Shown: one piece after another, positions 1 through 64,000 of the stretch
Position numbering within the stretch: the first letter of the stretch is position 1
Layout: every line of letters begins with the position of its first letter
Assembly: GCA_028875855.1 (NCBI GenBank)
Contig: JAGWVA010000004.1
Coordinates: 1 to 64,000, forward strand
Origin: Paracoccaceae bacterium
Lineage (GTDB): Bacteria > Pseudomonadota > Alphaproteobacteria > Rhodobacterales > Rhodobacteraceae
DNA length: 64,000 bases
Reading direction: 5' to 3'
The notes under the pieces: generated by a model
The model's database searches: none
Told to the model about the DNA's origin: nothing
Seen by the model: the letters and a program-made list of their open reading frames with translations, nothing else
Made by a program: the position numbers and the translations under genes

Positions 1-276
1 GGGGCGGGCGTTCTCGTCCAGCACGCGGCCATGCATGATGATGCGCTCGCCCACGGCGGGCTGGCCGGTGAAGTTCAGGATCAGGTTGTTGTCCATCTCC
101 CCCAGCATGTCGCGGCCGAAGACGGGGCCGGTCTCTTCGCTGAGCGTCGAGGGAAGCGCGATCAGCGCCCGATGCGGCGCGCGCGTGACCGAGGTCTTGT
201 AGCCCGGCGTATAGGCCGGCGGATGCCACAGGCGGTTGCGTCCCAGAAGCGGGCCGGAGGTCGGCGCATCAGACAT
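1..276 (-). CDS. pcaH: Protocatechuate 3,4-dioxygenase beta subunit, partial (C-terminus beyond left edge)
   Basis: Only the first 92 residues lie in the window; the gene runs off the left edge. The N-terminus has the PcaH pattern (LLGRNRLWHPPAY near residue 10, then LPSTLSEETGPVFG and a GERIIMHGRVLDENARP stretch that opens the intradiol dioxygenase beta-sandwich). PcaH with PcaG forms the non-haem iron enzyme that opens protocatechuate between the hydroxyls to give 3-carboxy-cis,cis-muconate. The iron ligands lie outside the window. The ATG overlaps the end of pcaC by 8 bases, so the two are translationally coupled. The reading frame is not in the ORF track because it has no stop inside the window. 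Confidence 0.9.
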   Translation of the reverse strand, partial: MSDAPTSGPLLGRNRLWHPPAYTPGYKTSVTRAPHRALIALPSTLSEETGPVFGRDMLGEMDNNLILNFTGQPAVGERIIMHGRVLDENARP

Positions 277-649
277 TTTCGCCCCTTTCGGCAAGGATTT
301 CGCGGGCGATCTTGAAAGCGTGGTTGGCCCGCGGCACGCCGGCGTAGATTGCGACATGCAGCAGCACCTCGCGGACGTCCTCCGCCGTGCAGCCGGTGTT
401 CGCGGTGGCCCGCAGGTGAAGGCCGAATTCCTCCCAGTTGCCAAGCCCGGCCAGCAGCGCCAGCGTCAGCATCGAGCGTTCGCGCGGCGGGATCGTGTCG
501 CGCGACCACACATGGCCCCAGGCGGCCTCGGTGATGAGGTCGAGGAACGGCTGGTCGAAATCCGTCTGACCCTTGCGCGAGCGGTTCACGTGCTCTTCGC
601 CCAGGGTCCGGCGGCGCGTGGCGTCGCCCTGTTTCAGACGTTCAGACAT
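269..649 (-). CDS. pcaC: 4-carboxymuconolactone decarboxylase
   Basis: A 126-residue single-domain protein of the carboxymuconolactone decarboxylase (AhpD-like) family, of usual length. It converts 4-carboxymuconolactone to 3-oxoadipate enol-lactone in the protocatechuate branch of the beta-ketoadipate pathway, in the cytoplasm. Family features visible are the GHVWSRDTIPPRERSMLTLA segment and the LLHVAIYAGVPRANHAF segment with its conserved histidine. It overlaps pcaD upstream by 8 bases and pcaH downstream by 8 bases, so it sits in the middle of a compact catabolic operon with pobA. Confidence 0.95.
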   Translation of the reverse strand: MSERLKQGDATRRRTLGEEHVNRSRKGQTDFDQPFLDLITEAAWGHVWSRDTIPPRERSMLTLALLAGLGNWEEFGLHLRATANTGCTAEDVREVLLHVAIYAGVPRANHAFKIAREILAERGENV

Positions 650-1430
650 GGCCGATCTCCTTGAGGAACCGGGTCAGGACGGTGGCGTATTCCTCGGGCT
701 TCTCGACGCAGGGCAGGTGGCCCGCGCCGCGGATCAGGTGGAAACGGCTGCCCTTGATGAGGTCGGCCGTCTCGCGCACCAGATCGGGCGGGGTCGATCC
801 GTCCTCGGACCCGGCAATCGCCAGCGTCGGCAGCGTGAGAGAGGCCGTGGGCGTGTAGAAATCCGTCCCCGAGATCGCCGCGCAACAGCCGGCATAGCCC
901 TCGACCGGCTGGCGGATCAGCATGTTGCGCCAGGCCGTGAATTCGGCCGTCTCGCGGAAGGGCTTGGCGAACCAGCGTTCCAGCACGCCATCGGCCATCG
1001 GCTCGATGCCCGTCCGTTTCACGGCGTCGATCCGCGTCGCCCACATCTCGGCGGTGCCGATCTTGGCGGCGGTGTTCGACAGCACGAGGCCCCGCACCAG
1101 ATCGAGCCGCTTGACCGCCAGTCCTTGCGCGATCAAGCCGCCGATGGACAGGCCCACGAACACCGCGTCCTTCACCTTCAGCGCGTCCATCAACCGTTCG
1201 GCGTCGCGCACCAGCGCGCCCATGGAATAGGGGCCGGCGGGGCAGTCCGACAGGCCGTGGCCGCGCTTGTCGTAGCGGATCAGGCGCAGCCCCTTGGGTA
1301 GCAGCGGGACGACCTTGTCCCAAAGCCGCAGGTCCGTGCCCAGCGAGTTGGCAAAGACGACGGGGGCGCCGTTCGAGTCGCCCTCGTCGCGGTAGTGCAG
1401 GCCAAGGCCATCGAGATCGCAGATTTGCAT
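642..1430 (-). CDS. pcaD: 3-oxoadipate enol-lactonase
   Basis: A 262-residue alpha/beta hydrolase that hydrolyses 3-oxoadipate enol-lactone to 3-oxoadipate. The nucleophile elbow GLSIGG lies near residue 93, the acid lies in GSEDGSTPP near 210, and the histidine in GAGHLPCVEKP near 236. The ORF track starts two codons earlier, but the G-rich ribosome binding site abuts that ATG directly, while it is 6 bases from the second ATG, so I chose the second. It follows pobA by 15 bases and overlaps pcaC, consistent with one transcript pobA-pcaD-pcaC-pcaH. Confidence 0.93.
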   Translation of the reverse strand: MQICDLDGLGLHYRDEGDSNGAPVVFANSLGTDLRLWDKVVPLLPKGLRLIRYDKRGHGLSDCPAGPYSMGALVRDAERLMDALKVKDAVFVGLSIGGLIAQGLAVKRLDLVRGLVLSNTAAKIGTAEMWATRIDAVKRTGIEPMADGVLERWFAKPFRETAEFTAWRNMLIRQPVEGYAGCCAAISGTDFYTPTASLTLPTLAIAGSEDGSTPPDLVRETADLIKGSRFHLIRGAGHLPCVEKPEEYATVLTRFLKEIGHV

Positions 1431-1445
1431 GGTCATCCCCCGAAG

Positions 1446-2630
<1,185 letters not shown>

Positions 2631-2689
2631 TCAGGATGGAGATTTTAGTTGGCACTGTCAATCAATCCAGAGGGCCGAAGGAAAGATTT

Positions 2690-3667
2690 TCAGCGCGCGA
2701 ACCGCTCCAGCGCCCCGCAGAACTGATCGGGGTCCACGTTCCCGCCCGAGGCGACCGCGATCACCGCGTCGCCTTCGATCCGGTCGGAGCGGAAGAGTGC
2801 GGCCGCCAGCGCGACGGCGCCACCCGGTTCCAGCACGATCTTCAACCGCAGGAAGGCCAGCGCCATGGCCCGCAGCGCCTCGTCGTCGCTGACGACCAGC
2901 CCCGGCCCGCAGAGGCGCTGCATGATCGGGAAGGTCAGGTTGCCCGGCTGCGGCGTGATGATCGCATCGCAGATCGACCCGGTCAGCGCGGCGTTGCGCT
3001 CGATCCGGCCCGAGGCCAGCGAGCGGGCGGTGTCGTCGAAACCCGCGGGCTCGGCCGGGCGGGCGCGCAGGCCCGGGGCGCGGGCCTCCAGCGCCAGCGC
3101 GATGCCCGAGGTCAGGCCCCCGCCGCCGCAGCAGACGATCACATCGGCAGACGAAATCCCGGCTTCGGCTGCCTGCTCGGCAATCTCGAGCCCGGTGGTG
3201 CCTTGCCCGGCGATCACCTGCGGTTCGTCGAAGGGCTTGATGAGGGTCAGGCCGCGTTCCTTCGCCAGCCGGGCGCCGATCTCGTCGCGGTCTTCGGTGG
3301 CGCGGTCGTAAAGCACGACCTCGGCCCCGAGCGCGCGGGTGTTGTCGATCTTCAGTTGCGGCGCGTCCGACGGCATCACGATGACCGACGGCACGCCATG
3401 CTGCTGCGCCGCATAGGCCACGCCCTGTGCATGGTTGCCCGAGGAAAACGCGATGACGCCGCGCGCGCGGACTTTGGGATCGAGCGCCGAGACCGCCGAC
3501 CAGCCACCACGGAACTTGAAGCTGCCGGTGTGTTGCAGGCATTCGGCCTTCACGAAGACGCGGCGACCCGCGATCTCGTCGAGGAAGGGCGAGGACAGAA
3601 GCGGTGTGCGGCGGGCATGGCCCTTCAGCCTTTCGGCGGCGGCCTCGATCATGCGGATGTCGGTCAT
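2690..3667 (-). CDS. Threonine/serine dehydratase-like PLP enzyme
   Basis: A 325-residue fold-type II PLP enzyme. The Schiff-base lysine is in GSFKFRGG near residue 50, the substrate loop SSGNHAQG near 76, the PLP phosphate loop CGGGGLTSG near 175, and LEPGGAVAL near 285. It has no C-terminal ACT regulatory domain, so it resembles the short catabolic threonine/serine dehydratases or hydroxyaspartate ammonia-lyases rather than biosynthetic IlvA. The substrate cannot be told from sequence. It lies 12 bases upstream of nothing obvious in pathway terms: the hydrolase gene behind it on the same strand ends 12 bases before its start, so co-transcription with the hydrolase and dehalogenase is likely. 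Confidence 0.85.
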   Translation of the reverse strand: MTDIRMIEAAAERLKGHARRTPLLSSPFLDEIAGRRVFVKAECLQHTGSFKFRGGWSAVSALDPKVRARGVIAFSSGNHAQGVAYAAQQHGVPSVIVMPSDAPQLKIDNTRALGAEVVLYDRATEDRDEIGARLAKERGLTLIKPFDEPQVIAGQGTTGLEIAEQAAEAGISSADVIVCCGGGGLTSGIALALEARAPGLRARPAEPAGFDDTARSLASGRIERNAALTGSICDAIITPQPGNLTFPIMQRLCGPGLVVSDDEALRAMALAFLRLKIVLEPGGAVALAAALFRSDRIEGDAVIAVASGGNVDPDQFCGALERFAR

Positions 3668-3679
3668 GGAAACCTCGGG

Positions 3680-4501
3680 TCAGGCGCAGGCGGCAAGCCA
3701 GCGGTGCAGCACGGCGAGCGCCTCGGGCTCGTCAAGGAAGGGGATATGGGCGCGATCAGGCACCTCGGCGAAGATCATGTCGGGGCGACGGCGGCGCATC
3801 TCGTCTGCCGTGGCGGTGGACAAGAGGTCCGAATTTGCTCCGCGGATCAGGGCCAGGGGCAGGCCCGCCAGCGCGTCGAAAAGCGGCCAGGCATCGCCTG
3901 CCGGTCCCTCGAAGGCGGCAAGAAACGCCTCGCGCAGGGCGGGGTCGTAGGTGATGCGCAGCCCCTCGGGCGTTTCGCGGTAGTGCGTGCGCGATTCCTC
4001 CAGCCAGCGGGCGCGGGGGACATTGGCAAAGCCGGGCATCGCGCCGGGGTAGAGGTCGGCCATCTCTTCATGCGTGGCGGCGCGCGGATTGCGGCCGATG
4101 TAGCCGAAGATCTTCTCGAGCCCCGCACGCTCGATCACCGGGCCCACGTCGTTGAGACACAGCCCCAGCATCCGGTCTTTGGACTTGAGCGCGAGGAACA
4201 TCCCGATCAGCCCGCCGCGCGAGGTGCCGAGGATCGCGGCCTTCGGAACGCCAAGATGGTCGAGCAGCGCCACCGCATCCGCCGCCTCCTGCGGGACGGT
4301 ATAGGTCGCGGGGCCGGTGAAATCAGAGGCACCCCGCCCGCGATAGTCCATCCGGATCATCCGGCAGGGCGGCAGGTGCGGGGCGAGGTAGTCGAAATCC
4401 GCGCCCGTCCGCGTCAGACCCGACAGGCACAGAAGCGGCAGGCCCGCACCCTCATCGGAATAGGCGAGCCGGGCACCGTCGGCGGCGGTGAAATGGGGCA
4501 T
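3680..4501 (-). CDS. Alpha/beta hydrolase
   Basis: A 273-residue alpha/beta hydrolase fold protein. The oxyanion/entry motif is at MDYRGRGASD near residue 58, the nucleophile elbow GTSRGG near 100, and the terminal histidine in PDRAHIPFLDEPEAL near 255. The ORF track extends the frame to 4684, but the start chosen here (MPHFTAADG) shares one base with the stop of the upstream dehalogenase (TGATG), which is a typical coupled start, and matches family length. The substrate is unknown; esterase or lactonase is possible. It probably forms a small operon with the dehalogenase and the dehydratase-like gene. Confidence 0.85.
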   Translation of the reverse strand: MPHFTAADGARLAYSDEGAGLPLLCLSGLTRTGADFDYLAPHLPPCRMIRMDYRGRGASDFTGPATYTVPQEAADAVALLDHLGVPKAAILGTSRGGLIGMFLALKSKDRMLGLCLNDVGPVIERAGLEKIFGYIGRNPRAATHEEMADLYPGAMPGFANVPRARWLEESRTHYRETPEGLRITYDPALREAFLAAFEGPAGDAWPLFDALAGLPLALIRGANSDLLSTATADEMRRRRPDMIFAEVPDRAHIPFLDEPEALAVLHRWLAACA

Positions 4502-5187
4502 CAGAGGCTCTCCAGCAACGCGGGAATGGCGCTGAGGTCGGCCAGCACATGCGCAGGGCGCCAGGGCAGGCGGTCCACCGGCGCCTTGGCGCGGTTCACC
4601 CAGGCCGTGGTAAAGCCGTAGCCCGTCGCGCAGCCCGCGTCCCAGCCGTTGGACGAGACGAACAGCACCTGCCGCGGCGCGCATCCGAAGTGGCGCCCGA
4701 CCAGATCGTAAACCGCCGAAGCCGGTTTGAAGACGCCCGCCGCCTCGACCGACAGCACCGCGTCCAGCCGGTCGCCGATCCCGGCAGAGGCGACGGCCGA
4801 GGCCAGCATGCCCGGCGCGCCGTTCGACAGGATCGCCGTCGCGTAGCCCCTGGCCTTCAGCGCGGCCAGCATGGCGGGGGCTTCGGGATAGGCCTCGAGT
4901 TCATCGTAAAGCGCCATCAGGCGGTCGCGCAGGGCGGCATCGTTCAGCCCCGCGGCCTCCATCGCCCAGTCGAGACCCTCTTCGGTGACCTTCCGGAAAT
5001 CGGCATGCGCCCCGGTGATCGCCCGCAGCCAGGAATATTCCAGCTGCTTGCGGCGCCAGTCCTCGGCCAGCCGGGGCCAGACCGCGGCCAGCGCCTCTCC
5101 GCCGGGTTCGGCGGCGGCGGCGCGGGCGGCGGCATTCACGTCGAACAGCGTGCCGTAGGCATCGAATACGCAAGTGGTGATCGGCAT
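4501..5187 (-). CDS. Haloacid dehalogenase, type II
   Basis: A 228-residue HAD-superfamily hydrolase of the L-2-haloacid dehalogenase group. Motif I with the aspartate nucleophile is FDAYGTLFDVN at residues 8-18, motif II is SNGAP near 121, the lysine is in VFKPA near 152, and the closing motif SSNGWDAGCATGYGF near 171. Such enzymes hydrolyse 2-haloalkanoates to 2-hydroxyacids, although many annotated members have broader phosphatase-like activity. The start at 5187 is preferred over 5214 because a GGGGAGGA ribosome binding site lies just before it. The stop overlaps the start of the downstream hydrolase by one base. Confidence 0.88.
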   Translation of the reverse strand: MPITTCVFDAYGTLFDVNAAARAAAAEPGGEALAAVWPRLAEDWRRKQLEYSWLRAITGAHADFRKVTEEGLDWAMEAAGLNDAALRDRLMALYDELEAYPEAPAMLAALKARGYATAILSNGAPGMLASAVASAGIGDRLDAVLSVEAAGVFKPASAVYDLVGRHFGCAPRQVLFVSSNGWDAGCATGYGFTTAWVNRAKAPVDRLPWRPAHVLADLSAIPALLESL

Positions 5188-5343
5188 TTCGTCCTCCCCG
5201 GCGGAGACTGGCACAGGCCGCGGGCAAGGGGAAGGGGCGGGGGGTTTACATCGCTGCCCCGTGAAGGCAGGCTTGCCCCACGCCGGAGCACCCGCGCAGG
5301 ATCAGCGCGGCCTCTGAAATTCCCCCCACATCAGGAAAGACAC

Positions 5344-5772
5344 ATGACCCAGGCAAAACCGGGCGACAGCGTGCGCCTTCACTATACCGGCACGCTGGAC
5401 GATGGCGCCGTCTTCGACAGTTCGGAAGGGCGCGCACCGTTGCAGTTCACCATCGGCTCGGGCGAGATCATCCCGGGGCTCGACAGGGCCATCGTCGGCA
5501 TGGCGGAAGGCGAGCGCAAGACCGTCACCGTCCCGGCCGAGGACGCCTATGGCGCGCACGATCCGCAGATGCGTCAGGCCGTGCCGCGCGCACAGGTGCC
5601 GGCGGATATCCCGCTCGACATCGGCACGGCGTTGCAGATGCAACTGCCCGATGGCCGCGCGATCCCGGTGACGGTGGCGGAAGTGACCGATGACGCGGTG
5701 GTCTTCGACGCCAACCACCCGCTGGCCGGCAAGGACCTGACCTTCGCCGTGGAACTGGTCGGCATCGGGTGA
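5344..5772 (+). CDS. FKBP-type peptidyl-prolyl cis-trans isomerase (SlyD-like)
   Basis: A 142-residue protein with an FKBP fold: residues 5-20 (GDSVRLHYTGTLDDG), the VFDSS strand, and FTIGSGEIIPGLDRAIVGM around 38-55, followed by an insert-in-flap domain (AYGAHDPQMRQAVPRAQ) and a C-terminal strand FAVELVGI. This layout is that of SlyD/FkpB-type isomerases acting on prolyl bonds during folding. It lacks the histidine-rich metal-binding tail of enterobacterial SlyD. There is no signal peptide, so it is cytoplasmic. The ORF track frame begins far upstream, inside the antisense of the dehalogenase; the true ATG follows an AGGAAAG ribosome binding site. Confidence 0.93.
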   Translation: MTQAKPGDSVRLHYTGTLDDGAVFDSSEGRAPLQFTIGSGEIIPGLDRAIVGMAEGERKTVTVPAEDAYGAHDPQMRQAVPRAQVPADIPLDIGTALQMQLPDGRAIPVTVAEVTDDAVVFDANHPLAGKDLTFAVELVGIG

Positions 5773-5809
5773 CGGCGCCGGACCATGGCCGGGCGGCGGG
5801 GCCCGCCGC

Positions 5810-6700
5810 TCAGCCGGGCGCGGTGTCGTGGAAATGCGTGTAATCCAGCACGCGCCGCCCGTCAGGATCGGCGGTGATCACGTCCACGAAGCGCTCGTTC
5901 CAGCGGATCGCCCCCGCAGGCCAGGCATGCCGCATGTAGATCTGCTGCGACATGGTGGCGTCAAAGCCGGTCATCACCACGACCAGTTCCAGATCGACAT
6001 GGGCCGCGCCCTCGCCGTCGAGTCCGTAAAGCGGGCTCGATTCGTCAATGCGGTGCATTACCAGCCATGAGAGCGAGAAGACCGGGCTGTGCGCCCGCAC
6101 CAGCGCAAGGTCGTGAAAGCGGCGCATGACCTGCGCCCCGTGGCGTTCCTGCCGGATCACGCTCAGCCGGGCATTGGCCTCGAGGATGAAGTTGTTGCGC
6201 ATGTTCGCGGCGCGAAACATCAGATGCGGGGCGCCCTCGAACTCGGTCACCACCGCCACGCGCGAGAACAGGATCCGCGCCGAGGGGCGGGAGAAGCGGG
6301 CGAACATCAGCCCCGAGGTGACCGCGATCAGCAAAAGGCCGCAGCCGATCTCGATGGTGACGAAGATGTTGCCCAGAAGCGAGCGGGGCACCACGTTGCC
6401 GTAGCCCACCGTCGCAAGCGTGTGAACCGAGAAGAAGAAGGCCCGCGCGAAGGCCGGCATGTCGTCCGCATGGCCGCCCTCCAGCTCTCCGGGAGACAGA
6501 AGGTAGAGGCCGGCAAAGAGGCTGTTGATCGCGATGAAGGCGGCGATGAAGCCCAGGAAGAAGGCGGGCCAGCTCATGCCCACAAGGACATGGTAGATGT
6601 CCGACGACAGACGCCGCCGCGCCCCGATGACCCTGACATCGACGCGGTCCCGTTCGACCAGCGATTGCGAAAGGCTGCGCGGCGGGGGCGGGCGCTTCAT
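5810..6700 (-). CDS. Inward-rectifier-type (Kir-like) potassium channel
   Basis: A 296-residue two-helix potassium channel. The first membrane helix is at about 40-66 (GMSWPAFFLGFIAAFIAINS...), the pore helix and selectivity filter HTLATVGYGN at about 93-102, and the second helix (VTIEIGCGLLLIAVTSG) at about 112-130. The remaining 160 residues form a cytoplasmic Kir-type immunoglobulin-like domain (LMFRAANMRNNFILEA..., then HDLALVRAHSP). The arrangement is that of bacterial KirBac channels, with the basic, amphipathic slide helix before the first membrane segment. The ATG lies 32 bases after the fabI stop on the same strand, so it may be read from the fab transcript. The ORF track overextends it into fabI. 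Confidence 0.92.
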   Translation of the reverse strand: MKRPPPPRSLSQSLVERDRVDVRVIGARRRLSSDIYHVLVGMSWPAFFLGFIAAFIAINSLFAGLYLLSPGELEGGHADDMPAFARAFFFSVHTLATVGYGNVVPRSLLGNIFVTIEIGCGLLLIAVTSGLMFARFSRPSARILFSRVAVVTEFEGAPHLMFRAANMRNNFILEANARLSVIRQERHGAQVMRRFHDLALVRAHSPVFSLSWLVMHRIDESSPLYGLDGEGAAHVDLELVVVMTGFDATMSQQIYMRHAWPAGAIRWNERFVDVITADPDGRRVLDYTHFHDTAPG

Positions 6701-6732
6701 GGCGTGCCGGTCGCAGGGCGGCCCCGCATGGC

Positions 6733-7521
6733 CTACATGTTCTCGGGCTGCGGCATCCCCAGCACGTGGTAGCCGCCATCGACGCGGATCACCTCGCCCG
6801 TGGTGCAGGCGCCGTAGTCGGAGGCCAGATAGACTGCCGTGCCGCCCACCGTTTCCAGCGTGGCGTTGACACGCAGCGGCGCATTCGCCTCGCTGTGGCG
6901 GAAGGTCGCGCGCGCCCCCCCGATGGCGGCCCCGGCCAGCGTCTTCATCGGTCCGGGGCTGATCGCGTTCACGCGGATCTTCTGCGGTCCAAGGTCGTTG
7001 GCCAGATAGCGCACCGCCGATTCCAGCGCCGCCTTCGCCACACCCATGACGTTGTAGTTCGGCGTGACCCTGTTCGACCCCTGGAAGGTCAGCGTCATCA
7101 GCGACCCGCCATCGGGCATCAGCTCGGCCGCGCGGCGCGAGACGTCGATGAAGGAGAAGCACGAGATGGTGAGCGAGGTCCTGAAGTTCTCGCGGCTGGT
7201 GTTGATGAAGCGGCCCGTCAGTTCATGCTTGTCGGAATAGGCGATGGCATGGACGAGGAAGTCGATCTTGCCCCACCGCTTTGCCAGCGCCGCGAAGGCG
7301 GCATCGAGCGAGGCATCATCGGTCACGTCCACGTCCAGCAGGAAATCCGACCCGACCGAGGCCGCAAGCGGCTCGACCCGCTTGCCGAAGGCCTCGCCCT
7401 GATAGGAAAAGGCAAGCTCCGCCCCCTCGTCGGCCAAGGCCTTCGCGATGCCCCAGGCGTTCGACCGATCGTTCGCGACGCCCATGATCAGGCCCCGCTT
7501 CCCCTTCATCAAATCGGCCAT
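6733..7521 (-). CDS. fabI: Enoyl-[acyl-carrier-protein] reductase (NADH)
   Basis: A 262-residue classical FabI of the SDR superfamily that reduces trans-2-enoyl-ACP in the last step of each elongation cycle. The modified nucleotide motif [17 protein letters not shown] is at residues 10-26, and the catalytic Tyr-x6-Lys is YNVMGVAK near 156-163. The substrate loop SPGPMKTLA follows near 189. A GGGAG ribosome binding site precedes the ATG. It is third in the operon fabA-fabB-fabI, 13 bases after fabB, so the isomerase/dehydratase, condensing enzyme and reductase for the unsaturated branch are made together. Confidence 0.96.
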
Positions 7522-7534
7522 CTGGCTCTCCCGT

Positions 7535-8764
7535 TCAGCCCTGATACTTGCTCATCACCAGCGTGGCATTGGTTCCGCCAAAGCCGAAGCTGTTGGACAG
7601 CACGCTGTCGATCTCGACGTTCTCGCGCAGCTCGGTCACGATTTCCCCGGGCTTCAGCGCGGGGTCGAGCTCGGTCACATTGGCCGAGGCCGCGATGAAA
7701 TTGCCGTTCATCATCAGCAGCGAATAGATCGCCTCGTGCACACCGGTGGCCCCAAGGCTGTGCCCCGTCAGCGACTTGGTCGAGGCGACCGGCGGCGTCG
7801 CGCCCAGGCCGAAGACGCGGCGGATCGCCTCCATCTCGGTCACGTCGCCCACCGAGGTCGAGGTGCCGTGGCTGTTGATGTAGTCGATGCGCCGCCCCTC
7901 GGGCAGGGTCGAAAGCGCAAGCCGCATGGAGCGTTCTCCCCCCTCGCCGGAGGGCGCCACCATGTCGTAGCCGTCCGAGGTCGCGCCGTAGCCCGTGACC
8001 TCGCCGTAGATCTTCGCCCCCCGCGCCAGCGCGTGGGACAGCTCCTCAAGCACGACGACGCCGCCGCCACCCGCGATGACGAAACCGTCCCGCGTCGCGT
8101 CATAGGGGCGCGAGGCGGTCTGCGGGGCGTCGTTGTATTTCGACGACATCGCCCCCATCGCGTCGAAAAGGCAGGACAGCGTCCAGTCCAGTTCCTCGCC
8201 GCCGCCGGCAAAGACGATGTCCTGCTTGCCCATCTGGATCTGCTCGACCCCGTTGCCGATGCAATGCGCGCTGGTCGAACAGGCCGAGGTGATCGAATAG
8301 TTCACGCCCTTGATGCGGAAGGGCGTGGCAAGGCAGGCCGAGTTCGTGGACGACATGCAGCGCGTGACCATGAAGGGCCCCATGCGCTTGGGCGCGCCCT
8401 TCTCGATCACGATCTGATGGGCCTGGAAGAAGTTCGACGTGGACGGCCCGCCCGACCCCATGATGAGGCCCGTGCGTTCGTTCGACACATCGCCCGCCTC
8501 CAGCCCGCTGTCGGCGATGGCCTGCTGCATGGCGAGGAAGTTGTAGGCCGCGCCCGGCCCCATGAAGCGCAGGTCGCGCTTGTCGATATGGTCTTCCAGC
8601 ACGATCTGCGGCTGGCCCTTCACCTGGCTGCGGAAGCCATGTTCGGCGTAATCCTCGGCAAACACGATGCCGGACCGGCCCGCCCTGAGCGAAGCCTCGA
8701 CCTCGGCGGCGGTGTTGCCGATCGGCGAGATGATCCCGATCCCGGTGATGACGACACGGCGCAT
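7535..8764 (-). CDS. fabB: 3-oxoacyl-ACP synthase I
   Basis: A 409-residue thiolase-fold condensing enzyme that elongates acyl-ACP with malonyl-ACP, including the cis-unsaturated intermediates made by FabA. The active-site cysteine is in [14 protein letters not shown] near residue 163, the histidines are in [11 protein letters not shown] near 298 and [12 protein letters not shown] near 333, and the family ending [14 protein letters not shown] is near 390. The ORF track runs the frame back into fabA; the ATG at 8764 is preceded by GAGGAG and starts at [10 protein letters not shown], the usual N-terminus. It lies 20 bases behind fabA. Confidence 0.96.
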
Positions 8765-8784
8765 GGGCGCTCTCCTCGTAACGG

Positions 8785-9294
8785 TCAGCCGGCCGCGGCC
8801 AGACCGACCTTCATGTCCTTGACTTGATAGATGATCTCGCCATCCGCCTCGACCCAGCCATCGGCGACGCCCATCTTCAGCTTGCGGTCGATGACGCGGG
8901 TGAAATCGACGTGGTAGGTGATCATCTTGCGATCGGGCCGCACCATGCCCTGCAGCTTCACCTCGCCCACGCCAAGGGCGAAACCCTGCCCCTGCCAGCC
9001 GCGCCAGCCCAGGTTGAAGCCCGTGAGCTGCCACAGCCCGTCAAGGCCGAGGCAGCCCGGCATCACCGGGTTGCCGGGGAAATGGCATGCGAAGAACCAC
9101 AGGTCCGGGGTGATGTCGAACTCGGCCACCACATGGCCCTTGCCATGCTCTCCGCCGTCGGCCGAGATGTCGGTGATCCGATCCATCATCAGCATCGGCG
9201 GCAGCGGCAACTGGGCGTTGCCCGGTCCGAACAGCTCCCCGCGCGCGCAGCGCAGAAGGTCTTCCTTGTCAAAGCGTGTCGGAAAGCCCGCCAT
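8785..9294 (-). CDS. fabA: 3-hydroxydecanoyl-[ACP] dehydratase/isomerase
   Basis: A 169-residue single hot-dog protein of normal FabA length. The catalytic histidine is in the motif [20 protein letters not shown] near residues 70-89, with the aspartate in the same segment. FabA dehydrates 3-hydroxydecanoyl-ACP and isomerises the product to cis-3-decenoyl-ACP, the branch point to unsaturated fatty acids. It is the first gene of fabA-fabB-fabI and is divergent from irr, sharing a 158-base regulatory region. Confidence 0.97.
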
Positions 9295-9416
9295 GCAGCC
9301 TTCGCTCCCTGTCTTGTGGTTCTACTCCCTTCGATCCTCTATCATCGGGGTCAGAGCGGTGGCAAGGGCGCGGGCGCCTTTGCCGCGTCCCCGCCGGGGC
9401 AAGCGGAGGAATCCGT

Positions 9417-9446
9417 TTGAAAAGCGCTCCCCCACACTCTTATATT
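9417..9446 (+). promoter_or_regulatory. Predicted sigma-70 promoter of irr
   Basis: A TTGAAA hexamer and a TATATT hexamer are separated by 18 bases immediately upstream of irr. Transcription would begin about seven bases after the -10, which falls on or next to the first in-frame ATG at 9453. This bears on the start codon choice discussed under irr. Confidence 0.5.
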
Positions 9447-9452
9447 GACGAC

Positions 9453-9890
9453 ATGCAGGACGAACTCTCTCCCATGACGACAGATGCGCTCGAGGCCGCA
9501 GCAAGCTGGCTTGCCGGGGCGGATCTGCGCCCGACCCGTCAGCGGCTTGCGCTGGCAGCCCTTCTGATGGGCGACGGGCTGAACCGCCACGCGACCGCCG
9601 AAAGCCTCTTTTCGGCCGCGCGCGCCGCGGGCGAGCAGGTGTCGCTTGCCACCGTTTACAACACGCTGCGCGCCTTTTCGGCGGCGGGGCTCTTGACCGA
9701 GATCACGGTGGACGGCTCGCGCAGCTATTTCGACACGCGGCTTGACGATCATCCCCATTTCTACTGGGAAGACGATCACGAACTGACCGATGCGCCGGGC
9801 GACCGTCTCCAGCTCACGGGCCTTCCCGACGCGCCCGAAGGGACCGAGGTCGCTCGCGTCGATGTCGTGATCCGCCTGCGCCGCCGCTAG
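9453..9890 (+). CDS. irr: Iron response regulator, Fur family
   Basis: A 145-residue Fur-superfamily repressor. The winged-helix DNA-binding domain covers about 20-95 (LRPTRQRLALAALL, then SLATVYNTLRAFSAAGLL), and the dimerisation part contains HPHFYWEDDHELTD near 105-118, the histidine-containing motif typical of Irr rather than ferric Fur. Irr senses iron through haem status and represses or activates iron-economy genes in Rhizobiales and Rhodobacterales. The cysteine-containing haem motif of Bradyrhizobium Irr is absent, as in other Rhodobacteraceae. ATGs at 9453 and 9474 both fit; neither has a strong ribosome binding site. It is divergent from fabA. Confidence 0.9.
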   Translation: MQDELSPMTTDALEAAASWLAGADLRPTRQRLALAALLMGDGLNRHATAESLFSAARAAGEQVSLATVYNTLRAFSAAGLLTEITVDGSRSYFDTRLDDHPHFYWEDDHELTDAPGDRLQLTGLPDAPEGTEVARVDVVIRLRRR

Positions 9891-9902
9891 CCGCGCGCCC
9901 TG

Positions 9903-9931
9903 CTTTCACTTTGGCCCAAATATCCCGGGGG
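9903..9931 (+). repeat. Intergenic repeat copy 1 (CTTTCACTTTGGC...AAATATCCC)
   Basis: This 29-base stretch recurs with small changes at 26366-26395 (same strand) and 28812-28836 (opposite strand). The common core is CTTTCAYYTTGGCNNAAATATCCC, where Y is a pyrimidine. All three copies are non-coding and lie just past the 3' end of a minus-strand gene. Here the element sits between the convergent irr and glycosyltransferase-like genes. Confidence 0.7.
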
Positions 9932-9955
9932 ACGGCCGCAGGCCGGGGGGCGGAG

Positions 9956-10031
9956 CCCCCGCGCGCGCGTCCCATGGCGCGCGCATCTCAGAACCCCCGC
10001 GCGCGCGTCTCGCGGCGCGCGCATCTCAGAA
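9956..10031. repeat. 38-bp imperfect tandem duplication with alternating GC tracts
   Basis: Two adjacent 38-base units (9956-9993 and 9994-10031) differ at three positions in the centre. Each has two alternating (GC)n tracts flanking the variable core and ends in CATCTCAGAA. The second unit contains the stop codon of the minus-strand gene that ends at 10026. Because both units carry the same stop context, loss or gain of a unit would not change the encoded protein. Confidence 0.85.
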
Positions 10032-10895
10032 CCACTGCCCCGGTTCGATCAGACCCAGCTCCAGAAGCTGCGCGCTGGTCCAGTCGAAGGGAACCGAGTT
10101 CTGCCACCGGAAGCTTCCGATCGCCTCGCGCGGGCCGGGATTGGACTTCAACGCCTTGGCGGTGCGGAACGAACAGATCGCCGCCGTCAGGTTGTGATGC
10201 CAGGGGCAGGCGTAGGTGTTGTATTCCTCGACATTGAACCGGTGATCGCCCAGCAGCGTCAGCCCCGGCGCCGCGCGAAACAGGCCGATGCGGTCGATGC
10301 GGCGCCGTTCGTAGGGCACATGTTCCTCGAACCGCCAGCGCAGGCCGCCATAGACGTCGATCTGCCGTTCCTTGCGGGCATAGCCGTTCTCGGGGTCCTC
10401 GCGGCCAAGCGCATAATAACCCGACCGGTCCAGCATCGCGGCGTCGCGGCTCACCGCGTCGGGATGGCGCTCCAGATCCTCCGCGTAAAGGTCGATCACA
10501 TAGGTCAGCATCGCATCGCGGCGTTCCTCGGCATGGAAAGCCAGCATCTCGCCCACGCGGCGCGTCTCGCAGAACGGGAAGAACAGGTATTCGGCGTTGT
10601 AGAGATAGGCCATCCACACGCCGGGCGCTGCGGCGATCAGGCGGTTCACCGCCTGCGGCACCGCGTCGTCGGCGTGGATGTCATGGCGGATGCGATGCAC
10701 CCGCGCGGTCAGGTCGGGCGCAAGCGGCGCGCGCGGCTCGCCGAACACCAGAAGCGTGCGAAAGCCGATCGCCAGGTGATGGCGCAACGTGCTCTCAAGC
10801 TCCACCCCGTCCTCGTCGAAGACGAAAAGCGACGGGCCGCTGCGCAGCGCCTTCCCCTCCCGCGCCAGAAAATCGTCAAGCGATGCGTGCTCCAT
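10026..10895 (-). CDS. Glycosyltransferase-like protein of unknown substrate
   Basis: A 289-residue protein that I only partly recognise. It begins MEHASLDDFLAREGKAL and has stretches reminiscent of family-2/92 glycosyltransferases used as putative 'glycosyl transferase family 2' proteins in Rhodobacteraceae: VFDEDGVELESTLRHH near 25-40, and HHNLTAAICSFRTAKAL near 240-256. The HDIHADD stretch near residue 75 could be a metal-binding site. There is no signal peptide or membrane helix. The ORF track start is 17 codons earlier in an Arg-rich stretch that looks like the untranslated leader. The gene stands alone, convergent with irr and divergent from miaB. Confidence 0.65.
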   Translation of the reverse strand: MEHASLDDFLAREGKALRSGPSLFVFDEDGVELESTLRHHLAIGFRTLLVFGEPRAPLAPDLTARVHRIRHDIHADDAVPQAVNRLIAAAPGVWMAYLYNAEYLFFPFCETRRVGEMLAFHAEERRDAMLTYVIDLYAEDLERHPDAVSRDAAMLDRSGYYALGREDPENGYARKERQIDVYGGLRWRFEEHVPYERRRIDRIGLFRAAPGLTLLGDHRFNVEEYNTYACPWHHNLTAAICSFRTAKALKSNPGPREAIGSFRWQNSVPFDWTSAQLLELGLIEPGQWF

Positions 10896-11014
10896 GCGGC
10901 GCTTCGGCCCCCGTCCTGCCTGTCGGCGGCAAGATCGGCCAAGCACCGGGGCAATGCAAGCGTTGCGGGGGGGGCGCGGCTCCTGTAGGAAACGCGGCTT
11001 GAGAGGGAATGCCG

Positions 11015-12331
11015 ATGTCCGAACCCAAGAAGCTCTTCATCAAGTCCTATGGCTGCCAGATGAACGTCTATGACAGCGAGCGCATGGCCGAGGCGCTCGG
11101 GGCCGAAGGCTATGTCACGGTGGACAGCGCCGAGGCGGCGGACATGGTGCTTCTGAACACCTGCCACATCCGCGAGAAGGCCGCCGAGAAGGTCTATTCC
11201 GACCTTGGCCGCCTGCGCCCGCTCAAGACCGCCAAGCCCGACCTGAAGATCGGCGTCGCGGGGTGCGTGGCCCAGGCCGAGGGCGAAGAGATCCTGCGCC
11301 GGATGCCGCTCGTCGATCTGGTCGTGGGGCCGCAAAGCTACCACCGTCTGCCCGCCATGACGAAGGCGGTCGAGGGCGGCGCCCGCGCGGTGGACACCGA
11401 CTTCCCCGAGGAAGACAAGTTCGACCACCTGCCCGAACGCCCGGCACGCGCGGTGGGGCCCACGGCCTTCCTGACCGTGCAGGAGGGCTGCGACAAGTTC
11501 TGCGCCTTCTGCGTGGTGCCCTATACGCGCGGCGCGGAAGTCAGCCGCCCCGCGGACCGCATCCTGTCCGAGGCGCGGGTGCTGGTCGAAAAGGGCGCGA
11601 AGGAGATCACGCTGCTTGGCCAGAACGTCAACGCCTGGCATGGCGGCGCGGGTGGTCTTGGCGCGCTCGTGCGCCATCTGGCCGCGATCGACGGTCTTGA
11701 GCGCATCCGCTACACGACCTCGCATCCCAACGACATGGACGACGACCTGATCGCGGCCCATGGCGATTGCGAGAAGCTGATGCCCTACCTGCATCTGCCG
11801 GTGCAGTCCGGGTCCGACCGTATCCTGAAGGCGATGGCGCGCAAGCATACGGCCGCCGACTACCTTCGTCTCGTCGAACGCATCCGCGCGGCCCGGCCCG
11901 ACATCCTGCTGACCTCGGATTTCATCGTGGGCTTCCCTGGCGAGACGGAGGCGGATTTCCAGGCCACGCTCGATCTGATCGAGGCGGTGGGCTACGGCAC
12001 CGCCTTTTCGTTCAAATACTCCGCCCGGCCCGGGACGCCCGCAGCGGAAAAGACCCCGGTGGACGCGGCGGAGGCCGACGACCGCCTGCAACGTCTTCAG
12101 GCCCTGCTGACCCGCCAGCAAAAGGCCGCGCAGGCCGCGATGGTGGGCCGCGAGGTCAAGGTGCTTTTCGAAAAACCGGGCCGTCAGGCGGGGCAGATCA
12201 CCGGCAAGTCGGACTACCTGCACGCCGTCCATGCCGAAGCGCCCGAGGCGATGATCGGCACCATCCAGCGGGTGCGAATCACGCGGTCCGATCCGAATTC
12301 GCTGGCCGGTGTCGTCACGAATCTGCCCTGA
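11015..12331 (+). CDS. miaB: tRNA-2-methylthio-N6-isopentenyladenosine synthase
   Basis: A 438-residue methylthiotransferase. The UPF0004 domain (residues 1-120) has its three iron-sulfur cysteines in [17 protein letters not shown] and [10 protein letters not shown]. The radical SAM centre is [15 protein letters not shown] near 152-166, and the C-terminal TRAM domain (about 375-438) ends in [15 protein letters not shown]. MiaB adds the 2-methylthio group to i6A37 in tRNAs reading UNN codons. Two ATGs six bases apart are possible; GAGAGGGA abuts the first but is six bases from the second, so I start at MSEPKK. It is followed by a 206-base gap before the OmpA-like gene. Confidence 0.96.
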
Positions 12332-12420
12332 AGTCGCCATCGCCCTGACCTAAGGGCGGTGGGATTGACGGAAGTTGCGCGACAATGCCCGCGGAGCAGC
12401 GGTGACTGTTGCGCAAGCAG

Positions 12421-12480
12421 ATGCAATAAATGATTAGAATTATTAATAAATTTCACCCGTGACACCAACATGGTCTAGGA
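12421..12480 (+). promoter_or_regulatory. Predicted promoter with AT-rich upstream element for the OmpA-like gene
   Basis: A run of about 30 AT-rich bases (12421-12450), conspicuous in this GC-rich window, resembles an UP element. It is followed by TTCACC (12452-12457) and CTAGGA (12475-12480), separated by 17 bases. The predicted transcript would have a leader of about 50 bases before the ATG at 12538. Confidence 0.5.
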
Positions 12481-12537
12481 TCGTGGGACCAGGCGCAAGC
12501 GGCGCCGGAAACCTCGATGGACCGAAAGGGGTTGCGT

Positions 12538-13116
12538 ATGACCATTACCAAACGGCCGCTGCTGGCCGGACTTACCACACTTGCGATCGGCGCCGCGGCG
12601 TTTGTCGCGCTGGCCGCATCGGCCGGCGCAGCGAAGGCGGAGGCCACCTATCTGAACGGCGCGAAGCCGACCGTCTGGACCGACCCCGATGGCTGCCACC
12701 ACTATGCCATTTACAATGGCTTCCAGGGCTTCATGGCGCCGGCGATCAATCCCGACGGCTCGCTCGACTGCGCCGGCGCGAAGGCGCAGCCCTGCCTGAT
12801 CGCCTCGACCGACCAGCTGTTCCGCACCGGCAGCTATGCGATCGGCTACGAAGGCCGCCGCCGGCTGGAGGATTTCTTCCGCCAGAACGGCTCGACCTCC
12901 TACGCGATCAACGGCCACACGGACAACGTGGGTGGCTATGACTACAACATCCGCCTGTCGATCCACCGGGCCGAGGCCGTGGCCGCCATCGCGCGCAGCG
13001 TGGGCGCCAATGTCACTTCGGTGCAGGGCTTCGGCTACACCCAACCGCGCGCGTCGAATGCGACTGTCGAGGGCCGAGCCCAGAACCGTCGCGTCGAAGT
13101 TATGTGCCGGAATTGA
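12538..13116 (+). CDS. OmpA-family outer membrane/periplasmic protein
   Basis: A 192-residue secreted protein. Residues 1-34 form a signal peptide (basic MTITKRP, hydrophobic core, AGAAKAEA cleavage region). Residues about 43-72 carry a motif VWTDPDGC...FMAPAINPDGSLDC that is repeated in the next gene. The C-terminal half (about 95-190) is an OmpA-like peptidoglycan-binding domain, with INGHTDNVGGYDYN and the closing EGRAQNRRVEV. Such proteins anchor the outer membrane to the cell wall. The start at 12538 follows AAAGGGG; the earlier start in the track lies within the leader. It is 14 bases upstream of a lipoprotein gene, with which it probably acts. Confidence 0.88.
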   Translation: MTITKRPLLAGLTTLAIGAAAFVALAASAGAAKAEATYLNGAKPTVWTDPDGCHHYAIYNGFQGFMAPAINPDGSLDCAGAKAQPCLIASTDQLFRTGSYAIGYEGRRRLEDFFRQNGSTSYAINGHTDNVGGYDYNIRLSIHRAEAVAAIARSVGANVTSVQGFGYTQPRASNATVEGRAQNRRVEVMCRN

Positions 13117-13130
13117 GAGGGAGACCCGAG

Positions 13131-13412
13131 ATGAAAGCGAAGATCCTTCTCGCGCTGCTGGGCGTCGGCATGATGTCGGCCTGCTCTGGCAACCTGGCGA
13201 TGCCCTACGACGTGCCGCTGTCGCAGCCCGCGAACGAGAATGTCGGCGTCTGGGTCAGCCCCAAGGGCTGCCAGAACTGGTATTTCATCGACGGCACCGG
13301 CGCCTTCATGTCGCCGCGCCTGACGCCGAACGGCAAGCCCGTCTGCAACACGCCCGCGCTGCCGCCCAAGGCTGCCGCCGTCGGCGTGCCCGCGCCGGCA
13401 ACGGGGATGTAA
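13131..13412 (+). CDS. Small lipoprotein sharing a Cys motif with the OmpA-like neighbour
   Basis: A 93-residue predicted lipoprotein. Residues 1-19 form a signal peptide ending in a lipobox-like MSAC, so the cysteine would be lipidated. Residues about 35-65 read VWVSPKGC...FIDGTGAFMSPRLTPNGKPVC, clearly related to the segment in the preceding OmpA-like protein (V-W-x2-P-x-G-C, then FM-x-P and an NG/DG-x3-C). The two conserved cysteines could form a disulfide. I know no function. The ATG at 13131 is preceded by GAGAGGGAGA. A terminator follows at 13463, so this pair forms a two-gene operon. Confidence 0.8.
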   Translation: MKAKILLALLGVGMMSACSGNLAMPYDVPLSQPANENVGVWVSPKGCQNWYFIDGTGAFMSPRLTPNGKPVCNTPALPPKAAAVGVPAPATGM

Positions 13413-13462
13413 CACCGCCAGAGGGCGGGCCGCAGTGCCCGTCCATCCGGCACGTGCCCGCG

Positions 13463-13490
13463 AAATCCGCCCCCCAAAGGGGCGGATTTT
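13463..13490 (+). terminator. Rho-independent terminator after the OmpA/lipoprotein pair
   Basis: A perfect 11-base stem AAATCCGCCCC / GGGGCGGATTT encloses a five-base CCAAA loop and ends in a T run. Because the stem starts with AAA it could also act on the opposite strand. It separates the lipoprotein gene from phoH. Confidence 0.85.
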
Positions 13491-13578
13491 GTCATCTTGG
13501 CGATAATTCCACACAATAGCTTGCATGACGGGCCAGTTGGCCCCACCATCATCTCATGCTCTTGCAAAGGAGTCGTTA

Positions 13579-14598
13579 TTGGGCATCACCGCGCTGACCC
13601 CCCCGCCTCGCCCGGAAGACGTCTTAGAAACGCTTCTGGAATTTCCCGACAACCGCCTGCTGATCGACCTTTGCGGGCAGTTCGACCGGAACCTTGCGCA
13701 GATCGAGCACCAGCTTGGCGTTCAGATCGTGCGGCGGGGCAACAGGTTGGCCGTGGCAGGTCCCGAGGCCGCCCGCAGTCAGACCGCGATCGTCCTGCGC
13801 GCGCTGTATGCGCGGCTCGAAACCGGCCGGCCGGTGGAAGCGGGCGATATCGACGGCGTGATCCGCCTTGGCGATCCGCTGACCGAGGCCACGCCGGGGC
13901 CGGGCGACCAGCTCGAGATGTTCCAGGGCGGCAAGGTCGAGATCCGCACCCGCCGCAAGATCATCGAACCCCGGACCGAGGCGCAGAAGGCCTATGTTAA
14001 GGCGCTCTACGGCCACGAACTGGGCTTCGGCATCGGCCCGGCGGGCACCGGCAAGACCTATCTTGCCGTCGCGGTCGGCGTGTCGATGCTGATCGGCGGT
14101 CATGTGGACAAGATCCTTCTGTCGCGCCCCGCCGTCGAGGCGGGCGAGCGGCTCGGCTTCCTGCCCGGCGACATGAAGGAGAAGGTCGATCCCTACATGC
14201 AGCCGCTCTACGACGCGCTGAACGATTTCCTGCCCCCCAAGCAGGTCCAGAAGATGCTCGAGGAAAAGCAGATCGAGATCGCGCCCCTGGCCTTCATGCG
14301 GGGGCGGACGCTGTCGAATGCCTTCGTCGTGCTGGACGAGGCGCAGAACGCGACCTCGATGCAGATGAAGATGTTCCTCACGCGGCTGGGCGAGGGCTCG
14401 CGCATGGTCGTAACGGGCGACCGCACGCAGGTCGATCTGCCGCGCGGCCAGGCTTCGGGGCTGGCCGAGGCCGAGCGCATCCTCAAGGGCGTCAAGGGCG
14501 TGAGTTTCAACTACTTCACCTCGAAGGACGTGGTTCGCCACCCGCTTGTCGCCCGCATCATCGAGGCGTATGAGCGCGACGATGAGGCCGCTGGTTGA
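13579..14598 (+). CDS. PhoH family ATPase
   Basis: A 339-residue PhoH-like protein. An N-terminal KH-like domain (about 10-110) precedes the RecA-like ATPase domain with Walker A GIGPAGTGKTYLA near 152-164 and Walker B FVVLDEAQNAT near 250-260, then VVTGDRTQVDLPRG. PhoH proteins cooperate with YbeY in RNA metabolism, and here ybeY follows directly. I prefer a TTG start at 13579, because AAAGGAG lies six bases before it; the ATG at 13525 used by the ORF track has no ribosome binding site and adds a poorly conserved leader. The stop overlaps the start of ybeY by 17 bases. Confidence 0.92.
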   Translation: MGITALTPPPRPEDVLETLLEFPDNRLLIDLCGQFDRNLAQIEHQLGVQIVRRGNRLAVAGPEAARSQTAIVLRALYARLETGRPVEAGDIDGVIRLGDPLTEATPGPGDQLEMFQGGKVEIRTRRKIIEPRTEAQKAYVKALYGHELGFGIGPAGTGKTYLAVAVGVSMLIGGHVDKILLSRPAVEAGERLGFLPGDMKEKVDPYMQPLYDALNDFLPPKQVQKMLEEKQIEIAPLAFMRGRTLSNAFVVLDEAQNATSMQMKMFLTRLGEGSRMVVTGDRTQVDLPRGQASGLAEAERILKGVKGVSFNYFTSKDVVRHPLVARIIEAYERDDEAAG

Positions 14599-15088
14599 CA
14601 CCGTGATCGAAGACGCGCGCTGGCAGGCCTTCGGCCTGCCGGGGCTGTCCGACCATGCCGCCCGCGCGGCGCTGTCCCATCTGGGGCTTGACCCCGAGGG
14701 TTTTCAGATCGTGCTGATGGGGTGCAACGACGCCCGCATCGCGGCCCTGAATGGCGATTTTCGCGCGAAACCCCGGCCGACCAATGTGCTCAGCTGGCCT
14801 TCCGAAGAACGTGCCGCCGCCGAGGAGGGGGGCACCCCCGACCTGCCGCAGCCCGGCTCTGTGGACGCGCCCGAGGAACTGGGCGACATCGCCATCGCCT
14901 GGGAGACCTGCGCGGCCGAGGCGGAGGCGGCACAAAAGCCGATGCAGGATCACGTCACGCATCTCGTCGTTCACGCAACCTTGCATCTTTTGGGCTATGA
15001 CCACATCCGCGAGGGCGACGCCCAGCTGATGGAAGGGCTGGAAACACGCATCCTTGCATCGCTGGGCCTTGATGACCCATATAGTTAG
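14582..15088 (+). CDS. ybeY: Endoribonuclease YbeY
   Basis: A 168-residue metal-dependent RNase that matures the 3' end of 16S rRNA and takes part in ribosome quality control. The three zinc-binding histidines are in the motif HLVVHATLHLLGYDH near 126-140, and the substrate strand RPTNVLSWPSEE near 62-73. A short insert (AAAEEGGTPDLPQPGSVDAPEE) follows this strand and is longer than in E. coli. The start at 14582 overlaps the end of phoH by 17 bases, so the two are coupled. The stop is 34 bases before the corC-like gene. Confidence 0.94.
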   Translation: MRPLVDTVIEDARWQAFGLPGLSDHAARAALSHLGLDPEGFQIVLMGCNDARIAALNGDFRAKPRPTNVLSWPSEERAAAEEGGTPDLPQPGSVDAPEELGDIAIAWETCAAEAEAAQKPMQDHVTHLVVHATLHLLGYDHIREGDAQLMEGLETRILASLGLDDPYS

Positions 15089-15122
15089 GCGCTCGGCCAG
15101 GGGGCCGGAAATGGAAGGAACG

Positions 15123-16016
15123 ATGGGCAACAGCAGCGAAGGCTCTGCATCGGCAGAGGATGCCGACGAGCCGGGGCAGAGTCCGCAACGCGGCCTTTTC
15201 GGCCGTCTTTTCAAGGGGTTCGGCAGCGGTGACGCGGCCTCGGCAGAGACGCCGGAGGCTGGCCCGATGCCGGCATCGGGGCCCGCGCTCGGCCTGTCGA
15301 ACCTGCGCCGGCTGCGGGTCGATGACGTGGCGATCCCCAAGGCGGAGATCACCGCCGTCCCCGTCACCATCGGCAAGGAAGAACTGGTCGAGGCGTTCCG
15401 CGAAAGCGGCTATTCGCGCCTTCCGGTTTACAAGGGCACGCTGGACAGCCCTCTTGGCCTTGTGCTTCTGAAGGACCTCGCGCTCAGCTACGGCTTCAGC
15501 GCCGCGGGCGGACGCTTTTCCCTGCGCAAGATCCTGCGCCCGGTGCTTTACGCTCCGCCCTCGATGCCCGTCGGCGTGCTTTTGCAGAAGATGCAGCGCG
15601 ACCGCGTGCACATGGCGCTGGTGATCGACGAATATGGCGGCGTCGATGGCCTTGTGACGATGGAAGACCTTGTCGAGACGATCATCGGCGAGATCGAGGA
15701 CGAGCACGACGAGGACGAAGCCGGCCTGTGGACCGAGGAAAAGCCCGGCGTCTATCTTGCGCAGGCCCGCGCGCCGCTGGACGAATTCGAGGCGACCATC
15801 GGCATGAAGCTGCATTCCGACGACGCGGAGGAAGAGGTGGACACGCTCGGCGGCCTCGTCTTCCTGCTTTCGGGGCGCGTGCCCGCGCGGGGCGAAGTGA
15901 TCCCGCACGACAGCGGCGTGGTGTTCGAAGTGGTCGATGCCGATCCCCGGCGGATCAAGCGGCTGCGGGTGCGGCTGCCCGCCCCCCGGACGCGCGAGGA
16001 AGGGGACGACGGCTGA
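15123..16016 (+). CDS. Hemolysin-like CBS domain protein (CorC/HlyC family)
   Basis: A 297-residue cytoplasmic protein. An acidic and Gly/Ser-rich N-terminus is followed by a CBS pair (about 65-195; VDDVAIPKAEI, then SRLPVYKGTLDSPLGLVLLKDL and DEYGGVDGLVTMEDLVETIIGEIEDEHD) and a transporter-associated CorC_HlyC domain (about 205-290). The family is linked to magnesium/cobalt resistance and possibly to membrane transport. It lacks the DUF21 membrane domain. It sits between ybeY and lnt as in many proteobacteria. ATGs at 15111 and 15123 are both possible; an AAGGA lies before the second. Confidence 0.88.
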   Translation: MGNSSEGSASAEDADEPGQSPQRGLFGRLFKGFGSGDAASAETPEAGPMPASGPALGLSNLRRLRVDDVAIPKAEITAVPVTIGKEELVEAFRESGYSRLPVYKGTLDSPLGLVLLKDLALSYGFSAAGGRFSLRKILRPVLYAPPSMPVGVLLQKMQRDRVHMALVIDEYGGVDGLVTMEDLVETIIGEIEDEHDEDEAGLWTEEKPGVYLAQARAPLDEFEATIGMKLHSDDAEEEVDTLGGLVFLLSGRVPARGEVIPHDSGVVFEVVDADPRRIKRLRVRLPAPRTREEGDDG

Positions 16017-16018
16017 CG

Positions 16019-17530
16019 ATGGCACGACGGCGGCTGCATTTCGGACGGCGCGGTCTGCGCCGCCCCGACAGGCTTCTGGCTGCGGCGTGTCTGGGCGCCA
16101 TGGCCGCCGCGGGGCAGGCCCCGCTTGGGTTTTGGTGGCTGACGCTGCCCGCGCTGTGGCTGCTGACATGGCTCGTCACCTTGCCCGAAGACACGCGCGG
16201 CACGGCGGCGCTGGGCTGGGCCGCGGGCGCGGGCTACTTTGCCGCGTCGATGTTCTGGATCATGGACCCGTTCTACGTCGATCCGGCCCGCGACGGCTGG
16301 ATGGCGCCCTTTGCGCTGGTCGGCATGGCCGGGGGCATGGCGATCTTCTGGGGCCTTGCGGGGGCGCTGGCGGGCTGGCTGGGCGGCCGCGACAGGACCG
16401 GCCGCGCGCTTGGCTTTGCCGTCGGGCTTGCCTTCACGGGCCTGCTGCGCAGCTATGTCCTGACGGGACTGCCCTGGGCGCTGGTCGGGCATGTCTGGGT
16501 CGGAACATGGGTCGCGCAGGCCGACGCCGTGGTGGGGCCCATCGGTCTGAGCATGCTCACGACCCTCGCCGCCGCCGCGCCGGTCGCCTTCGGGCTGGTC
16601 CGCGGCGGGCTTCTGGTCTGGGCACTCCTTGGCTCCGCTGTCGCCTTCGGCGGCTGGCGGCTGCGCCAGCCCGACCCGCCCGCGCGGCCGCAGATCGTGC
16701 GGCTGGTCCAACCCAACGCGGCGCAGAGCCTCAAGTGGCGGCCCGACATGGCGCCGGTGTTCTTCCGCCGCCTGCTGGCCGAGACCGAGGCGCCGGGCAA
16801 ACGCGATCTGACGATCTGGCCCGAAACCTCGGTGCCTTTCCTGTTGAACCGGGCGGGCGCGGGGCTTGGTATCATCGCCGAGGCCGGGCAGGGCGCCCCG
16901 GTGGCCCTTGGCATCCAGCGGACCGAGGGGTTTCGCGCCTACAACAGCCTTGCCGTGATCCAGCCCGACGGCCGCGTGGGCGCGGTCTATGACAAGCACC
17001 ACCTCGTGCCCTTCGGCGAATACATCCCGCTCGGGAACCTGTTCTACGACCTGACCGGGGTTCCGACCTATGCGCCGTCGCAGGGCTACGGCTACAGCCC
17101 CGGCCCGGGGCCGCAGGTGCTGGACCTCGGCGCGCTTGGGCATGTCCTGCCGCTGATCTGCTACGAGGGCATCTTTCCGCAGGACCTGCGCACGGGGCGC
17201 AGGCCCGACTGGATCGTGCAGATCACCGACGATGGCTGGTTCGGCACTCTGGCAGGGCCCTACCAGCATCTTGCGCAGGTCCGGCTGCGCGCGATCGGGC
17301 AGGGCTTGCCGATCCTGCGGGTCGCCAATACCGGCGTGACGGCGGTGATCGACGCGAAGGGCCGCGTGCTGAAAAGCCTTCCGCTCGATACGCAGGGCCA
17401 TATCGACACGGCCATTCCCGGCGCGCTTGCCCCCACGCCCTACAGCCGCACGGGCGATTGGCCGATGCTGGAGATCCTTTTGGCCGCCGGTGCAGGGATT
17501 GTTTCCCGCCGCAGGCGGCTCGGCCATTGA
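16019..17530 (+). CDS. lnt: Apolipoprotein N-acyltransferase
   Basis: A 503-residue inner membrane enzyme that N-acylates the lipidated cysteine of lipoproteins. The first 215 residues hold the usual six hydrophobic membrane segments (for example WWLTLPALWLLTWLV and MAPFALVGMAGGMAIFWGLAG). The C-terminal nitrilase-like domain has the catalytic Glu in WPETSVPF near 262, the Lys in YDKHHLVPFGEY near 324, and the Cys in LICYEGIFP near 380. It starts two bases after the corC-like stop. The predicted metK promoter overlaps its stop codon. Confidence 0.95.
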   Translation: MARRRLHFGRRGLRRPDRLLAAACLGAMAAAGQAPLGFWWLTLPALWLLTWLVTLPEDTRGTAALGWAAGAGYFAASMFWIMDPFYVDPARDGWMAPFALVGMAGGMAIFWGLAGALAGWLGGRDRTGRALGFAVGLAFTGLLRSYVLTGLPWALVGHVWVGTWVAQADAVVGPIGLSMLTTLAAAAPVAFGLVRGGLLVWALLGSAVAFGGWRLRQPDPPARPQIVRLVQPNAAQSLKWRPDMAPVFFRRLLAETEAPGKRDLTIWPETSVPFLLNRAGAGLGIIAEAGQGAPVALGIQRTEGFRAYNSLAVIQPDGRVGAVYDKHHLVPFGEYIPLGNLFYDLTGVPTYAPSQGYGYSPGPGPQVLDLGALGHVLPLICYEGIFPQDLRTGRRPDWIVQITDDGWFGTLAGPYQHLAQVRLRAIGQGLPILRVANTGVTAVIDAKGRVLKSLPLDTQGHIDTAIPGALAPTPYSRTGDWPMLEILLAAGAGIVSRRRRLGH

Positions 17531-17555
17531 CCCCGGCCCTGTGCGGGACTAACTC
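17527..17555 (+). promoter_or_regulatory. Predicted metK promoter overlapping the lnt stop
   Basis: TTGACC, which includes the lnt stop codon, and TAACTC are separated by 17 bases. The expected start of transcription, near 17562, lies just before the riboswitch aptamer. The -10 is weak, so this is a modest prediction supported mainly by its position. Confidence 0.4.
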
Positions 17556-17567
17556 CGTGTGATCAAA

Positions 17568-17614
17568 CCGTCACAACGGCTTCCTGGCGTGGCGGGGCTT
17601 TCCCAACGGAGCAC
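17568..17614 (+). ncRNA. SAM/SAH riboswitch controlling metK
   Basis: The leader contains CGTCACAACGGCTTCCTGGC followed by GTGGCG and then GGAGCA, the hallmark of the SAM/SAH riboswitch class found upstream of metK in Rhodobacterales. The outer stem CGTCAC/GTGGCG closes the hairpin. The CTTCC in the loop can pair with the GGAG at 17608-17611, which is also the Shine-Dalgarno sequence of metK, giving the pseudoknot that hides the ribosome binding site when SAM or SAH binds. Control is therefore translational feedback on SAM synthesis. Confidence 0.93.
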
Positions 17615-17620
17615 CATCCC

Positions 17621-18790
17621 ATGTCGCGCAAGAATTACGTCTTTACCTCCGAGTCCGTCTCGGAGGGGCACCCGGACAAGGTCTGTGACCGGATTTCGGA
17701 TGCGGTCCTCGACGCCTTCCTGGCCGAGGAACCCCACGCCCGTGTCGCCTGCGAAACCTTTGCCACCACCAACCGCGTCGTTGTCGGCGGCGAGGTGGGC
17801 CTGTCCGACGCCGTGCGCCTGTCCGAATACATGGGCAAGGTCGATGGCATCGTGCGCGACTGCGTGAAGGACATCGGCTACGAACAGGACGAGTTCCACT
17901 GGGACACGATCGAGGTCGCGAACTACCTGCACCGCCAGTCGGCCCATATCGCGCAAGGCGTGGACCGCGACGGGGCAGGCGATCAGGGCATCATGTTCGG
18001 CTATGCCGTGACCGAGACGCCCGAGCTGATGCCGGCGCCGATCCACTATGCCCATGCGATCCTGCACCGGCTGGCGGCGGCGCGGAAGTCGGGCGACGCC
18101 CCCGACCTGCGGCCTGACGCCAAGTCGCAACTCACGCTGCGCTACGAGGACGGCAAGCCCGTCGAGGTGATGCAGCTCGTGCTCTCGACCCAGCACGCGC
18201 ATGAACACCAGACCTCGGACGACATCCGCGCCATCGTGGAGCCCTATATCCGCGAGGTGCTGCCCTCGGGCTGGCTGACCGAGAAGACGGAATGGTGGGT
18301 GAACCCGACCGGCACCTTTGTCATCGGCGGCCCCGACGGGGATGCGGGCCTCACGGGGCGCAAGATCATCGTGGACACCTACGGCGGGGCCGCGCCCCAT
18401 GGCGGCGGCGCCTTCTCGGGCAAGGACCCGACCAAGGTGGACCGCTCGGCGGCCTATGCGGCGCGGTATCTGGCGAAGAACGTCGTGGCCTCCGGCGCGG
18501 CGGAGCGCTGCACGATCCAGCTCTCCTATGCGATCGGCGTGGCGAAGCCGCTGTCGATCTATGTCGATACCCACGGCACCGGCGAGGTCGAGGAAGAGGC
18601 GATCGAACGCGCGCTGGCCGAGGTGATGGACCTCACCCCGCGCGGCATCCGCACGCATCTGGACCTCAACCGCCCGATCTACGCGCGCACCGCCGCCTAC
18701 GGCCATTTCGGTCGCCCGCCCGAGAATGACGGCGGCTTTTCCTGGGAGCGCACCGACCTCACCGAGGCGCTGAAGAAGGCGATCCGCTGA
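17621..18790 (+). CDS. metK: S-adenosylmethionine synthetase
   Basis: A 389-residue enzyme of normal length making SAM from methionine and ATP. The methionine/ATP site [18 protein letters not shown] is at residues 14-31, the signature [10 protein letters not shown] near 121-130, and the phosphate loop [20 protein letters not shown] near 252-271. It is controlled by the SAM/SAH riboswitch that overlaps its ribosome binding site. Its TGA overlaps the ATG of queF by one base (TGATG), so queF is likely under the same riboswitch-controlled transcript. Confidence 0.98.
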
Positions 18791-19251
18791 TGACGACCGA
18801 TGTGACCGGCCTCACGCAGCTTGGCGCGCATGTCGAGGCGCCCAAGACCCCGGAAGAGGCGGTGATGGAACGCGTGCCCTCGCCCCACAAGGGCACGCAC
18901 TACGTCGTGCGCTTCACCGCGCCCGAGTTCACCTCGCTCTGCCCGATGACGGGACAGCCGGATTTCGCCCATCTGGTGATCGATTACATCCCCCGCGACT
19001 GGCTGGTGGAATCGAAGTCGCTGAAGCTGTTCCTGACCAGCTTTCGCAACCATGGCGCCTTTCACGAAGATTGTTCGGTCTATGTCGCGAAGCGGCTGGT
19101 GGACCTGCTCGACCCGGAATGGCTGCGCATCGGGGCCTACTGGTATCCGCGCGGCGGCATCCCGATCGACGTCTTCTGGCAGACCGGGCCCGCGCCCGAA
19201 GGGGTCTGGCTGCCCGATCAGGGCGTGCCGGGCTATCGCGGGCGGGGCTAA
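18790..19251 (+). CDS. queF: NADPH-dependent 7-cyano-7-deazaguanine reductase
   Basis: A 153-residue unimodular (type I) QueF that reduces preQ0 to preQ1 in queuosine synthesis. The catalytic cysteine that forms a thioimide with the nitrile is in [13 protein letters not shown] near 50-62, and the QueF motif [21 protein letters not shown] at 77-97 carries the NADPH-binding residues. The C-terminus is rich in Gly and Pro. Its ATG shares a base with the metK stop. Linking queF to metK makes sense because SAM is also the donor used by QueA to build the queuosine cyclopentene ring. Confidence 0.95.
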
Positions 19252-19437
19252 GGTCACGGGCGGCGCGGGGACGCTGCGCGTCGCCATGGATCGCGTTCAC
19301 CGGTGGCGCAATCCGTGACGACCTCCGGGGGGGTCGGGCCATGAGGAAAGGTGCTTCTCGTGGTCCTTTTCATTTGAGGTTCCTGGGCTAAGTGCCTGTC
19401 GTGACAGCACGACGTCGCCCGAAGAAGGAGAGTTCCG

Positions 19438-20307
19438 ATGAGCGATACCGAATACACGCCGCCGAAGGTCTGGGAATGGAAAAAGCCTTCGGGCGGCACC
19501 TTCGCCTCGATCAACCGGCCCATCGCGGGTCCGACGCACGAGAAGGAACTTCCCGTCGGCAAGCATCCGCTTCAGCTTTATTCGCTGGCGACCCCCAACG
19601 GCGTGAAGGTCACCGTGATGCTCGAAGAGCTGCTGGCCAAGGGGCATGTGGGCGCGGAATACGACGCCTGGATCATCCGCATCGGCGATGGCGATCAGTT
19701 CGGTTCGGGCTTTGTCGCGGTCAACCCGAACTCGAAGATCCCGGCGATGATGGACCGTTCGGGGCCCGAGCCGGTGCGGCTGTTCGAGTCGGGCTCGATC
19801 CTCTTCTACCTCGCCGAGAAGTTCGGGGAATTTCTGCCCGCCTCCGGCGCCGCCCGGGCCGAGGTGATGAACTGGCTTTTCTGGCAGATGGGTTCGGCCC
19901 CCTATCTTGGCGGCGGCTTCGGCCATTTCTACGCCTATGCGCCGGTGAAGATCGAATATGCGATCGACCGCTTTGCGATGGAAACCAAGCGGCAGCTTGA
20001 CGTGCTGAACCGCAACCTTGCGGATCGGCATTTCATCGCGGGCGACGACTACACCATCGCCGACATGGCGATCTGGGCCTGGTATGGCCAGCTTGCCCTT
20101 GGCCGGCAGTATAACGCGGGCGAATTCCTTGACGTGGAAAGCTACGACCATGTCCAGCGCTGGGCGAAGGAGATCGACGCCCGCCCCGCCGTGAAGCGCG
20201 GCCGCATGGTCAACCGCGCCTTTGGCGAGCCGGAACTGCAACTGCACGAACGCCACGACGCCAGCGACTTCGACACGAAGACGCAGGACAAGTTGCAGGG
20301 CAAATAG
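19438..20307 (+). CDS. yghU: Glutathione S-transferase / disulfide-bond oxidoreductase YghU
   Basis: A 289-residue member of the Nu-class GST family. The N-terminal extension (GGTFASINRPIAGPTHEKEL near 19-38) is followed by the thioredoxin domain with the active-site loop SLATPNGVKV near 50-59 and VNPNSKIPAMMD near 96-107, then the helical domain (about 145-270; HFIAGDDYTIADMAIWAWY). YghU and YfcG hold two glutathione molecules and act as disulfide reductases with little classical transferase activity. AAGGAG precedes the ATG. It appears monocistronic. Confidence 0.92.
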   Translation: MSDTEYTPPKVWEWKKPSGGTFASINRPIAGPTHEKELPVGKHPLQLYSLATPNGVKVTVMLEELLAKGHVGAEYDAWIIRIGDGDQFGSGFVAVNPNSKIPAMMDRSGPEPVRLFESGSILFYLAEKFGEFLPASGAARAEVMNWLFWQMGSAPYLGGGFGHFYAYAPVKIEYAIDRFAMETKRQLDVLNRNLADRHFIAGDDYTIADMAIWAWYGQLALGRQYNAGEFLDVESYDHVQRWAKEIDARPAVKRGRMVNRAFGEPELQLHERHDASDFDTKTQDKLQGK

Positions 20308-20334
20308 GCCCGACCCGGGGCTGACGCCCAAGGG

Positions 20335-20363
20335 TTGACGGCGAAGGGGATGCGGGGCTAGAC
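20335..20363 (+). promoter_or_regulatory. Predicted trmB promoter (TTGACG-N17-CTAGAC)
   Basis: TTGACG (20335-20340) and CTAGAC (20358-20363) have an ideal 17-base spacer, 36 bases upstream of the trmB start. The -10 hexamer lies exactly in the loop of a perfect 10-base inverted repeat (GGATGCGGGG / CCCCGCATCC, 20348-20373), which could also serve as a weak terminator for yghU. Confidence 0.5.
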
Positions 20364-20398
20364 CCCCGCATCCTGAAGCCAGCCGGACGGGCCCGAGA

Positions 20399-21094
20399 AT
20401 GACCGAGACGACAGAGCGGGAATGGCGCAACTTCTATGGCCGTCGCCATGGCAAGACGCTCCGCACGAGCCAGCGCGGCTATCTGGACGAAGACCTCGCC
20501 CGCCTTGCGCCGAAGGGCGTGAGCCATGAGGACAACCCCGCCCGCCAACCGATCGACCCGGCAGAGATCTTCGGCGATGCGCGTCCCGTCTGGCTCGAGA
20601 TCGGCTTCGGCGGGGGCGAGCATATGGTGCACATGGCCGCCCGCTATCCCGACATCGGCCTGATCGGCTGCGAGCCTTTCGTGAACGGCGTGGCGATGCT
20701 GCTGGGCAAGATCCGGCAGGCAGGGGTGGAAAACCTCGCGGTCTATCCGGGGGATGTGCGGGATCTGTTCGACGTGCTGCCCGACGGCAGCATCTCGAAG
20801 GCCTTCCTGAACTACCCCGATCCCTGGCCGAAGAAGCGCCATCACCGGCGCCGGTTCGTCACGCAGGGCCATCTGGTGCCGCTCGCCCGCGTGATGCGGC
20901 CGGGGGCCGAGTTCCGGGTGGCGACCGATATCCCCGATTACGTGCGCCAGACGCTGGAAGAAGTCCCGCAGGCCGGGTTCGACCTGATCGCCGAAGGCGG
21001 CACGCCGTGGGAGGATTGGCTGTCCACGCGCTACGAACAGAAGGCGCTGCGCGAGGGACGGGTGCCGCATTACGTGACCTTCAGGCGGCGCTGA
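20399..21094 (+). CDS. trmB: tRNA (guanine-N7-)-methyltransferase
   Basis: A 231-residue class I SAM-dependent methyltransferase that makes m7G46 in tRNA variable loops. The SAM-binding motif is WLEIGFGGGEH near 65-75, and the family signature YPDPWPKKRHHRRRF is near 139-153. The N-terminus RNFYGRRHGKTL is typical of alphaproteobacterial TrmB. It has its own predicted promoter. It converges with the GspL-like gene, whose stop lies 11 bases away. Confidence 0.95.
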   Translation: MTETTEREWRNFYGRRHGKTLRTSQRGYLDEDLARLAPKGVSHEDNPARQPIDPAEIFGDARPVWLEIGFGGGEHMVHMAARYPDIGLIGCEPFVNGVAMLLGKIRQAGVENLAVYPGDVRDLFDVLPDGSISKAFLNYPDPWPKKRHHRRRFVTQGHLVPLARVMRPGAEFRVATDIPDYVRQTLEEVPQAGFDLIAEGGTPWEDWLSTRYEQKALREGRVPHYVTFRRR

Positions 21095-21105
21095 ACCGCC
21101 CGGCC

Positions 21106-23976
21106 TCAGCCCTTGGGCAGGGTCAGCTGCACGTTGCGGCCGTTCTTGACGTAATACAGCATGTCTTCCCCGATGGCCGCGACCCGGCCGCCGTCGAGCA
21201 CATCGCCCACATGCACGGTCTTCACCCGACCGCCCGACAGCCGCACCAGCGCCGTGCGGTTCTCGGCGGTTCCGAACACCCCGAGCAGGTTGATCCTGTT
21301 GAGGTTGATGGCGCCAACGATCGTGGCTTCCTTGGCGACAGAGGGGTTGGCAGGCAGAGGGGGCATCTTGGTCGGAGTCTCGGGTTCAGGTTGAGCCTCC
21401 GGGCTCTGCCGCGTTTGGGTGTTAACCGCAAGGGCCGAGGCCACCGCGGCGTTGACACTCTTGTTCAAGGTCTCGTCGGATGCGCGTGAAGCCGCCGTGC
21501 GCATGGCAAGAAGCTGCCGGGGCAGGCCCTTGGGCCGCGGCGAGGCGGCAAGCGCCAGCGGGCTGACCAGATCCGAGGGCGGCGCGCCCAGTGTCGGGCC
21601 ACCGGCGTCGGCCGTCGCGGTCTGGCTGGCGGCGGCTGCGGGCTTGGCAAAGATGCCTGTCGTGGGCCGCGCCTTCGGGCGGACCGAGGGAAGGACCGGC
21701 CCGGCAAGGGGGCGCGGCAGCGGCGTCACGGCGGCGGTCTTTGCGGTGGGCGTCGCCGCCGGTGCCGGGGCCGGCGCTTGCAGCGCTGCGAGAGCGGCGG
21801 GTGCCGTGTCCGCGGCGGGGGCGGGCGCCGCGGCGGCGGGCGAGGCCGGCTGGGGCTGCGGCGGCGGCGTCACCCGGGGCGTGCCGTCATGCCCGTCGGG
21901 GCCCCGCGCGGTCAGCACGGATTGCGGTGCCGAAGGCAGGCTTGGGTCCACGGAGGCCAGCGTGATCTCGCCCGCCGAGGGGGCGGGAGCGGGCGGTTTC
22001 GTCATCGCGGTGGCCTGAAGAACAGCCGTCGGCGCCCCGTCGGAGGCGGTCGCCACCGTGTCCGGGACCGCCGAAGGGGTGGCCGTCACAACCGCGGCAG
22101 GGGCCGTCGCCCCCGAAGATGCCGGGGCCGTCGTGGCGTTGGGCTGCTGGCCGCCGGTTCCCGCATCCCCGACCGAGGCCTGCGTCGCAGATGCGGTCGC
22201 CGCGTCGCCGGCCACGCTGGCCGACGCCTGTTGCGTCTGTGCCGGGGACGCCGCCGGTCCGGCGTCTGGCGTCTGGGCCGCGCCCTGCACCTGCGCCGCG
22301 CCGGGCGGCGCCGTGCGCGACGGCTGCATCGAGGACCAAACGACCACGGCGCCGATCAGCAGAAGCAGGACCAGCGTCAGGATGATGCCCACCTTCAGGG
22401 GCGCACCTTGCGGTTTGCCCTTGCGCGCGCCGAAGACCGTCATCGCCTCGGCCTCCGATGCGGGCCGGGGCACGTCGGGCGGCGTCGTCACCGGGGGCAC
22501 GGCCGGTGCCGGACGGGCCATGCGCGGGGCGTCGGGCGGCGTCAGCCCGGTGGTTGCCTCGACGGGGCTGTCGGGCAGGAAGCGGGAATGGTCCACCCGC
22601 TCGGGCAGTTGAGGGGCCTGCGGCTTCGTCTTGGGCCTCTGCGCCTTGAGGGGCGGCGGCTCGCGGCCTGCGATGCCGCCGGGCGCGGCGGGCTTCGGCT
22701 TCCCGCGCTTGGCCGCGAGGGCGGTCTTCACGGCTTCGGGCATCGCGGTCAGGGTCAGGCGTGCGCCCGCAGGCGGCGCCGGCGTCTCGACCAGCGGTGC
22801 CGACAGGGGGCGAGCCTCCGCCGTCCCGCGACGGCTGAAAAAGGCGGGCCCCGGCGATGCGTCCTGCCCCTGCGGGGACGGGGCCGGGGGCGGCGGCGGG
22901 ATGTCATCCTCGGGAATGACGGGCGATGTCACGCTGACGCGCGGCCGGTCGGTCAGGCCGAAACTGCCCGGCTCCCGAAGTTCCGAGACGCTGGCCGGGG
23001 CGATCACCACATCGTCGTCGTCGATCGCCTCGACAAAGGGAGCCTCGTCCGCCTCGTCCATCTGCCCGGACATGGACGGCGCGCGCAGCTCGGACACCGG
23101 GGCCGGCTTCACGGTCTCGTCCTCAGGGACGGCGGGCACCACGTCCTCGGGCTGGGCCAGGGCGGCGTCCGGCATCACGGCTTCCGCCGCGGGGGCGGCC
23201 TCCGGCGGCGCGTCGACCGGTTCCGGACCCACCGGCGCCGCCTCCGTGGTCGCGTCCCGGGCCTCCTCGGGCCCGGCCGGTGCGGCGTCCTCTACCGGAG
23301 CTTCCGCCGCAGCCGCGTCTTCGACCGCAGCGGGGGCGGCCTCGGGCTCCGCCTCTCCGACCGGCGCGGGCGCGGCATAGGGCTCGGGCGGCGCGGCATC
23401 GGCCATGGGGGCATCGGCGGGCGGCAGGCTTGCGCGTCCGACGATCCGCACCGGCTCCTGATCGCGTTCGAACGTATCGCCGGCCAGCAGCACCGGCGCG
23501 GCGTCCGTCTGGCCGAAGAACGGCTCGCCGGCAAAGTTCAGCGGTTCGGGTATGGCGACGAAGGACACCGGGTTGAACCGATGCTCCAGCGCGAACTGCT
23601 CGGCTTCCTGCAGGGTTTCGCGCGCAACGACGGCGACCTGCACCATCGCGCCGGTGCCGGACCAGGCGAAGACCAGTTCCTCGACCGGATAGGGCGTCGC
23701 CCCGTCCAGTGCGGCGGCGATCTGTTCGCGGCGCTTGGCGACCGAGGGGCCGGGCGCCTCGATCTTGCGGTAAAGGATCTGCGAGGGCGGGATGATCAGC
23801 TTCGTCGTCAGCCCCCGGGGCTCCAGCCCGAGCGCTGTCGCGCGCAGATAGGCCATCGCCTCGCCAAGGTCCGGGGCGTCCAGCGGAACCTCGCCGACAA
23901 CGATCCATCCCCGTCCTGTCCGGTGCAGCAGCGCAATCGCGTCCGGATTGAGGTTGAGAGCAAAACTTGGTTTCAT
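21106..23976 (-). CDS. Large single-pass protein with GspL/PilM-like N-terminus and GspC/PilP-like C-terminus
   Basis: A 956-residue protein of unassigned function. Residues 1-170 resemble the cytoplasmic actin-like domain of GspL/PilM proteins (SFALNLNPDAIALLHR, then IIPPSQILYRKIEAPG and LDGATPYPVEELVFAW). Residues 180-520 are Ala/Pro/Glu-rich and probably disordered. One membrane helix lies at about 526-548 (VGIILTLVLLLLIGAVVVW). Residues 550-875 are Ala/Pro/Thr-rich, suited to span the periplasm. The last 75 residues (INLLGVFGTAENRTALVRL, then VHVGDVLDGGRVAAIGEDML) look like the PilP/GspC homology domain. No other secretion or pilus genes are adjacent. The domain assignments are by pattern only and would need profile searches. 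Confidence 0.72.
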   Translation of the reverse strand: MKPSFALNLNPDAIALLHRTGRGWIVVGEVPLDAPDLGEAMAYLRATALGLEPRGLTTKLIIPPSQILYRKIEAPGPSVAKRREQIAAALDGATPYPVEELVFAWSGTGAMVQVAVVARETLQEAEQFALEHRFNPVSFVAIPEPLNFAGEPFFGQTDAAPVLLAGDTFERDQEPVRIVGRASLPPADAPMADAAPPEPYAAPAPVGEAEPEAAPAAVEDAAAAEAPVEDAAPAGPEEARDATTEAAPVGPEPVDAPPEAAPAAEAVMPDAALAQPEDVVPAVPEDETVKPAPVSELRAPSMSGQMDEADEAPFVEAIDDDDVVIAPASVSELREPGSFGLTDRPRVSVTSPVIPEDDIPPPPPAPSPQGQDASPGPAFFSRRGTAEARPLSAPLVETPAPPAGARLTLTAMPEAVKTALAAKRGKPKPAAPGGIAGREPPPLKAQRPKTKPQAPQLPERVDHSRFLPDSPVEATTGLTPPDAPRMARPAPAVPPVTTPPDVPRPASEAEAMTVFGARKGKPQGAPLKVGIILTLVLLLLIGAVVVWSSMQPSRTAPPGAAQVQGAAQTPDAGPAASPAQTQQASASVAGDAATASATQASVGDAGTGGQQPNATTAPASSGATAPAAVVTATPSAVPDTVATASDGAPTAVLQATAMTKPPAPAPSAGEITLASVDPSLPSAPQSVLTARGPDGHDGTPRVTPPPQPQPASPAAAAPAPAADTAPAALAALQAPAPAPAATPTAKTAAVTPLPRPLAGPVLPSVRPKARPTTGIFAKPAAAASQTATADAGGPTLGAPPSDLVSPLALAASPRPKGLPRQLLAMRTAASRASDETLNKSVNAAVASALAVNTQTRQSPEAQPEPETPTKMPPLPANPSVAKEATIVGAINLNRINLLGVFGTAENRTALVRLSGGRVKTVHVGDVLDGGRVAAIGEDMLYYVKNGRNVQLTLPKG

Positions 23977-24142
23977 AACTCGGCTCTAGCACAAGGGATG
24001 TGGGTGGAGGAGGTCGCGCCCTTGGCCTGTGGTTTCTACAGCAGGAAACCGCTCAGGCAAAGGAAATCGCCTTCGGTCTCTTGCCTTCACATGGTCTTGA
24101 GCAGAGCCTCCCGCAAGGCGGCGCAGCGTTGGAGGATATGCG

Positions 24143-24883
24143 ATGAAACGACTACATCTTCTGGGCCTCGCGGTGCTGGCGCTTGCCCCGATCGGGCTGG
24201 CGGGTCCGGCCCGCGCGCAGCCCGCGACGGCGGCGGGAACCGCCCCGGCAGAGGCGGGCGCGACCCTCTCTGTCACCGGCACGGGGCGGGTGAGCCGCGC
24301 CCCCGACATGGCCAGCATCGTTCTGGGGGTAACGGCCGAGGGCAAGACCGCGGCCGAGGCCGTGGCCGGCATGTCGAAGGATCTGGCCGCCGTTCTGGCC
24401 CATGTGCAGACCGAGGGGATCGAGGGGCGCGACGTGCAGACCTCGGGCCTCAGCCTTTCGCCGCGCTGGAGCCAGCCGCGCCCGGGCAGCACCGCGCCGG
24501 CCCGGATCGAGGGATTCGTGGCCTCCAGCCGGGTGACGGTCACCGTCCGCGCGCTCGACCGGCTGGGACGCGTGCTGGATCAGGTGGTGAAGGCCGGGGC
24601 GAACGGCTTTTCGGGGCTGACCTTCGCGCTGTCCGATCCCGCCCCGGTCGAGGATGCGGCGCGCAAGGCGGCGGTGGCGGATGCGATCCACAAGGCGGGC
24701 GTGCTTGCCGCGGCGGCCGGTCTGACGCTCGGCCCGGTGCGCGAGATCTCGGACGAGGCGGTCAGCCGCCCGCCGTTGATGTTCGCCATGAAGGCCGCGC
24801 CGATGGGGTCCGAGGTGCCCGTGGCGCAGGGCGAGATCGACACCCAGGTGACGGTGCGCATGGTCTTCGCGCTCGGCCGGTGA
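24143..24883 (+). CDS. SIMPL domain periplasmic protein (DUF541)
   Basis: A 246-residue exported protein. Residues 1-27 form a signal peptide (MKRLHLLGLAVLALAPIGLA, cleavage near AQPAT). The rest is one SIMPL domain: LSVTGTGRVSRAPDMASIVLGV near 47-68, GRDVQTSGLSLSPRW near 97-111, and the repeated VRALDRLGRVLDQVVKAGANGFSGL. The family (E. coli YggE type) is periplasmic and linked to oxidative stress, but its mechanism is not established. It is divergent from the GspL-like gene across 166 bases and converges with metY. Confidence 0.9.
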   Translation: MKRLHLLGLAVLALAPIGLAGPARAQPATAAGTAPAEAGATLSVTGTGRVSRAPDMASIVLGVTAEGKTAAEAVAGMSKDLAAVLAHVQTEGIEGRDVQTSGLSLSPRWSQPRPGSTAPARIEGFVASSRVTVTVRALDRLGRVLDQVVKAGANGFSGLTFALSDPAPVEDAARKAAVADAIHKAGVLAAAAGLTLGPVREISDEAVSRPPLMFAMKAAPMGSEVPVAQGEIDTQVTVRMVFALGR

Positions 24884-24902
24884 CGGTCGATCCACCGGGG
24901 GA

Positions 24903-24920
24903 CCCCGCCCTTGGGCGGGG
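24903..24920. terminator. GC-rich hairpin between convergent SIMPL and metY genes
   Basis: A perfect CCCCGCCC/GGGCGGGG inverted repeat with two bases between the arms lies between two convergent genes. It lacks a T tract, so calling it a terminator is an inference from its position. Confidence 0.4.
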
Positions 24921-24937
24921 CCCGGAGGGCCGGGGGC

Positions 24938-26224
24938 TCAGGCCGTGGCTTTCGCCAGCGCCTGATCGAGGTCGGCGATCAGGTCGTCTGCATTCTCGAT
25001 CCCGATCGACAGGCGCACGACATTGTCCGCCGCCCCCGCCTTGGCGCGCGCCTCGGGCGAAAGCTGGCGGTGCGTGGTCGAGGCCGAATGGATGATGAGC
25101 GACCGCGTATCGCCAAGGTTCGCCACGTGGCTGAAAAGCTCCAGCCCGTTCACCAGCTTCACGCAGGCGTCGTAGCCCCCCTTCAGCGCCACGGTGAAAA
25201 GCGCGCCCGCGCCCTTCGGGCAGATGCGCGCCACGCGTTCGTGATAGGGCGAGGACGGCAGGCCCGCATAGGTCACCGCCTCGACCCGCGGGTCGGCTTC
25301 GAGCCAGGCCGCGACCTTCTGCGCATTCGCCACATGGCGGTCCATCCGCAGGCTCAGCGTCTCGATCCCCATCAGCGTGTAATGCGCGCCCTGCGGGTTC
25401 ATCGTCATGCCCAGATCGCGCAGGCCGATGGCGATGCCGTAGAAGGTGAAGGCCATCGGCCCGAGCGCCTCGTGGAACTTCAGCCCGTGATAGGCGGGCT
25501 CGGGGTCGCTCAGCGACGGGAACTTGCCCGATGCCGACCAGTCGAACGTCCCGGAATCCACCACCGCGCCGCCCGTGACCGTGCCGTTGCCGGTCAGGTA
25601 TTTCGTGGTCGAATGCACCACCAGCGTCGCGCCATGCTCGATCGGGCGACAGAGGTAGGGCGTGGCCGAGGTGTTGTCCACGATCAGCGGCAGCCCCGCC
25701 GCATCGGCGATCTTCGCCACCGCGTCGAGGTCGGTGATATAGCCGCCCGGGTTCGCGATCGACTCGCAGAAGATCGCGCGCGTGTTGTCGTCGATCGCGG
25801 CCGCGACCGCGTCGAGGTCGTCGAAATCGACGAACGTCGCCGACCAGCCGAACTTGCGGATCGTGTTCGAGAATTGCTGCACCGTGCCGCCGTAAAGCCG
25901 GGTCGAGGCCACGATATTGCGCCCCGGCGCCATCAGCGGGAACAGCGCCATGATCTGCGCGGCATGTCCCGACGAGCAGCAGACCGCCCCCGCGCCGCCC
26001 TCGAGCGCCGCGATGCGGTTCTGCAGCGCCCCCACCGTCGGGTTGGTCAGGCGCGAATAGATGTAGCCCACTTCCTGAAGATTGAAGAGCGCCGCCGCGT
26101 GATCGGCGTCCCGAAACACATAGGCCGTCGTCTGGTAGATCGGCACCTGCCGCGCGCCGGTCGCGGGGTCGGGCTCTGCGCCCGCGTGAACTTGGAGCGT
26201 GTCGAAGCCGTAGGTCTTGGTCAT
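24938..26224 (-). CDS. metY: O-acetylhomoserine aminocarboxypropyltransferase (sulfhydrylase)
   Basis: A 428-residue Cys/Met-metabolism PLP enzyme of the MetY group, making homocysteine from O-acetylhomoserine and sulfide. The PLP lysine is in VVHSTTKYLTGNGTV near 205-219. Family features are YSRLTNPTVGALQNRIAALEGG near 56-77, SSGHAAQIMALFPL near 83-96, and the C-terminal HVANLGDTRSLIIHSASTTH near 363-382. The start at 26224 follows GGGAGGG; the longer ORF in the track runs through non-coding leader. Together with hom and metK elsewhere in the window it belongs to methionine supply. Confidence 0.93.
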   Translation of the reverse strand: MTKTYGFDTLQVHAGAEPDPATGARQVPIYQTTAYVFRDADHAAALFNLQEVGYIYSRLTNPTVGALQNRIAALEGGAGAVCCSSGHAAQIMALFPLMAPGRNIVASTRLYGGTVQQFSNTIRKFGWSATFVDFDDLDAVAAAIDDNTRAIFCESIANPGGYITDLDAVAKIADAAGLPLIVDNTSATPYLCRPIEHGATLVVHSTTKYLTGNGTVTGGAVVDSGTFDWSASGKFPSLSDPEPAYHGLKFHEALGPMAFTFYGIAIGLRDLGMTMNPQGAHYTLMGIETLSLRMDRHVANAQKVAAWLEADPRVEAVTYAGLPSSPYHERVARICPKGAGALFTVALKGGYDACVKLVNGLELFSHVANLGDTRSLIIHSASTTHRQLSPEARAKAGAADNVVRLSIGIENADDLIADLDQALAKATA

Positions 26225-26365
26225 GGGGCCCTCCCGTTTGGTTTGACCGAAGCCTAGGCCAAGCCGGGATGGCGCACAATATCGGCGCCTGCGCGGACCT
26301 CTCACGCACTTGGCCCTCCTCCGGCGGGGATCGTCCTCACGGAAAAAAACAGCGTTCCGCCCCGG

Positions 26366-26395
26366 CTTTCACTTTGGCGAAAATATCCCGGGGGG
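26366..26395 (+). repeat. Intergenic repeat copy 2
   Basis: CTTTCACTTTGGCGAAAATATCCC plus a G run, nearly identical to the copy at 9903. It lies in the 207-base gap between metY and the glycosyltransferase-like gene, 36 bases beyond the latter's stop. I see nothing else coding in the gap. Confidence 0.7.
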
Positions 26396-26431
26396 TGAGG
26401 GGGACTGGCCCCCCGCGTTCTTCCCCGACCC

Positions 26432-27424
26432 TTACCGCACCCAGAGCCCCTCGCGCTTCAGAAGGTTGCGGATCGCCTGTTCGCGCCGCGGCAGGTTGTC
26501 GCGGTCAAAAAGCGCCCGGGCCTTCGCGCCCTCGCCCTGAAGCACGAAGCGCTTGACCGGCGCCCAGTCCTTCAGAAGCCGCCGGAAGGTCGGGACGGCC
26601 ATGACGCGTTCCAGCATCTCGACCGCCGCCTCGCTTTCACGGGCGTAAAGCAGCGGCAGGAGCCGGTAATGGCAGGAGACGCGGCCATCCAGCAGCCCCT
26701 CGGGCAGCGTGCCCCGCCCGCCGCCCAGGGCATGGATCACCAGCGGCAGCGCCACCTGATCGAGCCAGGGATCAAGCGGTTGCAGCGCCAGTTCCGGGGG
26801 AGGATCGTCGCGGATGGTGCGCGCGTAATCGACAAAGCGGCGCCCGAACTCGGCCGGGTCGCGGTGGAAGAACCAGCCCGCGTTGAAATACAGGTAGCGC
26901 CGCCAGAATTCGTCCGGCTCGGTCCGGTCGAGCGAGCTTTCGAAATCCAGCCCGAAGCGGTCGTAGAGCGATTTCCAGATCCGGGTGTAGCCCGGCCCGT
27001 AAAGTTCGATCACCGGCCATGTGCCCTCGCGGCGCAGCGAGGCGGTGGGGCGGTCGAAGTCGAAGGGCACCTGATCGAGCCGCGACAGGATCAGCGTGTC
27101 GGTGTCGAAGAAGACGAAGGGTTCGCCCGGGGGCAGGGCGGCCAGCGCCTCGATCTTGTTGCCATGGGGATAGGCGGCGCCGAAGTGGCGCGCGGCGAAA
27201 GGCAGGACGGTCGCGCCCAATTCCGTCAGAAGGCCGCGCGTCTGGGCGCCGATGCGCGGGTCTTCCGGCCAGAGGGGCCCGGGCTGCGGCTCGGCGATGA
27301 AGAGGCGGGCCAGCCGGTCGGGATCGGCCTGCATCAGGCTTCCGGCGAACAGAAGCGCCTCGCGTTCCAGCCGCCCGGCCTGGGCGACGATCAGGATGTT
27401 GAACGCGGGCTTGGGCTGCGACAT
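26432..27424 (-). CDS. Putative glycosyltransferase-like protein
   Basis: A 330-residue cytoplasmic protein that I do not recognise by name. It begins with a beta strand pattern (FNILIVAQAGRLEREALLFAGSL) and carries PFVFFDTDTLILSRL near 102-116, a DxD motif in the context typical of GT-A glycosyltransferases (family 8-like). Later segments include YFNAGWFFHRDPAEFGRRF near 178-196, which also fits a nucleotide-sugar transferase. There is no signal peptide or membrane segment. It is 24 bases upstream of nothing related; ddaH lies behind it on the same strand, 24 bases before its start, so they may be co-transcribed. Confidence 0.68.
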   Translation of the reverse strand: MSQPKPAFNILIVAQAGRLEREALLFAGSLMQADPDRLARLFIAEPQPGPLWPEDPRIGAQTRGLLTELGATVLPFAARHFGAAYPHGNKIEALAALPPGEPFVFFDTDTLILSRLDQVPFDFDRPTASLRREGTWPVIELYGPGYTRIWKSLYDRFGLDFESSLDRTEPDEFWRRYLYFNAGWFFHRDPAEFGRRFVDYARTIRDDPPPELALQPLDPWLDQVALPLVIHALGGGRGTLPEGLLDGRVSCHYRLLPLLYARESEAAVEMLERVMAVPTFRRLLKDWAPVKRFVLQGEGAKARALFDRDNLPRREQAIRNLLKREGLWVR

Positions 27425-27448
27425 GGCCGGACCTTCCGCCGCCCCGGC

Positions 27449-28243
27449 CTAACCGTTCGGGGTGAAGCGCAGCGACAGGCAGGACATGCCGCCGTCGAGC
27501 TTGGCGCATTCGCTGTTGCCGATCTCGCGCACGTCATAGCCCGCGGCCCGCAGCACCTCTGCCGTCTTCGGAAAGCCCGCGGGCATCAGCACGACGTCGT
27601 TGAAGCGGATCGTGTTGGCGGCGGCTTCCTCGCCCTCGGCCACATGCAGGACGCGGTAGCCCTCGAAGCAGCCCGATGCGGCCAGCCGCCGGGTGGACAG
27701 GATCGTTTCGGCATCAAGCAGCGAGCAGTCCGTCTTGAAATGCAGAACGCCCGGAGGGGTGATGACCTCGCGCACATTGTAGCCCCAGGGCGCGACGAGC
27801 CGCGTCAGCTCGGCGATGCCGGCGGCATCGGTGCGGGCCGAGCGGCCCACGAGGATCTCGCGTTCCGTCGTCAGGATGTCGCCGCCCTCGATGGTGCCGG
27901 GGCCCTCGATGGTGACGACGGTCTCGTAAAGGGCGCGCAGGGTGGGGGCCATCTCGGCCGCCTCGCCCAGCCGCGTGGGCGCGCCGGGCCGCATCACCAC
28001 CGCGCCTTCGCGCAGGCACAGGGCCGTGTCCTCGACAAAGAGCGCATCGGGATAGTCGGGCAGGGCGGGCAGTTCGATCACCGTGGCCCCGGTCGCCTTG
28101 AGGGCTGCGACGTAGTCCGCATGGTGGCGCTGCATCAGCGCAAGGTTCGGCGTGCCGGTATCGACGGCGCGCAGGCCCCGGGTCACCGAAGGAGCCGGCG
28201 CGCGCGTGATCGCATGGGTGAAGCGGAAGGAACGGTCAGACAT
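27449..28243 (-). CDS. ddaH: Dimethylarginine dimethylaminohydrolase
   Basis: A 264-residue amidinotransferase-fold enzyme that hydrolyses N-omega-methylated arginines to citrulline and dimethylamine. The substrate-binding acid region is ALFVEDTALCL near 67-77, the catalytic histidine is in GVLHFKTDCSLLD near 165-177, and the nucleophilic cysteine in KLDGGMSCLSLRF near 247-259. Length and motifs match bacterial DDAH rather than arginine deiminase. In bacteria it probably supports use of methylarginines as nitrogen source. It may be co-transcribed with the downstream glycosyltransferase-like gene. Confidence 0.92.
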   Translation of the reverse strand: MSDRSFRFTHAITRAPAPSVTRGLRAVDTGTPNLALMQRHHADYVAALKATGATVIELPALPDYPDALFVEDTALCLREGAVVMRPGAPTRLGEAAEMAPTLRALYETVVTIEGPGTIEGGDILTTEREILVGRSARTDAAGIAELTRLVAPWGYNVREVITPPGVLHFKTDCSLLDAETILSTRRLAASGCFEGYRVLHVAEGEEAAANTIRFNDVVLMPAGFPKTAEVLRAAGYDVREIGNSECAKLDGGMSCLSLRFTPNG

Positions 28244-28386
28244 GGCAGGCTCCGGCTGGGTTGCCTCCGGTGGTAGCGGTTTGCCGCCGATGCGTCGAGG
28301 GGGCGATTGCGGTTGCGTCAGGTCAAGGCAAAGCTTGGCGCTTTCTGAAATCTGTCGATTGCTTCGAAACGATGGAGGGCGCGGCC

Positions 28387-28755
28387 ATGGCGATCAACAA
28401 GGAACGGACGAAAGCGGCGACGGCGAAGGCTGCCGAGATCACGGCGACGATGACGGATCTGCAACGCAACGGGCTTGGCGCCGCGGCATGGATGAGTGCG
28501 GCGATGTTCGAGACGGTGACGGCGCTTGGCAACGAGGTCGTGCAATTCGTGGCCGAACGCATCACCGAGGATGTGCGCACCCAGCATGCCCTGATGCATT
28601 GCAAGGATTTCAACGAGATGCAGCGCATCCAGACCGAATTCCTGCGCAAGGCGCTGGAACAGTATTCGGCGGAGTCGGGCCGACTGGTGCAGCTTGGCGC
28701 GGGAGTGATGACCTCGGCCATGCCCAAGCGCGCCAAGGACGCGGGCCCCGTCTGA
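28387..28755 (+). CDS. Phasin family protein
   Basis: A 122-residue helical protein with a phasin_2 pattern: AKAAEITATMTDLQRNGLGAAAWMSAAMFETV, then VQFVAERITEDVRTQHALMHCKDFNEMQRIQTEFL, which forms amphipathic helices and ends in a basic and Pro-rich tail. Phasins coat polyhydroxyalkanoate granules; small phasins of this type in Rhodobacteraceae are also found without a phaC neighbour, as here. GGAGGG lies seven bases before the ATG at 28387, which decides between this start and the ATG at 28372. It is divergent from ddaH. Confidence 0.88.
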   Translation: MAINKERTKAATAKAAEITATMTDLQRNGLGAAAWMSAAMFETVTALGNEVVQFVAERITEDVRTQHALMHCKDFNEMQRIQTEFLRKALEQYSAESGRLVQLGAGVMTSAMPKRAKDAGPV

Positions 28756-28811
28756 CGGCGGCCGCGCCGGTCCTGACGTGTGGCGCGTGCGGCGGCGTGG
28801 CCGCCTCCGGC

Positions 28812-28836
28812 GGGGATATTTTTGCCAAGATGAAAG
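28812..28836 (-). repeat. Intergenic repeat copy 3 (inverted)
   Basis: The minus strand reads CTTTCATCTTGGCAAAAATATCCCC, matching the core of the copies at 9903 and 26366. It lies between the convergent phasin and soxG genes. Confidence 0.7.
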
Positions 28837-28841
28837 GCCGG

Positions 28842-28863
28842 GCCCGGGGACTCAGCCCCGGGC
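28842..28863 (-). terminator. GC hairpin spanning the soxG stop codon
   Basis: GCCCGGGG and CCCCGGGC form a perfect eight-base stem with a six-base loop that holds the soxG stop codon. It could end the sox transcript or slow its decay. No T run follows directly, so the role is inferred. Confidence 0.4.
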
Positions 28864-29391
28864 GGCGAGGGATTTCATCACGGTCTCAAGCTCGTGGATG
28901 GCGGTTGCGGCCATGGAGCGGAAGACCATGATGTCGAAACCGTCATCGACGCGGGCGATCACCGCCATCATGTGATTGAGCCCGGTGCGGATGGCGCTGC
29001 CCGCGCCGAAGGCCGCGGGGCGCAGGTCCACCGGCACGAGGCGCGCGAGCGCCTGATCGGCGGCGGGCCCCGTCAGCCGCAACGTGGCCCAGGCGTCGGT
29101 CTGATCGGTCAGCGCGGCCAGGCCGGCAAGGGGCGCGGGATCGGCATTCAGCAGAAAGGCCTGCCCCCGTCCGGTCCACAGGATGCGGGCGTCACCCTTT
29201 GCAAGCGCGCGGCCCGGCGCGGGAAATCCCAGGCCATGGGCCGCCTTCAGCGCCTTGGTGACCGCCGCCTCCTTGCCCTTGAAGGGCTGGACCGAGGTGA
29301 TGCGGTCGGGCGCGGCCCCGGCCAGCGTGAGCGCGCCATGGGTGAGGGGCAAAAGCCCCTCGGTTGCGGAAAGGGCGATAAGCTCAGCCAC
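28852..29391 (-). CDS. soxG: Sarcosine oxidase gamma subunit
   Basis: A 179-residue subunit of heterotetrameric sarcosine oxidase, which demethylates sarcosine to glycine with transfer of the one-carbon unit to tetrahydrofolate. It shows the weak GcvT-like pattern of SoxG: LGFPAPGRALAKGDARILWTGRGQAFLL near 61-88, then RTGLNHMMAVIARVDDGFDIMVFRSMA near 137-163. I place the start at a GTG (29391) that overlaps the soxA stop by eight bases; the ATG used in the ORF track would run 99 bases into soxA in another frame. It is the last gene of soxBDAG. Confidence 0.88.
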   Translation of the reverse strand: MAELIALSATEGLLPLTHGALTLAGAAPDRITSVQPFKGKEAAVTKALKAAHGLGFPAPGRALAKGDARILWTGRGQAFLLNADPAPLAGLAALTDQTDAWATLRLTGPAADQALARLVPVDLRPAAFGAGSAIRTGLNHMMAVIARVDDGFDIMVFRSMAATAIHELETVMKSLAARG

Positions 29392-32317
29392 GGGCGCGGC
29401 CTCCTGTCGGATCGAGGAACACCGGGTCGCAGACCTCGCAGAGCACGTCGGTCTTGCGCATGTGATCGACGAGGCGGATCGTCTCGCCATGCCGGGCGCG
29501 GCCGTTTCTCAGGAACGCCAGCCCCAGATGGCTGTCCAGCGTGGGCGACCAGCAGACCGAGGTGACATAGCCCTGGTCGTTCTCGCGCTTTGCCGCCTCG
29601 CCCTGCTTGAAGAGATGCGCGCCCGCGCCGATCGCCTTGCCGGGCGACAGGGGGCGCAGGCCCACGAGCTGGTCGCGGTCCGGCCCGATCATGCCGGGCC
29701 GCGCGGCGGCGGCCTTGCCGATGCAGTCCTTCTTTGCGCTGATCATCTTCTCGGCGCCGATGTCGAAGGCCGTCGTGCGGCCGTGGATCTCGGCGTGGGT
29801 GATGAGGCCCTTTTCGATGCGCAGGACGTTGAGCGCCTCCATCCCGTAGGCGCCGCCCCCCATCGTCTCGGCCCGCGCGACAAGGTCGCGGAAAAGCGCC
29901 GCGCCGTAGCGGGCGGGCACGGCCACCTCATAGGCATGCTCGCCAGAGAAGGAGATGCGGAAGAGCCGCCCCGCCACCCCGCCGACCCGGACGGGGCCAC
30001 AGGCCATGAAGGGCCAGTCCTCGGGCTTGAGCTTTTCGTCGAGGATCGAGTTCAGCAGGTCGCGCGACCGCGGGCCAGCGACCGCGAACTGCGCCCATTG
30101 CTCGGTGACCGAGATGAAGCGGACGTCCCAGTCGGGGTGCAGCGCCTGGTGGACGAATTCGAGATGCCGCATGACCAGCCCCGCCGCGGCGGTGGTGGTG
30201 GTCATCAGGTAGTGGTTTTCCCCAAGGCAGGCGGTGGTGCCGTCGTCCATCACGTGACCGTCTTCGCGCAGCATGAGCCCGTAGCGCACGCGCCCCGGCT
30301 TCAGCGTGGAGAAGGTGTTGGTATAGACGAGATCGAGGAAACGGCCCGCATCGGCACCCTGTATGTCGATCTTGCCCAGCGTCGAGACATCGCACACGCC
30401 CACGCGTTCGCGCACGAACTGCACCTCGCGGTCGCAGCTTTCGCGCCAGTTCGTCTCGCCCGGGCGGGGGAAGTAGGAGGGCCGATACCAGAGCCCCGCC
30501 TCGATCATCGGGGCGCCGCGTTCGACGCTGGCCGCGTGGCTGGTGGTGAAGCGTTGCGGCGCAAAGCCCGCGGCGCGTCCGCCCGCGCCCATCGCGGCGA
30601 TCGAGGTCGGCACGAAGGGCGGGCGGAAGGTCGTGGTGCCCGTCTCGGGGATCGCGCGGCCAGTGGCATCCGCCAGCACCGCCAGCGCGCCGACGTTCGA
30701 GTTCTTGCCCTGATCGGGCGCCATGCCCTGGGTCGTGTAGCGCTTCATGTGCTCGACGCTGGAGAAGTTCTCCTGCGCGGCAAGCTTCACGTCCTTCACC
30801 GTCACGTCGTTGGCAAAGTCGAGCCAGGCGCGCCTTGCGCCCTCCACCGCCCAGAGCGGATGGATCGCGTAGGTGCCGTCCTCGGCCTTCGGAAGGGCGA
30901 GGGTCGGGGCCTTGCGTCCGAGCGCGTCCAGGGCGGCAAGGGCCGCGCGCTGGCCGTCGGCAAGGCAGCCCGCGGTCGAAAAGACGCCCGCGGCCGCGCC
31001 GCAGGGGATCAGCCCGGGAACCGCGTTTTCCGCCGGCACGAAGGCCGCGATCTCGGGGTTCCAGACCGGGCGCCCGTTCATGTGGCAGGTCAGGTGGACC
31101 GTCGGGTTCCAGCCGCCCGAGACGGCAAGGCAGTCGGTTTCCACGCGCCGCTCGCCGTTCGCGTCGCGCACGCTGATCCATTCGAGGCCATGGCGGCCCT
31201 GCGTTCCGACGATGGTCGCGCCGCGATAGAGGCGGTAGTCTCCGGTCGTCGGCGCGTCGGCGCGGCTGTCGATCACGGCGGCAACCTGAACGCCCGCGGC
31301 GACCAGCACATCCGCCGTCTGCCGCGCGGTGTCGTTGTTGGCGAAGATCGTGACCTTGCGGCCCGGCGCCACGCCCCAGCGGTTGACGTAAGAGCGCACG
31401 GCCGAGGCGAGCATGATGCCGGGGCGGTCGTTGTCCTCGAAGGCGATCGGGCGTTCGAGGGCGCCCGCGGCCAGCACCGCGCGGCCCGCGACGATCCGCC
31501 AGAAGCATTCGCGCGGCCGCCCGGCGGGGTCGGCCAGGTGATGGGACACGCGTTCCAGCGCCGATAAGGTTCCGCCGTCATAGGCGCCCGTCACCGTGGT
31601 CCGCGTCATCAGGCGCACGTTCGGCAGGCCCCGCAACTCGGCCAGAACGCCGCTCGCCCAAGCCAGCCCCTCCTGTCCGTCGATCTCGCCCGCATCCGAC
31701 AGAAGGCGCCCGCCCATGCGGCTGTCTTCCTCGGCAAGGATCACCTCGGCGCCCGCGCGCGCGGCTGTCAGCGCCGCCATCAGCCCGGCGGGGCCCGAGC
31801 CGATCACCAGCACGTCGCAGAAGGCAAAGGCTTTTTCGTAAAGCGCCTCGTCATGCTTGCCCGAAAGCTTGCCAAGGCCCGCCGCGCGGCGGATCGCGGG
31901 TTCGTAGATCGTCTCCCAGAAGGCGCGGGGCCACATGAAGGTCTTGTAGTAGAAGCCCGCGCCGAAGAAGGGCGACATCAGGTCGTTCACCGCCAGCAGG
32001 TCGCGTTTCAGCGAGGGGAAGCGGTTCTGGCTGCGCGCGGCCAGGCCCTCGTAAAGCTCCTGCACGGTGGCGCGTGTGTTGGGGGTCTGCTGGCCGCCCG
32101 CCTCCAGCACCTCGACCAGCGCGTTCGGCTCTTCCGAGCCCGCGGTCAGGATGCCGCGCGGGCGGTGATACTTGAAGCTGCGCCCAACCAGCCGCACGCC
32201 GTTGGCCAGCAGCGCCGAGGCGAGCGTGTCGCCGGCGAAGCCCGTGTACTGCGTGCCGTCGAAGCGGAAGGCCAGCGGCTTCGTGCGGTCGATCAGGCCC
32301 TTGCCCTGAAGCCTCAT
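29384..32317 (-). CDS. soxA: Sarcosine oxidase alpha subunit
   Basis: A 977-residue large subunit of normal length. It contains an N-terminal ferredoxin-like segment (FAGDTLASALLANGVRLVGRSFKYHRPRG split across about 28-57), an NAD-binding Rossmann region (VLVIGSGPAGLMAALTAARAG near 169-189), and a C-terminal aminomethyltransferase (GcvT-like) half from about 600 that binds folate (for example VCDVSTLGKIDIQGADAG near 649-666). It binds the noncovalent NAD and couples with SoxB. Its start overlaps the soxD stop by four bases (ATGA). Three enzyme genes and this one form a compact operon. Confidence 0.96.
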   Translation of the reverse strand: MRLQGKGLIDRTKPLAFRFDGTQYTGFAGDTLASALLANGVRLVGRSFKYHRPRGILTAGSEEPNALVEVLEAGGQQTPNTRATVQELYEGLAARSQNRFPSLKRDLLAVNDLMSPFFGAGFYYKTFMWPRAFWETIYEPAIRRAAGLGKLSGKHDEALYEKAFAFCDVLVIGSGPAGLMAALTAARAGAEVILAEEDSRMGGRLLSDAGEIDGQEGLAWASGVLAELRGLPNVRLMTRTTVTGAYDGGTLSALERVSHHLADPAGRPRECFWRIVAGRAVLAAGALERPIAFEDNDRPGIMLASAVRSYVNRWGVAPGRKVTIFANNDTARQTADVLVAAGVQVAAVIDSRADAPTTGDYRLYRGATIVGTQGRHGLEWISVRDANGERRVETDCLAVSGGWNPTVHLTCHMNGRPVWNPEIAAFVPAENAVPGLIPCGAAAGVFSTAGCLADGQRAALAALDALGRKAPTLALPKAEDGTYAIHPLWAVEGARRAWLDFANDVTVKDVKLAAQENFSSVEHMKRYTTQGMAPDQGKNSNVGALAVLADATGRAIPETGTTTFRPPFVPTSIAAMGAGGRAAGFAPQRFTTSHAASVERGAPMIEAGLWYRPSYFPRPGETNWRESCDREVQFVRERVGVCDVSTLGKIDIQGADAGRFLDLVYTNTFSTLKPGRVRYGLMLREDGHVMDDGTTACLGENHYLMTTTTAAAGLVMRHLEFVHQALHPDWDVRFISVTEQWAQFAVAGPRSRDLLNSILDEKLKPEDWPFMACGPVRVGGVAGRLFRISFSGEHAYEVAVPARYGAALFRDLVARAETMGGGAYGMEALNVLRIEKGLITHAEIHGRTTAFDIGAEKMISAKKDCIGKAAAARPGMIGPDRDQLVGLRPLSPGKAIGAGAHLFKQGEAAKRENDQGYVTSVCWSPTLDSHLGLAFLRNGRARHGETIRLVDHMRKTDVLCEVCDPVFLDPTGGRARG

Positions 32318-32583
32318 TTCGCGGCCTCCTTCTCGCTGGCGAGCCGGACCGAGATCACCTCATGGGTCACGGTGTTGCGGGTCACGACCAGCCAGGCCGA
32401 ACAGCCCATCTCGTGGTGCCACAGGTCGCGCGTCACCCCGGCGGGGTTGTCGCGCAGGTGGAGGTAGGCGTCCCACGCTTCGGGCGGGGCGCCTTCCTCG
32501 GGACGGCGGAGGTAGTCGTCCGCGCCGTAATAATAGAATTCGCGCCGGTCGCGGGGGCCGCAGAGGGGGCAGGGGATGCGCAT
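32314..32583 (-). CDS. soxD: Sarcosine oxidase delta subunit
   Basis: An 89-residue small subunit. The zinc-binding cysteines are in IPCPLCGPR at residues 3-11, the histidines and third cysteine in LWHHEMGCSAWLVVTRNT near 54-71. Size and motifs are typical for SoxD. It lies nine bases after soxB and overlaps soxA by four bases. Confidence 0.95.
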   Translation of the reverse strand: MRIPCPLCGPRDRREFYYYGADDYLRRPEEGAPPEAWDAYLHLRDNPAGVTRDLWHHEMGCSAWLVVTRNTVTHEVISVRLASEKEAAK

Positions 32584-32593
32584 CTGGGCCTCC

Positions 32594-33844
32594 TCAGTGC
32601 AGGTTGTGCTGACTGCCGGTGCCTTCTTCGTCCAGAAGATGGCCGGTCAGGAAGCGGTTCAGGCGGAAGCGGCGGGCCACCGCATGGCTTTCGCCGGTGG
32701 CCATCAGATGCGCCATGCACCAGCCCGAGGCCGGCACGGCCTTGAAGCCGCCGTAGTTCCAGCCGCAGTCGATGAACAGCCCGTCGATGTCCGTCTTGTC
32801 GATGATCGGGCTGCCGTCGGGCGTCATGTCCATGATGCCGCCCCAACTGCGCAGAACCTTGGCGCGCCCGATCATCGGCATCAACGTCATGCCCGCCTCC
32901 ATCACATGTTCCACCATCGGCAGGTTTCCCCGGCTGGCGTAGGAGGCGTAGAAGTCGATGTCGCCCCCGAAGACGAGGCCGCCCTTGTCCGACTGGCTGA
33001 TGTAGAAATGCCCCATGCCGAAGCTGATGACATGGTCGATGACGGGCTTCAGCCCTTCGGTCACGAAGGCCTGCAAGACGTGGCTTTCGATCGGCAGCCG
33101 CATCCCGGCCATCGCCGCCACCTGACCCGAGCGGCCGGCGACGAGGATGCCGACCTTTCTGGCGCGGATCGCCCCGCGCGTGGTCTGCACGCCCGTGACG
33201 CGGCCGTTCTCGATGTCGATGCCGGTCACCTCGCAGTTCTGGATCAGGTCCACCCCGCGCCGGTCGGCGCCCCGCGCATAGCCCCAGGCCACCGCGTCGT
33301 GGCGCGCCGTGCCGCCGCGCGGATGCAGAAGCCCGCCGTAGATCGGAAAGCGGGTCTGCTCGAAGTCGAGATAGGGCAGCAGTTCGCGCACGCCGTCGCG
33401 GTCCAGCAGGATCGCATCGTCGCCCTGATTGACCATGGAATTGCCGCGCCGGGCAAAGGCGTCGCGCTGGCCGTCGGAATGGAACAGGTTGATGAGCCCG
33501 CGCTGCGAATGCATCACGTTGTAGTTCAGCTCCGCCTCCAGCCCCTCCCAGAGCTTGAGCGAATGGCTGTAGAATTCCGAGTTGCCGGGAAGGAAGTAGT
33601 TCGCGCGCACGATGGTGGTGTTGCGCCCCACGTTGCCGCCGCCGAGGTAGCCCTTTTCCAGCACCGCGATGTTGCGCATCCCGTGGTTCCTGGCGAGGTA
33701 ATAGGCCGTCGAAAGCCCGTGCCCGCCGCCGCCGATGATGATGGCGTCGTATTCGGCCTTCGGCTCGGGATTGCGCCAGGCAGGCCGCCAGCCCTTGTTG
33801 CCGAACAGCCCCTCGGTGATGACCTTCAGGCCCGAATAGCGCAT
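32594..33844 (-). CDS. soxB: Sarcosine oxidase beta subunit
   Basis: A 416-residue FAD-dependent amine oxidase subunit that carries the noncovalent FAD and the covalent FMN at the alpha-beta interface. The dinucleotide motif AIIIGGGGHGLSTAYYLARNHG is at about 30-51, the covalent FMN histidine context (LGGGNVGRNTTIVRANY) near 66-82, and the C-terminal FAD loop TPDGSPIIDKTDIDGLFIDCGWNYGG (two parts) near 342-367. It is the first gene of soxBDAG. The 115-base gap upstream holds no clear promoter that I would defend. Confidence 0.95.
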   Translation of the reverse strand: MRYSGLKVITEGLFGNKGWRPAWRNPEPKAEYDAIIIGGGGHGLSTAYYLARNHGMRNIAVLEKGYLGGGNVGRNTTIVRANYFLPGNSEFYSHSLKLWEGLEAELNYNVMHSQRGLINLFHSDGQRDAFARRGNSMVNQGDDAILLDRDGVRELLPYLDFEQTRFPIYGGLLHPRGGTARHDAVAWGYARGADRRGVDLIQNCEVTGIDIENGRVTGVQTTRGAIRARKVGILVAGRSGQVAAMAGMRLPIESHVLQAFVTEGLKPVIDHVISFGMGHFYISQSDKGGLVFGGDIDFYASYASRGNLPMVEHVMEAGMTLMPMIGRAKVLRSWGGIMDMTPDGSPIIDKTDIDGLFIDCGWNYGGFKAVPASGWCMAHLMATGESHAVARRFRLNRFLTGHLLDEEGTGSQHNLH

Positions 33845-33959
33845 CCGCCCGCTCCTTCCCGCTCCGGTCCGAGTGAACCGGGATTGCTTCGGATTTACAA
33901 GGGGTCAGCGCGCGCGGTGCGCCTGCGCGCGACAGAAATGGTCGCTTTTGCCGCGCGGC

Positions 33960-35054
33960 TCAAGAAGCGGTCGGGTCGGCATAATCGTGCAGCCCGCCTT
34001 GCCAGTCGCGTACGCGGTAAAGGCCGGGCGTACCGGTCGGCGTGATGTGGTCCGCCGTCACCGGGACCTTGCCATAGCCCCCGGGAATGTCGAGCACATA
34101 GGTGGGGATCGCAATCCCCGACAGCCGTCCCCGCAGCGCCGCCATCAGCGCCTGCCCGGCGGCGATGGTGGTGCGGAAATGGCCCGTGCCGCGGGCAAGG
34201 TCGCAATGGTGCAGGTAGTAGGGCTTCACCCGCGCAGCCGTCAGCGTGCGAAAGAGCGTGGCCAGCGTGTCGGCATCGTCGTTGATCCCCTTCAGCAGCA
34301 CCGATTGCGACAGAAGCGGAATGCCGGCCTGCGCAAGCCGGGCCAGAGCCTCGCGCGCGGCGGCCGTCAGTTCCTGTGCGTGGTTCGTGTGGACGACGAC
34401 GAAGGTCGCGGGATGGCGCGCCAGCGCGGCAGTCATCTCTGCCGTGATCCGCTGGGGCGCCACCACCGGCACCCGGCTGTGCAGGCGGATCACGTCGAGA
34501 TGCGGGATGGCGGCGAGATCGCCCATCAGGGCATTCAGCCGACGCGGCGAGAGCGTCATCGGATCGCCCCCGGTCAGGATCACCTCGCGCACGGCGGGGG
34601 TGGCGGCGATATAGGCCAGCGCCTCGGTCAGGGCTGCCGGTGACAGGGGCCCGTCCGCGCCGACGGTTTCCCGGCGAAAGCAGAAGCGGCAATAGACGTC
34701 GCAGGTCTGGGTGACATGCAGGATGACGCGGTCCGGATAGCGATGCGTGAGCCCCGGCACGGGGCTGTGCACCCGGTCGCCGATCGGGTCGGTCCGCTCT
34801 TCCGGGCGGGTGATGCGTTCTGCCGCCGTCGGCACGAATTGCGCGACAACCGGATCGCCGGGACCGTTGCCCATCGCGTGGTGCATTTCGGGCGTCACGC
34901 GGATGCGGAAGTCCCGGGCAACCGCCATCAGGACCTCGCGCGCCGCAGCGGGTGCGAGGCCCGCGCGGATCAGGTCGTCGGGGCTGGTCAGGGCAGGATC
35001 GGTCACGTGGCGCGCGGTTCTGGGTCGGGCGATGGGCTTATGCGAGGGGCGCAC
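33960..35054 (-). CDS. Lysine 2,3-aminomutase-like radical SAM enzyme (KamA/EpmB type)
   Basis: A 364-residue radical SAM and PLP enzyme. The cluster motif CDVYCRFCF has cysteines at about 118, 122 and 125, the SAM-binding GGDPMTLSPRRL is near 162-173, and the PLP lysine in DIPGGYGKVPV near 330. At 364 residues it lacks the C-terminal oligomerisation extension of clostridial KamA and is nearer in size to EpmB, which beta-lysylates elongation factor P; EpmB partners (epmA) are not adjacent. A role in lysine or beta-amino-acid metabolism is equally possible next to glutamate dehydrogenase. The start is a GTG without a clear ribosome binding site, with another GTG 48 bases in. Confidence 0.82.
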   Translation of the reverse strand: MRPSHKPIARPRTARHVTDPALTSPDDLIRAGLAPAAAREVLMAVARDFRIRVTPEMHHAMGNGPGDPVVAQFVPTAAERITRPEERTDPIGDRVHSPVPGLTHRYPDRVILHVTQTCDVYCRFCFRRETVGADGPLSPAALTEALAYIAATPAVREVILTGGDPMTLSPRRLNALMGDLAAIPHLDVIRLHSRVPVVAPQRITAEMTAALARHPATFVVVHTNHAQELTAAAREALARLAQAGIPLLSQSVLLKGINDDADTLATLFRTLTAARVKPYYLHHCDLARGTGHFRTTIAAGQALMAALRGRLSGIAIPTYVLDIPGGYGKVPVTADHITPTGTPGLYRVRDWQGGLHDYADPTAS

Positions 35055-35137
35055 CCGGTTTGCAAGGGGCGCCCACCGCCCGCCGCGCCGGAGGGCGTTC
35101 GCCGAAAGTCCGTTACGGTCCTTCGGCGAACGTCGGG

Positions 35138-36571
35138 TCAGAGCCCCTTGGAACGGTAGCTGTTCGCCACCCGGTCGATCGCCACGATATAGGCCGCGAC
35201 CCGCAGGTCGGTCACGTCCGCGCGGCCGTGCCAGATCTCGCGCATCGACTGGTAGGCCGAGCGCATCGTGTCGTCGAGGCCCGAGCGCACCAGTTCAAGC
35301 TCGTCCGCGCCGCGCAGGTAGCGTTCCTTGAACCCGGGCGAGAGCGTCCAGCCCAGCCCCTTGTCGGCCGAGAGCCGTTCCAGCTCGTCGATCAGAAGCT
35401 GGTGACGCGACTCTTCCTGCCGCCGCTGCATCCGGCCAAAGCGGATGTGGCTGAGGTTCTTGACCCATTCGAAGTAGCTCACCGTCACGCCGCCCGCGTT
35501 GGCGAACATGTCGGGGATGATGATCGTGCCCTTCTTGCGCAGAATCTCGTCCGCGCCGAAGGTGATCGGGCCGTTGGCCGCCTCGATGATGAGCGGCGCC
35601 TTGATCCGGTCGGCGTTGTGCAGGTTGATGACGCCTTCCATCGCGGCCGGGATCAGGATGTCGCAATCCGCTTCCAGAAGAACGGCGCCGTTCTCGACAA
35701 AGGTCGCCTCGGGGTAGTCCTTCACGCCGCCCCCGTGCCGGTCCATCCACTGGCGCACCGCCTCGACGTCGAGGCCCTTCTCGTCCCAGAGGCCCCCGTC
35801 GCGTTCGATGATGCCGACGATCCGGCAGCCGCTTTCGGCCGACAGAAGACTGGCCGCGTGATAGCCCACGTTGCCGAGGCCCTGAACGACGACGGTCTTG
35901 CCGTCGAGATCGCCCTGCAGGCCGCAGGCCGCGCGTTCCTCGGGATGGCGGAAATATTCCATCAGCGCGTATTGCACGCCCCGGCCCGTCGCCTCGACCC
36001 GGCCATGGATGCCCCCGCCCGAGATCGGCTTGCCCGTCACGCAGGCGGGCGCGTTGATGTCGGTGGTGTGCATCCGGCTGTATTGATCCACGATCCACGC
36101 CATCTCGCGCTCGCCCGTGCCCATGTCGGGGGCGGGGACGTTCTGGCTGGGGTTGATGAGGTCGCGCTTGATCAGTTCATAGGCAAAGCGCCGGGTGATC
36201 TGTTCGAGCTCGTGCACCTCCCATTCGCGCGGATCGATGCACAGACCTCCCTTCGAGCCGCCAAAGGGCGCCTCGACCAGAGCGCATTTGTAGGTCATCA
36301 GCGCGGCCAGCGCCTCCACCTCGTCCTGATTGACGTTGGGCGCGTAGCGGATGCCGCCCTTCACGGGCTCCATGTGCTCGGAATGGACCGACCGATAGCC
36401 GGTAAACGTCTCGATCTTGCCCCGGAGCCGCACGCCGAAGCGCACGGTGTAGGTCGAATTGCAGACGCGGATCTTTTCTTCCAGACCCGGCGACAGGTCC
36501 ATGAGCGCGACGGCGCGGTTGAACATCATGTCCACCGACTCCCGGAAGGTCGGTTCGCCCATTGCTGACAT
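35138..36571 (-). CDS. gdhA: Glu/Leu/Phe/Val dehydrogenase (glutamate dehydrogenase)
   Basis: A 477-residue enzyme that interconverts glutamate with 2-oxoglutarate and ammonia. The substrate site VKGGIRY is near 70-76, the catalytic lysine in APFGGSKGGL near 100-109, and the Rossmann motif VVVQGLGNVGYHAA near 233-246. The start at 36571 (MSAMGEPTF) follows GGGGAG; the longer ORF in the track enters a Pro/Arg-rich leader. A perfect TGAATTG-N6-CAATTCA palindrome lies 139 bases upstream. Coenzyme specificity cannot be told from sequence by eye. Confidence 0.92.
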   Translation of the reverse strand: MSAMGEPTFRESVDMMFNRAVALMDLSPGLEEKIRVCNSTYTVRFGVRLRGKIETFTGYRSVHSEHMEPVKGGIRYAPNVNQDEVEALAALMTYKCALVEAPFGGSKGGLCIDPREWEVHELEQITRRFAYELIKRDLINPSQNVPAPDMGTGEREMAWIVDQYSRMHTTDINAPACVTGKPISGGGIHGRVEATGRGVQYALMEYFRHPEERAACGLQGDLDGKTVVVQGLGNVGYHAASLLSAESGCRIVGIIERDGGLWDEKGLDVEAVRQWMDRHGGGVKDYPEATFVENGAVLLEADCDILIPAAMEGVINLHNADRIKAPLIIEAANGPITFGADEILRKKGTIIIPDMFANAGGVTVSYFEWVKNLSHIRFGRMQRRQEESRHQLLIDELERLSADKGLGWTLSPGFKERYLRGADELELVRSGLDDTMRSAYQSMREIWHGRADVTDLRVAAYIVAIDRVANSYRSKGL

Positions 36572-36970
36572 TGGTCTTCTCTCCCCTTGGCGGACCGTTC
36601 CGGTCCATTTTGCGGACCGCGCGGGTCTTGGCTGCGGGTCCTGGGGGGACCATACGCCCGATGGCGTCGAGGTGTGTCGCTTTTTCCTGATCCGGGGCAT
36701 CACGAATCATGAATTGTCGTTGCAATTCAGGGTTGCATGTCGTCCGGGGGGTGCACTTTATTGTTTCATCAAGGGCGACACTGACCCCGAAGCGGGCGCG
36801 ATTTCCCCTTTGTGACAACCTAAAACCGGAATGTCTCCGGCAGCCCGCCACACTTTTGCCTCAGGCCCTACCGTATATGAACCATCGATAACTGCCGCAA
36901 TCACGGCCCTGCATGGCTTTTCTGGGTCAGTGCGGCACGTGGCCGATGCGTCAGATGGAGTGTGCAGATC
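36572..36970. promoter_or_regulatory. 399-bp divergent intergenic region between gdhA and the TadG-like gene
   Basis: No gene is supported here. The stretch is clearly more AT-rich than its neighbours. It holds the perfect inverted repeat TGAATTG-TCGTTG-CAATTCA at 36710-36729, suitable for a dimeric regulator, and a GGAG ribosome binding site at 36957-36960 for the plus-strand gene. Promoters for both divergent transcripts are expected but I cannot place them with confidence. Confidence 0.45.
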
Positions 36971-38617
36971 ATGGGTATGTGTGAAGACGACAAGCGGCGC
37001 GCGCCGGGGCTTCGGACCACTTTCGGCAAATTCCTCCGCGAGGAGGATGGCTCTCTTGTCATGTTCGGCCTCTATGCGGGCGTGCTGTGTCTGATGCTTG
37101 GCGGCATTGCCGTGGACGTGATGCATTACGAAGCCGTGCGGACGCGCATCCAGAACACCGCGGATACGGCGACGCTGGCGGCGGCAAACCTCGATCAGAC
37201 GCTCGATCCCAAGGCGGTGGTGGACGACTATTTCGCCAAGGCGGGCATGACGCAGTATCTGAAGTCGGTCACCGTGACCTCGACGATGAACGCGCGTCAG
37301 GTGGATGTGTCCGCCTCGGCCTCGGTGCCGACGATCTTCATGCAAATGGACGGCATCAAGACGCTGACCTCGAGCAACCAGAGCACCGCGATGCAGAGCA
37401 TCGGCAACGTCGAGATCGCTCTGGCGCTCGACAACTCCGGCTCGATGAACGAACAGGCCGGGTCGGGGACGCCGACGACGGTCTGCACGACCAAGCACAG
37501 CAAGAAATACGGAACGAGCTATCAGAGCTGCCACACGACCTATGTTTACACGACAAAGATCCAGGCGCTGAAGGATGCCGCGAACCAGTTCGTGGACACG
37601 ATCTACGGTCAGGCGAATTCCGATACGGTGACGATGTCGATCGTGCCCTATGACGCGCATGTCAACGTCGGGCCGGACCTCATGGCCTATCTGAACGTGG
37701 CGCCGTCCGACTATGCCTCGCCCACGATGTGCATCGATGAAAACGGGCTCGATTTCTCGACCACCAAGATCGATGCGACGCAGACGTTCAACCGGTTCCC
37801 GAATTTCCAGGACGGCTACTACTATCCGGGGCCTGAAGTCTGCGATTCCAGCAGCAACCGCAACAGCATCGTCTTCTCGAGCAACCCGACGGCGCTGCAT
37901 ACCGCCATCAACGCGATGTATGCCAACGGCAACACCTCGATCGATCTTGCGACCAAATGGGCCGCGGCGACGCTTGATCCCGGCTTCCAGCCTGTCGTGA
38001 GCAAGATGATCGCCGCCGGCAAGCTGAGTTCCAGCTACGCGGGCCGTCCCGCGGCGTTCGGCGATCACAACTTCATGAAGGTTCTGATCGTGATGACCGA
38101 CGGCGACAACACGCTGCGCGAGAACCTTGCCCCGGCCTATCAAACCGGCCCGTCGCAGGTCTGGTATGACAGCCAGGGCGGGTATTCCTACTACGACCCC
38201 TCCTATAACCAGTATTACTCGGTGTCGCGCGGTTACTGGGCTTCGAAACCCTACGGCTCGAACCCCAAACAGCTCAGCTATCCGCAGCTGTGGGGGCAGA
38301 TGTCGGTTTACAGCTACGCCGCAAACATCGTCTATCCCGCACTTGGCTACGCCGGCTTCGCCAACGCCTACAACTCGGCCATCATCGCCACCGATACGCC
38401 GCAGGAAAACGCCAACCTGCAAAGCGTCTGCTCGGCTGCGAAGAACCAGGGCGTGCTTGTTTACACCATCGGGTTCCAGACGGACGCGCCGGGCGCTGCG
38501 CAGTTGCAGCAATGCGCGACGAACAGCTCGTTCTACTTCGACGCGCAGGGAACGAACATCACCTCGGTCTTCTCGAAGATCGCGGCAAGCATCCAGCACC
38601 TGAGGCTGACCCAATGA
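36971..38617 (+). CDS. TadG-like pilus assembly protein with von Willebrand A domain
   Basis: A 548-residue membrane-anchored protein. The membrane segment at about 28-48 (LVMFGLYAGVLCLMLGGIAVDV) is preceded by a short basic cytoplasmic N-terminus, as in TadG. The MIDAS motif of the VWA domain, ALDNSGSM, is near 153-160, and a second metal-loop segment VIVMTDGDN near 374-382. The VWA fold is interrupted by a lysine/tyrosine-rich insert after the MIDAS and a tyrosine-rich stretch (YSYYDPSYNQYYSVSRGYW) near 405-423. The start is chosen at 36971, ten bases after GGAG. Its stop overlaps the next gene by four bases. Confidence 0.88.
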   Translation: MGMCEDDKRRAPGLRTTFGKFLREEDGSLVMFGLYAGVLCLMLGGIAVDVMHYEAVRTRIQNTADTATLAAANLDQTLDPKAVVDDYFAKAGMTQYLKSVTVTSTMNARQVDVSASASVPTIFMQMDGIKTLTSSNQSTAMQSIGNVEIALALDNSGSMNEQAGSGTPTTVCTTKHSKKYGTSYQSCHTTYVYTTKIQALKDAANQFVDTIYGQANSDTVTMSIVPYDAHVNVGPDLMAYLNVAPSDYASPTMCIDENGLDFSTTKIDATQTFNRFPNFQDGYYYPGPEVCDSSSNRNSIVFSSNPTALHTAINAMYANGNTSIDLATKWAAATLDPGFQPVVSKMIAAGKLSSSYAGRPAAFGDHNFMKVLIVMTDGDNTLRENLAPAYQTGPSQVWYDSQGGYSYYDPSYNQYYSVSRGYWASKPYGSNPKQLSYPQLWGQMSVYSYAANIVYPALGYAGFANAYNSAIIATDTPQENANLQSVCSAAKNQGVLVYTIGFQTDAPGAAQLQQCATNSSFYFDAQGTNITSVFSKIAASIQHLRLTQ

Positions 38618-39159
38618 CCCGCCCGCTTTCCATCCTTCGGAATGGCCTCCGGCGATTCTGGCGTGCAACGGAAGGCACCGCCACGGTCGAATTCGTCGTC
38701 GTCTTCCCCGTCATCATGATGCTGCTGTTCCAGAGCATGGAAGCAAGCTGGATCATGGTGCGCCAGACGATGCTGGACCGCGCGGTGGACCTGACCGTCC
38801 GCGACCTGCGCCTTGGCCACCTGCCCAACCCGACGAACGACAGCCTGCGCCAGCACATCTGCAGCCTCACGACGGGGATCGCCAACTGCGACAGTTCGCT
38901 GATGATCGAGTTGAAGCCGCTCGACACCACGACCTTCGCCTTGCCCTCGACCAACGCGCCCTGCGTTGACCGGACGGCCAAGATCCAGCCGGTGACGACG
39001 GTCCAGCAGGGTGTTGGCGACAACCTCATGCTGATCCGCGTCTGCGCGGTGGTCGATCTCATGTTCCCGGGCACCGGGCTTGGCCTGAAACTGCCCAAGG
39101 ATGCCTCGGGGGGCCTCGACCTCATCGCGACGTCCGCCTTTGTCAACGAACCGAGTTGA
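38614..39159 (+). CDS. TadE-like pseudopilin family protein
   Basis: A 181-residue protein with the TadE/TadG N-terminus: a short basic stretch (RNGLRRFWRATEG) before TATVEFVVVFPVIMMLLFQSM, whose Glu in the hydrophobic segment is the pseudopilin-type cleavage context. Two or three cysteines in the periplasmic part could form a disulfide. In tad loci TadE is processed by the TadV peptidase and needed for pilus assembly. The ATG overlaps the preceding stop (ATGA), so the genes are translationally coupled. The antisense and longer sense ORFs in the track are shadows. Confidence 0.85.
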   Translation: MTRPLSILRNGLRRFWRATEGTATVEFVVVFPVIMMLLFQSMEASWIMVRQTMLDRAVDLTVRDLRLGHLPNPTNDSLRQHICSLTTGIANCDSSLMIELKPLDTTTFALPSTNAPCVDRTAKIQPVTTVQQGVGDNLMLIRVCAVVDLMFPGTGLGLKLPKDASGGLDLIATSAFVNEPS

Positions 39160-39162
39160 GCC

Positions 39163-39726
39163 ATGCGTATCCTTGTCGAACGTCTGAAAGCCTTCTGGTC
39201 GGACACGCGCGCAGCCGTCACGGCCGAAGCGTTGATCGTGCTGCCCTTCATGATCTGGGCGCATCTGGGGACCTACGAATATTTCAACGTCTTCAATGCG
39301 ATCGCCACGAACGCAAAGGCGACCTACACGCTGGCCGACATCATCTCGCGGCAAAGCGGGACACTGACGCCGACGATGATCGACGAGATGAACAACCTCT
39401 ACACCTATCTCAACCGCAGCCCGACCGGCGCCTGGACGCGGGTGACCTGCGTGTCATGGGACCCGAACGCGGGTACGGCGGGGCAGTATTACGTGATGTG
39501 GTCCTATGCCACCGGCAGCCATCTCGCGCTGACGGACGACACGATCCAGACCTATGCGCCGAAGCTGCCGACCATCACCGAGGGCGATACGCTGATCATG
39601 GTGGAAACCCACATGACCTATGTCTCGACCTTCAGCGTGCCCGGCGTGGGCGCGTCCGAGGACTTGAACCAGATGGTCATCACCCGTCCGCGGATCAGTC
39701 CGCAGGTGGCTTTCTCGGCGTCCTGA
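39163..39726 (+). CDS. TadE/TadG-like pilus-associated protein
   Basis: A 187-residue protein with a similar N-terminus: KAFWSDTRAAVTAEALIVLPFMIWAHLGTYEYF, again with a Glu inside the hydrophobic segment, here AEALIVLP. The remainder is a Tyr/Thr-rich extracytoplasmic domain. It starts three bases after the TadE-like stop, completing an operon of three such proteins. The other tad genes (cpaA to tadC) are not in this window, so the trio is a separate locus. Confidence 0.82.
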   Translation: MRILVERLKAFWSDTRAAVTAEALIVLPFMIWAHLGTYEYFNVFNAIATNAKATYTLADIISRQSGTLTPTMIDEMNNLYTYLNRSPTGAWTRVTCVSWDPNAGTAGQYYVMWSYATGSHLALTDDTIQTYAPKLPTITEGDTLIMVETHMTYVSTFSVPGVGASEDLNQMVITRPRISPQVAFSAS

Positions 39727-39771
39727 CGCCCAGTGTGCCGTGGCGCACAGGGCGCGCGCGGCGGCAGGGCA

Positions 39772-39799
39772 TTGCGCGACAAGGACAGCGGTCTAATTT
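39772..39799 (+). promoter_or_regulatory. Predicted promoter of the pirin gene
   Basis: TTGCGC and TAATTT are separated by 16 bases, 22 bases upstream of the pirin start. The spacing and form resemble the predicted hom promoter (TTGCGC-N16-CTAGAG). Confidence 0.4.
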
Positions 39800-39821
39800 C
39801 GGTGGCGAAAGGAGACCGCAC

Positions 39822-40733
39822 ATGTCCATCCGTCCCGTTCTGACCCGCCGCGCCGCCCAGCCCACGCTGGAGGGCGCCGGCGTCCACCTGCACCGCGCCT
39901 TCGGTTTCGGCGATCCGACCGAGGCCGATCCGTTCCTTCTGTTCGACGATTTCCGCAACGAACGCCCGCAGGATTACCTGCGCGGCTTCCCCTGGCATCC
40001 CCACCGCGGGATCGAGACGATCACCTACGTGCTGGCCGGCACCGTCGATCACGGCGACAGCCTTGGCAATGCGGGCAGCCTTGGGGCCGGGGATGTCCAG
40101 TGGATGACCGCGGGCTCGGGCATCCTGCATCAGGAGATGCCCAAGGGCAACGCCGCGGGGCAGATGCACGGCTTCCAACTCTGGGCCAACCTGCCGTCGC
40201 ATCTGAAGATGACGGCGCCCCGCTATCAAGACATGAAATCCCCCGACATTCCGGAAATCGTGGATGACGACGGCACCGTGGTCCGCGTGATCGTCGGCGA
40301 TTTCTGGGGCAAGCGCGGCCCCGTGGACGGGATCGCCGCCGATCCGCAATACCTTGACATCTCGATCCCGCCGGGCCGCCGGAAGAGCTTCAAGATCGAC
40401 ACCTACCGCCGCGCCTTCGCTTATGTTTTCCAGGGTGCAGGCGTGTTTGCCGATGCCTCGGCGCCGGTCGGTGTGCGGCTGGAGAAAGAGGTGATGGGCC
40501 AGGATGTGAACATCCGCGATCTGTCGGGCAACCGCACGCTGGTCCGCTTTGGAACCGGCGACGAGGTCACGGTGCGCGCGGGCGACGAGGGGGTGCGATT
40601 CCTGCTGATCTCGGGCGCGCCGCTGGAAGAGCCGGTGGCCTGGCACGGCCCGATCGTGATGAACACGCAGGACGAATTGCGCCAGGCGATTGCCGAACTG
40701 CGCAACGGCACCTTCATCAAGCCGCAGCACTGA
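39822..40733 (+). CDS. Pirin family protein
   Basis: A 303-residue double-cupin protein. The N-terminal metal-binding cupin has GFPWHPHRGIETITYVLAG near 53-71, and the later metal ligands are in GSGILHQEMP near 98-107. Bacterial pirins are cytoplasmic; some have quercetinase activity and others modulate partner enzymes, so the role here is open. GAAAGGAG precedes the ATG at 39822. The long ORF in the track from 39156 runs through the antisense frame of the previous gene and is rejected. It converges with the TetR regulator. Confidence 0.92.
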   Translation: MSIRPVLTRRAAQPTLEGAGVHLHRAFGFGDPTEADPFLLFDDFRNERPQDYLRGFPWHPHRGIETITYVLAGTVDHGDSLGNAGSLGAGDVQWMTAGSGILHQEMPKGNAAGQMHGFQLWANLPSHLKMTAPRYQDMKSPDIPEIVDDDGTVVRVIVGDFWGKRGPVDGIAADPQYLDISIPPGRRKSFKIDTYRRAFAYVFQGAGVFADASAPVGVRLEKEVMGQDVNIRDLSGNRTLVRFGTGDEVTVRAGDEGVRFLLISGAPLEEPVAWHGPIVMNTQDELRQAIAELRNGTFIKPQH

Positions 40734-40752
40734 CGCCGGGGTGGGCGCCCTG

Positions 40753-41340
40753 TCAGGCGCCCACCGCCCGCAGCGCCATCCCGGCGTAGATGTCCTCGAC
40801 CTCGGCCCGGCCAAGGCGGCCGCCCGCGCGGAACCATTGCGTGACGCCCGTGAGCATCGCGATGAGCGCCATCGTGGCCAGCCGCGTGTCGGGGATGCGG
40901 AAGTCGCCCGAGGCGACACCGTCGCGCAGGATCCGCTCCAAGGCCTCTTCGTAGCGATGGCGCAGGCGTTCGACCGTCTCGAAATTCTCGGGCGAAAGGT
41001 TGCGCAGCTCCATGTAGGCGATGAAGACCTCTTCGGGCCGGTCGAGGTGGTAGCGCACGTGGAACCGGGCAAAGGCCTCGAGCCGCCGGGCCGGTGCGTC
41101 GGGCAGGGGCTCGGCGGCAAGGGCCGCGAGCAGCTCCTCCATGTGTTCGCGCATCATGTCGAACAGCAGCGCCTGCTTGTCGGGCGTATAAAGATAAAGC
41201 GCCCCGGCCTGCACGCCCACCTCGGCCGCGATCTGGCGCATCGAGACGGCGGCAAAGCCGTTGCGGGCAAAGAGCTTTCGCGCCGCGGCACGAAGCCGTG
41301 GGCCGGTGATGTCCGCATGAGATCCGGTCTTGCGCGCCAT
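40753..41340 (-). CDS. TetR/AcrR family transcriptional regulator
   Basis: A 195-residue regulator. The helix-turn-helix is at residues 12-58 (RLRAAARKLFARNGFAAVSMRQIAAEVGVQAGALYLYTPDK, in two parts) and the ligand-binding helical domain follows (about 65-190). The ligand cannot be told. Immediately upstream, overlapping an alternative ATG at 41364, is a palindrome likely to be its own operator, which supports the start at 41340. It is divergent from a lipoprotein gene and convergent with pirin. Confidence 0.9.
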   Translation of the reverse strand: MARKTGSHADITGPRLRAAARKLFARNGFAAVSMRQIAAEVGVQAGALYLYTPDKQALLFDMMREHMEELLAALAAEPLPDAPARRLEAFARFHVRYHLDRPEEVFIAYMELRNLSPENFETVERLRHRYEEALERILRDGVASGDFRIPDTRLATMALIAMLTGVTQWFRAGGRLGRAEVEDIYAGMALRAVGA

Positions 41341-41350
41341 GGCTTCATCG

Positions 41351-41374
41351 TGATCTGAACGCATGTTCAGTTCA
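41351..41374. promoter_or_regulatory. Predicted TetR-type operator
   Basis: CTGAAC-GCAT-GTTCAG is a perfect inverted repeat with six-base arms and extends to ten-base arms with one mismatch. It lies between the TetR gene and the divergent lipoprotein gene, 10 bases before the regulator start, where a self-repressing TetR dimer would bind. Confidence 0.65.
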
Positions 41375-41456
41375 AGGCCTGATCGTGCCCCCGCGCAGGG
41401 ATTGCCCCCCGCCATGCGGGGCGGATACTGTGCAGGCAGTTCTTTGCGGAGCCCCG

Positions 41457-41759
41457 ATGCCTCGTCTCGCGATCCTCGTTCTTGCCATGGCCTGTGTCGC
41501 GGGCTGCGTGCACATGCCCGACGTCGGCCCGAAGACGGTGGCGACGGGGCCATGGCCGCGGCTTGCGCCGCTGCCCGATTTCGCCGCCGCCTCTGCTGCG
41601 GGGACGGACAGCGCGACGATGGCAAGCTCGGCCGCGACCCTTGACGCGCGCGCCGCGGCCCTCGAGGCGCGGGCTGCGGAGCTTCGGGCGACGGGCGGGA
41701 TCGACCCGGCCGAGCTGGACAAGCTCACCACCCCCATCCCGCCGGTGACCAACCCGTGA
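41457..41759 (+). CDS. Small lipoprotein of unknown function
   Basis: A 100-residue predicted lipoprotein with a signal peptide MPRLAILVLAMACVAGC, where VAGC is a good lipobox. The rest is Ala-rich and looks helical (SSAATLDARAAALEARAAEL), with heptad-like spacing suggesting a coiled coil. I recognise no family. The start at 41457 follows GCGGAG; the longer ORF in the track is unlikely because it would leave the signal sequence internal. It stands just upstream of hom but hom has its own predicted promoter. Confidence 0.72.
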   Translation: MPRLAILVLAMACVAGCVHMPDVGPKTVATGPWPRLAPLPDFAAASAAGTDSATMASSAATLDARAAALEARAAELRATGGIDPAELDKLTTPIPPVTNP

Positions 41760-41768
41760 CGGGCCAAG

Positions 41769-41796
41769 TTGCGCCGCTGACGGCAACAGGCTAGAG
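41769..41796 (+). promoter_or_regulatory. Predicted hom promoter (TTGCGC-N16-CTAGAG)
   Basis: TTGCGC and CTAGAG with a 16-base spacer lie between the lipoprotein stop and hom. Transcription would start near 41803, about 29 bases before the ATG. Confidence 0.45.
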
Positions 41797-41831
41797 ACCG
41801 ACCAAACGCGAAGCAGACGACGGAGACCCCC

Positions 41832-43118
41832 ATGCCCGATCCCTTGCGCCTAGGCATTGCCGGACTGGGCACGGTCGGCATCGGTGTCGTGAAGATCGTG
41901 CAGGCCCATGCCGATCTGATCGCGGCCCGCGCGGGCCGGCCGGTGGTGATCTCGGCCGTCTCGGCCCGCGACCGGACGAAGAACCGTGACGCGGACCTGT
42001 CCGGCTATGCCTGGGAGGTGGACCCCGTGGCGCTGGCGCGGCGCGCGGATGTGGATGTCTTCGTCGAGGTCATGGGCGGGTCCGAAGGCGCAGCCCGGGC
42101 CGCGACCGAGGCCGCGATCGCCGCCGGCAAGGACGTGGTGACGGCGAACAAGGCGCTTCTCGCCCATCACGGTCAGGCGCTGGCGGAATCGGCCGAGGCC
42201 GCAGGCCGCGTGATCCGCTTCGAGGCCGCCGTGGCCGGTGGCATCCCGGTCATCAAGACGCTGACCGAGGGGCTTGCCGGCAACCGGATCACCCGGGTCA
42301 TGGGCGTGATGAACGGCACCTGCAACTACATCCTGACCCGGATGGAAAGCGCGGGTCTGCCCTACGAGACGGTCTTTGAAGAGGCCCGCCAGCTTGGCTA
42401 TCTGGAAGCCGACCCGACTTTGGACGTGGGCGGGATCGACGCGGGCCACAAGCTGTCGCTCTTGGCCTCCATCGCCTTCGGCACGCGCGTCAGCTTCGAT
42501 GCGGTGGAACTCGAAGGGATCGAGCGGGTCTCGATCGACGACATCCGCCTTGCCGCCGACATGGGGCTGAAGATCAAGCTGCTGGGCGTGGCGCAGATGA
42601 CCGGGCGGGGGCTCGAGCAGCGCATGTCGCCCTGCCTCGTGCCCGCCGACAGCCCGCTGGGTCAGTTGCCGGGCGGGACCAACATGGTCGTGCTGGAAGG
42701 GGATTCGGTGGGCCAGATCGTGCTGCGCGGCGCGGGCGCGGGGCAGGGGCCCACGGCAAGCGCCGTGATGGGGGACGTGATCGACCTCGCGCGCGGGGTC
42801 CGGATGCCGACCTTCGGTCGCCCGGCCACGACGCTGGATGCCGCCATCGCCGCAAAGGCCACGGCCCCGGCCGAGCACTACCTGCGCATGACGCTTCAGG
42901 ACAAGCCGGGGGCGCTGGCCAAGATCGCGACGGTGCTGGGCGAGTCGGGGATTTCGATCAACCGGATGCGCCAGTATGGCCATGCCGATGCGACGGCCCC
43001 GGTGCTGATCGTCACGCACAAGACGACGCGCGATTCGATCGACCGGGCGCTGGCCGGCTTTGCCGCGACCGGCGTGATGGTGGGCGAACCAGTCGCGCTG
43101 CGGATCGAGCCGGTCTGA
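41832..43118 (+). CDS. hom: Homoserine dehydrogenase
   Basis: A 428-residue enzyme that reduces aspartate semialdehyde to homoserine, the branch point for methionine and threonine. The nucleotide-binding motif GIAGLGTVGIGVV is at 8-20, ANKALLAHH near 101-109, the catalytic segment GVMNGTCNYILTRM near 156-169, and LDVGGIDAGHKLSLLA near 197-212. The C-terminal ACT domain (about 350-428; DKPGALAKIATVLGESGISI) is where threonine usually inhibits. GGAGA precedes the ATG. Confidence 0.96.
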   Translation: MPDPLRLGIAGLGTVGIGVVKIVQAHADLIAARAGRPVVISAVSARDRTKNRDADLSGYAWEVDPVALARRADVDVFVEVMGGSEGAARAATEAAIAAGKDVVTANKALLAHHGQALAESAEAAGRVIRFEAAVAGGIPVIKTLTEGLAGNRITRVMGVMNGTCNYILTRMESAGLPYETVFEEARQLGYLEADPTLDVGGIDAGHKLSLLASIAFGTRVSFDAVELEGIERVSIDDIRLAADMGLKIKLLGVAQMTGRGLEQRMSPCLVPADSPLGQLPGGTNMVVLEGDSVGQIVLRGAGAGQGPTASAVMGDVIDLARGVRMPTFGRPATTLDAAIAAKATAPAEHYLRMTLQDKPGALAKIATVLGESGISINRMRQYGHADATAPVLIVTHKTTRDSIDRALAGFAATGVMVGEPVALRIEPV

Positions 43119-43134
43119 ACTTGCCGGTCTGAGC

Positions 43135-43557
43135 CTATCGCCCGAAAAGGCGCGGATATTCGATCTTCGGGCAGCGGTTCTGGATCACCGTGACGCCCTG
43201 CGCCGTGGCGCGGGCAGCCGCCTCGGGATGGGCGATGCCAAGCTGCATCCAGACGGTCTGAAGCCCCGGCAGATGCGCCAGCGCCTCGTCCACGATGCCC
43301 GGCACGGCGTCGGTCTGGCGGAAGATGTCGATCATGTCCACCTCGGGCGGCAGATCGGCGATGGAGGCGCGCACGGCCTCGCCGAACATCGTCTGCCCCG
43401 CAAGGCCGGGGTTCACGCCGATCACGCGCTTGCCCCGGTTCTTCAGGAACTCGGCCACGTAATGGCTTGGCCGGTCGGGATTGGCCGAGGCGCCGATGAC
43501 GGCAATGACGCGCGCACGCGTCAGCACTTCGCGGATTTCATCGTCTGTCTCAATCAT
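43135..43557 (-). CDS. CoA-binding protein (YccU-like)
   Basis: A 140-residue single Rossmann domain of the CoA_binding_2 family. RVIAVIGASANPDRPSHYVA near 16-35 is the nucleotide loop, GKRVIGVNPGLAGQ near 42-55, and QLGIAHPEAAARATAQGVTVIQNRC follows. The family binds CoA in structures but has no settled function. The ATG at 43557 is used; the TTG two codons earlier in the ORF track is less likely. It is convergent with hom. Confidence 0.9.
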   Translation of the reverse strand: MIETDDEIREVLTRARVIAVIGASANPDRPSHYVAEFLKNRGKRVIGVNPGLAGQTMFGEAVRASIADLPPEVDMIDIFRQTDAVPGIVDEALAHLPGLQTVWMQLGIAHPEAAARATAQGVTVIQNRCPKIEYPRLFGR

Positions 43558-43600
43558 GCGCAAAGACCCATTCTTGCCGGTGTGCGGGGCACCCTGACAG

Positions 43601-43630
43601 AAAAAGGCGCCCGGGGGTAGGCCGGGCGCC
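43601..43630 (-). terminator. Rho-independent terminator for the rlmB transcript
   Basis: Read on the minus strand, GGCGCCCGG and CCGGGCGCC form a perfect nine-base stem with a seven-base loop, followed by TTTTTC. It lies 134 bases beyond the rlmB stop; the intervening sequence has no gene that I can support. Confidence 0.85.
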
Positions 43631-43763
43631 AGTCACGGAACGAGGGACAGTGCATAGGGCCGGAGGGGTTCCAGACCAACGGCCCACGACTACAGATAGG
43701 CGCGCGACTCAGCATAAACAGGGGCTGTAGCAAAACTGTGAAGGCGTGGCGGGATTCCGCCGA

Positions 43764-44540
43764 TCAGCCCCGCGCCGCTGCCGCGTAAAGCGCGACCGCC
43801 GCCGCGTTCGACACGTTGAGCGACCCGAACACCCCCGCCGCCGGGATGCGGGCCAGCCGGTCGCAGGTCTCGCGCGTCTTCTCGCGCAGGCCCGGACCCT
43901 CGGCGCCCAGCACCAGACCCACGGGCCGGCCGGGGGCGGGAAGGCTTTCGGCCAAAGTCGCCTCGACCGCGCCGTCAAGGCCGATGAGGGTGTAGCCCAT
44001 CTCCTTCAGCGTCACCATCGCGTCGGAAAGATTGGTCACGCGCAGATAGGGCTGACGCTCCAGCGCGCCAGAGGCGGTCTTGGCCAGCGCCCCGGTCTCG
44101 GGCGCCGAATGATGGCGCGGAGCAACGACGGCGCGGGCGCCGAACACCTCGGCCGAGCGCAGGATGGCGCCCACGTTGTGGGGGTCGGTCACGCGGTCGA
44201 GCAGCACCACCAGCGGCGCGCCGGGGCCTGCGGCACACAGATCGACAAGGCTGCCCCAGTCAAGCGGCCTGACCTCGAGCGCGGCGCCCTGATGAACCGA
44301 ACCGGGGTCGATCGGCACGTCGAACTTCCGGGCATCCGCGATCTCGGGTTCGATCCCGCCCGCGGCAATCGCATCGGCCAGCTTGTCGGCGGCGTTCTTC
44401 GTCACCACCAGCCGCAGCTTGTCGCGCGCGGGGTTCATCAACGCGTCGCGCACCGCATGCAGGCCGAAAAGCCAGACCGTCTCGGCCGCCGCCGCGCGCT
44501 TGCTGCGTTCCTTCTCGATCACCCAGGCGGGTTTCTTCAT
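43764..44540 (-). CDS. rlmB: 23S rRNA (guanosine-2'-O-)-methyltransferase RlmB
   Basis: A 258-residue SpoU-family (SPOUT) methyltransferase. The N-terminal substrate-binding domain (VWLFGLHAVRDALMNPARDKLRLVV, in two parts) is near 22-46. The knotted domain has motif 1 LLDRVTDPHNVGAILRSAEVFGA near 113-135, motif 2 LVLGAEGPGLREKT near 208-221, and motif 3 IPAAGVFGSLNVSNAAAVALY near 231-251. RlmB methylates G2251 of 23S rRNA (E. coli numbering). The ATG at 44540 (MKKPAWVIEKER) is preferred to the extended ORF, which reads through the antisense of tRNA-Tyr. Confidence 0.94.
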   Translation of the reverse strand: MKKPAWVIEKERSKRAAAAETVWLFGLHAVRDALMNPARDKLRLVVTKNAADKLADAIAAGGIEPEIADARKFDVPIDPGSVHQGAALEVRPLDWGSLVDLCAAGPGAPLVVLLDRVTDPHNVGAILRSAEVFGARAVVAPRHHSAPETGALAKTASGALERQPYLRVTNLSDAMVTLKEMGYTLIGLDGAVEATLAESLPAPGRPVGLVLGAEGPGLREKTRETCDRLARIPAAGVFGSLNVSNAAAVALYAAAARG

Positions 44541-44657
44541 CGCAATCCCCTTCGACAGGCGCGCACCATGCGGCGGCGGGGCCTTCTGCGCAAGGGGGCG
44601 GCGCGGGTCAAGACCGGAGCGGCCCCCGAAGGCGCCAACTTCCGTCCCGAATCCTGC

Positions 44658-44686
44658 TTGACGCCCCCGGGGGGCTTCGCTATTCC
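44658..44686 (+). promoter_or_regulatory. Predicted tRNA-Tyr promoter (TTGACG-N17-TATTCC)
   Basis: TTGACG and TATTCC have a 17-base spacer and end 12 bases before the first base of the tRNA, an appropriate distance for a short 5' leader. The strong -35 and short leader are typical for stable RNA genes. Confidence 0.6.
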
Positions 44687-44698
44687 CGCCAACGCGTC

Positions 44699-44782
44699 GG
44701 GCGACGTGCTGCAAGGTGCGGCAGCGGACTGTAACTCCGCCGGGGAGACCCACGCCTGGTTCGATTCCAGGGTCGCCCACCA
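44699..44782 (+). tRNA. tRNA-Tyr (anticodon GTA)
   Basis: Acceptor arms GGGCGAC and GTCGCCC pair perfectly, followed by ACCA, so the CCA end is encoded. The anticodon arm GCGGACTGTAACTCCGC carries GTA, and the T arm is CTGGTTCGATTCCAG. Between them is the long variable arm (CGGGGAGACCCACGC region) expected for class II tRNA-Tyr. The GTA anticodon is the one modified to queuosine, which connects with queF, and the tRNA is also a plausible MiaB substrate. Confidence 0.97.
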
Positions 44783-44874
44783 TTCCCACTTCCGGGCATG
44801 GTGACCGTCCGGGGCGGATGTGCCGCCGCGCGGTATCCCTCGACTCCGGCGCCAAGCGAACCGATAGTTCCGCC

Positions 44875-46830
44875 ATGAGTCTGCCGAACGGTTTCCTTGA
44901 TGAACTGCGCAGCCGCGTCACCCTTTCGCAGGTGGTGGGGCGCAAGGTCATCTGGGACATGCGCCGGTCGAACCAGGCCAAGGGCGACTTCTGGGCGCCA
45001 TGCCCGTTCCATCAGGAAAAATCCGCCAGCTTCCACGTCGATGACCGCAAGGGTTTTTACTACTGCTTCGGTTGCCATGCGAAGGGCGACGCGCTGACCT
45101 TCCTGCGCGAGACGGAAAACCTCGGCTTCATGGAGGCGGTCGAGCTGCTTGCCCGCGAGGCGGGGATGCCGGTGCCGGCCCGCGACCCGGTGGCCGCCGA
45201 AAAGGCCGACCGTCGCAGCCAACTGGCCGAGGTGATGGAGCAGGCGGTGCAGTTCTACCGTCTGCAACTGCGCGCGGCGGCGGGTGCGGCGGCGCGCGAC
45301 TACCTCGACCGGCGGCGCCTGCCGCAAGCCTCGCAGGAGCGCTTCGAGATCGGCTATGCGCCCGACGCCCGGCAGGCGCTCTGGTCGCATCTGCGCGGCA
45401 AGGGCGTGCCGGGCGAGATGATCGTCGAGGCGGGGCTGGCCGCCGTGCCGGACGGCGGGGGAGAGCCCTACGACCGCTTCCGGGGCCGGGTGATCTTTCC
45501 GATCCGCGACCAGCGCGGCCGCGCGATCAGCCTTGGCGGCCGCGCGATGGACCCGAACGCGCGGGCGAAATACCTCAACGGCCCCGAGACACCGCTTTTT
45601 GACAAGGGGCGGAGCCTCTACAACCACGGGCCCGCACGCGACGCCGCCGGCAAGGGCGCGCAGCTCATCGTGGCCGAGGGCTACATGGACGTCATCGCGC
45701 TGGTCGAGGGCGGCTTTGGCGCGGCGGTGGCCCCGTTGGGCACGGCGATCACCGAAGAACAGCTTCGCATGATGTGGCGCATCCACCCCGAGCCGGTCAT
45801 CGCGCTGGACGGGGATGCCGCCGGGATGCGCGCGGCGCTGCGCGTGATCGACCTTGCCATGCCGCTGCTCGAGGCGGGGCAGGGGCTGCGTTTCGCCGTG
45901 CTGGAAGGCGGCAAGGACCCCGACGAGATCCTGCGCAGCGGCGGCGGGGCCCCGGCCTTGCAGAAGGCCTTCGACGCCGCCCAGCCGATGGTGAACCTGC
46001 TCTGGCGGCGCGAGACGGAAGGCAAGGTCTTCGACAGTCCGGAACGCAAGGCGGCGCTGGACAAGTCGTTGCGCGCGGCGCTGAAACGGATCGCGGACCC
46101 GTCGATCCGCAGCCACTACGGCGAAGAGATCAAGCGTCTCCGGTGGGAGCTTTTCGGCACCCGCCGCCCCGGCCCGGCGCCGGGCGGGCGCAGCACAGGG
46201 GGCGGGATGGGGCGCGGCACCGGTCGCTTTGGCCCGCCGGTGCCCGTGATGCCGCTCCCCTCGACCCGTGGCTCGATGCTGGCCTCGGACGATGACCGCG
46301 TGGCCGACCGTCTGCGTGAGGCCGTGATCCTTGCCATCCTGATTGCCCATCCCGGCCTTCTGCCGCGGTTCGAGGGCGATCTGGAGCGGATGGAGTTTCT
46401 GGACGAGAGCCACGACCGGCTGCGCCACCTGATCCTGCATCATCACGACGCCCCCGATCCGGGGCAAAAAATCCGGGCCGAGGCGGGCCACGACCTTGAA
46501 AGGCTCTTTGCCTTGCCCCACGTCCAGATTGCACCCCCGATCCGCCATCCCGAGGATGCCGAACTGGCCACGCTCTGTCTTGCCGAGGAGATCGCAAAGC
46601 TCGTGTCCGCGCGTGGCGTGCAGCGCGAGATCAGCGAGGCGGCCGAGGATCTGACCGGGCTTGCCGACGAGGGGGTGACGTGGCGCTTGAGCCAGGCGGC
46701 CGAGGCGCGCAACAGTGCCGGGCGCAGCATGAAGGAGGACACGAATGACCTTGGAGAGGACCGCGCCGCGCTCTCTGCACACCTTCAAAGCCTGATAGAT
46801 GCACAGGTCTGGGTCAAGAAACGGTCCTGA
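44875..46830 (+). CDS. dnaG: DNA primase
   Basis: A 651-residue primase. The CHC2 zinc finger (CPFHQEKSASF, then FYYCFGCHAKGD) is near 43-70, and the Toprim domain has VAEGYMDVIAL near 264-274 and ALDGDAAG near 306-313. A Gly/Arg-rich linker near 435-455 leads to the DnaB-interacting helical domain. It synthesises RNA primers at replication forks. The start at 44875 lies beyond the tRNA; the extended ORF in the track runs through the tRNA gene. Upstream of rpoD by 77 bases, this is the usual dnaG-rpoD macromolecular synthesis pair without rpsU in the window. Confidence 0.96.
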   Translation: MSLPNGFLDELRSRVTLSQVVGRKVIWDMRRSNQAKGDFWAPCPFHQEKSASFHVDDRKGFYYCFGCHAKGDALTFLRETENLGFMEAVELLAREAGMPVPARDPVAAEKADRRSQLAEVMEQAVQFYRLQLRAAAGAAARDYLDRRRLPQASQERFEIGYAPDARQALWSHLRGKGVPGEMIVEAGLAAVPDGGGEPYDRFRGRVIFPIRDQRGRAISLGGRAMDPNARAKYLNGPETPLFDKGRSLYNHGPARDAAGKGAQLIVAEGYMDVIALVEGGFGAAVAPLGTAITEEQLRMMWRIHPEPVIALDGDAAGMRAALRVIDLAMPLLEAGQGLRFAVLEGGKDPDEILRSGGGAPALQKAFDAAQPMVNLLWRRETEGKVFDSPERKAALDKSLRAALKRIADPSIRSHYGEEIKRLRWELFGTRRPGPAPGGRSTGGGMGRGTGRFGPPVPVMPLPSTRGSMLASDDDRVADRLREAVILAILIAHPGLLPRFEGDLERMEFLDESHDRLRHLILHHHDAPDPGQKIRAEAGHDLERLFALPHVQIAPPIRHPEDAELATLCLAEEIAKLVSARGVQREISEAAEDLTGLADEGVTWRLSQAAEARNSAGRSMKEDTNDLGEDRAALSAHLQSLIDAQVWVKKRS

Positions 46831-46907
46831 CCCCTTTCCGCCTCTGTGATTCGGGCTATTGATTCGATACACAGGGCCAATGATTCGGCCCTTCGCGAGG
46901 AGCATCC

Positions 46908-48899
<1,992 letters not shown>

Positions 48900-48922
48900 T
48901 TCCTTACGGTTGAAGGAACGGA

Positions 48923-48964
48923 AACAGATCGCCCCGGAAACGTGTGTTTCCGGGGCGATCTGTT
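48923..48964 (+). terminator. Long palindromic terminator after rpoD
   Basis: A perfect 19-base-pair stem (AACAGATCGCCCCGGAAAC and its complement) with a GTGT tetraloop lies 23 bases after the rpoD stop. The T tract is poor, but a stem of this length is a strong barrier. The symmetry would let it work in both directions. Confidence 0.8.
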
Positions 48965-49088
48965 GCGGGTTTGCGCCGAGGGGCAACGAAAATACCGTGA
49001 AGGTGACTCTCGCACCCACATTTCTCCTATGACCAAAAGGCGGTTTGGTTTATTCAAAAGGCCATGTGTTTGTAGATGCGGATGGGGT

Positions 49089-49430
49089 ATGGATCGCGTA
49101 GAGGATCCCAGTGAGCGGTTTCGGCGCAACCTTTTCAGGTTGATGCGAGAAAAAGGCATGTCGGCGGCCGCCTTGTCGCGCGCAGCGGGCCTCAATCCGC
49201 GTGCGGTGAAAGATATCGAGGAACGTCGCGCCAACAGCCCGCGCATTGCGACCGTCGTCGCCCTTGCGCGCGGTCTCGGTGTGAGCGAGGCGACGCTGCT
49301 CGGCTTGCCTTCGGCGATGGAAGTGTCGCCCGAACTGTCGGCCTTCCTGGCCCGGTTCGACCCGGAGCAGCAGGACGAGATCCTTCAGCGCCTCTCGGAG
49401 ATGTTTCCAAGCGCCAAGGCCGCGTCCTGA
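49089..49430 (+). CDS. Small XRE-family DNA-binding protein
   Basis: A 113-residue protein with an HTH_XRE domain at residues 8-65 (FRRNLFRLMREKGMSAAALS, then RAAGLNPRAVKDIEERR) and a C-terminal tail containing PELSAFLARFDPEQQDEILQRL. It resembles host-type small cro/CI repressors rather than a phage gene; there is no toxin partner next to it. The start at 49089 is chosen because it opens the domain; an upstream ATG at 49029 gives a Cys-rich extension that is unlikely. The target is unknown. Confidence 0.8.
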   Translation: MDRVEDPSERFRRNLFRLMREKGMSAAALSRAAGLNPRAVKDIEERRANSPRIATVVALARGLGVSEATLLGLPSAMEVSPELSAFLARFDPEQQDEILQRLSEMFPSAKAAS

Positions 49431-49747
49431 CGCGGTCCTGTCGCCGGCACGGCGGGGGCAGGGCTCGCCGTCCGTCGTGACGGCTGCGCCGTTTGGGCAG
49501 TCCGGTTCGTCAGCTTGGCACGCGCCCGCGCTTGGTGCGACGTCCGGGCCATCGTCGTCGGTGCGCTGACGGTCATGCATCCCTGCCGCTTGTTCGTCCG
49601 GCAAAGGTGGAAACCCGTTTCAACGCGGGCAGGCTGGTTTGCCTGCGTCGCGTCGCCGGCTTTGGAATTTTGCGGTTGACCGAATTTTATAATGGAATGT
49701 AAATTCCACGCGGTCCGGACGTCCCGGCCCACCGCGTGGAGACTCAC
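49431..49747. promoter_or_regulatory. 317-bp intergenic region upstream of the inositol-type operon
   Basis: No gene is supported in the first 250 bases. Near the right end are a perfect TATAAT at 49688-49693 and, overlapping its last base, the operator-like TGGAAT-GTAA-ATTCCA. A further inverted repeat CCACGCGGT/ACCGCGTGG (49706-49714 and 49730-49738) sits in the leader just before a GGAG ribosome binding site at 49738. Confidence 0.5.
49693..49708. promoter_or_regulatory. Predicted IolR-type operator (GGAA-N6-TTCC)
   Basis: TGGAATGTAAATTCCA is an inverted repeat of the form GGAA-N6-TTCC, the motif I recall being described for the RpiR-family inositol repressor IolR of Sinorhizobium. It immediately follows a TATAAT -10 element, so a bound repressor would block polymerase. 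The downstream genes fit inositol use. Confidence 0.6.
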
Positions 49748-49915
49748 GTGAACCTGCCCTATGCCCTGAACGACATGACCACCCCGGGGGCCCTTGCGGG
49801 TCCTTTTCCAGGCACCACTCCGCGACCGTCCGGCTGTCCGTCGCTTGCGGCTACGCCGCACCGGCACGGGGTCTTCGCCCGGATCAGGGGGGGCGCGCAT
49901 GCAGCCCGCGTCTGA
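49748..49915 (+). pseudogene. Short ORF resembling the cut-off start of a sugar isomerase/epimerase (TIM-barrel) gene
   Basis: A GTG with a well-placed GGAG ribosome binding site begins a 55-codon frame reading VNLPYALNDMTTPGALAGPF and ending inside the SDR gene. The N-terminal ALNDMTTP resembles the ALNHMTTP-type opening of IolE-like sugar phosphate isomerase/epimerases common in rhodobacterial inositol operons, but the similarity stops after a few residues. I read it as the remnant of such a gene after an internal deletion; a true leader peptide is the alternative. Confidence 0.45.
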
Positions 49916-50696
49916 TCGGCTCCATTCCGGGACGGTTGCTGTGGTGACCGGCGGCTCGCAGGGGCTGGGCCTTGCGATTGCACAGGAGCTGATCGCGCAG
50001 GGCTGCGGGCAGATCGTCATCGCCGGGCGCGCCGTCGCAAAGGGCGAGGAGGCCGCACGGGCGCTGCGCGAGACCGGCGCCGATGCCCGCTTCCTGCCCG
50101 TGGACATGGGGCAGGCCGACGAGGCCATCGCCCTGATCGACCGCGCGGCCGCCCGCTTTGGGCGCGTCACGGCGCTTGTCAACGCTGCGGCGATCACCGA
50201 CCGCGGCTCGATCCTCGACACCACGCCCGAGGCCTGGGACCGGATGATGGCGGTGAATGCCAAGGGGCCGTATTTCGCCCTGCAACGCTTCGCCCAGCTT
50301 GCCGTGGCGGCGGGCCATCCGGCGTCGGCGGTGAACATCCTGTCGATGGTTACCCATTGCGGGCAAAGCGTCCTGTCGCCCTATTCGGCGTCCAAGGCGG
50401 CGCTGGCCAATGTGACCAAGAACGCGGCGCAGGCCTTGCGGCGCAACCGCATCCGGGTGAACGGGATCAACTGCGGCTGGATGGACACGCCGGGCGAGGA
50501 TGCGGTGCAGCGGCGCTTCCACGGGGCGGGGGACGACTGGCTGGCAAAGGCCGAGGCGGCGCAACCCTTCGGCAGCCTCGTCAAGCCGATGGACGTCGCG
50601 CGGCTGGCCGCCTACATGCTTGGGCCCGGGTCCGGCGTCATGACCGGTGCGCTTGTCGATTTCGACCAGAACGTCGCCGGCGCCTATCCGGAATAG
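49899..50696 (+). CDS. SDR family oxidoreductase, inositol/sugar dehydrogenase-like
   Basis: A 265-residue short-chain dehydrogenase. The cofactor loop TGGSQGLGLAIA is near 17-28, NAAAITDRG near 91-99, the catalytic serine in NILSMVTHCG near 147-156 and the Tyr-x3-Lys is YSASK near 161-165. The ATG follows AGGGGGG and overlaps the preceding small ORF. With the Gfo/Idh/MocA gene 51 bases behind, it probably oxidises a polyol. The N-terminal extension in the ORF track lies in another frame of the remnant. Confidence 0.85.
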   Translation: MQPASDRLHSGTVAVVTGGSQGLGLAIAQELIAQGCGQIVIAGRAVAKGEEAARALRETGADARFLPVDMGQADEAIALIDRAAARFGRVTALVNAAAITDRGSILDTTPEAWDRMMAVNAKGPYFALQRFAQLAVAAGHPASAVNILSMVTHCGQSVLSPYSASKAALANVTKNAAQALRRNRIRVNGINCGWMDTPGEDAVQRRFHGAGDDWLAKAEAAQPFGSLVKPMDVARLAAYMLGPGSGVMTGALVDFDQNVAGAYPE

Positions 50697-50747
50697 GGCG
50701 CGGTATTTTTCAAGCCGGCGCGGGCCGGCATAGCAACCGAGGACGAT

Positions 50748-51752
50748 ATGACTCTCAAGTTCGGGCTTTTGGGCGCAGGCCGCATCGGCAAGGTCCATGC
50801 CAAGGCCATCACCGGCGACGCCAATGCGCGGCTGGTGGCGGTGGCGGATGCCTTCCCAGCCGCGGCGCAGGCGATTGCCGATCAATACGGCTGCGAGATC
50901 CGCAGCATCGAGGCGATCGAGGCGGCCGGCGACATCGACGCGGTGGTGATCTGCACCCCGACCGACACGCATGCCGACCTGATCGAACGCTTCGCGCGCG
51001 CGGGCAAGGCGATCTTCTGTGAAAAGCCCATTGACCTCAGCCTCGACCGGGTGAAGGCCTGCCTCAAGGTCGTGCGCGAGACGAAGGCGACCCTCATGGT
51101 CGGCTTCAACCGCCGCTTCGATCCCCATTTCGCCGCCGTCCGCGCCGAGATCGACGCGGGCACCATCGGCACGGTCGAGATGGTCACCATCACCTCGCGC
51201 GATCCGGGGGCGCCGCCCGTCGAATACATCGCGCGGTCGGGCGGGATCTTCCGCGACATGACGATCCACGATTTCGACATGGCCCGCTTCCTGCTGGGCG
51301 AAGAGGTGGCGGAAGTCGCGGCCATGGCCTCGGTTCTGGTCGATCCCGCCATCGGGACGGCGGGCGACTACGACTCGGTGCAGGTCATGCTGAAGACCGC
51401 GACCGGCAAGCAGGCGATGATCTCGAACTCGCGCCGGGCGACCTATGGCTATGACCAGCGGATCGAGGTGCATGGCTCCAAGGGGGCCGTCGCGGCCGAG
51501 AACCAGCGCCCCGTGTCGATCGAGGTCGCCTCGGCCGCCGGATACACCCGCCCGCCGCTGCACGATTTCTTCATGACCCGCTACACCGAGGCCTATGCCG
51601 CCGAGATCGCGGGTTTCATCGCGGCGGTCGCGGGCAAGACGCCCGCCCATCCCTCGGGCGAGGATGGCCTTGTGGCCCTGGCTCTGGCCGAGGCCGCGAT
51701 GAAATCGGTGAAGGAAGGGCGGACGGTCAAGGTGTCGGAGGTCCTTGGCTGA
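50748..51752 (+). CDS. iolG: Inositol 2-dehydrogenase (Gfo/Idh/MocA family)
   Basis: A 334-residue NAD-dependent dehydrogenase. The Rossmann motif GLLGAGRIGKVHAKAI is at 6-21, the family signature EKPIDLS near 97-103, and GGIFRDMTIHDFDMARFLLG near 166-185 carries the catalytic His/Asp. These match myo-inositol 2-dehydrogenase (IdhA/IolG), which makes scyllo-inosose. A specific relative acting on another inositol or a sugar cannot be excluded. It is the last recognisable gene of the small operon; no transporter, iolB, iolC, iolD or iolE is adjacent. Confidence 0.85.
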   Translation: MTLKFGLLGAGRIGKVHAKAITGDANARLVAVADAFPAAAQAIADQYGCEIRSIEAIEAAGDIDAVVICTPTDTHADLIERFARAGKAIFCEKPIDLSLDRVKACLKVVRETKATLMVGFNRRFDPHFAAVRAEIDAGTIGTVEMVTITSRDPGAPPVEYIARSGGIFRDMTIHDFDMARFLLGEEVAEVAAMASVLVDPAIGTAGDYDSVQVMLKTATGKQAMISNSRRATYGYDQRIEVHGSKGAVAAENQRPVSIEVASAAGYTRPPLHDFFMTRYTEAYAAEIAGFIAAVAGKTPAHPSGEDGLVALALAEAAMKSVKEGRTVKVSEVLG

Positions 51753-52141
51753 TCGGTGGTCCTGCCGGGCCGCCAGGCACGCGTCATGATCGACAAGCCC
51801 AAGGCGGCGGAGGCGTCCCCGTCGCCGCCGCCTTCGACGCCCGGCGATCCCGGATGGCCCTGGATCTCTGTGCCTTCGGGTGACGGCGGGGGCCGGCACC
51901 ATCCCGCACGGCGCCTGCCGGGAACCGCAGAGCGCATCGGGATGGCCCGTCGCCCGTGTCGCTCGGCCGGTCCGCGGCCACAAGCCCGCGCCGCCCTTGC
52001 CAGCCCCTTGCGCCCCGGGCGGGCTGTCCTGCCCCGCAGCCGGTCGCGTCCGGGCCCTGTCCGCACCCCTTGTCCGGCCCCGGGGGACTGCTCGCGGACG
52101 CAGAGCCCGGCCCGAAGGATCGCCCGCAAGGGCCGGGCGGG
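51753..52141. other. 389-bp gene-free GC-rich gap
   Basis: Between iolG and the Hint-domain gene I see no credible gene, RNA or promoter. The open frames on both strands are Arg/Pro/Gly-rich, as expected for chance ORFs at this base composition. It could be decayed coding sequence, but I find no recognisable remnant. Confidence 0.5.
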
Positions 52142-53278
52142 TCATCCCGTTCCCGCCTGCGCCATGGGCCGGTGTCGCGCCGCCGCCGAAGCGGATGCGG
52201 CGATCTGACCCCTGGGCCGAAAACTTGCATCGACGACAGGATGCCCGTTGCGCATCAGCCGTTCCACGAACTCACGTTGCCTGCGACCCGAGGGGATGGG
52301 GTGGCAGGGCAGGGCCGTCTGGCCCGCGGCGATGCCGCGCCGTAGCATCCCGGGCAGGGCCTGCAAGGTCATCGGGCCCAACAGGCAGCTTTCGACCAGC
52401 GCGCCGTTTGCCCAGAGAACCGAGTGTTCGGCGAGTTCCAGATGGGTGTAGTCCACGCGTGGGGCGGTCGTCTCCGTGCGCACGCCGGCAAGGCCGACAA
52501 GACGCTTGGCGGCGACGAGCACGCGCGGCTCGTGAAACATCCGCTCGACCAACAGCGACTCGCACAGCACGCGGTGATTGCCCGACAGGTAAAGCGTCTT
52601 CTCGGGCATGCCATCGCCAAGGGCCCCCGCGTCGAACCGGATGGGCGCGCCCGCCCCCGTCGCCGGGGCGGACATGCGATAGATCGCAACCACGGGCTGG
52701 ACCGCGCCATCGAGGGTCGAGACCAGATCGCCGGGCCGCAAATCCTCGACCGGGCGCGGGCCTTCGGGGGTCAGGATTTCGGTGCCGGGACCGAAACAGA
52801 CGGTCGTGTTGTCGATCGAGTTGCTTGTGAACATGCGGGCAAAAAGATCGTCGTTCACTGCGGTGGGCGTGATCGACTGGATGTTGAGATGGTCGAGCGG
52901 GTTCGCGAATTCGGTCAGAAAGGTTTCACCGCTTGGGGTCTGGAAAATCAGCGCGCTTGTCGAGAGGGTGCTGCCATCGCCCAGCACGATATCGACGTTG
53001 TGCCAGACGCCCTGATTGACGGATTCGGTAACCGGACCGCTGCCCGTGTCGTAGGTGACATAATCCCCACCGGGCGCCACGGACCCGTCGAAATCGACGA
53101 ATCCGTCGTTGTTGCCATCGGTGTAGGTCACCGATTGGACCGACATGGTCGCGCTGGTATAGGTCTGGCCCAGCAACGCGCCGGAGTTCTCGGCCCCGCC
53201 CACGCCATCGGGGTCGATATTGGCGATGCCATCCGAAAAGTTGCCAAGCCGGATGACGTTCTGCGTGACGTCCACCAT
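52142..53278 (-). CDS. Hint (hedgehog/intein) domain protein
   Basis: A 378-residue protein without a typical signal peptide. Residues 1-155 are Gly/Asp/Thr-rich beta-like sequence (GNFSDGIANIDPDGVGGAEN, DGNNDGFVDFDG), suggestive of a calcium-binding extracellular module. Residues about 158-330 form a Hint domain of the bacterial Hint_2 type: CFGPGTEILTPEGPRPVEDL begins with the nucleophile-type cysteine, and LYLSGNHRVLCE carries the usual SxxHR histidine. Such proteins are common in Rhodobacteraceae and their function is unsettled; secretion by a type I system is plausible. The stop at 52142 yields an unusual Ala/Arg-rich tail. Confidence 0.8.
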   Translation of the reverse strand: MVDVTQNVIRLGNFSDGIANIDPDGVGGAENSGALLGQTYTSATMSVQSVTYTDGNNDGFVDFDGSVAPGGDYVTYDTGSGPVTESVNQGVWHNVDIVLGDGSTLSTSALIFQTPSGETFLTEFANPLDHLNIQSITPTAVNDDLFARMFTSNSIDNTTVCFGPGTEILTPEGPRPVEDLRPGDLVSTLDGAVQPVVAIYRMSAPATGAGAPIRFDAGALGDGMPEKTLYLSGNHRVLCESLLVERMFHEPRVLVAAKRLVGLAGVRTETTAPRVDYTHLELAEHSVLWANGALVESCLLGPMTLQALPGMLRRGIAAGQTALPCHPIPSGRRQREFVERLMRNGHPVVDASFRPRGQIAASASAAARHRPMAQAGTG

Positions 53279-53379
53279 CGTATGCCCTCCGCGTATCCCG
53301 GTTCGGAATACAGGATGAGGCTTTCCGATCGCTTAAGGGCGGCGGGTTCGATCCGACCTTGACGCGTGTTCTGTCCCGC

Positions 53380-55023
53380 TCAGCCCGCAGCCATCGCGGG
53401 ACGTTCCGCGGCGACGGCCAGTTCCGCCTCGAGCGCCATGCCAAGCCGCAGGATCGTTCCCTCATCGAACAGACGCCCCCAGAGCGATATGCCCTGCGGC
53501 ACGCGGTGTTTCGGTCCCGGCTGCTCGACCATCTGGCGGCGGCCGATCGTCGTGCGGGTGCGCGTTCCGCTGTGCAGGAAGCCCGCGCGCAGGTGCAGGC
53601 AGGGATGGCCTGTGAAGTTCGAGGCGACCAGCATCGGCCCGGTCGAGAAGGGGCCGATCAGCACGTCGATCTTCTCGAACATCTCGTGCAGCGCCTGCAT
53701 CGCGCGAAAGCGCAGCCGGTCGAGCTGCACATGATCCACCGCCGACAGGAACCGCGCGGCGCGGAACAGGTTGGGCCATGCCCCGGCCGTCTGTGCCGTC
53801 AGCATGTCGTCGCGGTCTTCCAGCGTCAGGTCCTCGAACATCGCGGCCGCTTCGGCATAGACGGTGGCTAGCAGCGCGTTCCACGGCAGATCGGGCAGGC
53901 TCACTTCGGTCACCGACAGGCCGAGCCGGCGCACGGCGTCCAGCGCCGCGTGATCCACGGCGGTCGCCTCGCTGCCGAAGGCTTCGGGCAGGAAGCCGAT
54001 GCGCAGCCCCGCGATCCCCGCGTCTGCGTCGAACGGGAACGGCGCGTCGATCGATCCGCGATCCTGCGGGTCGGGGCCGTTCAGGACCGACAGGACCATC
54101 GCGGTATCCTCGACCGCGCGGCAGATCGGCCCCACCTTGTCGAGCGAGGGGCAAAGCGCCATGCCGCCCTGGCGCGAGATGCGGCCGAAGGTCGGGCGCA
54201 GCCCCGTCGTGCCGCAGCGCTGGCTGGGCGAGGTGATGGAGCCGAGCGTCTCCGTCCCGATGGCGAAGCCGCAGAGCCCCGCCGCCGTGGCCGAGGCCGA
54301 ACCTGCGGAGGAGCCGCTCGACCCTTCCTCGAGGTTCCAGGGGTTGCGGCAGGTGCCGCCATACCAGATGTCGCCATAGGCGAGCGCGCCCACCGCGGTC
54401 TTGCCCAAGAGCACCGCGCCCGCGGCCCGAAGGCGGGCGACGACGGCGGCGTCTCGGTCGGGCACGCGGTCGCGGTAGGGTTCCGCCCCCCAGCCGGTCG
54501 GAACGCCCGCCGTGTCGAACAGGTCTTTCAGCGCATAGGGAATGCCGTGCAGGGGGCCAAGCCATCTGCCCGCGGCCAGCGCCGCATCGGCGGCGGCGGC
54601 CTCTGCGCGGGCCAGATCGGCGGTCACGGTGGCAAAGCAGAAGAGCTGCGGGTTCAGCGTCTCGATCCGGTCGAGGTAGATCCCGGTCAGGGCCGCGCTG
54701 GTGATCTTGCGCGCGGCGATCCAAGCGGAGAGCTGCCAGAGCGGGGCAAAGGCGATGTCCGCGGGATCGGCGGGCAGGGGGCCGGGATCGGCCGCGCGAA
54801 AGCGCGAGGGGCCGGGCGCGGGCATCCGCGTCTGCGGCAGGCGCGGATCGAAGCGCAGCGCAGGCGGCTCGGCATTGTCGAAGCGAAGCACGCGGCGCGT
54901 GGCGGTCACGCCCAACTGCTCCTCCAGCGTGTCGAGCATGAGCGCGCGTTCGCCATCCGTGTAGGTCACGCCGAAAATGCGCTCGGCGGCCGCGATCATC
55001 TCGGGGGTCATGGTCTCGGCCAT
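53380..55023 (-). CDS. Amidase (amidase signature family)
   Basis: A 547-residue amidase. The catalytic Ser-cisSer-Lys triad is seen as Lys in ALKDLFDTAG near 164, the Gly/Ser-rich signature SSGSSAGSASA near 235-245 and the nucleophile region GTETLGSITSPS near 255-266. The first 90 residues (AAERIFGVTYTDGERALMLD) are an extension that resembles the small DUF4089/AtzG-like partner found with some amidases, as if fused. The substrate is unknown. It starts one base after the GGT-like stop (TGAGATG) and is the last gene of the operon. Confidence 0.88.
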   Translation of the reverse strand: MAETMTPEMIAAAERIFGVTYTDGERALMLDTLEEQLGVTATRRVLRFDNAEPPALRFDPRLPQTRMPAPGPSRFRAADPGPLPADPADIAFAPLWQLSAWIAARKITSAALTGIYLDRIETLNPQLFCFATVTADLARAEAAAADAALAAGRWLGPLHGIPYALKDLFDTAGVPTGWGAEPYRDRVPDRDAAVVARLRAAGAVLLGKTAVGALAYGDIWYGGTCRNPWNLEEGSSGSSAGSASATAAGLCGFAIGTETLGSITSPSQRCGTTGLRPTFGRISRQGGMALCPSLDKVGPICRAVEDTAMVLSVLNGPDPQDRGSIDAPFPFDADAGIAGLRIGFLPEAFGSEATAVDHAALDAVRRLGLSVTEVSLPDLPWNALLATVYAEAAAMFEDLTLEDRDDMLTAQTAGAWPNLFRAARFLSAVDHVQLDRLRFRAMQALHEMFEKIDVLIGPFSTGPMLVASNFTGHPCLHLRAGFLHSGTRTRTTIGRRQMVEQPGPKHRVPQGISLWGRLFDEGTILRLGMALEAELAVAAERPAMAAG

Positions 55024-55024
55024 C

Positions 55025-56812
55025 TCAGCGTCCGATCGCATAGGCTTGCATCAGGCGCGGCGTCGCCGCGGCGCGCAGCAGGCCGGTGGTGTCGCGTTGC
55101 GTTGCCGTCAGCCGCCCGACCGTCCAGGGTTCGGCCACCTCGACCCGGTGGCCGCGCGCGCGCAGATCGGCGATGGCCGCCTCGCCCAGCGAGGGTTCCA
55201 CCATCAGGTGACCCGGGCGCACCCCGCGCGGATAGAACGAGGCCTGGAAATGCGCGCTGTGGAACAGGGGCGCGTCGATGGCTTCCTGCAGGTTCGCTTC
55301 GGAATGCGCGAGCCGGAGCAGGAAGATCAGCTGCCACTGGTCCTGCTGATCGCCGCCGGGCGTGCCGAAGGCCATGCGCGCCCCGTCCGGCCGTCGCGCC
55401 ATCGAGGGCGACAGCGTCGTGCGCGGCCGCCGCCCGGGGGCGAGCGAGGTGGGCAGGCCTTCCTCCAGCCAGAACATCTGCGCGCGGCTGTTGAGCGGCA
55501 TGCCAAGGCCGGGGACGACGGGCGAGGATTGCAGCCAGCCGCCCGAAGGCGTGGCCGAGACCATGTTGCCCCAACGGTCGATCACGTCGATATGGACCGT
55601 GTCGCCGCGCTTTTCGGTCAGGTGTGCCATCGTCGGCTCGCCGGCGCCCACACCCGCATCCTCGGTCTCGCGGGCGGCCCGGGCGATGGCGGCGCGGGCC
55701 CATTCCTCGTAGCCGGGGATGACCCCGGGGCGTTGTTCGAGCGAGGCCTTGGGGCCGATGAGCGCGGTTCGCGTGGCCGCGTAGGTGCGCGACAGAAGCG
55801 TATCGACGGGAATGTCGGTGAAGGCCGGGTCGCCGTAATAGGCCTCGCGGTCGGCGAACGACAGCTTCATCGCCTCGGTCACGGTATGGACGAACTCCGC
55901 CCCCATCGGGTCCATCGCGGCAAGCCCGCTGCCCTCCAGCGTGCGCAACGATTGCAGGAAGCTTGGCCCCTGCGACCAGAGCCCGGGCTTGAACACCTCC
56001 CAGCCGTGGTAATCGACCGACAGGGCGTCGTCGTAGCTGGCCTGCCAGCCCGCCATGTCGGCGCCCGTCAGCACGCCCCTGCGCCGTTCGCCGGCCGCAT
56101 CCATCACGCAGGCCTCGCGCATCCAGGCGTCGATCGTCTCGGCGACGAAGCCCTTGTAGAAGGCGGCCCGCGCCGCCTCGATCTGCGCCTCGCGGCCCCG
56201 CGCGGCCTCGGCCTCGGCCAGAAGCCGCTCCCATGTGTCGGCAAGGTCCGCGTTCACGAACAGGCTTTCGGGCGCGGGTGCGGCGCCCCCGGGCAGCCAT
56301 GTCGCGGCCGAGGTCGGCCATTCGGTGCGGAAGAAATCGGCCAGACCCGCGATGGTGGCCGAGACGCGCGGCAGCACCGGGTGGCCGTGGCGGGCATAGT
56401 GGATCGCGGGCGAGAGCACCTCGCGCAGCGTCAGGCTGCCGTGGTCGCGCAGCATGAGCATCCAGCCGTCGAAGGCGCCGGGGATCACGGTCGCCAGCAG
56501 CCCCGAGCCGGGGATCAGGCGCAGCCCTTCGGCGCGGTAATGGTCGATGGTCGCCCCCGCCGGCGCCGTTCCCTGACCGCAGATCACCTGCGGCCGGTCC
56601 TGCCCCGCAGGCCAGATGATCGCGGGCAGATCGCCCAGCGGGCCGTTCAGATGCGGCTCCACCACATTGAGCGCGAAGCCCATGGCGACGGCGGCATCGA
56701 AGGCATTGCCGCCCTGTTCGAGGATCGCCATGCCGACGGCAGACGCGATCCAGTGGGTCGAGGCCACGGCCCCGAAGGTGCCCAGAAGTTCCGGACGGGT
56801 TGTGAAGCGCAT
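55025..56812 (-). CDS. Gamma-glutamyltransferase family hydrolase, oxamate amidohydrolase-like
   Basis: A 595-residue Ntn-hydrolase of the GGT family. The precursor cleavage site and catalytic threonine lie in KRGDTVHIDVIDRWGNMVSA near 403-422, and the C-terminal oxyanion segment is FGTPGGDQQDQWQ near 500-512. There is no signal peptide, so unlike E. coli GGT it is cytoplasmic. The context around the threonine (DRWGNMVSATPSGGWLQSS) is closer to HpxW-type oxamate amidohydrolases than to glutathione-acting GGT. Within an ABC-transporter and amidase operon it probably attacks an imported amide or gamma-glutamyl compound. Confidence 0.85.
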   Translation of the reverse strand: MRFTTRPELLGTFGAVASTHWIASAVGMAILEQGGNAFDAAVAMGFALNVVEPHLNGPLGDLPAIIWPAGQDRPQVICGQGTAPAGATIDHYRAEGLRLIPGSGLLATVIPGAFDGWMLMLRDHGSLTLREVLSPAIHYARHGHPVLPRVSATIAGLADFFRTEWPTSAATWLPGGAAPAPESLFVNADLADTWERLLAEAEAARGREAQIEAARAAFYKGFVAETIDAWMREACVMDAAGERRRGVLTGADMAGWQASYDDALSVDYHGWEVFKPGLWSQGPSFLQSLRTLEGSGLAAMDPMGAEFVHTVTEAMKLSFADREAYYGDPAFTDIPVDTLLSRTYAATRTALIGPKASLEQRPGVIPGYEEWARAAIARAARETEDAGVGAGEPTMAHLTEKRGDTVHIDVIDRWGNMVSATPSGGWLQSSPVVPGLGMPLNSRAQMFWLEEGLPTSLAPGRRPRTTLSPSMARRPDGARMAFGTPGGDQQDQWQLIFLLRLAHSEANLQEAIDAPLFHSAHFQASFYPRGVRPGHLMVEPSLGEAAIADLRARGHRVEVAEPWTVGRLTATQRDTTGLLRAAATPRLMQAYAIGR

Positions 56813-56835
56813 GAAAGTCCCTCGGTTTGTCGTTG

Positions 56836-57711
56836 TCAGCCTTCGCGCGGGTCAAGCGCATCGCGCAGCCCGTCGCCCAGCAGATTGAAGCCCAGCACCA
56901 CCAGCACGATGGCGAGCCCCGGCCACAGCGCCATCCACGGCGCCTGGTCGAGGAAGTTCTTGGCCACGTTCAGCATCGACCCCCAGGACGGGGCGGGCGG
57001 CTGCTGTCCAAGGCCAAGGAAGGACAGCGATGCCTCGGCGATGATGGCCGTCGCCACCGTCAGCGTCGCCTGCACGAGGATCGGCGGGAAGATGTTGGGC
57101 AGGATGTAGCGCCAGATCAGGGCGGGCGGGGCCACGCCGATCGCATGGGCACTTTCGACATAGTCCATCGTCAGCACCTCCATCGTCTGGGCGCGGGCCA
57201 GGCGGATGAAGATCGGCGTCGCGGACAGCCCGATGGCGATCATCGCATTGCGCAGCGACGGCCCCAGAAACGCGGTCAGCGCAATCGCCATGATGAGGAA
57301 GGGCGAGGCCAGCAGCGCCTCGGTCATGCGCGAGATCACGGCATCGGTCCAGCCGCGCCGGTAGCCCGCGGCAACGCCAAGGGGCGTGCCAAGCAGGACG
57401 GCGATGGTGACCGACACGACCCCCGCCAGCAACGACGCCTGCGCGCCCCAGACCATCCGGGACAGGATGTCCCGCCCGATCTCGTCGGTGCCCAGCCAAT
57501 GGGCGGCCGAAGGCGCCTTGCGCACCGCGGCCCAGCTTGTGGCCGTCGGGTTCTGGATCGGCAGGACCGGCGCCAGCACCGCCAGCGCCACGAAGAACAC
57601 GACCAGCGCCGCGCCGAACAGCGCGCTCGGGTTCGACAAGAGCTTGCCAAGCGCCCGGTTGCCGGTGCGGGGCAGGGCGATCGGCTCCGGCATCTGCTCG
57701 ATGGCGGTCAT
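56836..57711 (-). CDS. ABC transporter permease (DppC type)
   Basis: A 291-residue inner membrane permease. It has about six hydrophobic segments, starting with LFGAALVVFFVALAVLAPVL near 32-51, and the cytoplasmic coupling motif EASLSFLGLGQQPPAPSWG near 222-240. The N-terminal HWLGTDEIGRDILSRMVWG is typical of DppC/OppC-type peptide permeases. It overlaps the partner permease by four bases. The longer ORF in the track begins inside that gene and is rejected. Confidence 0.92.
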   Translation of the reverse strand: MTAIEQMPEPIALPRTGNRALGKLLSNPSALFGAALVVFFVALAVLAPVLPIQNPTATSWAAVRKAPSAAHWLGTDEIGRDILSRMVWGAQASLLAGVVSVTIAVLLGTPLGVAAGYRRGWTDAVISRMTEALLASPFLIMAIALTAFLGPSLRNAMIAIGLSATPIFIRLARAQTMEVLTMDYVESAHAIGVAPPALIWRYILPNIFPPILVQATLTVATAIIAEASLSFLGLGQQPPAPSWGSMLNVAKNFLDQAPWMALWPGLAIVLVVLGFNLLGDGLRDALDPREG

Positions 57712-58652
57712 GACGTCCTCGTTTTCGGATTGAGCAGGCGGAAGGCCACATCGGCCAACAGGTTCATCGCGATGAAGCCCACAGCCGTGCAGAGCACGAT
57801 CCCCTGCACCACGGCGTAGTCGCGGCTGAAGACCGCATCGACCACGAGCTTTCCAAAGCCCGGGATGGTGAAGATCTGCTCGGTCAGCACCGCGCCGCCC
57901 AGCAGATCGCCGAAAAGAAGCGTCGCCACCGTCACGACCGGCACCAGCGCGTTGCGCAGCGCGTGCTTGATCAGCACCGTATGCTCGGCCAGCCCCTTGG
58001 CGCGGGCCGTGCGCACGTAATCGGCCTTCAGCACGCCCAGCATGGCCGACCGCGTGTGCCGCATGAGGTAGGCCGCCAGCCCCGACCCCAGCACGAGCGA
58101 GGGCATCAGCAGCGTCTCGAAACTTCGGACCGGATCGACCCAGGGCGAGACATATCCCGAGGCCGGCAGCCAGTGCAGGCGCACCGAGACCAGAAGGATC
58201 ATCATGATCCCCAGCCAGAAATGCGGGATCGACAGCCCCGTCAGCCCGATCCCGTTCGCCAGCCAGTCGATCCATGTGCCCTTCTTGTAGGCCGACAGCA
58301 CCCCCGCGGGGATGCCGATCAGGAAGGCCACGATGATCGACATGATGGCAAGCTGGATCGTGACCGGCAGCTTCTGCCCGATCAGGACGGTCACCGGTTC
58401 CTGCGTGCGCAGCGAAATGCCCAGATCACCGTGGGCCACCCCCTCGATCCACGACAGGTATTGCTGCGGGATCGGGTCGTTGAGGTGATACTTCTGCCGC
58501 AGCATCTCGATCACCGCGGGGTCGCGTTCCTCCCCCGCCATCGCCAGCACGGGATCGCCGGGCAGGAGCTTTTGCAGCCCGAAGACGAACATCGAGATCA
58601 GGATGATCGTCGGGATCGCGGTCAGGATGCGGCGGGTGATGAATTCAAGCAT
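57708..58652 (-). CDS. ABC transporter permease (DppB type)
   Basis: A 314-residue inner membrane permease. The N-terminal helix RRILTAIPTIILISMFVFGL is followed by the large periplasmic part typical of DppB (LPGDPVLAMAGEERDP, then YLSWIEGVAHGDLGISL), and the coupling loop YVRTARAKGL near 215-224. It pairs with the DppC-like subunit and overlaps its start by four bases. It lies 51 bases after the solute-binding protein gene. Confidence 0.93.
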   Translation of the reverse strand: MLEFITRRILTAIPTIILISMFVFGLQKLLPGDPVLAMAGEERDPAVIEMLRQKYHLNDPIPQQYLSWIEGVAHGDLGISLRTQEPVTVLIGQKLPVTIQLAIMSIIVAFLIGIPAGVLSAYKKGTWIDWLANGIGLTGLSIPHFWLGIMMILLVSVRLHWLPASGYVSPWVDPVRSFETLLMPSLVLGSGLAAYLMRHTRSAMLGVLKADYVRTARAKGLAEHTVLIKHALRNALVPVVTVATLLFGDLLGGAVLTEQIFTIPGFGKLVVDAVFSRDYAVVQGIVLCTAVGFIAMNLLADVAFRLLNPKTRTS

Positions 58653-58703
58653 CGCGGGGCCCCCGGGGGTGGGGCCGGGCCCGTGGGGGCCCGGCCGTTG
58701 GCG

Positions 58704-60215
58704 TCACTTCGTCATCGACACGTCCTGCAGGCGGATCATGCCGTCGGCATAGGGCTTGAAGCCGGTGAGCTTGCTCGAATAGGCCCAGAGCCAGACCGGG
58801 TGGTACAGGTAGATGATCGGCAGCTCGTCGAGCAGGATCTTCTGCGCCGCGTCATAGGCCTTCTTGCGCGTCGCCTCGTCCGTCGAAAGCCGCGACTGCG
58901 CCATCAGCTTGTCCACCTCCGGGTTGGAATAGTGCCCGTCGTTCAGCCCCGCCCCCGTCACGACGAAGGAATAGAGGTTGCCGTCGGGATCGACCCGGCC
59001 CGACCAGCCCACCTGCGTGGACTCGAAGTTGCCCGCGGTCTGGTCCTTCAGCATCGTGGCGAACTCCTTCGTCACGATCTTGATGTCCATCCCGGCCTCG
59101 GCGGCCATCGACTGGATCACCTGCGCCACCTGCTGCGCCTGCGGGTTGTTCGAGGTCTGCATCTCGAAGCTGACCTTGGACAGGCCAGCCTTCTTCAAAA
59201 GCGCCTTGGCCGCGGCCACGTCGCGCTTCTGGATCGGGAAGTCCTTGTCATACCACGGCGAATTCGGCGGGAAGGGCTGGTTGCCCGGGGCGAAGGCGCC
59301 GCTGAACACCACCTGGTTCAGCGCATCGCGGTCGATGGCCAGCGACAGCGCCTGACGCACGAGCTTGTTTTCCCCGAGCGGGTTCTTGGCCTTGTCGGTA
59401 TTGGCGATGTTGACCGTGATGCCCTGATAGCCGATCGACACGGCCGAGGCGGTCTTGAGCTTGGCATCGGATTTCACCGAGGCCAGATCGGTCGGCGCCA
59501 CGCGCTCGATCAGGTCGAGATCGCCCGCCTTGAGGTTGGCCAGCCGCACCGTGCTGTCGGGGATCGGGCGGAAGATCACGCGGTCGAAGTGAATCTTCGC
59601 GGCGTCATAGTAGCCTGCGTATTTCTCCAGCACGATCTTGTCCTGCTGGACGCGCTGGACGAACTTGAAGGGCCCCGAGCAGACCGGATGCAGCGCGAAA
59701 TCCGCGCCTTCCTTCTCGGCGGCGGTGGGCGAGATCATCATGCCCGCGCGGTCGGCGAACTGCGCCAGCAGCGTCGCATCCGGCTGCGTGAGGTTGAAGC
59801 GCACCGTGTAGGGATCGACCACATCGACCGAGGCGATCGACTTCACCTCTGCCTTGCGGCGCGAGAGCTGGAAGGTCTTGGACCGCATGATGTTGTATTT
59901 GACCGCTTCCGCGTTGAACGGCGTGCCGTCCTGGAAGGTGACGCCCTTGCGCAGCGTCATGGTCAGCGCCTTTCCGTGGGCCGACCATGTCCAGCCGGTG
60001 GCGAGCATCGGCACGATCTTCAGCTCGGGCGTGATGTCCACCAGCTTGTCGCAGAGCGAGGCGAACACGATCCGGCCGACGAAGGTGCGGCCCTGATCGG
60101 GATCGAGGGCATCTGCATCTTCCTGCAAACCGATGCGCAGATCGGTCGCATGGGCGACCTGGCCCGCAAGCATCAGGGCGGTGGCAAGGGCAATCGATAA
60201 CTTGAACTTCGTCAT
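58704..60215 (-). CDS. Peptide/amide ABC transporter substrate-binding protein
   Basis: A 503-residue family 5 extracellular solute-binding protein (DppA/OppA/NikA type). Residues 1-23 are a signal peptide (KLSIALATALMLAGQVAHA). The family motif appears as MTLRKGVTFQDGTPFNAEAV near 86-105, and KNPLGENKLVRQALSLAIDRDAL in two parts near 275-297. It captures the substrate in the periplasm. AAGGAG precedes the ATG at 60215. The extended N-terminus in the track would hide the signal peptide and is rejected. Confidence 0.94.
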   Translation of the reverse strand: MTKFKLSIALATALMLAGQVAHATDLRIGLQEDADALDPDQGRTFVGRIVFASLCDKLVDITPELKIVPMLATGWTWSAHGKALTMTLRKGVTFQDGTPFNAEAVKYNIMRSKTFQLSRRKAEVKSIASVDVVDPYTVRFNLTQPDATLLAQFADRAGMMISPTAAEKEGADFALHPVCSGPFKFVQRVQQDKIVLEKYAGYYDAAKIHFDRVIFRPIPDSTVRLANLKAGDLDLIERVAPTDLASVKSDAKLKTASAVSIGYQGITVNIANTDKAKNPLGENKLVRQALSLAIDRDALNQVVFSGAFAPGNQPFPPNSPWYDKDFPIQKRDVAAAKALLKKAGLSKVSFEMQTSNNPQAQQVAQVIQSMAAEAGMDIKIVTKEFATMLKDQTAGNFESTQVGWSGRVDPDGNLYSFVVTGAGLNDGHYSNPEVDKLMAQSRLSTDEATRKKAYDAAQKILLDELPIIYLYHPVWLWAYSSKLTGFKPYADGMIRLQDVSMTK

Positions 60216-60243
60216 GCGTCGTCTCCTTGTTGGATATGCCGTC

Positions 60244-61344
60244 TCAGGACGGTTCTTGCCTGTTTCCTTGGGCGTGCTCGGCCGCGCGGGCCGCACGATA
60301 AAGATCGAACCGCCGCGCCGCCTCGGGGCTTTGCGCGGCCGTGACCGGGGCGAGGCCGCTCAGCGACAGCTCCCCTGCGCGGTGGCAGGCGACCTGCCGC
60401 CCTTGGGCATCGGGCGCCGAGAGCGCGGGGCGCTCCTGCCGGCAGCGGGCCTCGGCATGGGGGCAGCGGGGGTGAAAGCGGCAGCCCGGCGGCGGGGAAA
60501 GCGGGTTGGGAAGCTCCCCCTCGACATGGGCGCGGGCCCGTCGGGCCGTGGGATCAGGCAGCGGGATCGCAGCCACCAGCGCCTCGGTGTAGGGGTGTTG
60601 GGGGGCCGCGAACAGCACCGAGGCCGGCGCGAGTTCCACGATCTCGCCCAGATACATCACCGCGACGCGGTCGGCCATGTGCCGGATCACGGCAAGGTCA
60701 TGGGCGATGACGACCAGCGTCAGCCCGAACTCGGCCTTCAGATCGGCCAGGAGGTTCACCACCTGCGCCTGGATCGACACGTCGAGCGCCGAGACCGGCT
60801 CGTCCCCGATCAGCACCTCCGGGCCCGAGGCAAGGGCGCGGGCGATCCCGATCCGCTGGCGCTGGCCGCCCGAGAATTCGTGCGGATAGCGCCCCGCCGC
60901 CTCGGCCGGAAGGCCCACGCGGGTCAGCAACTGGCGCACCCGCGCCTTGCGCGTCTCGGGCGTCCCGATGCCATGCGTGCGCAGCGGCTCCTCGATCAGC
61001 GCGCCCACCGACATGCGCGGATTGAGCGAGGCATAGGGGTCCTGAAAGATGAATTGCAGGTGCTGGCGCAGGCTTCGCGTCTCGCGGTCCGAAAGCGTCT
61101 CGAGGTCCTGCCCCTTGTAGCGGACACGGCCTTCGGAGGGCCGGATGAGCCGGGTCAGCAGCCGCGCCAGCGTGGACTTGCCGCAGCCGGATTCGCCCAC
61201 CACGGCAAAGGTCTCGCCCCGCCGGATGGCAAGATCGACGCCGTTCACCGCATGCACGAAGCGCGGCGCGCCAAAGAGCGGCTTGCCCGCGGGAAAGCGG
61301 CATTCGACGGCCTCGGCCTCAAGGATGATGTCGGCTGTCGTCAT
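60244..61344 (-). CDS. ABC transporter ATPase (DppF type)
   Basis: A 366-residue ATPase. Walker A GESGCGKST is near 50-58, the signature SGGQRQRIGIARAL near 160-173, Walker B VLIGDEPVSALD near 178-189, and the H-loop VIAHDLAVIRHM near 212-223. The C-terminal oligopeptide/dipeptide domain has CRFHPRCPHAEARC near 297-310, whose cysteines may bind an iron-sulfur cluster as reported for some DppD/F proteins. The start overlaps the DppD-like stop by four bases (ATGA); the longer ORF reads into that gene. Confidence 0.93.
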   Translation of the reverse strand: MTTADIILEAEAVECRFPAGKPLFGAPRFVHAVNGVDLAIRRGETFAVVGESGCGKSTLARLLTRLIRPSEGRVRYKGQDLETLSDRETRSLRQHLQFIFQDPYASLNPRMSVGALIEEPLRTHGIGTPETRKARVRQLLTRVGLPAEAAGRYPHEFSGGQRQRIGIARALASGPEVLIGDEPVSALDVSIQAQVVNLLADLKAEFGLTLVVIAHDLAVIRHMADRVAVMYLGEIVELAPASVLFAAPQHPYTEALVAAIPLPDPTARRARAHVEGELPNPLSPPPGCRFHPRCPHAEARCRQERPALSAPDAQGRQVACHRAGELSLSGLAPVTAAQSPEAARRFDLYRAARAAEHAQGNRQEPS

Positions 61345-62336
61345 TCGGCGGCCCTCGGAACATGATCTTCCAGCGGGGCGCGGAAGCAGGCGGTGGCGTG
61401 GCCCCGGGCGTCTGCGACCAGCGGCGGCACCTTGGCGCAGGCGGCCACGCGGAAGGGGCAGCGCGTGGAAAAGCGGCACCCCGACGGCATGGCCGAGATC
61501 GACGGCACGATGCCCGGAATCGTCACCAGCCGTTCGCTGGCCTGCCCGAAGGCGGGCATCGAGGTCATGAGCCCGATCGTGTAGGGATGCTGCGGATTGC
61601 CGAAGACCTCGGCGGTGGGGCCGGCCTCGACGATCCGGCCCGCATACATCACCGCGATGCGGTCGGCCATCTCGGCCACCACGCCCAGATCGTGGGTGAT
61701 CAGGATCAGTGCCGTCCCCGCCTCTTCCTTCAGGCTCCGCATGAGGTCGAGGATCTGCGCCTGGATCGTCACGTCGAGCGCGGTCGTCGGCTCGTCGGCG
61801 ATCAGCAGCACGGGGTCGTTCGCAAGCGCCATGGCGATCATCGCGCGCTGACGCATCCCGCCCGACAACTGGTGCGGAAAATCGTCAAGGCGGCGTTCCG
61901 GGGCGGGAATGCGCACCCGGCGCAACATCTCCAGCGCCCGGTCCCGCGCGGCGGCGTGGCTCACGTCGCGGTGGCGGCGCACGCCTTCCGCGATCTGCTC
62001 GCCGATCCGGATCGAGGGGTTGAGCGCGCTCATCGGCTCCTGGAAGATCATCGCGATCCGGTCGCCGCGCAGCTTCGACAGCTCCGCCGGCGCAAGCGCG
62101 AACAGGTCGCGCCCCTCGAAGACAGCCGTGCCGCCCACGACCTCCAGCGCCGGTTTCGCCAGAAGGCCAAGCAGCGACAGCGCCGTCAGGCTTTTGCCGC
62201 TGCCGGATTCGCCCACGATGCAGAGCGTTTCGCCCGGCATCACCGACAGATCGACCCCATCGACAAGGTTGGTCGTCGCCCCCTTTGACCGGATGGCGAG
62301 GCCGCGGACCTGCAGGAGCGGCTGGGCGGCGGTCAT
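61341..62336 (-). CDS. ABC transporter ATPase (DppD type)
   Basis: A 331-residue ATPase. Walker [13 protein letters not shown] is near 40-51, the signature [15 protein letters not shown] near 155-169, Walker [15 protein letters not shown] near 176-189, the H-loop [12 protein letters not shown] near 211-222, and the C-terminal oligopeptide domain [14 protein letters not shown] near 286-299. It forms a heterodimer with the DppF-like protein. It overlaps the FadR-type regulator by four bases upstream, so regulator and transporter are co-translated. Confidence 0.94.
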
Positions 62337-63025
62337 TCGGCGGCCTCCGCCTGCGACATCGACCGGGTCAGGTTCCCGGCGAGCCGTTCGAGGTGGGTGA
62401 CCATCGCGGCCCGCGCGCGGGCGGGGTCGCGCGCGGCGATGGCCGAGACGATGGCGCTGTGGTCGCGGTCGGTGTCATGGATGGCGGCAGGGCTCCGCGC
62501 GCGCGCCTGAAGCGCCTGCCAGTCGTCGCGCACCCGCACCTCGTCGAGGATCTGGAACGAGGTGAGAAGCACCGGGTTGCCCGCCGCCTTGGCGATCAGC
62601 CGGTGCAGCGCGCCGTCCCAGAGTTCCGCAGCCCCCGCATCCGCCGACATCCGCAGATGTTCGTTCAGCCGCTCCATCCGCTCGATATCCTCGGGGGTGG
62701 CACGCAGCGCGCAGAGCGCGGCCAGTTCCGGCTCGATGCACAGGCGCGCCTCCATCACGGCGGCGCCGTTCACCGCCTCGACCATCTGCGCGGCGATGAT
62801 GCCCGTCGGGTCCGGGCGTTGCCCGATGAAGGTGCCCTTGCCCTGCTGGCGCCAGATCAGCCCTTCTTCCTCCAGCACTTCAAGCGCCGCCCGCAGCGCC
62901 CTGCGCCCCACGCCGAAACGTTCCGCAAGGGCGCGCTCGGTCGGAAGCTGCCCGCCGTCGCCGACCTCTCCGGTCTCGACGAGACGGCGCAATTGGGCCA
63001 GCAGGCTTGGCGTATTCTCAGGCAC
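62333..63025 (-). CDS. FadR-family (GntR/FCD) transcriptional regulator
   Basis: A 230-residue regulator at the head of the amidase/transport operon. The GntR winged helix is at residues 5-70 (LLAQLRRLVETG, then LPTERALAERFGVGRRALRAALEVL, EGLIWRQQGKGTFIG), and the FCD domain covers about 90-215 with metal-type residues in HRLIAKAAGNPVL. It probably senses the imported compound and represses the operon. ATTGG repeats upstream are its likely binding sites. Its stop overlaps the DppD-like start by four bases. Confidence 0.92.
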   Translation of the reverse strand: MPENTPSLLAQLRRLVETGEVGDGGQLPTERALAERFGVGRRALRAALEVLEEEGLIWRQQGKGTFIGQRPDPTGIIAAQMVEAVNGAAVMEARLCIEPELAALCALRATPEDIERMERLNEHLRMSADAGAAELWDGALHRLIAKAAGNPVLLTSFQILDEVRVRDDWQALQARARSPAAIHDTDRDHSAIVSAIAARDPARARAAMVTHLERLAGNLTRSMSQAEAAE

Positions 63026-63046
63026 CTCGTCCCTCGCGGTTGCGGA

Positions 63047-63087
63047 TCAATCGGCCATTGGTTCAGGACCATTGGTCGATTGGTTCA
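63047..63087. promoter_or_regulatory. Cluster of ATTGG repeats in the FadR-type regulator promoter
   Basis: ATTGGTTCA occurs at 63057 and 63079, and ATTGGTC at 63071, giving three evenly placed ATTGG half-sites (14 and 8 bases apart). They combine into inverted repeats GACCA-T-TGGTC (63067-63077) and TGGT-N5-ACCA (63059-63071), the latter similar in shape to FadR-family operators. They lie 22-62 bases upstream of the regulator start. Confidence 0.55.
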
Positions 63088-63207
63088 CGATTCTGTCAAG
63101 ATGGCTTGGCTGACTTTCCGCGATCTTCGGACTGGACGCCCGAAAATCGGGCCAAATGCACAAGGATGCGGCTCTTTGCATATGTCGCGCGGATGCCCCG
63201 AGAATCC

Positions 63208-63223
63208 TATTGACATGTCAATA
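63208..63223. promoter_or_regulatory. Perfect 16-bp palindrome upstream of the HutC-type regulator
   Basis: TATTGACATGTCAATA is a perfect palindrome without spacer, in an AT-rich patch 54 bases upstream of the regulator start. GntR/HutC regulators bind short palindromes of this kind, and it includes a TTGACA hexamer that could be a -35 element, although no well-spaced -10 is clear. Confidence 0.6.
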
Positions 63224-63277
63224 TAACATTATAGCGTTTGCGGCAGGGGAAGTCCGACCCGGGACAGAGGGGGAGCG

Positions 63278-64000
63278 ATGGACAAGGCGGTCCTTGATAC
63301 ACGCGGCGGCATACCGCTGTTTCATCAGGTGGCCGTCCTGTTGCGCGACCAGATCCTGTCCGGGGTCCACGCCGAAGGTGACCGTCTGCCGTCCGAGGCG
63401 GAAATTTGCGAAGCCTTCGGCGTGTCCCGCATCACCGCCAAACGCGCGCTGGACGAACTGGCGGCCGAAGGGCTCGTCGTGCGCTCGCGCGGGCGGGGAA
63501 CGCTCGTTCAGCGCGATGCGACCGTCGTCCCGTTCGAGGTCTCGGTCGATGGCTGGATCGAGAACATCTCCCGCATGGGGGAGATGACGACCGTGGAACT
63601 GCTGGAATTCGACTACCGCCGGGCGCCGCAAACCGTAGCCCGCGAACTGGAAATCGCCCCGGATACCGAGGTGCAGCGCTCGATCCGGGTGCGCGCGCGC
63701 GATGGGGTGCCGCTGTCGTGGCTGGAGACCTGGGTGCCCGCCCAGATCGGGCGCAGCTACACGGCCGAGGACATGGGCGCGATGCCGCTTCTGCATCTTT
63801 TGGAACGGGCGGGCGTCAAGGTCGCCGCCGCCCAGCAGACGATCACGGCGGCGCTGGCCGCGCCCCATGTGGCGCAGGCGCTTGGCGTGCAGGCGGGGGC
63901 GGCGCTTCTGGACGTGCGGCGCGTCGTGCGCGACCGCGCGGGACGGCCGGTCGAATACATCTCGATCCTTTACCGGCCCGACCTTTACCGCTTCGCCATG
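63278..64000 (+). CDS. GntR-family (HutC/UTRA) transcriptional regulator, partial
   Basis: A frame without a stop that runs off the right edge (241 residues in the window), absent from the ORF track for that reason. Translated by hand it starts MDKAVLDTRGGIPLFHQVAV. The GntR helix-turn-helix is near 14-75 (LRDQILSGVHAEGDRLPSEA, then FGVSRITAKRALDELAAEG and RGRGTLVQ). The UTRA effector domain follows from about 100, ending at RRVVRDRAGRPVEYISILYR, which is near the C-terminus of the family, so few residues are missing. AGGGGGAG precedes the ATG. It is divergent from the FadR-type operon and a second candidate regulator of it. Confidence 0.9.
   Translation, partial: MDKAVLDTRGGIPLFHQVAVLLRDQILSGVHAEGDRLPSEAEICEAFGVSRITAKRALDELAAEGLVVRSRGRGTLVQRDATVVPFEVSVDGWIENISRMGEMTTVELLEFDYRRAPQTVARELEIAPDTEVQRSIRVRARDGVPLSWLETWVPAQIGRSYTAEDMGAMPLLHLLERAGVKVAAAQQTITAALAAPHVAQALGVQAGAALLDVRRVVRDRAGRPVEYISILYRPDLYRFAM

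Follow-up and report, generated by a model that had tools for sequence, protein, structure and literature searches.

Platform proteins in known secretion systems and pili

The closest described relatives of the protein presented here belong to the platforms of type II secretion systems (T2SS) and type IV pili (T4P). GspL of the T2SS (EpsL/PulL/OutL; PF05134 plus PF05137) has a PilM-like cytoplasmic domain, a single transmembrane (TM) helix and a periplasmic, ferredoxin-like PilN domain, and is encoded alongside the ATPase GspE, which it binds. PilM of the type IVa pilus is soluble and has, besides its subdomains IA and IC, a domain II that allows a nucleotide cleft; PilM and FtsA use the IA-IC cleft to bind PilN and FtsN, respectively (PMC7613929). 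GspC (OutC/EpsC) and PilP carry a small beta domain, called HR in GspC, behind a membrane (or lipid) anchor and a Pro-rich linker, and work with a cognate secretin. Such parts can be joined or displaced: PilO-PilP fusions, as in Pseudomonas putida Q88CU9 (cited in PMC3169554), link two platform proteins, one with a PilP domain, and PilMNO and PilP/PilQ parts have been exapted into the flagellar motor of Campylobacterota (PMC11870540). The GspC and GspL parts and the PilO-PilP fusions are thus already known (PMC3169554). In the literature searched, mostly outside subscription journals, neither a GspL-GspC fusion nor the family of the protein analysed here is described, and no account was found of a stand-alone fusion of a GspL head and a GspC tail that is near-universal in one family.

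A single protein with a GspL/PilM-like head and a GspC/PilP-like tail

The window, a stretch of 64,000 nucleotides from a Paracoccaceae bacterium, encodes the fusion gene on its minus strand (21106-23976; ATG at 23976, stop at 21106-21108). The ORF is intact and, as a sequence-only reading had proposed, yields a single product of 956 aa: a GspL/PilM-like N-domain, a linker, a TM helix, a second linker and a GspC-HR/PilP-like C-domain. A scan of one genome per species gave 48 orthologues, of which the 37 complete ones (763-1402 aa) all repeat the start MKPSFALN, the N-domain, the single TM and the C-domain, so that the layout cannot be put down to chance. Averaged over alignment columns, identity is 63% for the head and 62% for the tail, and both contain invariant residues; linker lengths vary among orthologues (183 to 606 residues for the first, 297 to 631 for the second), which indicates that constraint acts on the ends and spares the linkers. 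On the strand opposite the fusion gene, a 1105-aa ORF (21778-25095, plus strand) was discarded as an Arg/Gly-rich shadow frame of GC-rich coding DNA.

The head (residues 1-165; 23482-23976, minus strand) of the window protein gave no match in single-sequence searches of Pfam, NCBIfam and PDB. When orthologue heads were scanned member by member against Pfam, 9 of 47 matched T2SSL (GspL; best E-value 7.6e-4) and 5 of 47 matched PilM_2, in alignments colinear with the N-terminal half of these families (residues 46-134 with T2SSL 37-126 of 231; residues 56-110 with PilM_2 63-118 of 340). An AlphaFold2 model built from 47 sequences (pLDDT 95.0, pTM 0.90) found PilM of P. aeruginosa (5eq6, Foldseek E 4.5e-8), cyto-EpsL (1yf5, 1.5e-7) and GspL (4pht, 1.8e-7) as its top PDB matches, with probability 1.00, followed by FtsA (3.9e-5). 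Based on the orthologue Pfam matches and the predicted fold, we assign the head to the PilM/GspL group. One other candidate, a match of profile A1 to designed TPR repeats among PDB sequences (4.8e-14 summed over repeats), was rejected as repeat summation, because no single repeat in the alignments shown scored better than E 30.

In the model, the order of elements (three strands, helix, strand; an inserted strand-helix-strand-strand; helix, strand) would correspond to subdomains IA and IC of PilM/FtsA, a naming based on topology and on the partial profile alignment. The second RNase H-like half is absent: the head ends at 165-185 aa, and the Pfam alignments reach only the N-terminal half of PilM_2 and T2SSL. 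From this topology and length, the head would be unable to form the nucleotide cleft that, with two RNase H-like domains, defines the actin-like ATPase superfamily. An actin-fold-like, GspL/PilM-type N-terminus had been suggested from the sequence; the PilM/EpsL fold matches bear this out, for half an actin fold only. The protein thus shares with PilM the IA and IC fold and the peptide cleft region, and differs from it in lacking domain II and in being membrane-anchored. It shares with GspL the half-actin, PilM-like cytoplasmic domain and the single TM, yet has a 360-residue linker ahead of the TM and no match to the PilN domain (PF05137), either in the protein or elsewhere in its genome. One genome (G516) carries, besides a normal fusion, an isolated head-domain ORF (L087:5574-6443) on a short contig that also holds integrase-like and transposase-like genes.

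The tail (residues 874-956; 21109-21357, minus strand) is a PilP/GspC-HR-like beta domain with a conserved lead-in, and contains the motif VGDVLDGGRVAAIG on which the proposal of a GspC/PilP pattern had been founded. Single-sequence searches gave weak Pfam matches (T2SSC 0.0075, PilP 0.014) and a match to NCBIfam pilP_fam at 3e-5; these lie under the curated cut-offs, so the relationship of the window protein is a distant one. PF04351 (PilP) matches 37 of 38 orthologue tails (best 4.7e-6). The structural model, confident for the last 60 residues, has as top PDB matches PilP (2lc4, 3jc8, 2y4y), the HR of GspC (3oss_C, TMt 0.79, rmsd 1.5) and LspC, together with 7oio, and GspB at a lower rank. 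The top seven matches are all of one fold with probability 1.00, and none passes E 1e-3 because the domain is small. Matches of the C-domain to eIF2-gamma, MlaF and ribosomal L2 were taken as chance matches of small beta domains. The GspC/PilP pattern therefore holds, and predicting the structures of the two ends separately gave a GspL/PilM match for the N-terminus and a GspC/PilP match for the C-terminus. As in GspC and PilP, where its strongest Pfam and PDB matches lie, this small beta domain stands behind a TM and a Pro-rich linker; unlike in these proteins, it is not followed by a PDZ domain or coiled coil, its linker is much longer, it is joined to a GspL head and it is kept without a secretin.

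A second match to the tail domain occurs in about 44 of the 151 family genomes. The five such ORFs that we read (L136:6838-7104, L137:6792-7064, L138:6379-6717, L139:6631-6960 and L140:6465-6758) encode stand-alone proteins of 88-112 aa that show neither a membrane segment nor an obvious signal peptide, and sit between purF and an SDR gene that is followed by surE and pcm. They are probably duplicates of the tail of the fusion and apparently cytoplasmic.

Between the two ends, hydropathy identifies one strong membrane segment (residues 529-547; 22336-22392, minus strand), flanked by linkers of 42-43% Pro plus Ala; the single helix and the two long Pro/Ala-rich linkers were thus rightly recognised at first reading. 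The helix follows the stretch KGKPQGAPLK, whose positive residues on the N side predict an N-in/C-out topology, and the single TM of most orthologues comes after GGKPRYLG or a similar sequence. The first, presumably cytoplasmic linker (residues 166-528; 22393-23481, minus strand) is rich in Pro, Ala and Glu and acidic (net charge -25). The second (residues 548-873; 21358-22335, minus strand) is rich in Pro, Ala and Thr and nearly neutral (+1), with four RP dipeptides; its periplasmic location is suggested by the charge distribution. Full-length alignment reveals short conserved islands within the linkers, namely AEAMTVFGARK (residues 509-519) immediately ahead of the membrane and, in the putative periplasmic part, motifs rich in RP.

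Neighbourhood and unfused relatives

No secretion gene adjoins the fusion, and its locus has neither a secretin nor gspE. The initial impression of a place without other secretion genes is accurate for the immediate surroundings and does not extend to the genome, where secretins occur in Tad and thin-pilus loci. The trmB gene, which had been considered a potentially conserved neighbour, lies beside the fusion only in the closest relatives (L001 and L002). More stable neighbours are a divergent SIMPL/DUF541 gene (24143-24883, plus strand; conserved in 34 of 46 loci), which is possibly a functional partner or shares a promoter with the fusion, and oah, encoding a PLP enzyme of Cys/Met metabolism (24938-26305, minus strand; a neighbour in about 40 of 46 loci).

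The weakest matches of the head profile within the family exposed an unfused form. In genome G400, one strand carries in order oah, gspE (T2SSE 3e-32, and MshEN), gspL (346 aa; head, TM and PilN; read from two contigs that share an exact overlap of 97 nt), a gspM-like gene and gspC (TM, linker and PilP domain). The orientation relative to oah is that of the fusion, as in the window oah and the fusion gene follow each other on the same strand, with the SIMPL gene between them on the opposite one, so that oah serves as a synteny anchor. In genome G431, gspL (PilN 4.4e-8), gspM (T2SSM_b 2.7e-5) and gspC form a run of three overlapping genes, and the fusion is absent. The head profile matches GspL of G400 and G431 at 2e-20 and 2.3e-15, versus 3e-5 and 5.6e-5 for other GspL proteins; the tail profile matches their GspC at 1.4e-16 and 7.1e-11, versus 0.13 for GspC of G431's own T2SS. 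These PilN-bearing GspL proteins are thus direct relatives of the head, and the two ends of the fusion match two genes of one operon, which in G400 occupies the corresponding chromosomal position. The TM of the fusion was also compared with gspL and gspC as its possible sources, and all scores were near zero.

Splitting of a fused gene could not have generated the PilN and GspM parts of the operon, whose content therefore marks it as the parental arrangement. We best read the fusion as derived from a gspE-gspL-gspM-gspC operon that lost gspE, gspM and the periplasmic PilN half of GspL. In a MetK tree two fused genomes share a clade (100/99) with the operon-bearing ones, and a tree of concatenated heads and tails, rooted on a very long outgroup branch, groups the two operons (97/90). 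The trees that place G400 and G431 among a few fused relatives are weakly supported, and are thus compatible with one or two fusion events. The sole secretin match of G400 lies in a Tad locus (contig C53), which suggests that even the unfused platform was already without a secretin of its own. In two further genomes (G397 and G435), the head and the tail are encoded by separate, adjacent ORFs (L096:3860-5343 and L089:4615-5888) without PilN, GspM or a clear TM, an arrangement that reflects fission, frameshift or decay.

Distribution across Rhodobacteraceae and relation to secretion systems

Among 151 Rhodobacteraceae genomes, profile searches found the head in 141 and the tail in 149, with intact fusion ORFs across about 140 genera; both ends are accordingly retained in the family, as they are in the complete orthologues. 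Nine of the 10 genomes missed by the head profile are recovered by the tail profile, and three of the missed ones (G385, G459 and G515) have complete ORFs with diverged heads. Across 385 genomes of the class, the head profile gave five confident matches, all in Rhodobacteraceae. Two weak matches from this search are PilN-bearing GspL proteins of other families, which is independent evidence for the homology between the head and GspL.

The secretion genes of the family are distributed differently. A secretin (PF00263; too diverged a secretin could escape this count) was matched in 136 of the 151 genomes; the remaining 15 all keep the head, the tail or both, including a single-contig genome (G422) with a complete fusion. 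The pseudopilin GspG is present in 21/151 and PilN in 9/151. The persistence of the fusion in the 15 genomes without a secretin match, along with the rarity of GspG and PilN, argues that it is not tied to a T2SS, T4P or Tad system. The genome of the window itself has no match to GspG or PilN. Its two secretins are a Tad CpaC, between CpaB-like and CpaD/CpaE-like genes (contig C24), and an R64-like thin-pilus secretin beside VirB genes (contig C85); its clear GspE-type ATPases are confined to the Tad locus and the T4SS/thin-pilus contig, with two additional weak T2SSE matches under the cut-off. The genome thus does not show the joint set of major (pseudo)pilin, ATPase, platform protein GspF and secretin that makes up a T2SS or T4P machine, its secretins and ATPases belonging to other systems. 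The latter contig (L057, L058) holds an R64/IncI-like thin-pilus set (a LysM+TcpQ protein, secretin, ATPase, PilS and a shufflon-type PilV), which together with the adjacent VirB-type T4SS genes is probably a plasmid or an integrated element.

A proposed stand-alone tether, probably derived from a secretion platform

The analysis establishes which domains the protein has and how they are arranged, how it is distributed, and its relatives and synteny with respect to the unfused operons. We propose, with a probability of roughly 0.6, that the fusion is a collapsed platform relic, fixed across Rhodobacteraceae and independent of any pilus or secretion machine, which now acts as a stand-alone tether. 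The topology, the docking of a peptide, the partners and the tethering itself are conjectural and may be pictured as follows. The head, keeping its IA-IC cleft, would dock a cytoplasmic partner peptide or protein without nucleotide; the predicted single TM would anchor the fusion in the inner membrane; the Pro/Ala linker of about 330 residues could reach through the periplasm as a flexible arm; and the small beta domain would bind a periplasmic or outer-membrane partner. The whole protein would then be a flexible tether between cytoplasm and outer envelope, made from an exapted platform part. Since the dimer-forming ferredoxin-like domains were lost with PilN and GspM, the platform ring is probably no longer built. 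On balance, we also favour the view that this collapse to one protein, without motor, pilin or secretin, produced a near-universal trans-envelope scaffold with a housekeeping role in envelope organisation, division or polarity.

We weighed four other explanations. The fusion might be an accessory inner-membrane part of the Tad (Flp) pilus, with its C-domain docked on the secretin CpaC and its N-domain on either CpaF or TadB/C; it would then stand in for GspL/GspC, for which the Tad machine has no other equivalent. HR/PilP domains bind the N0 domain of secretins (PMC3169554), 136 of the 151 genomes have a secretin, and both chromosomal secretin loci that we read (C24 in the window's own genome, C53 in G400) are Tad loci. 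Yet the fusion gene lies inside the Tad locus in none of the loci read, and all 15 genomes lacking a secretin match, G422 with its complete protein among them, keep head, tail or both, making this explanation unlikely. The tail could still bind the Tad secretin in genomes that have one.

Quite unlikely as well is a specific role in cell division or polarity, like that of FtsA/FtsN or of a polar landmark, in which the head would dock a peptide of the divisome or of the cell pole. Among the fold matches, FtsA comes directly after PilM/GspL (3.9e-5), and the IA-IC cleft is also the one occupied by FtsN (PMC7613929), but the PilM/GspL matches are stronger, the operon relatives are platform genes and no genetic link was seen.

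That the protein serves a T2SS or T4P otherwise encoded elsewhere in the genome is largely refuted: domain identity and the presence of T2SS genes in some family members (21/151) speak for it, but the protein is kept in nearly all genomes while GspG is absent from 130/151, and the window's own genome has neither GspG nor PilN and has its secretins and clear GspE-type ATPases only in the Tad locus and the T4SS/thin-pilus contig. A functionless relic kept by chance, as the lost platform partners, the freely drifting linkers and the two-ORF forms in G397 and G435 might suggest, is hardly credible given intact ORFs in about 140 genera and the 63% (head) and 62% (tail) identity with invariant residues.

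The stand-alone tether that we prefer can be compared with known arrangements. In PilO-PilP fusions, two platform proteins are likewise joined within a T4P; here PilN and PilO/GspM have been lost and no pilus is needed. FcpMNO and PflD of the Campylobacterota flagellar motor cage (PMC11870540) similarly form an envelope scaffold derived from PilM/N/O/P outside any pilus, but they are separate proteins that include PilN and PilO, are flagellar and belong to a different phylum. This use of pilus platform proteins is the sole parallel in the literature searched. The fusion represents a clear case of molecular exaptation whose intermediate can still be seen, since a relative keeps the unfused operon at the corresponding chromosomal position. 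With it one can test whether a GspC/PilP domain is able to function in the absence of a secretin, and a PilM-type domain in that of nucleotide. For the Rhodobacteraceae, a large family of marine and soil bacteria, it offers an entry point to an uncharacterised protein that is kept in nearly every genus.
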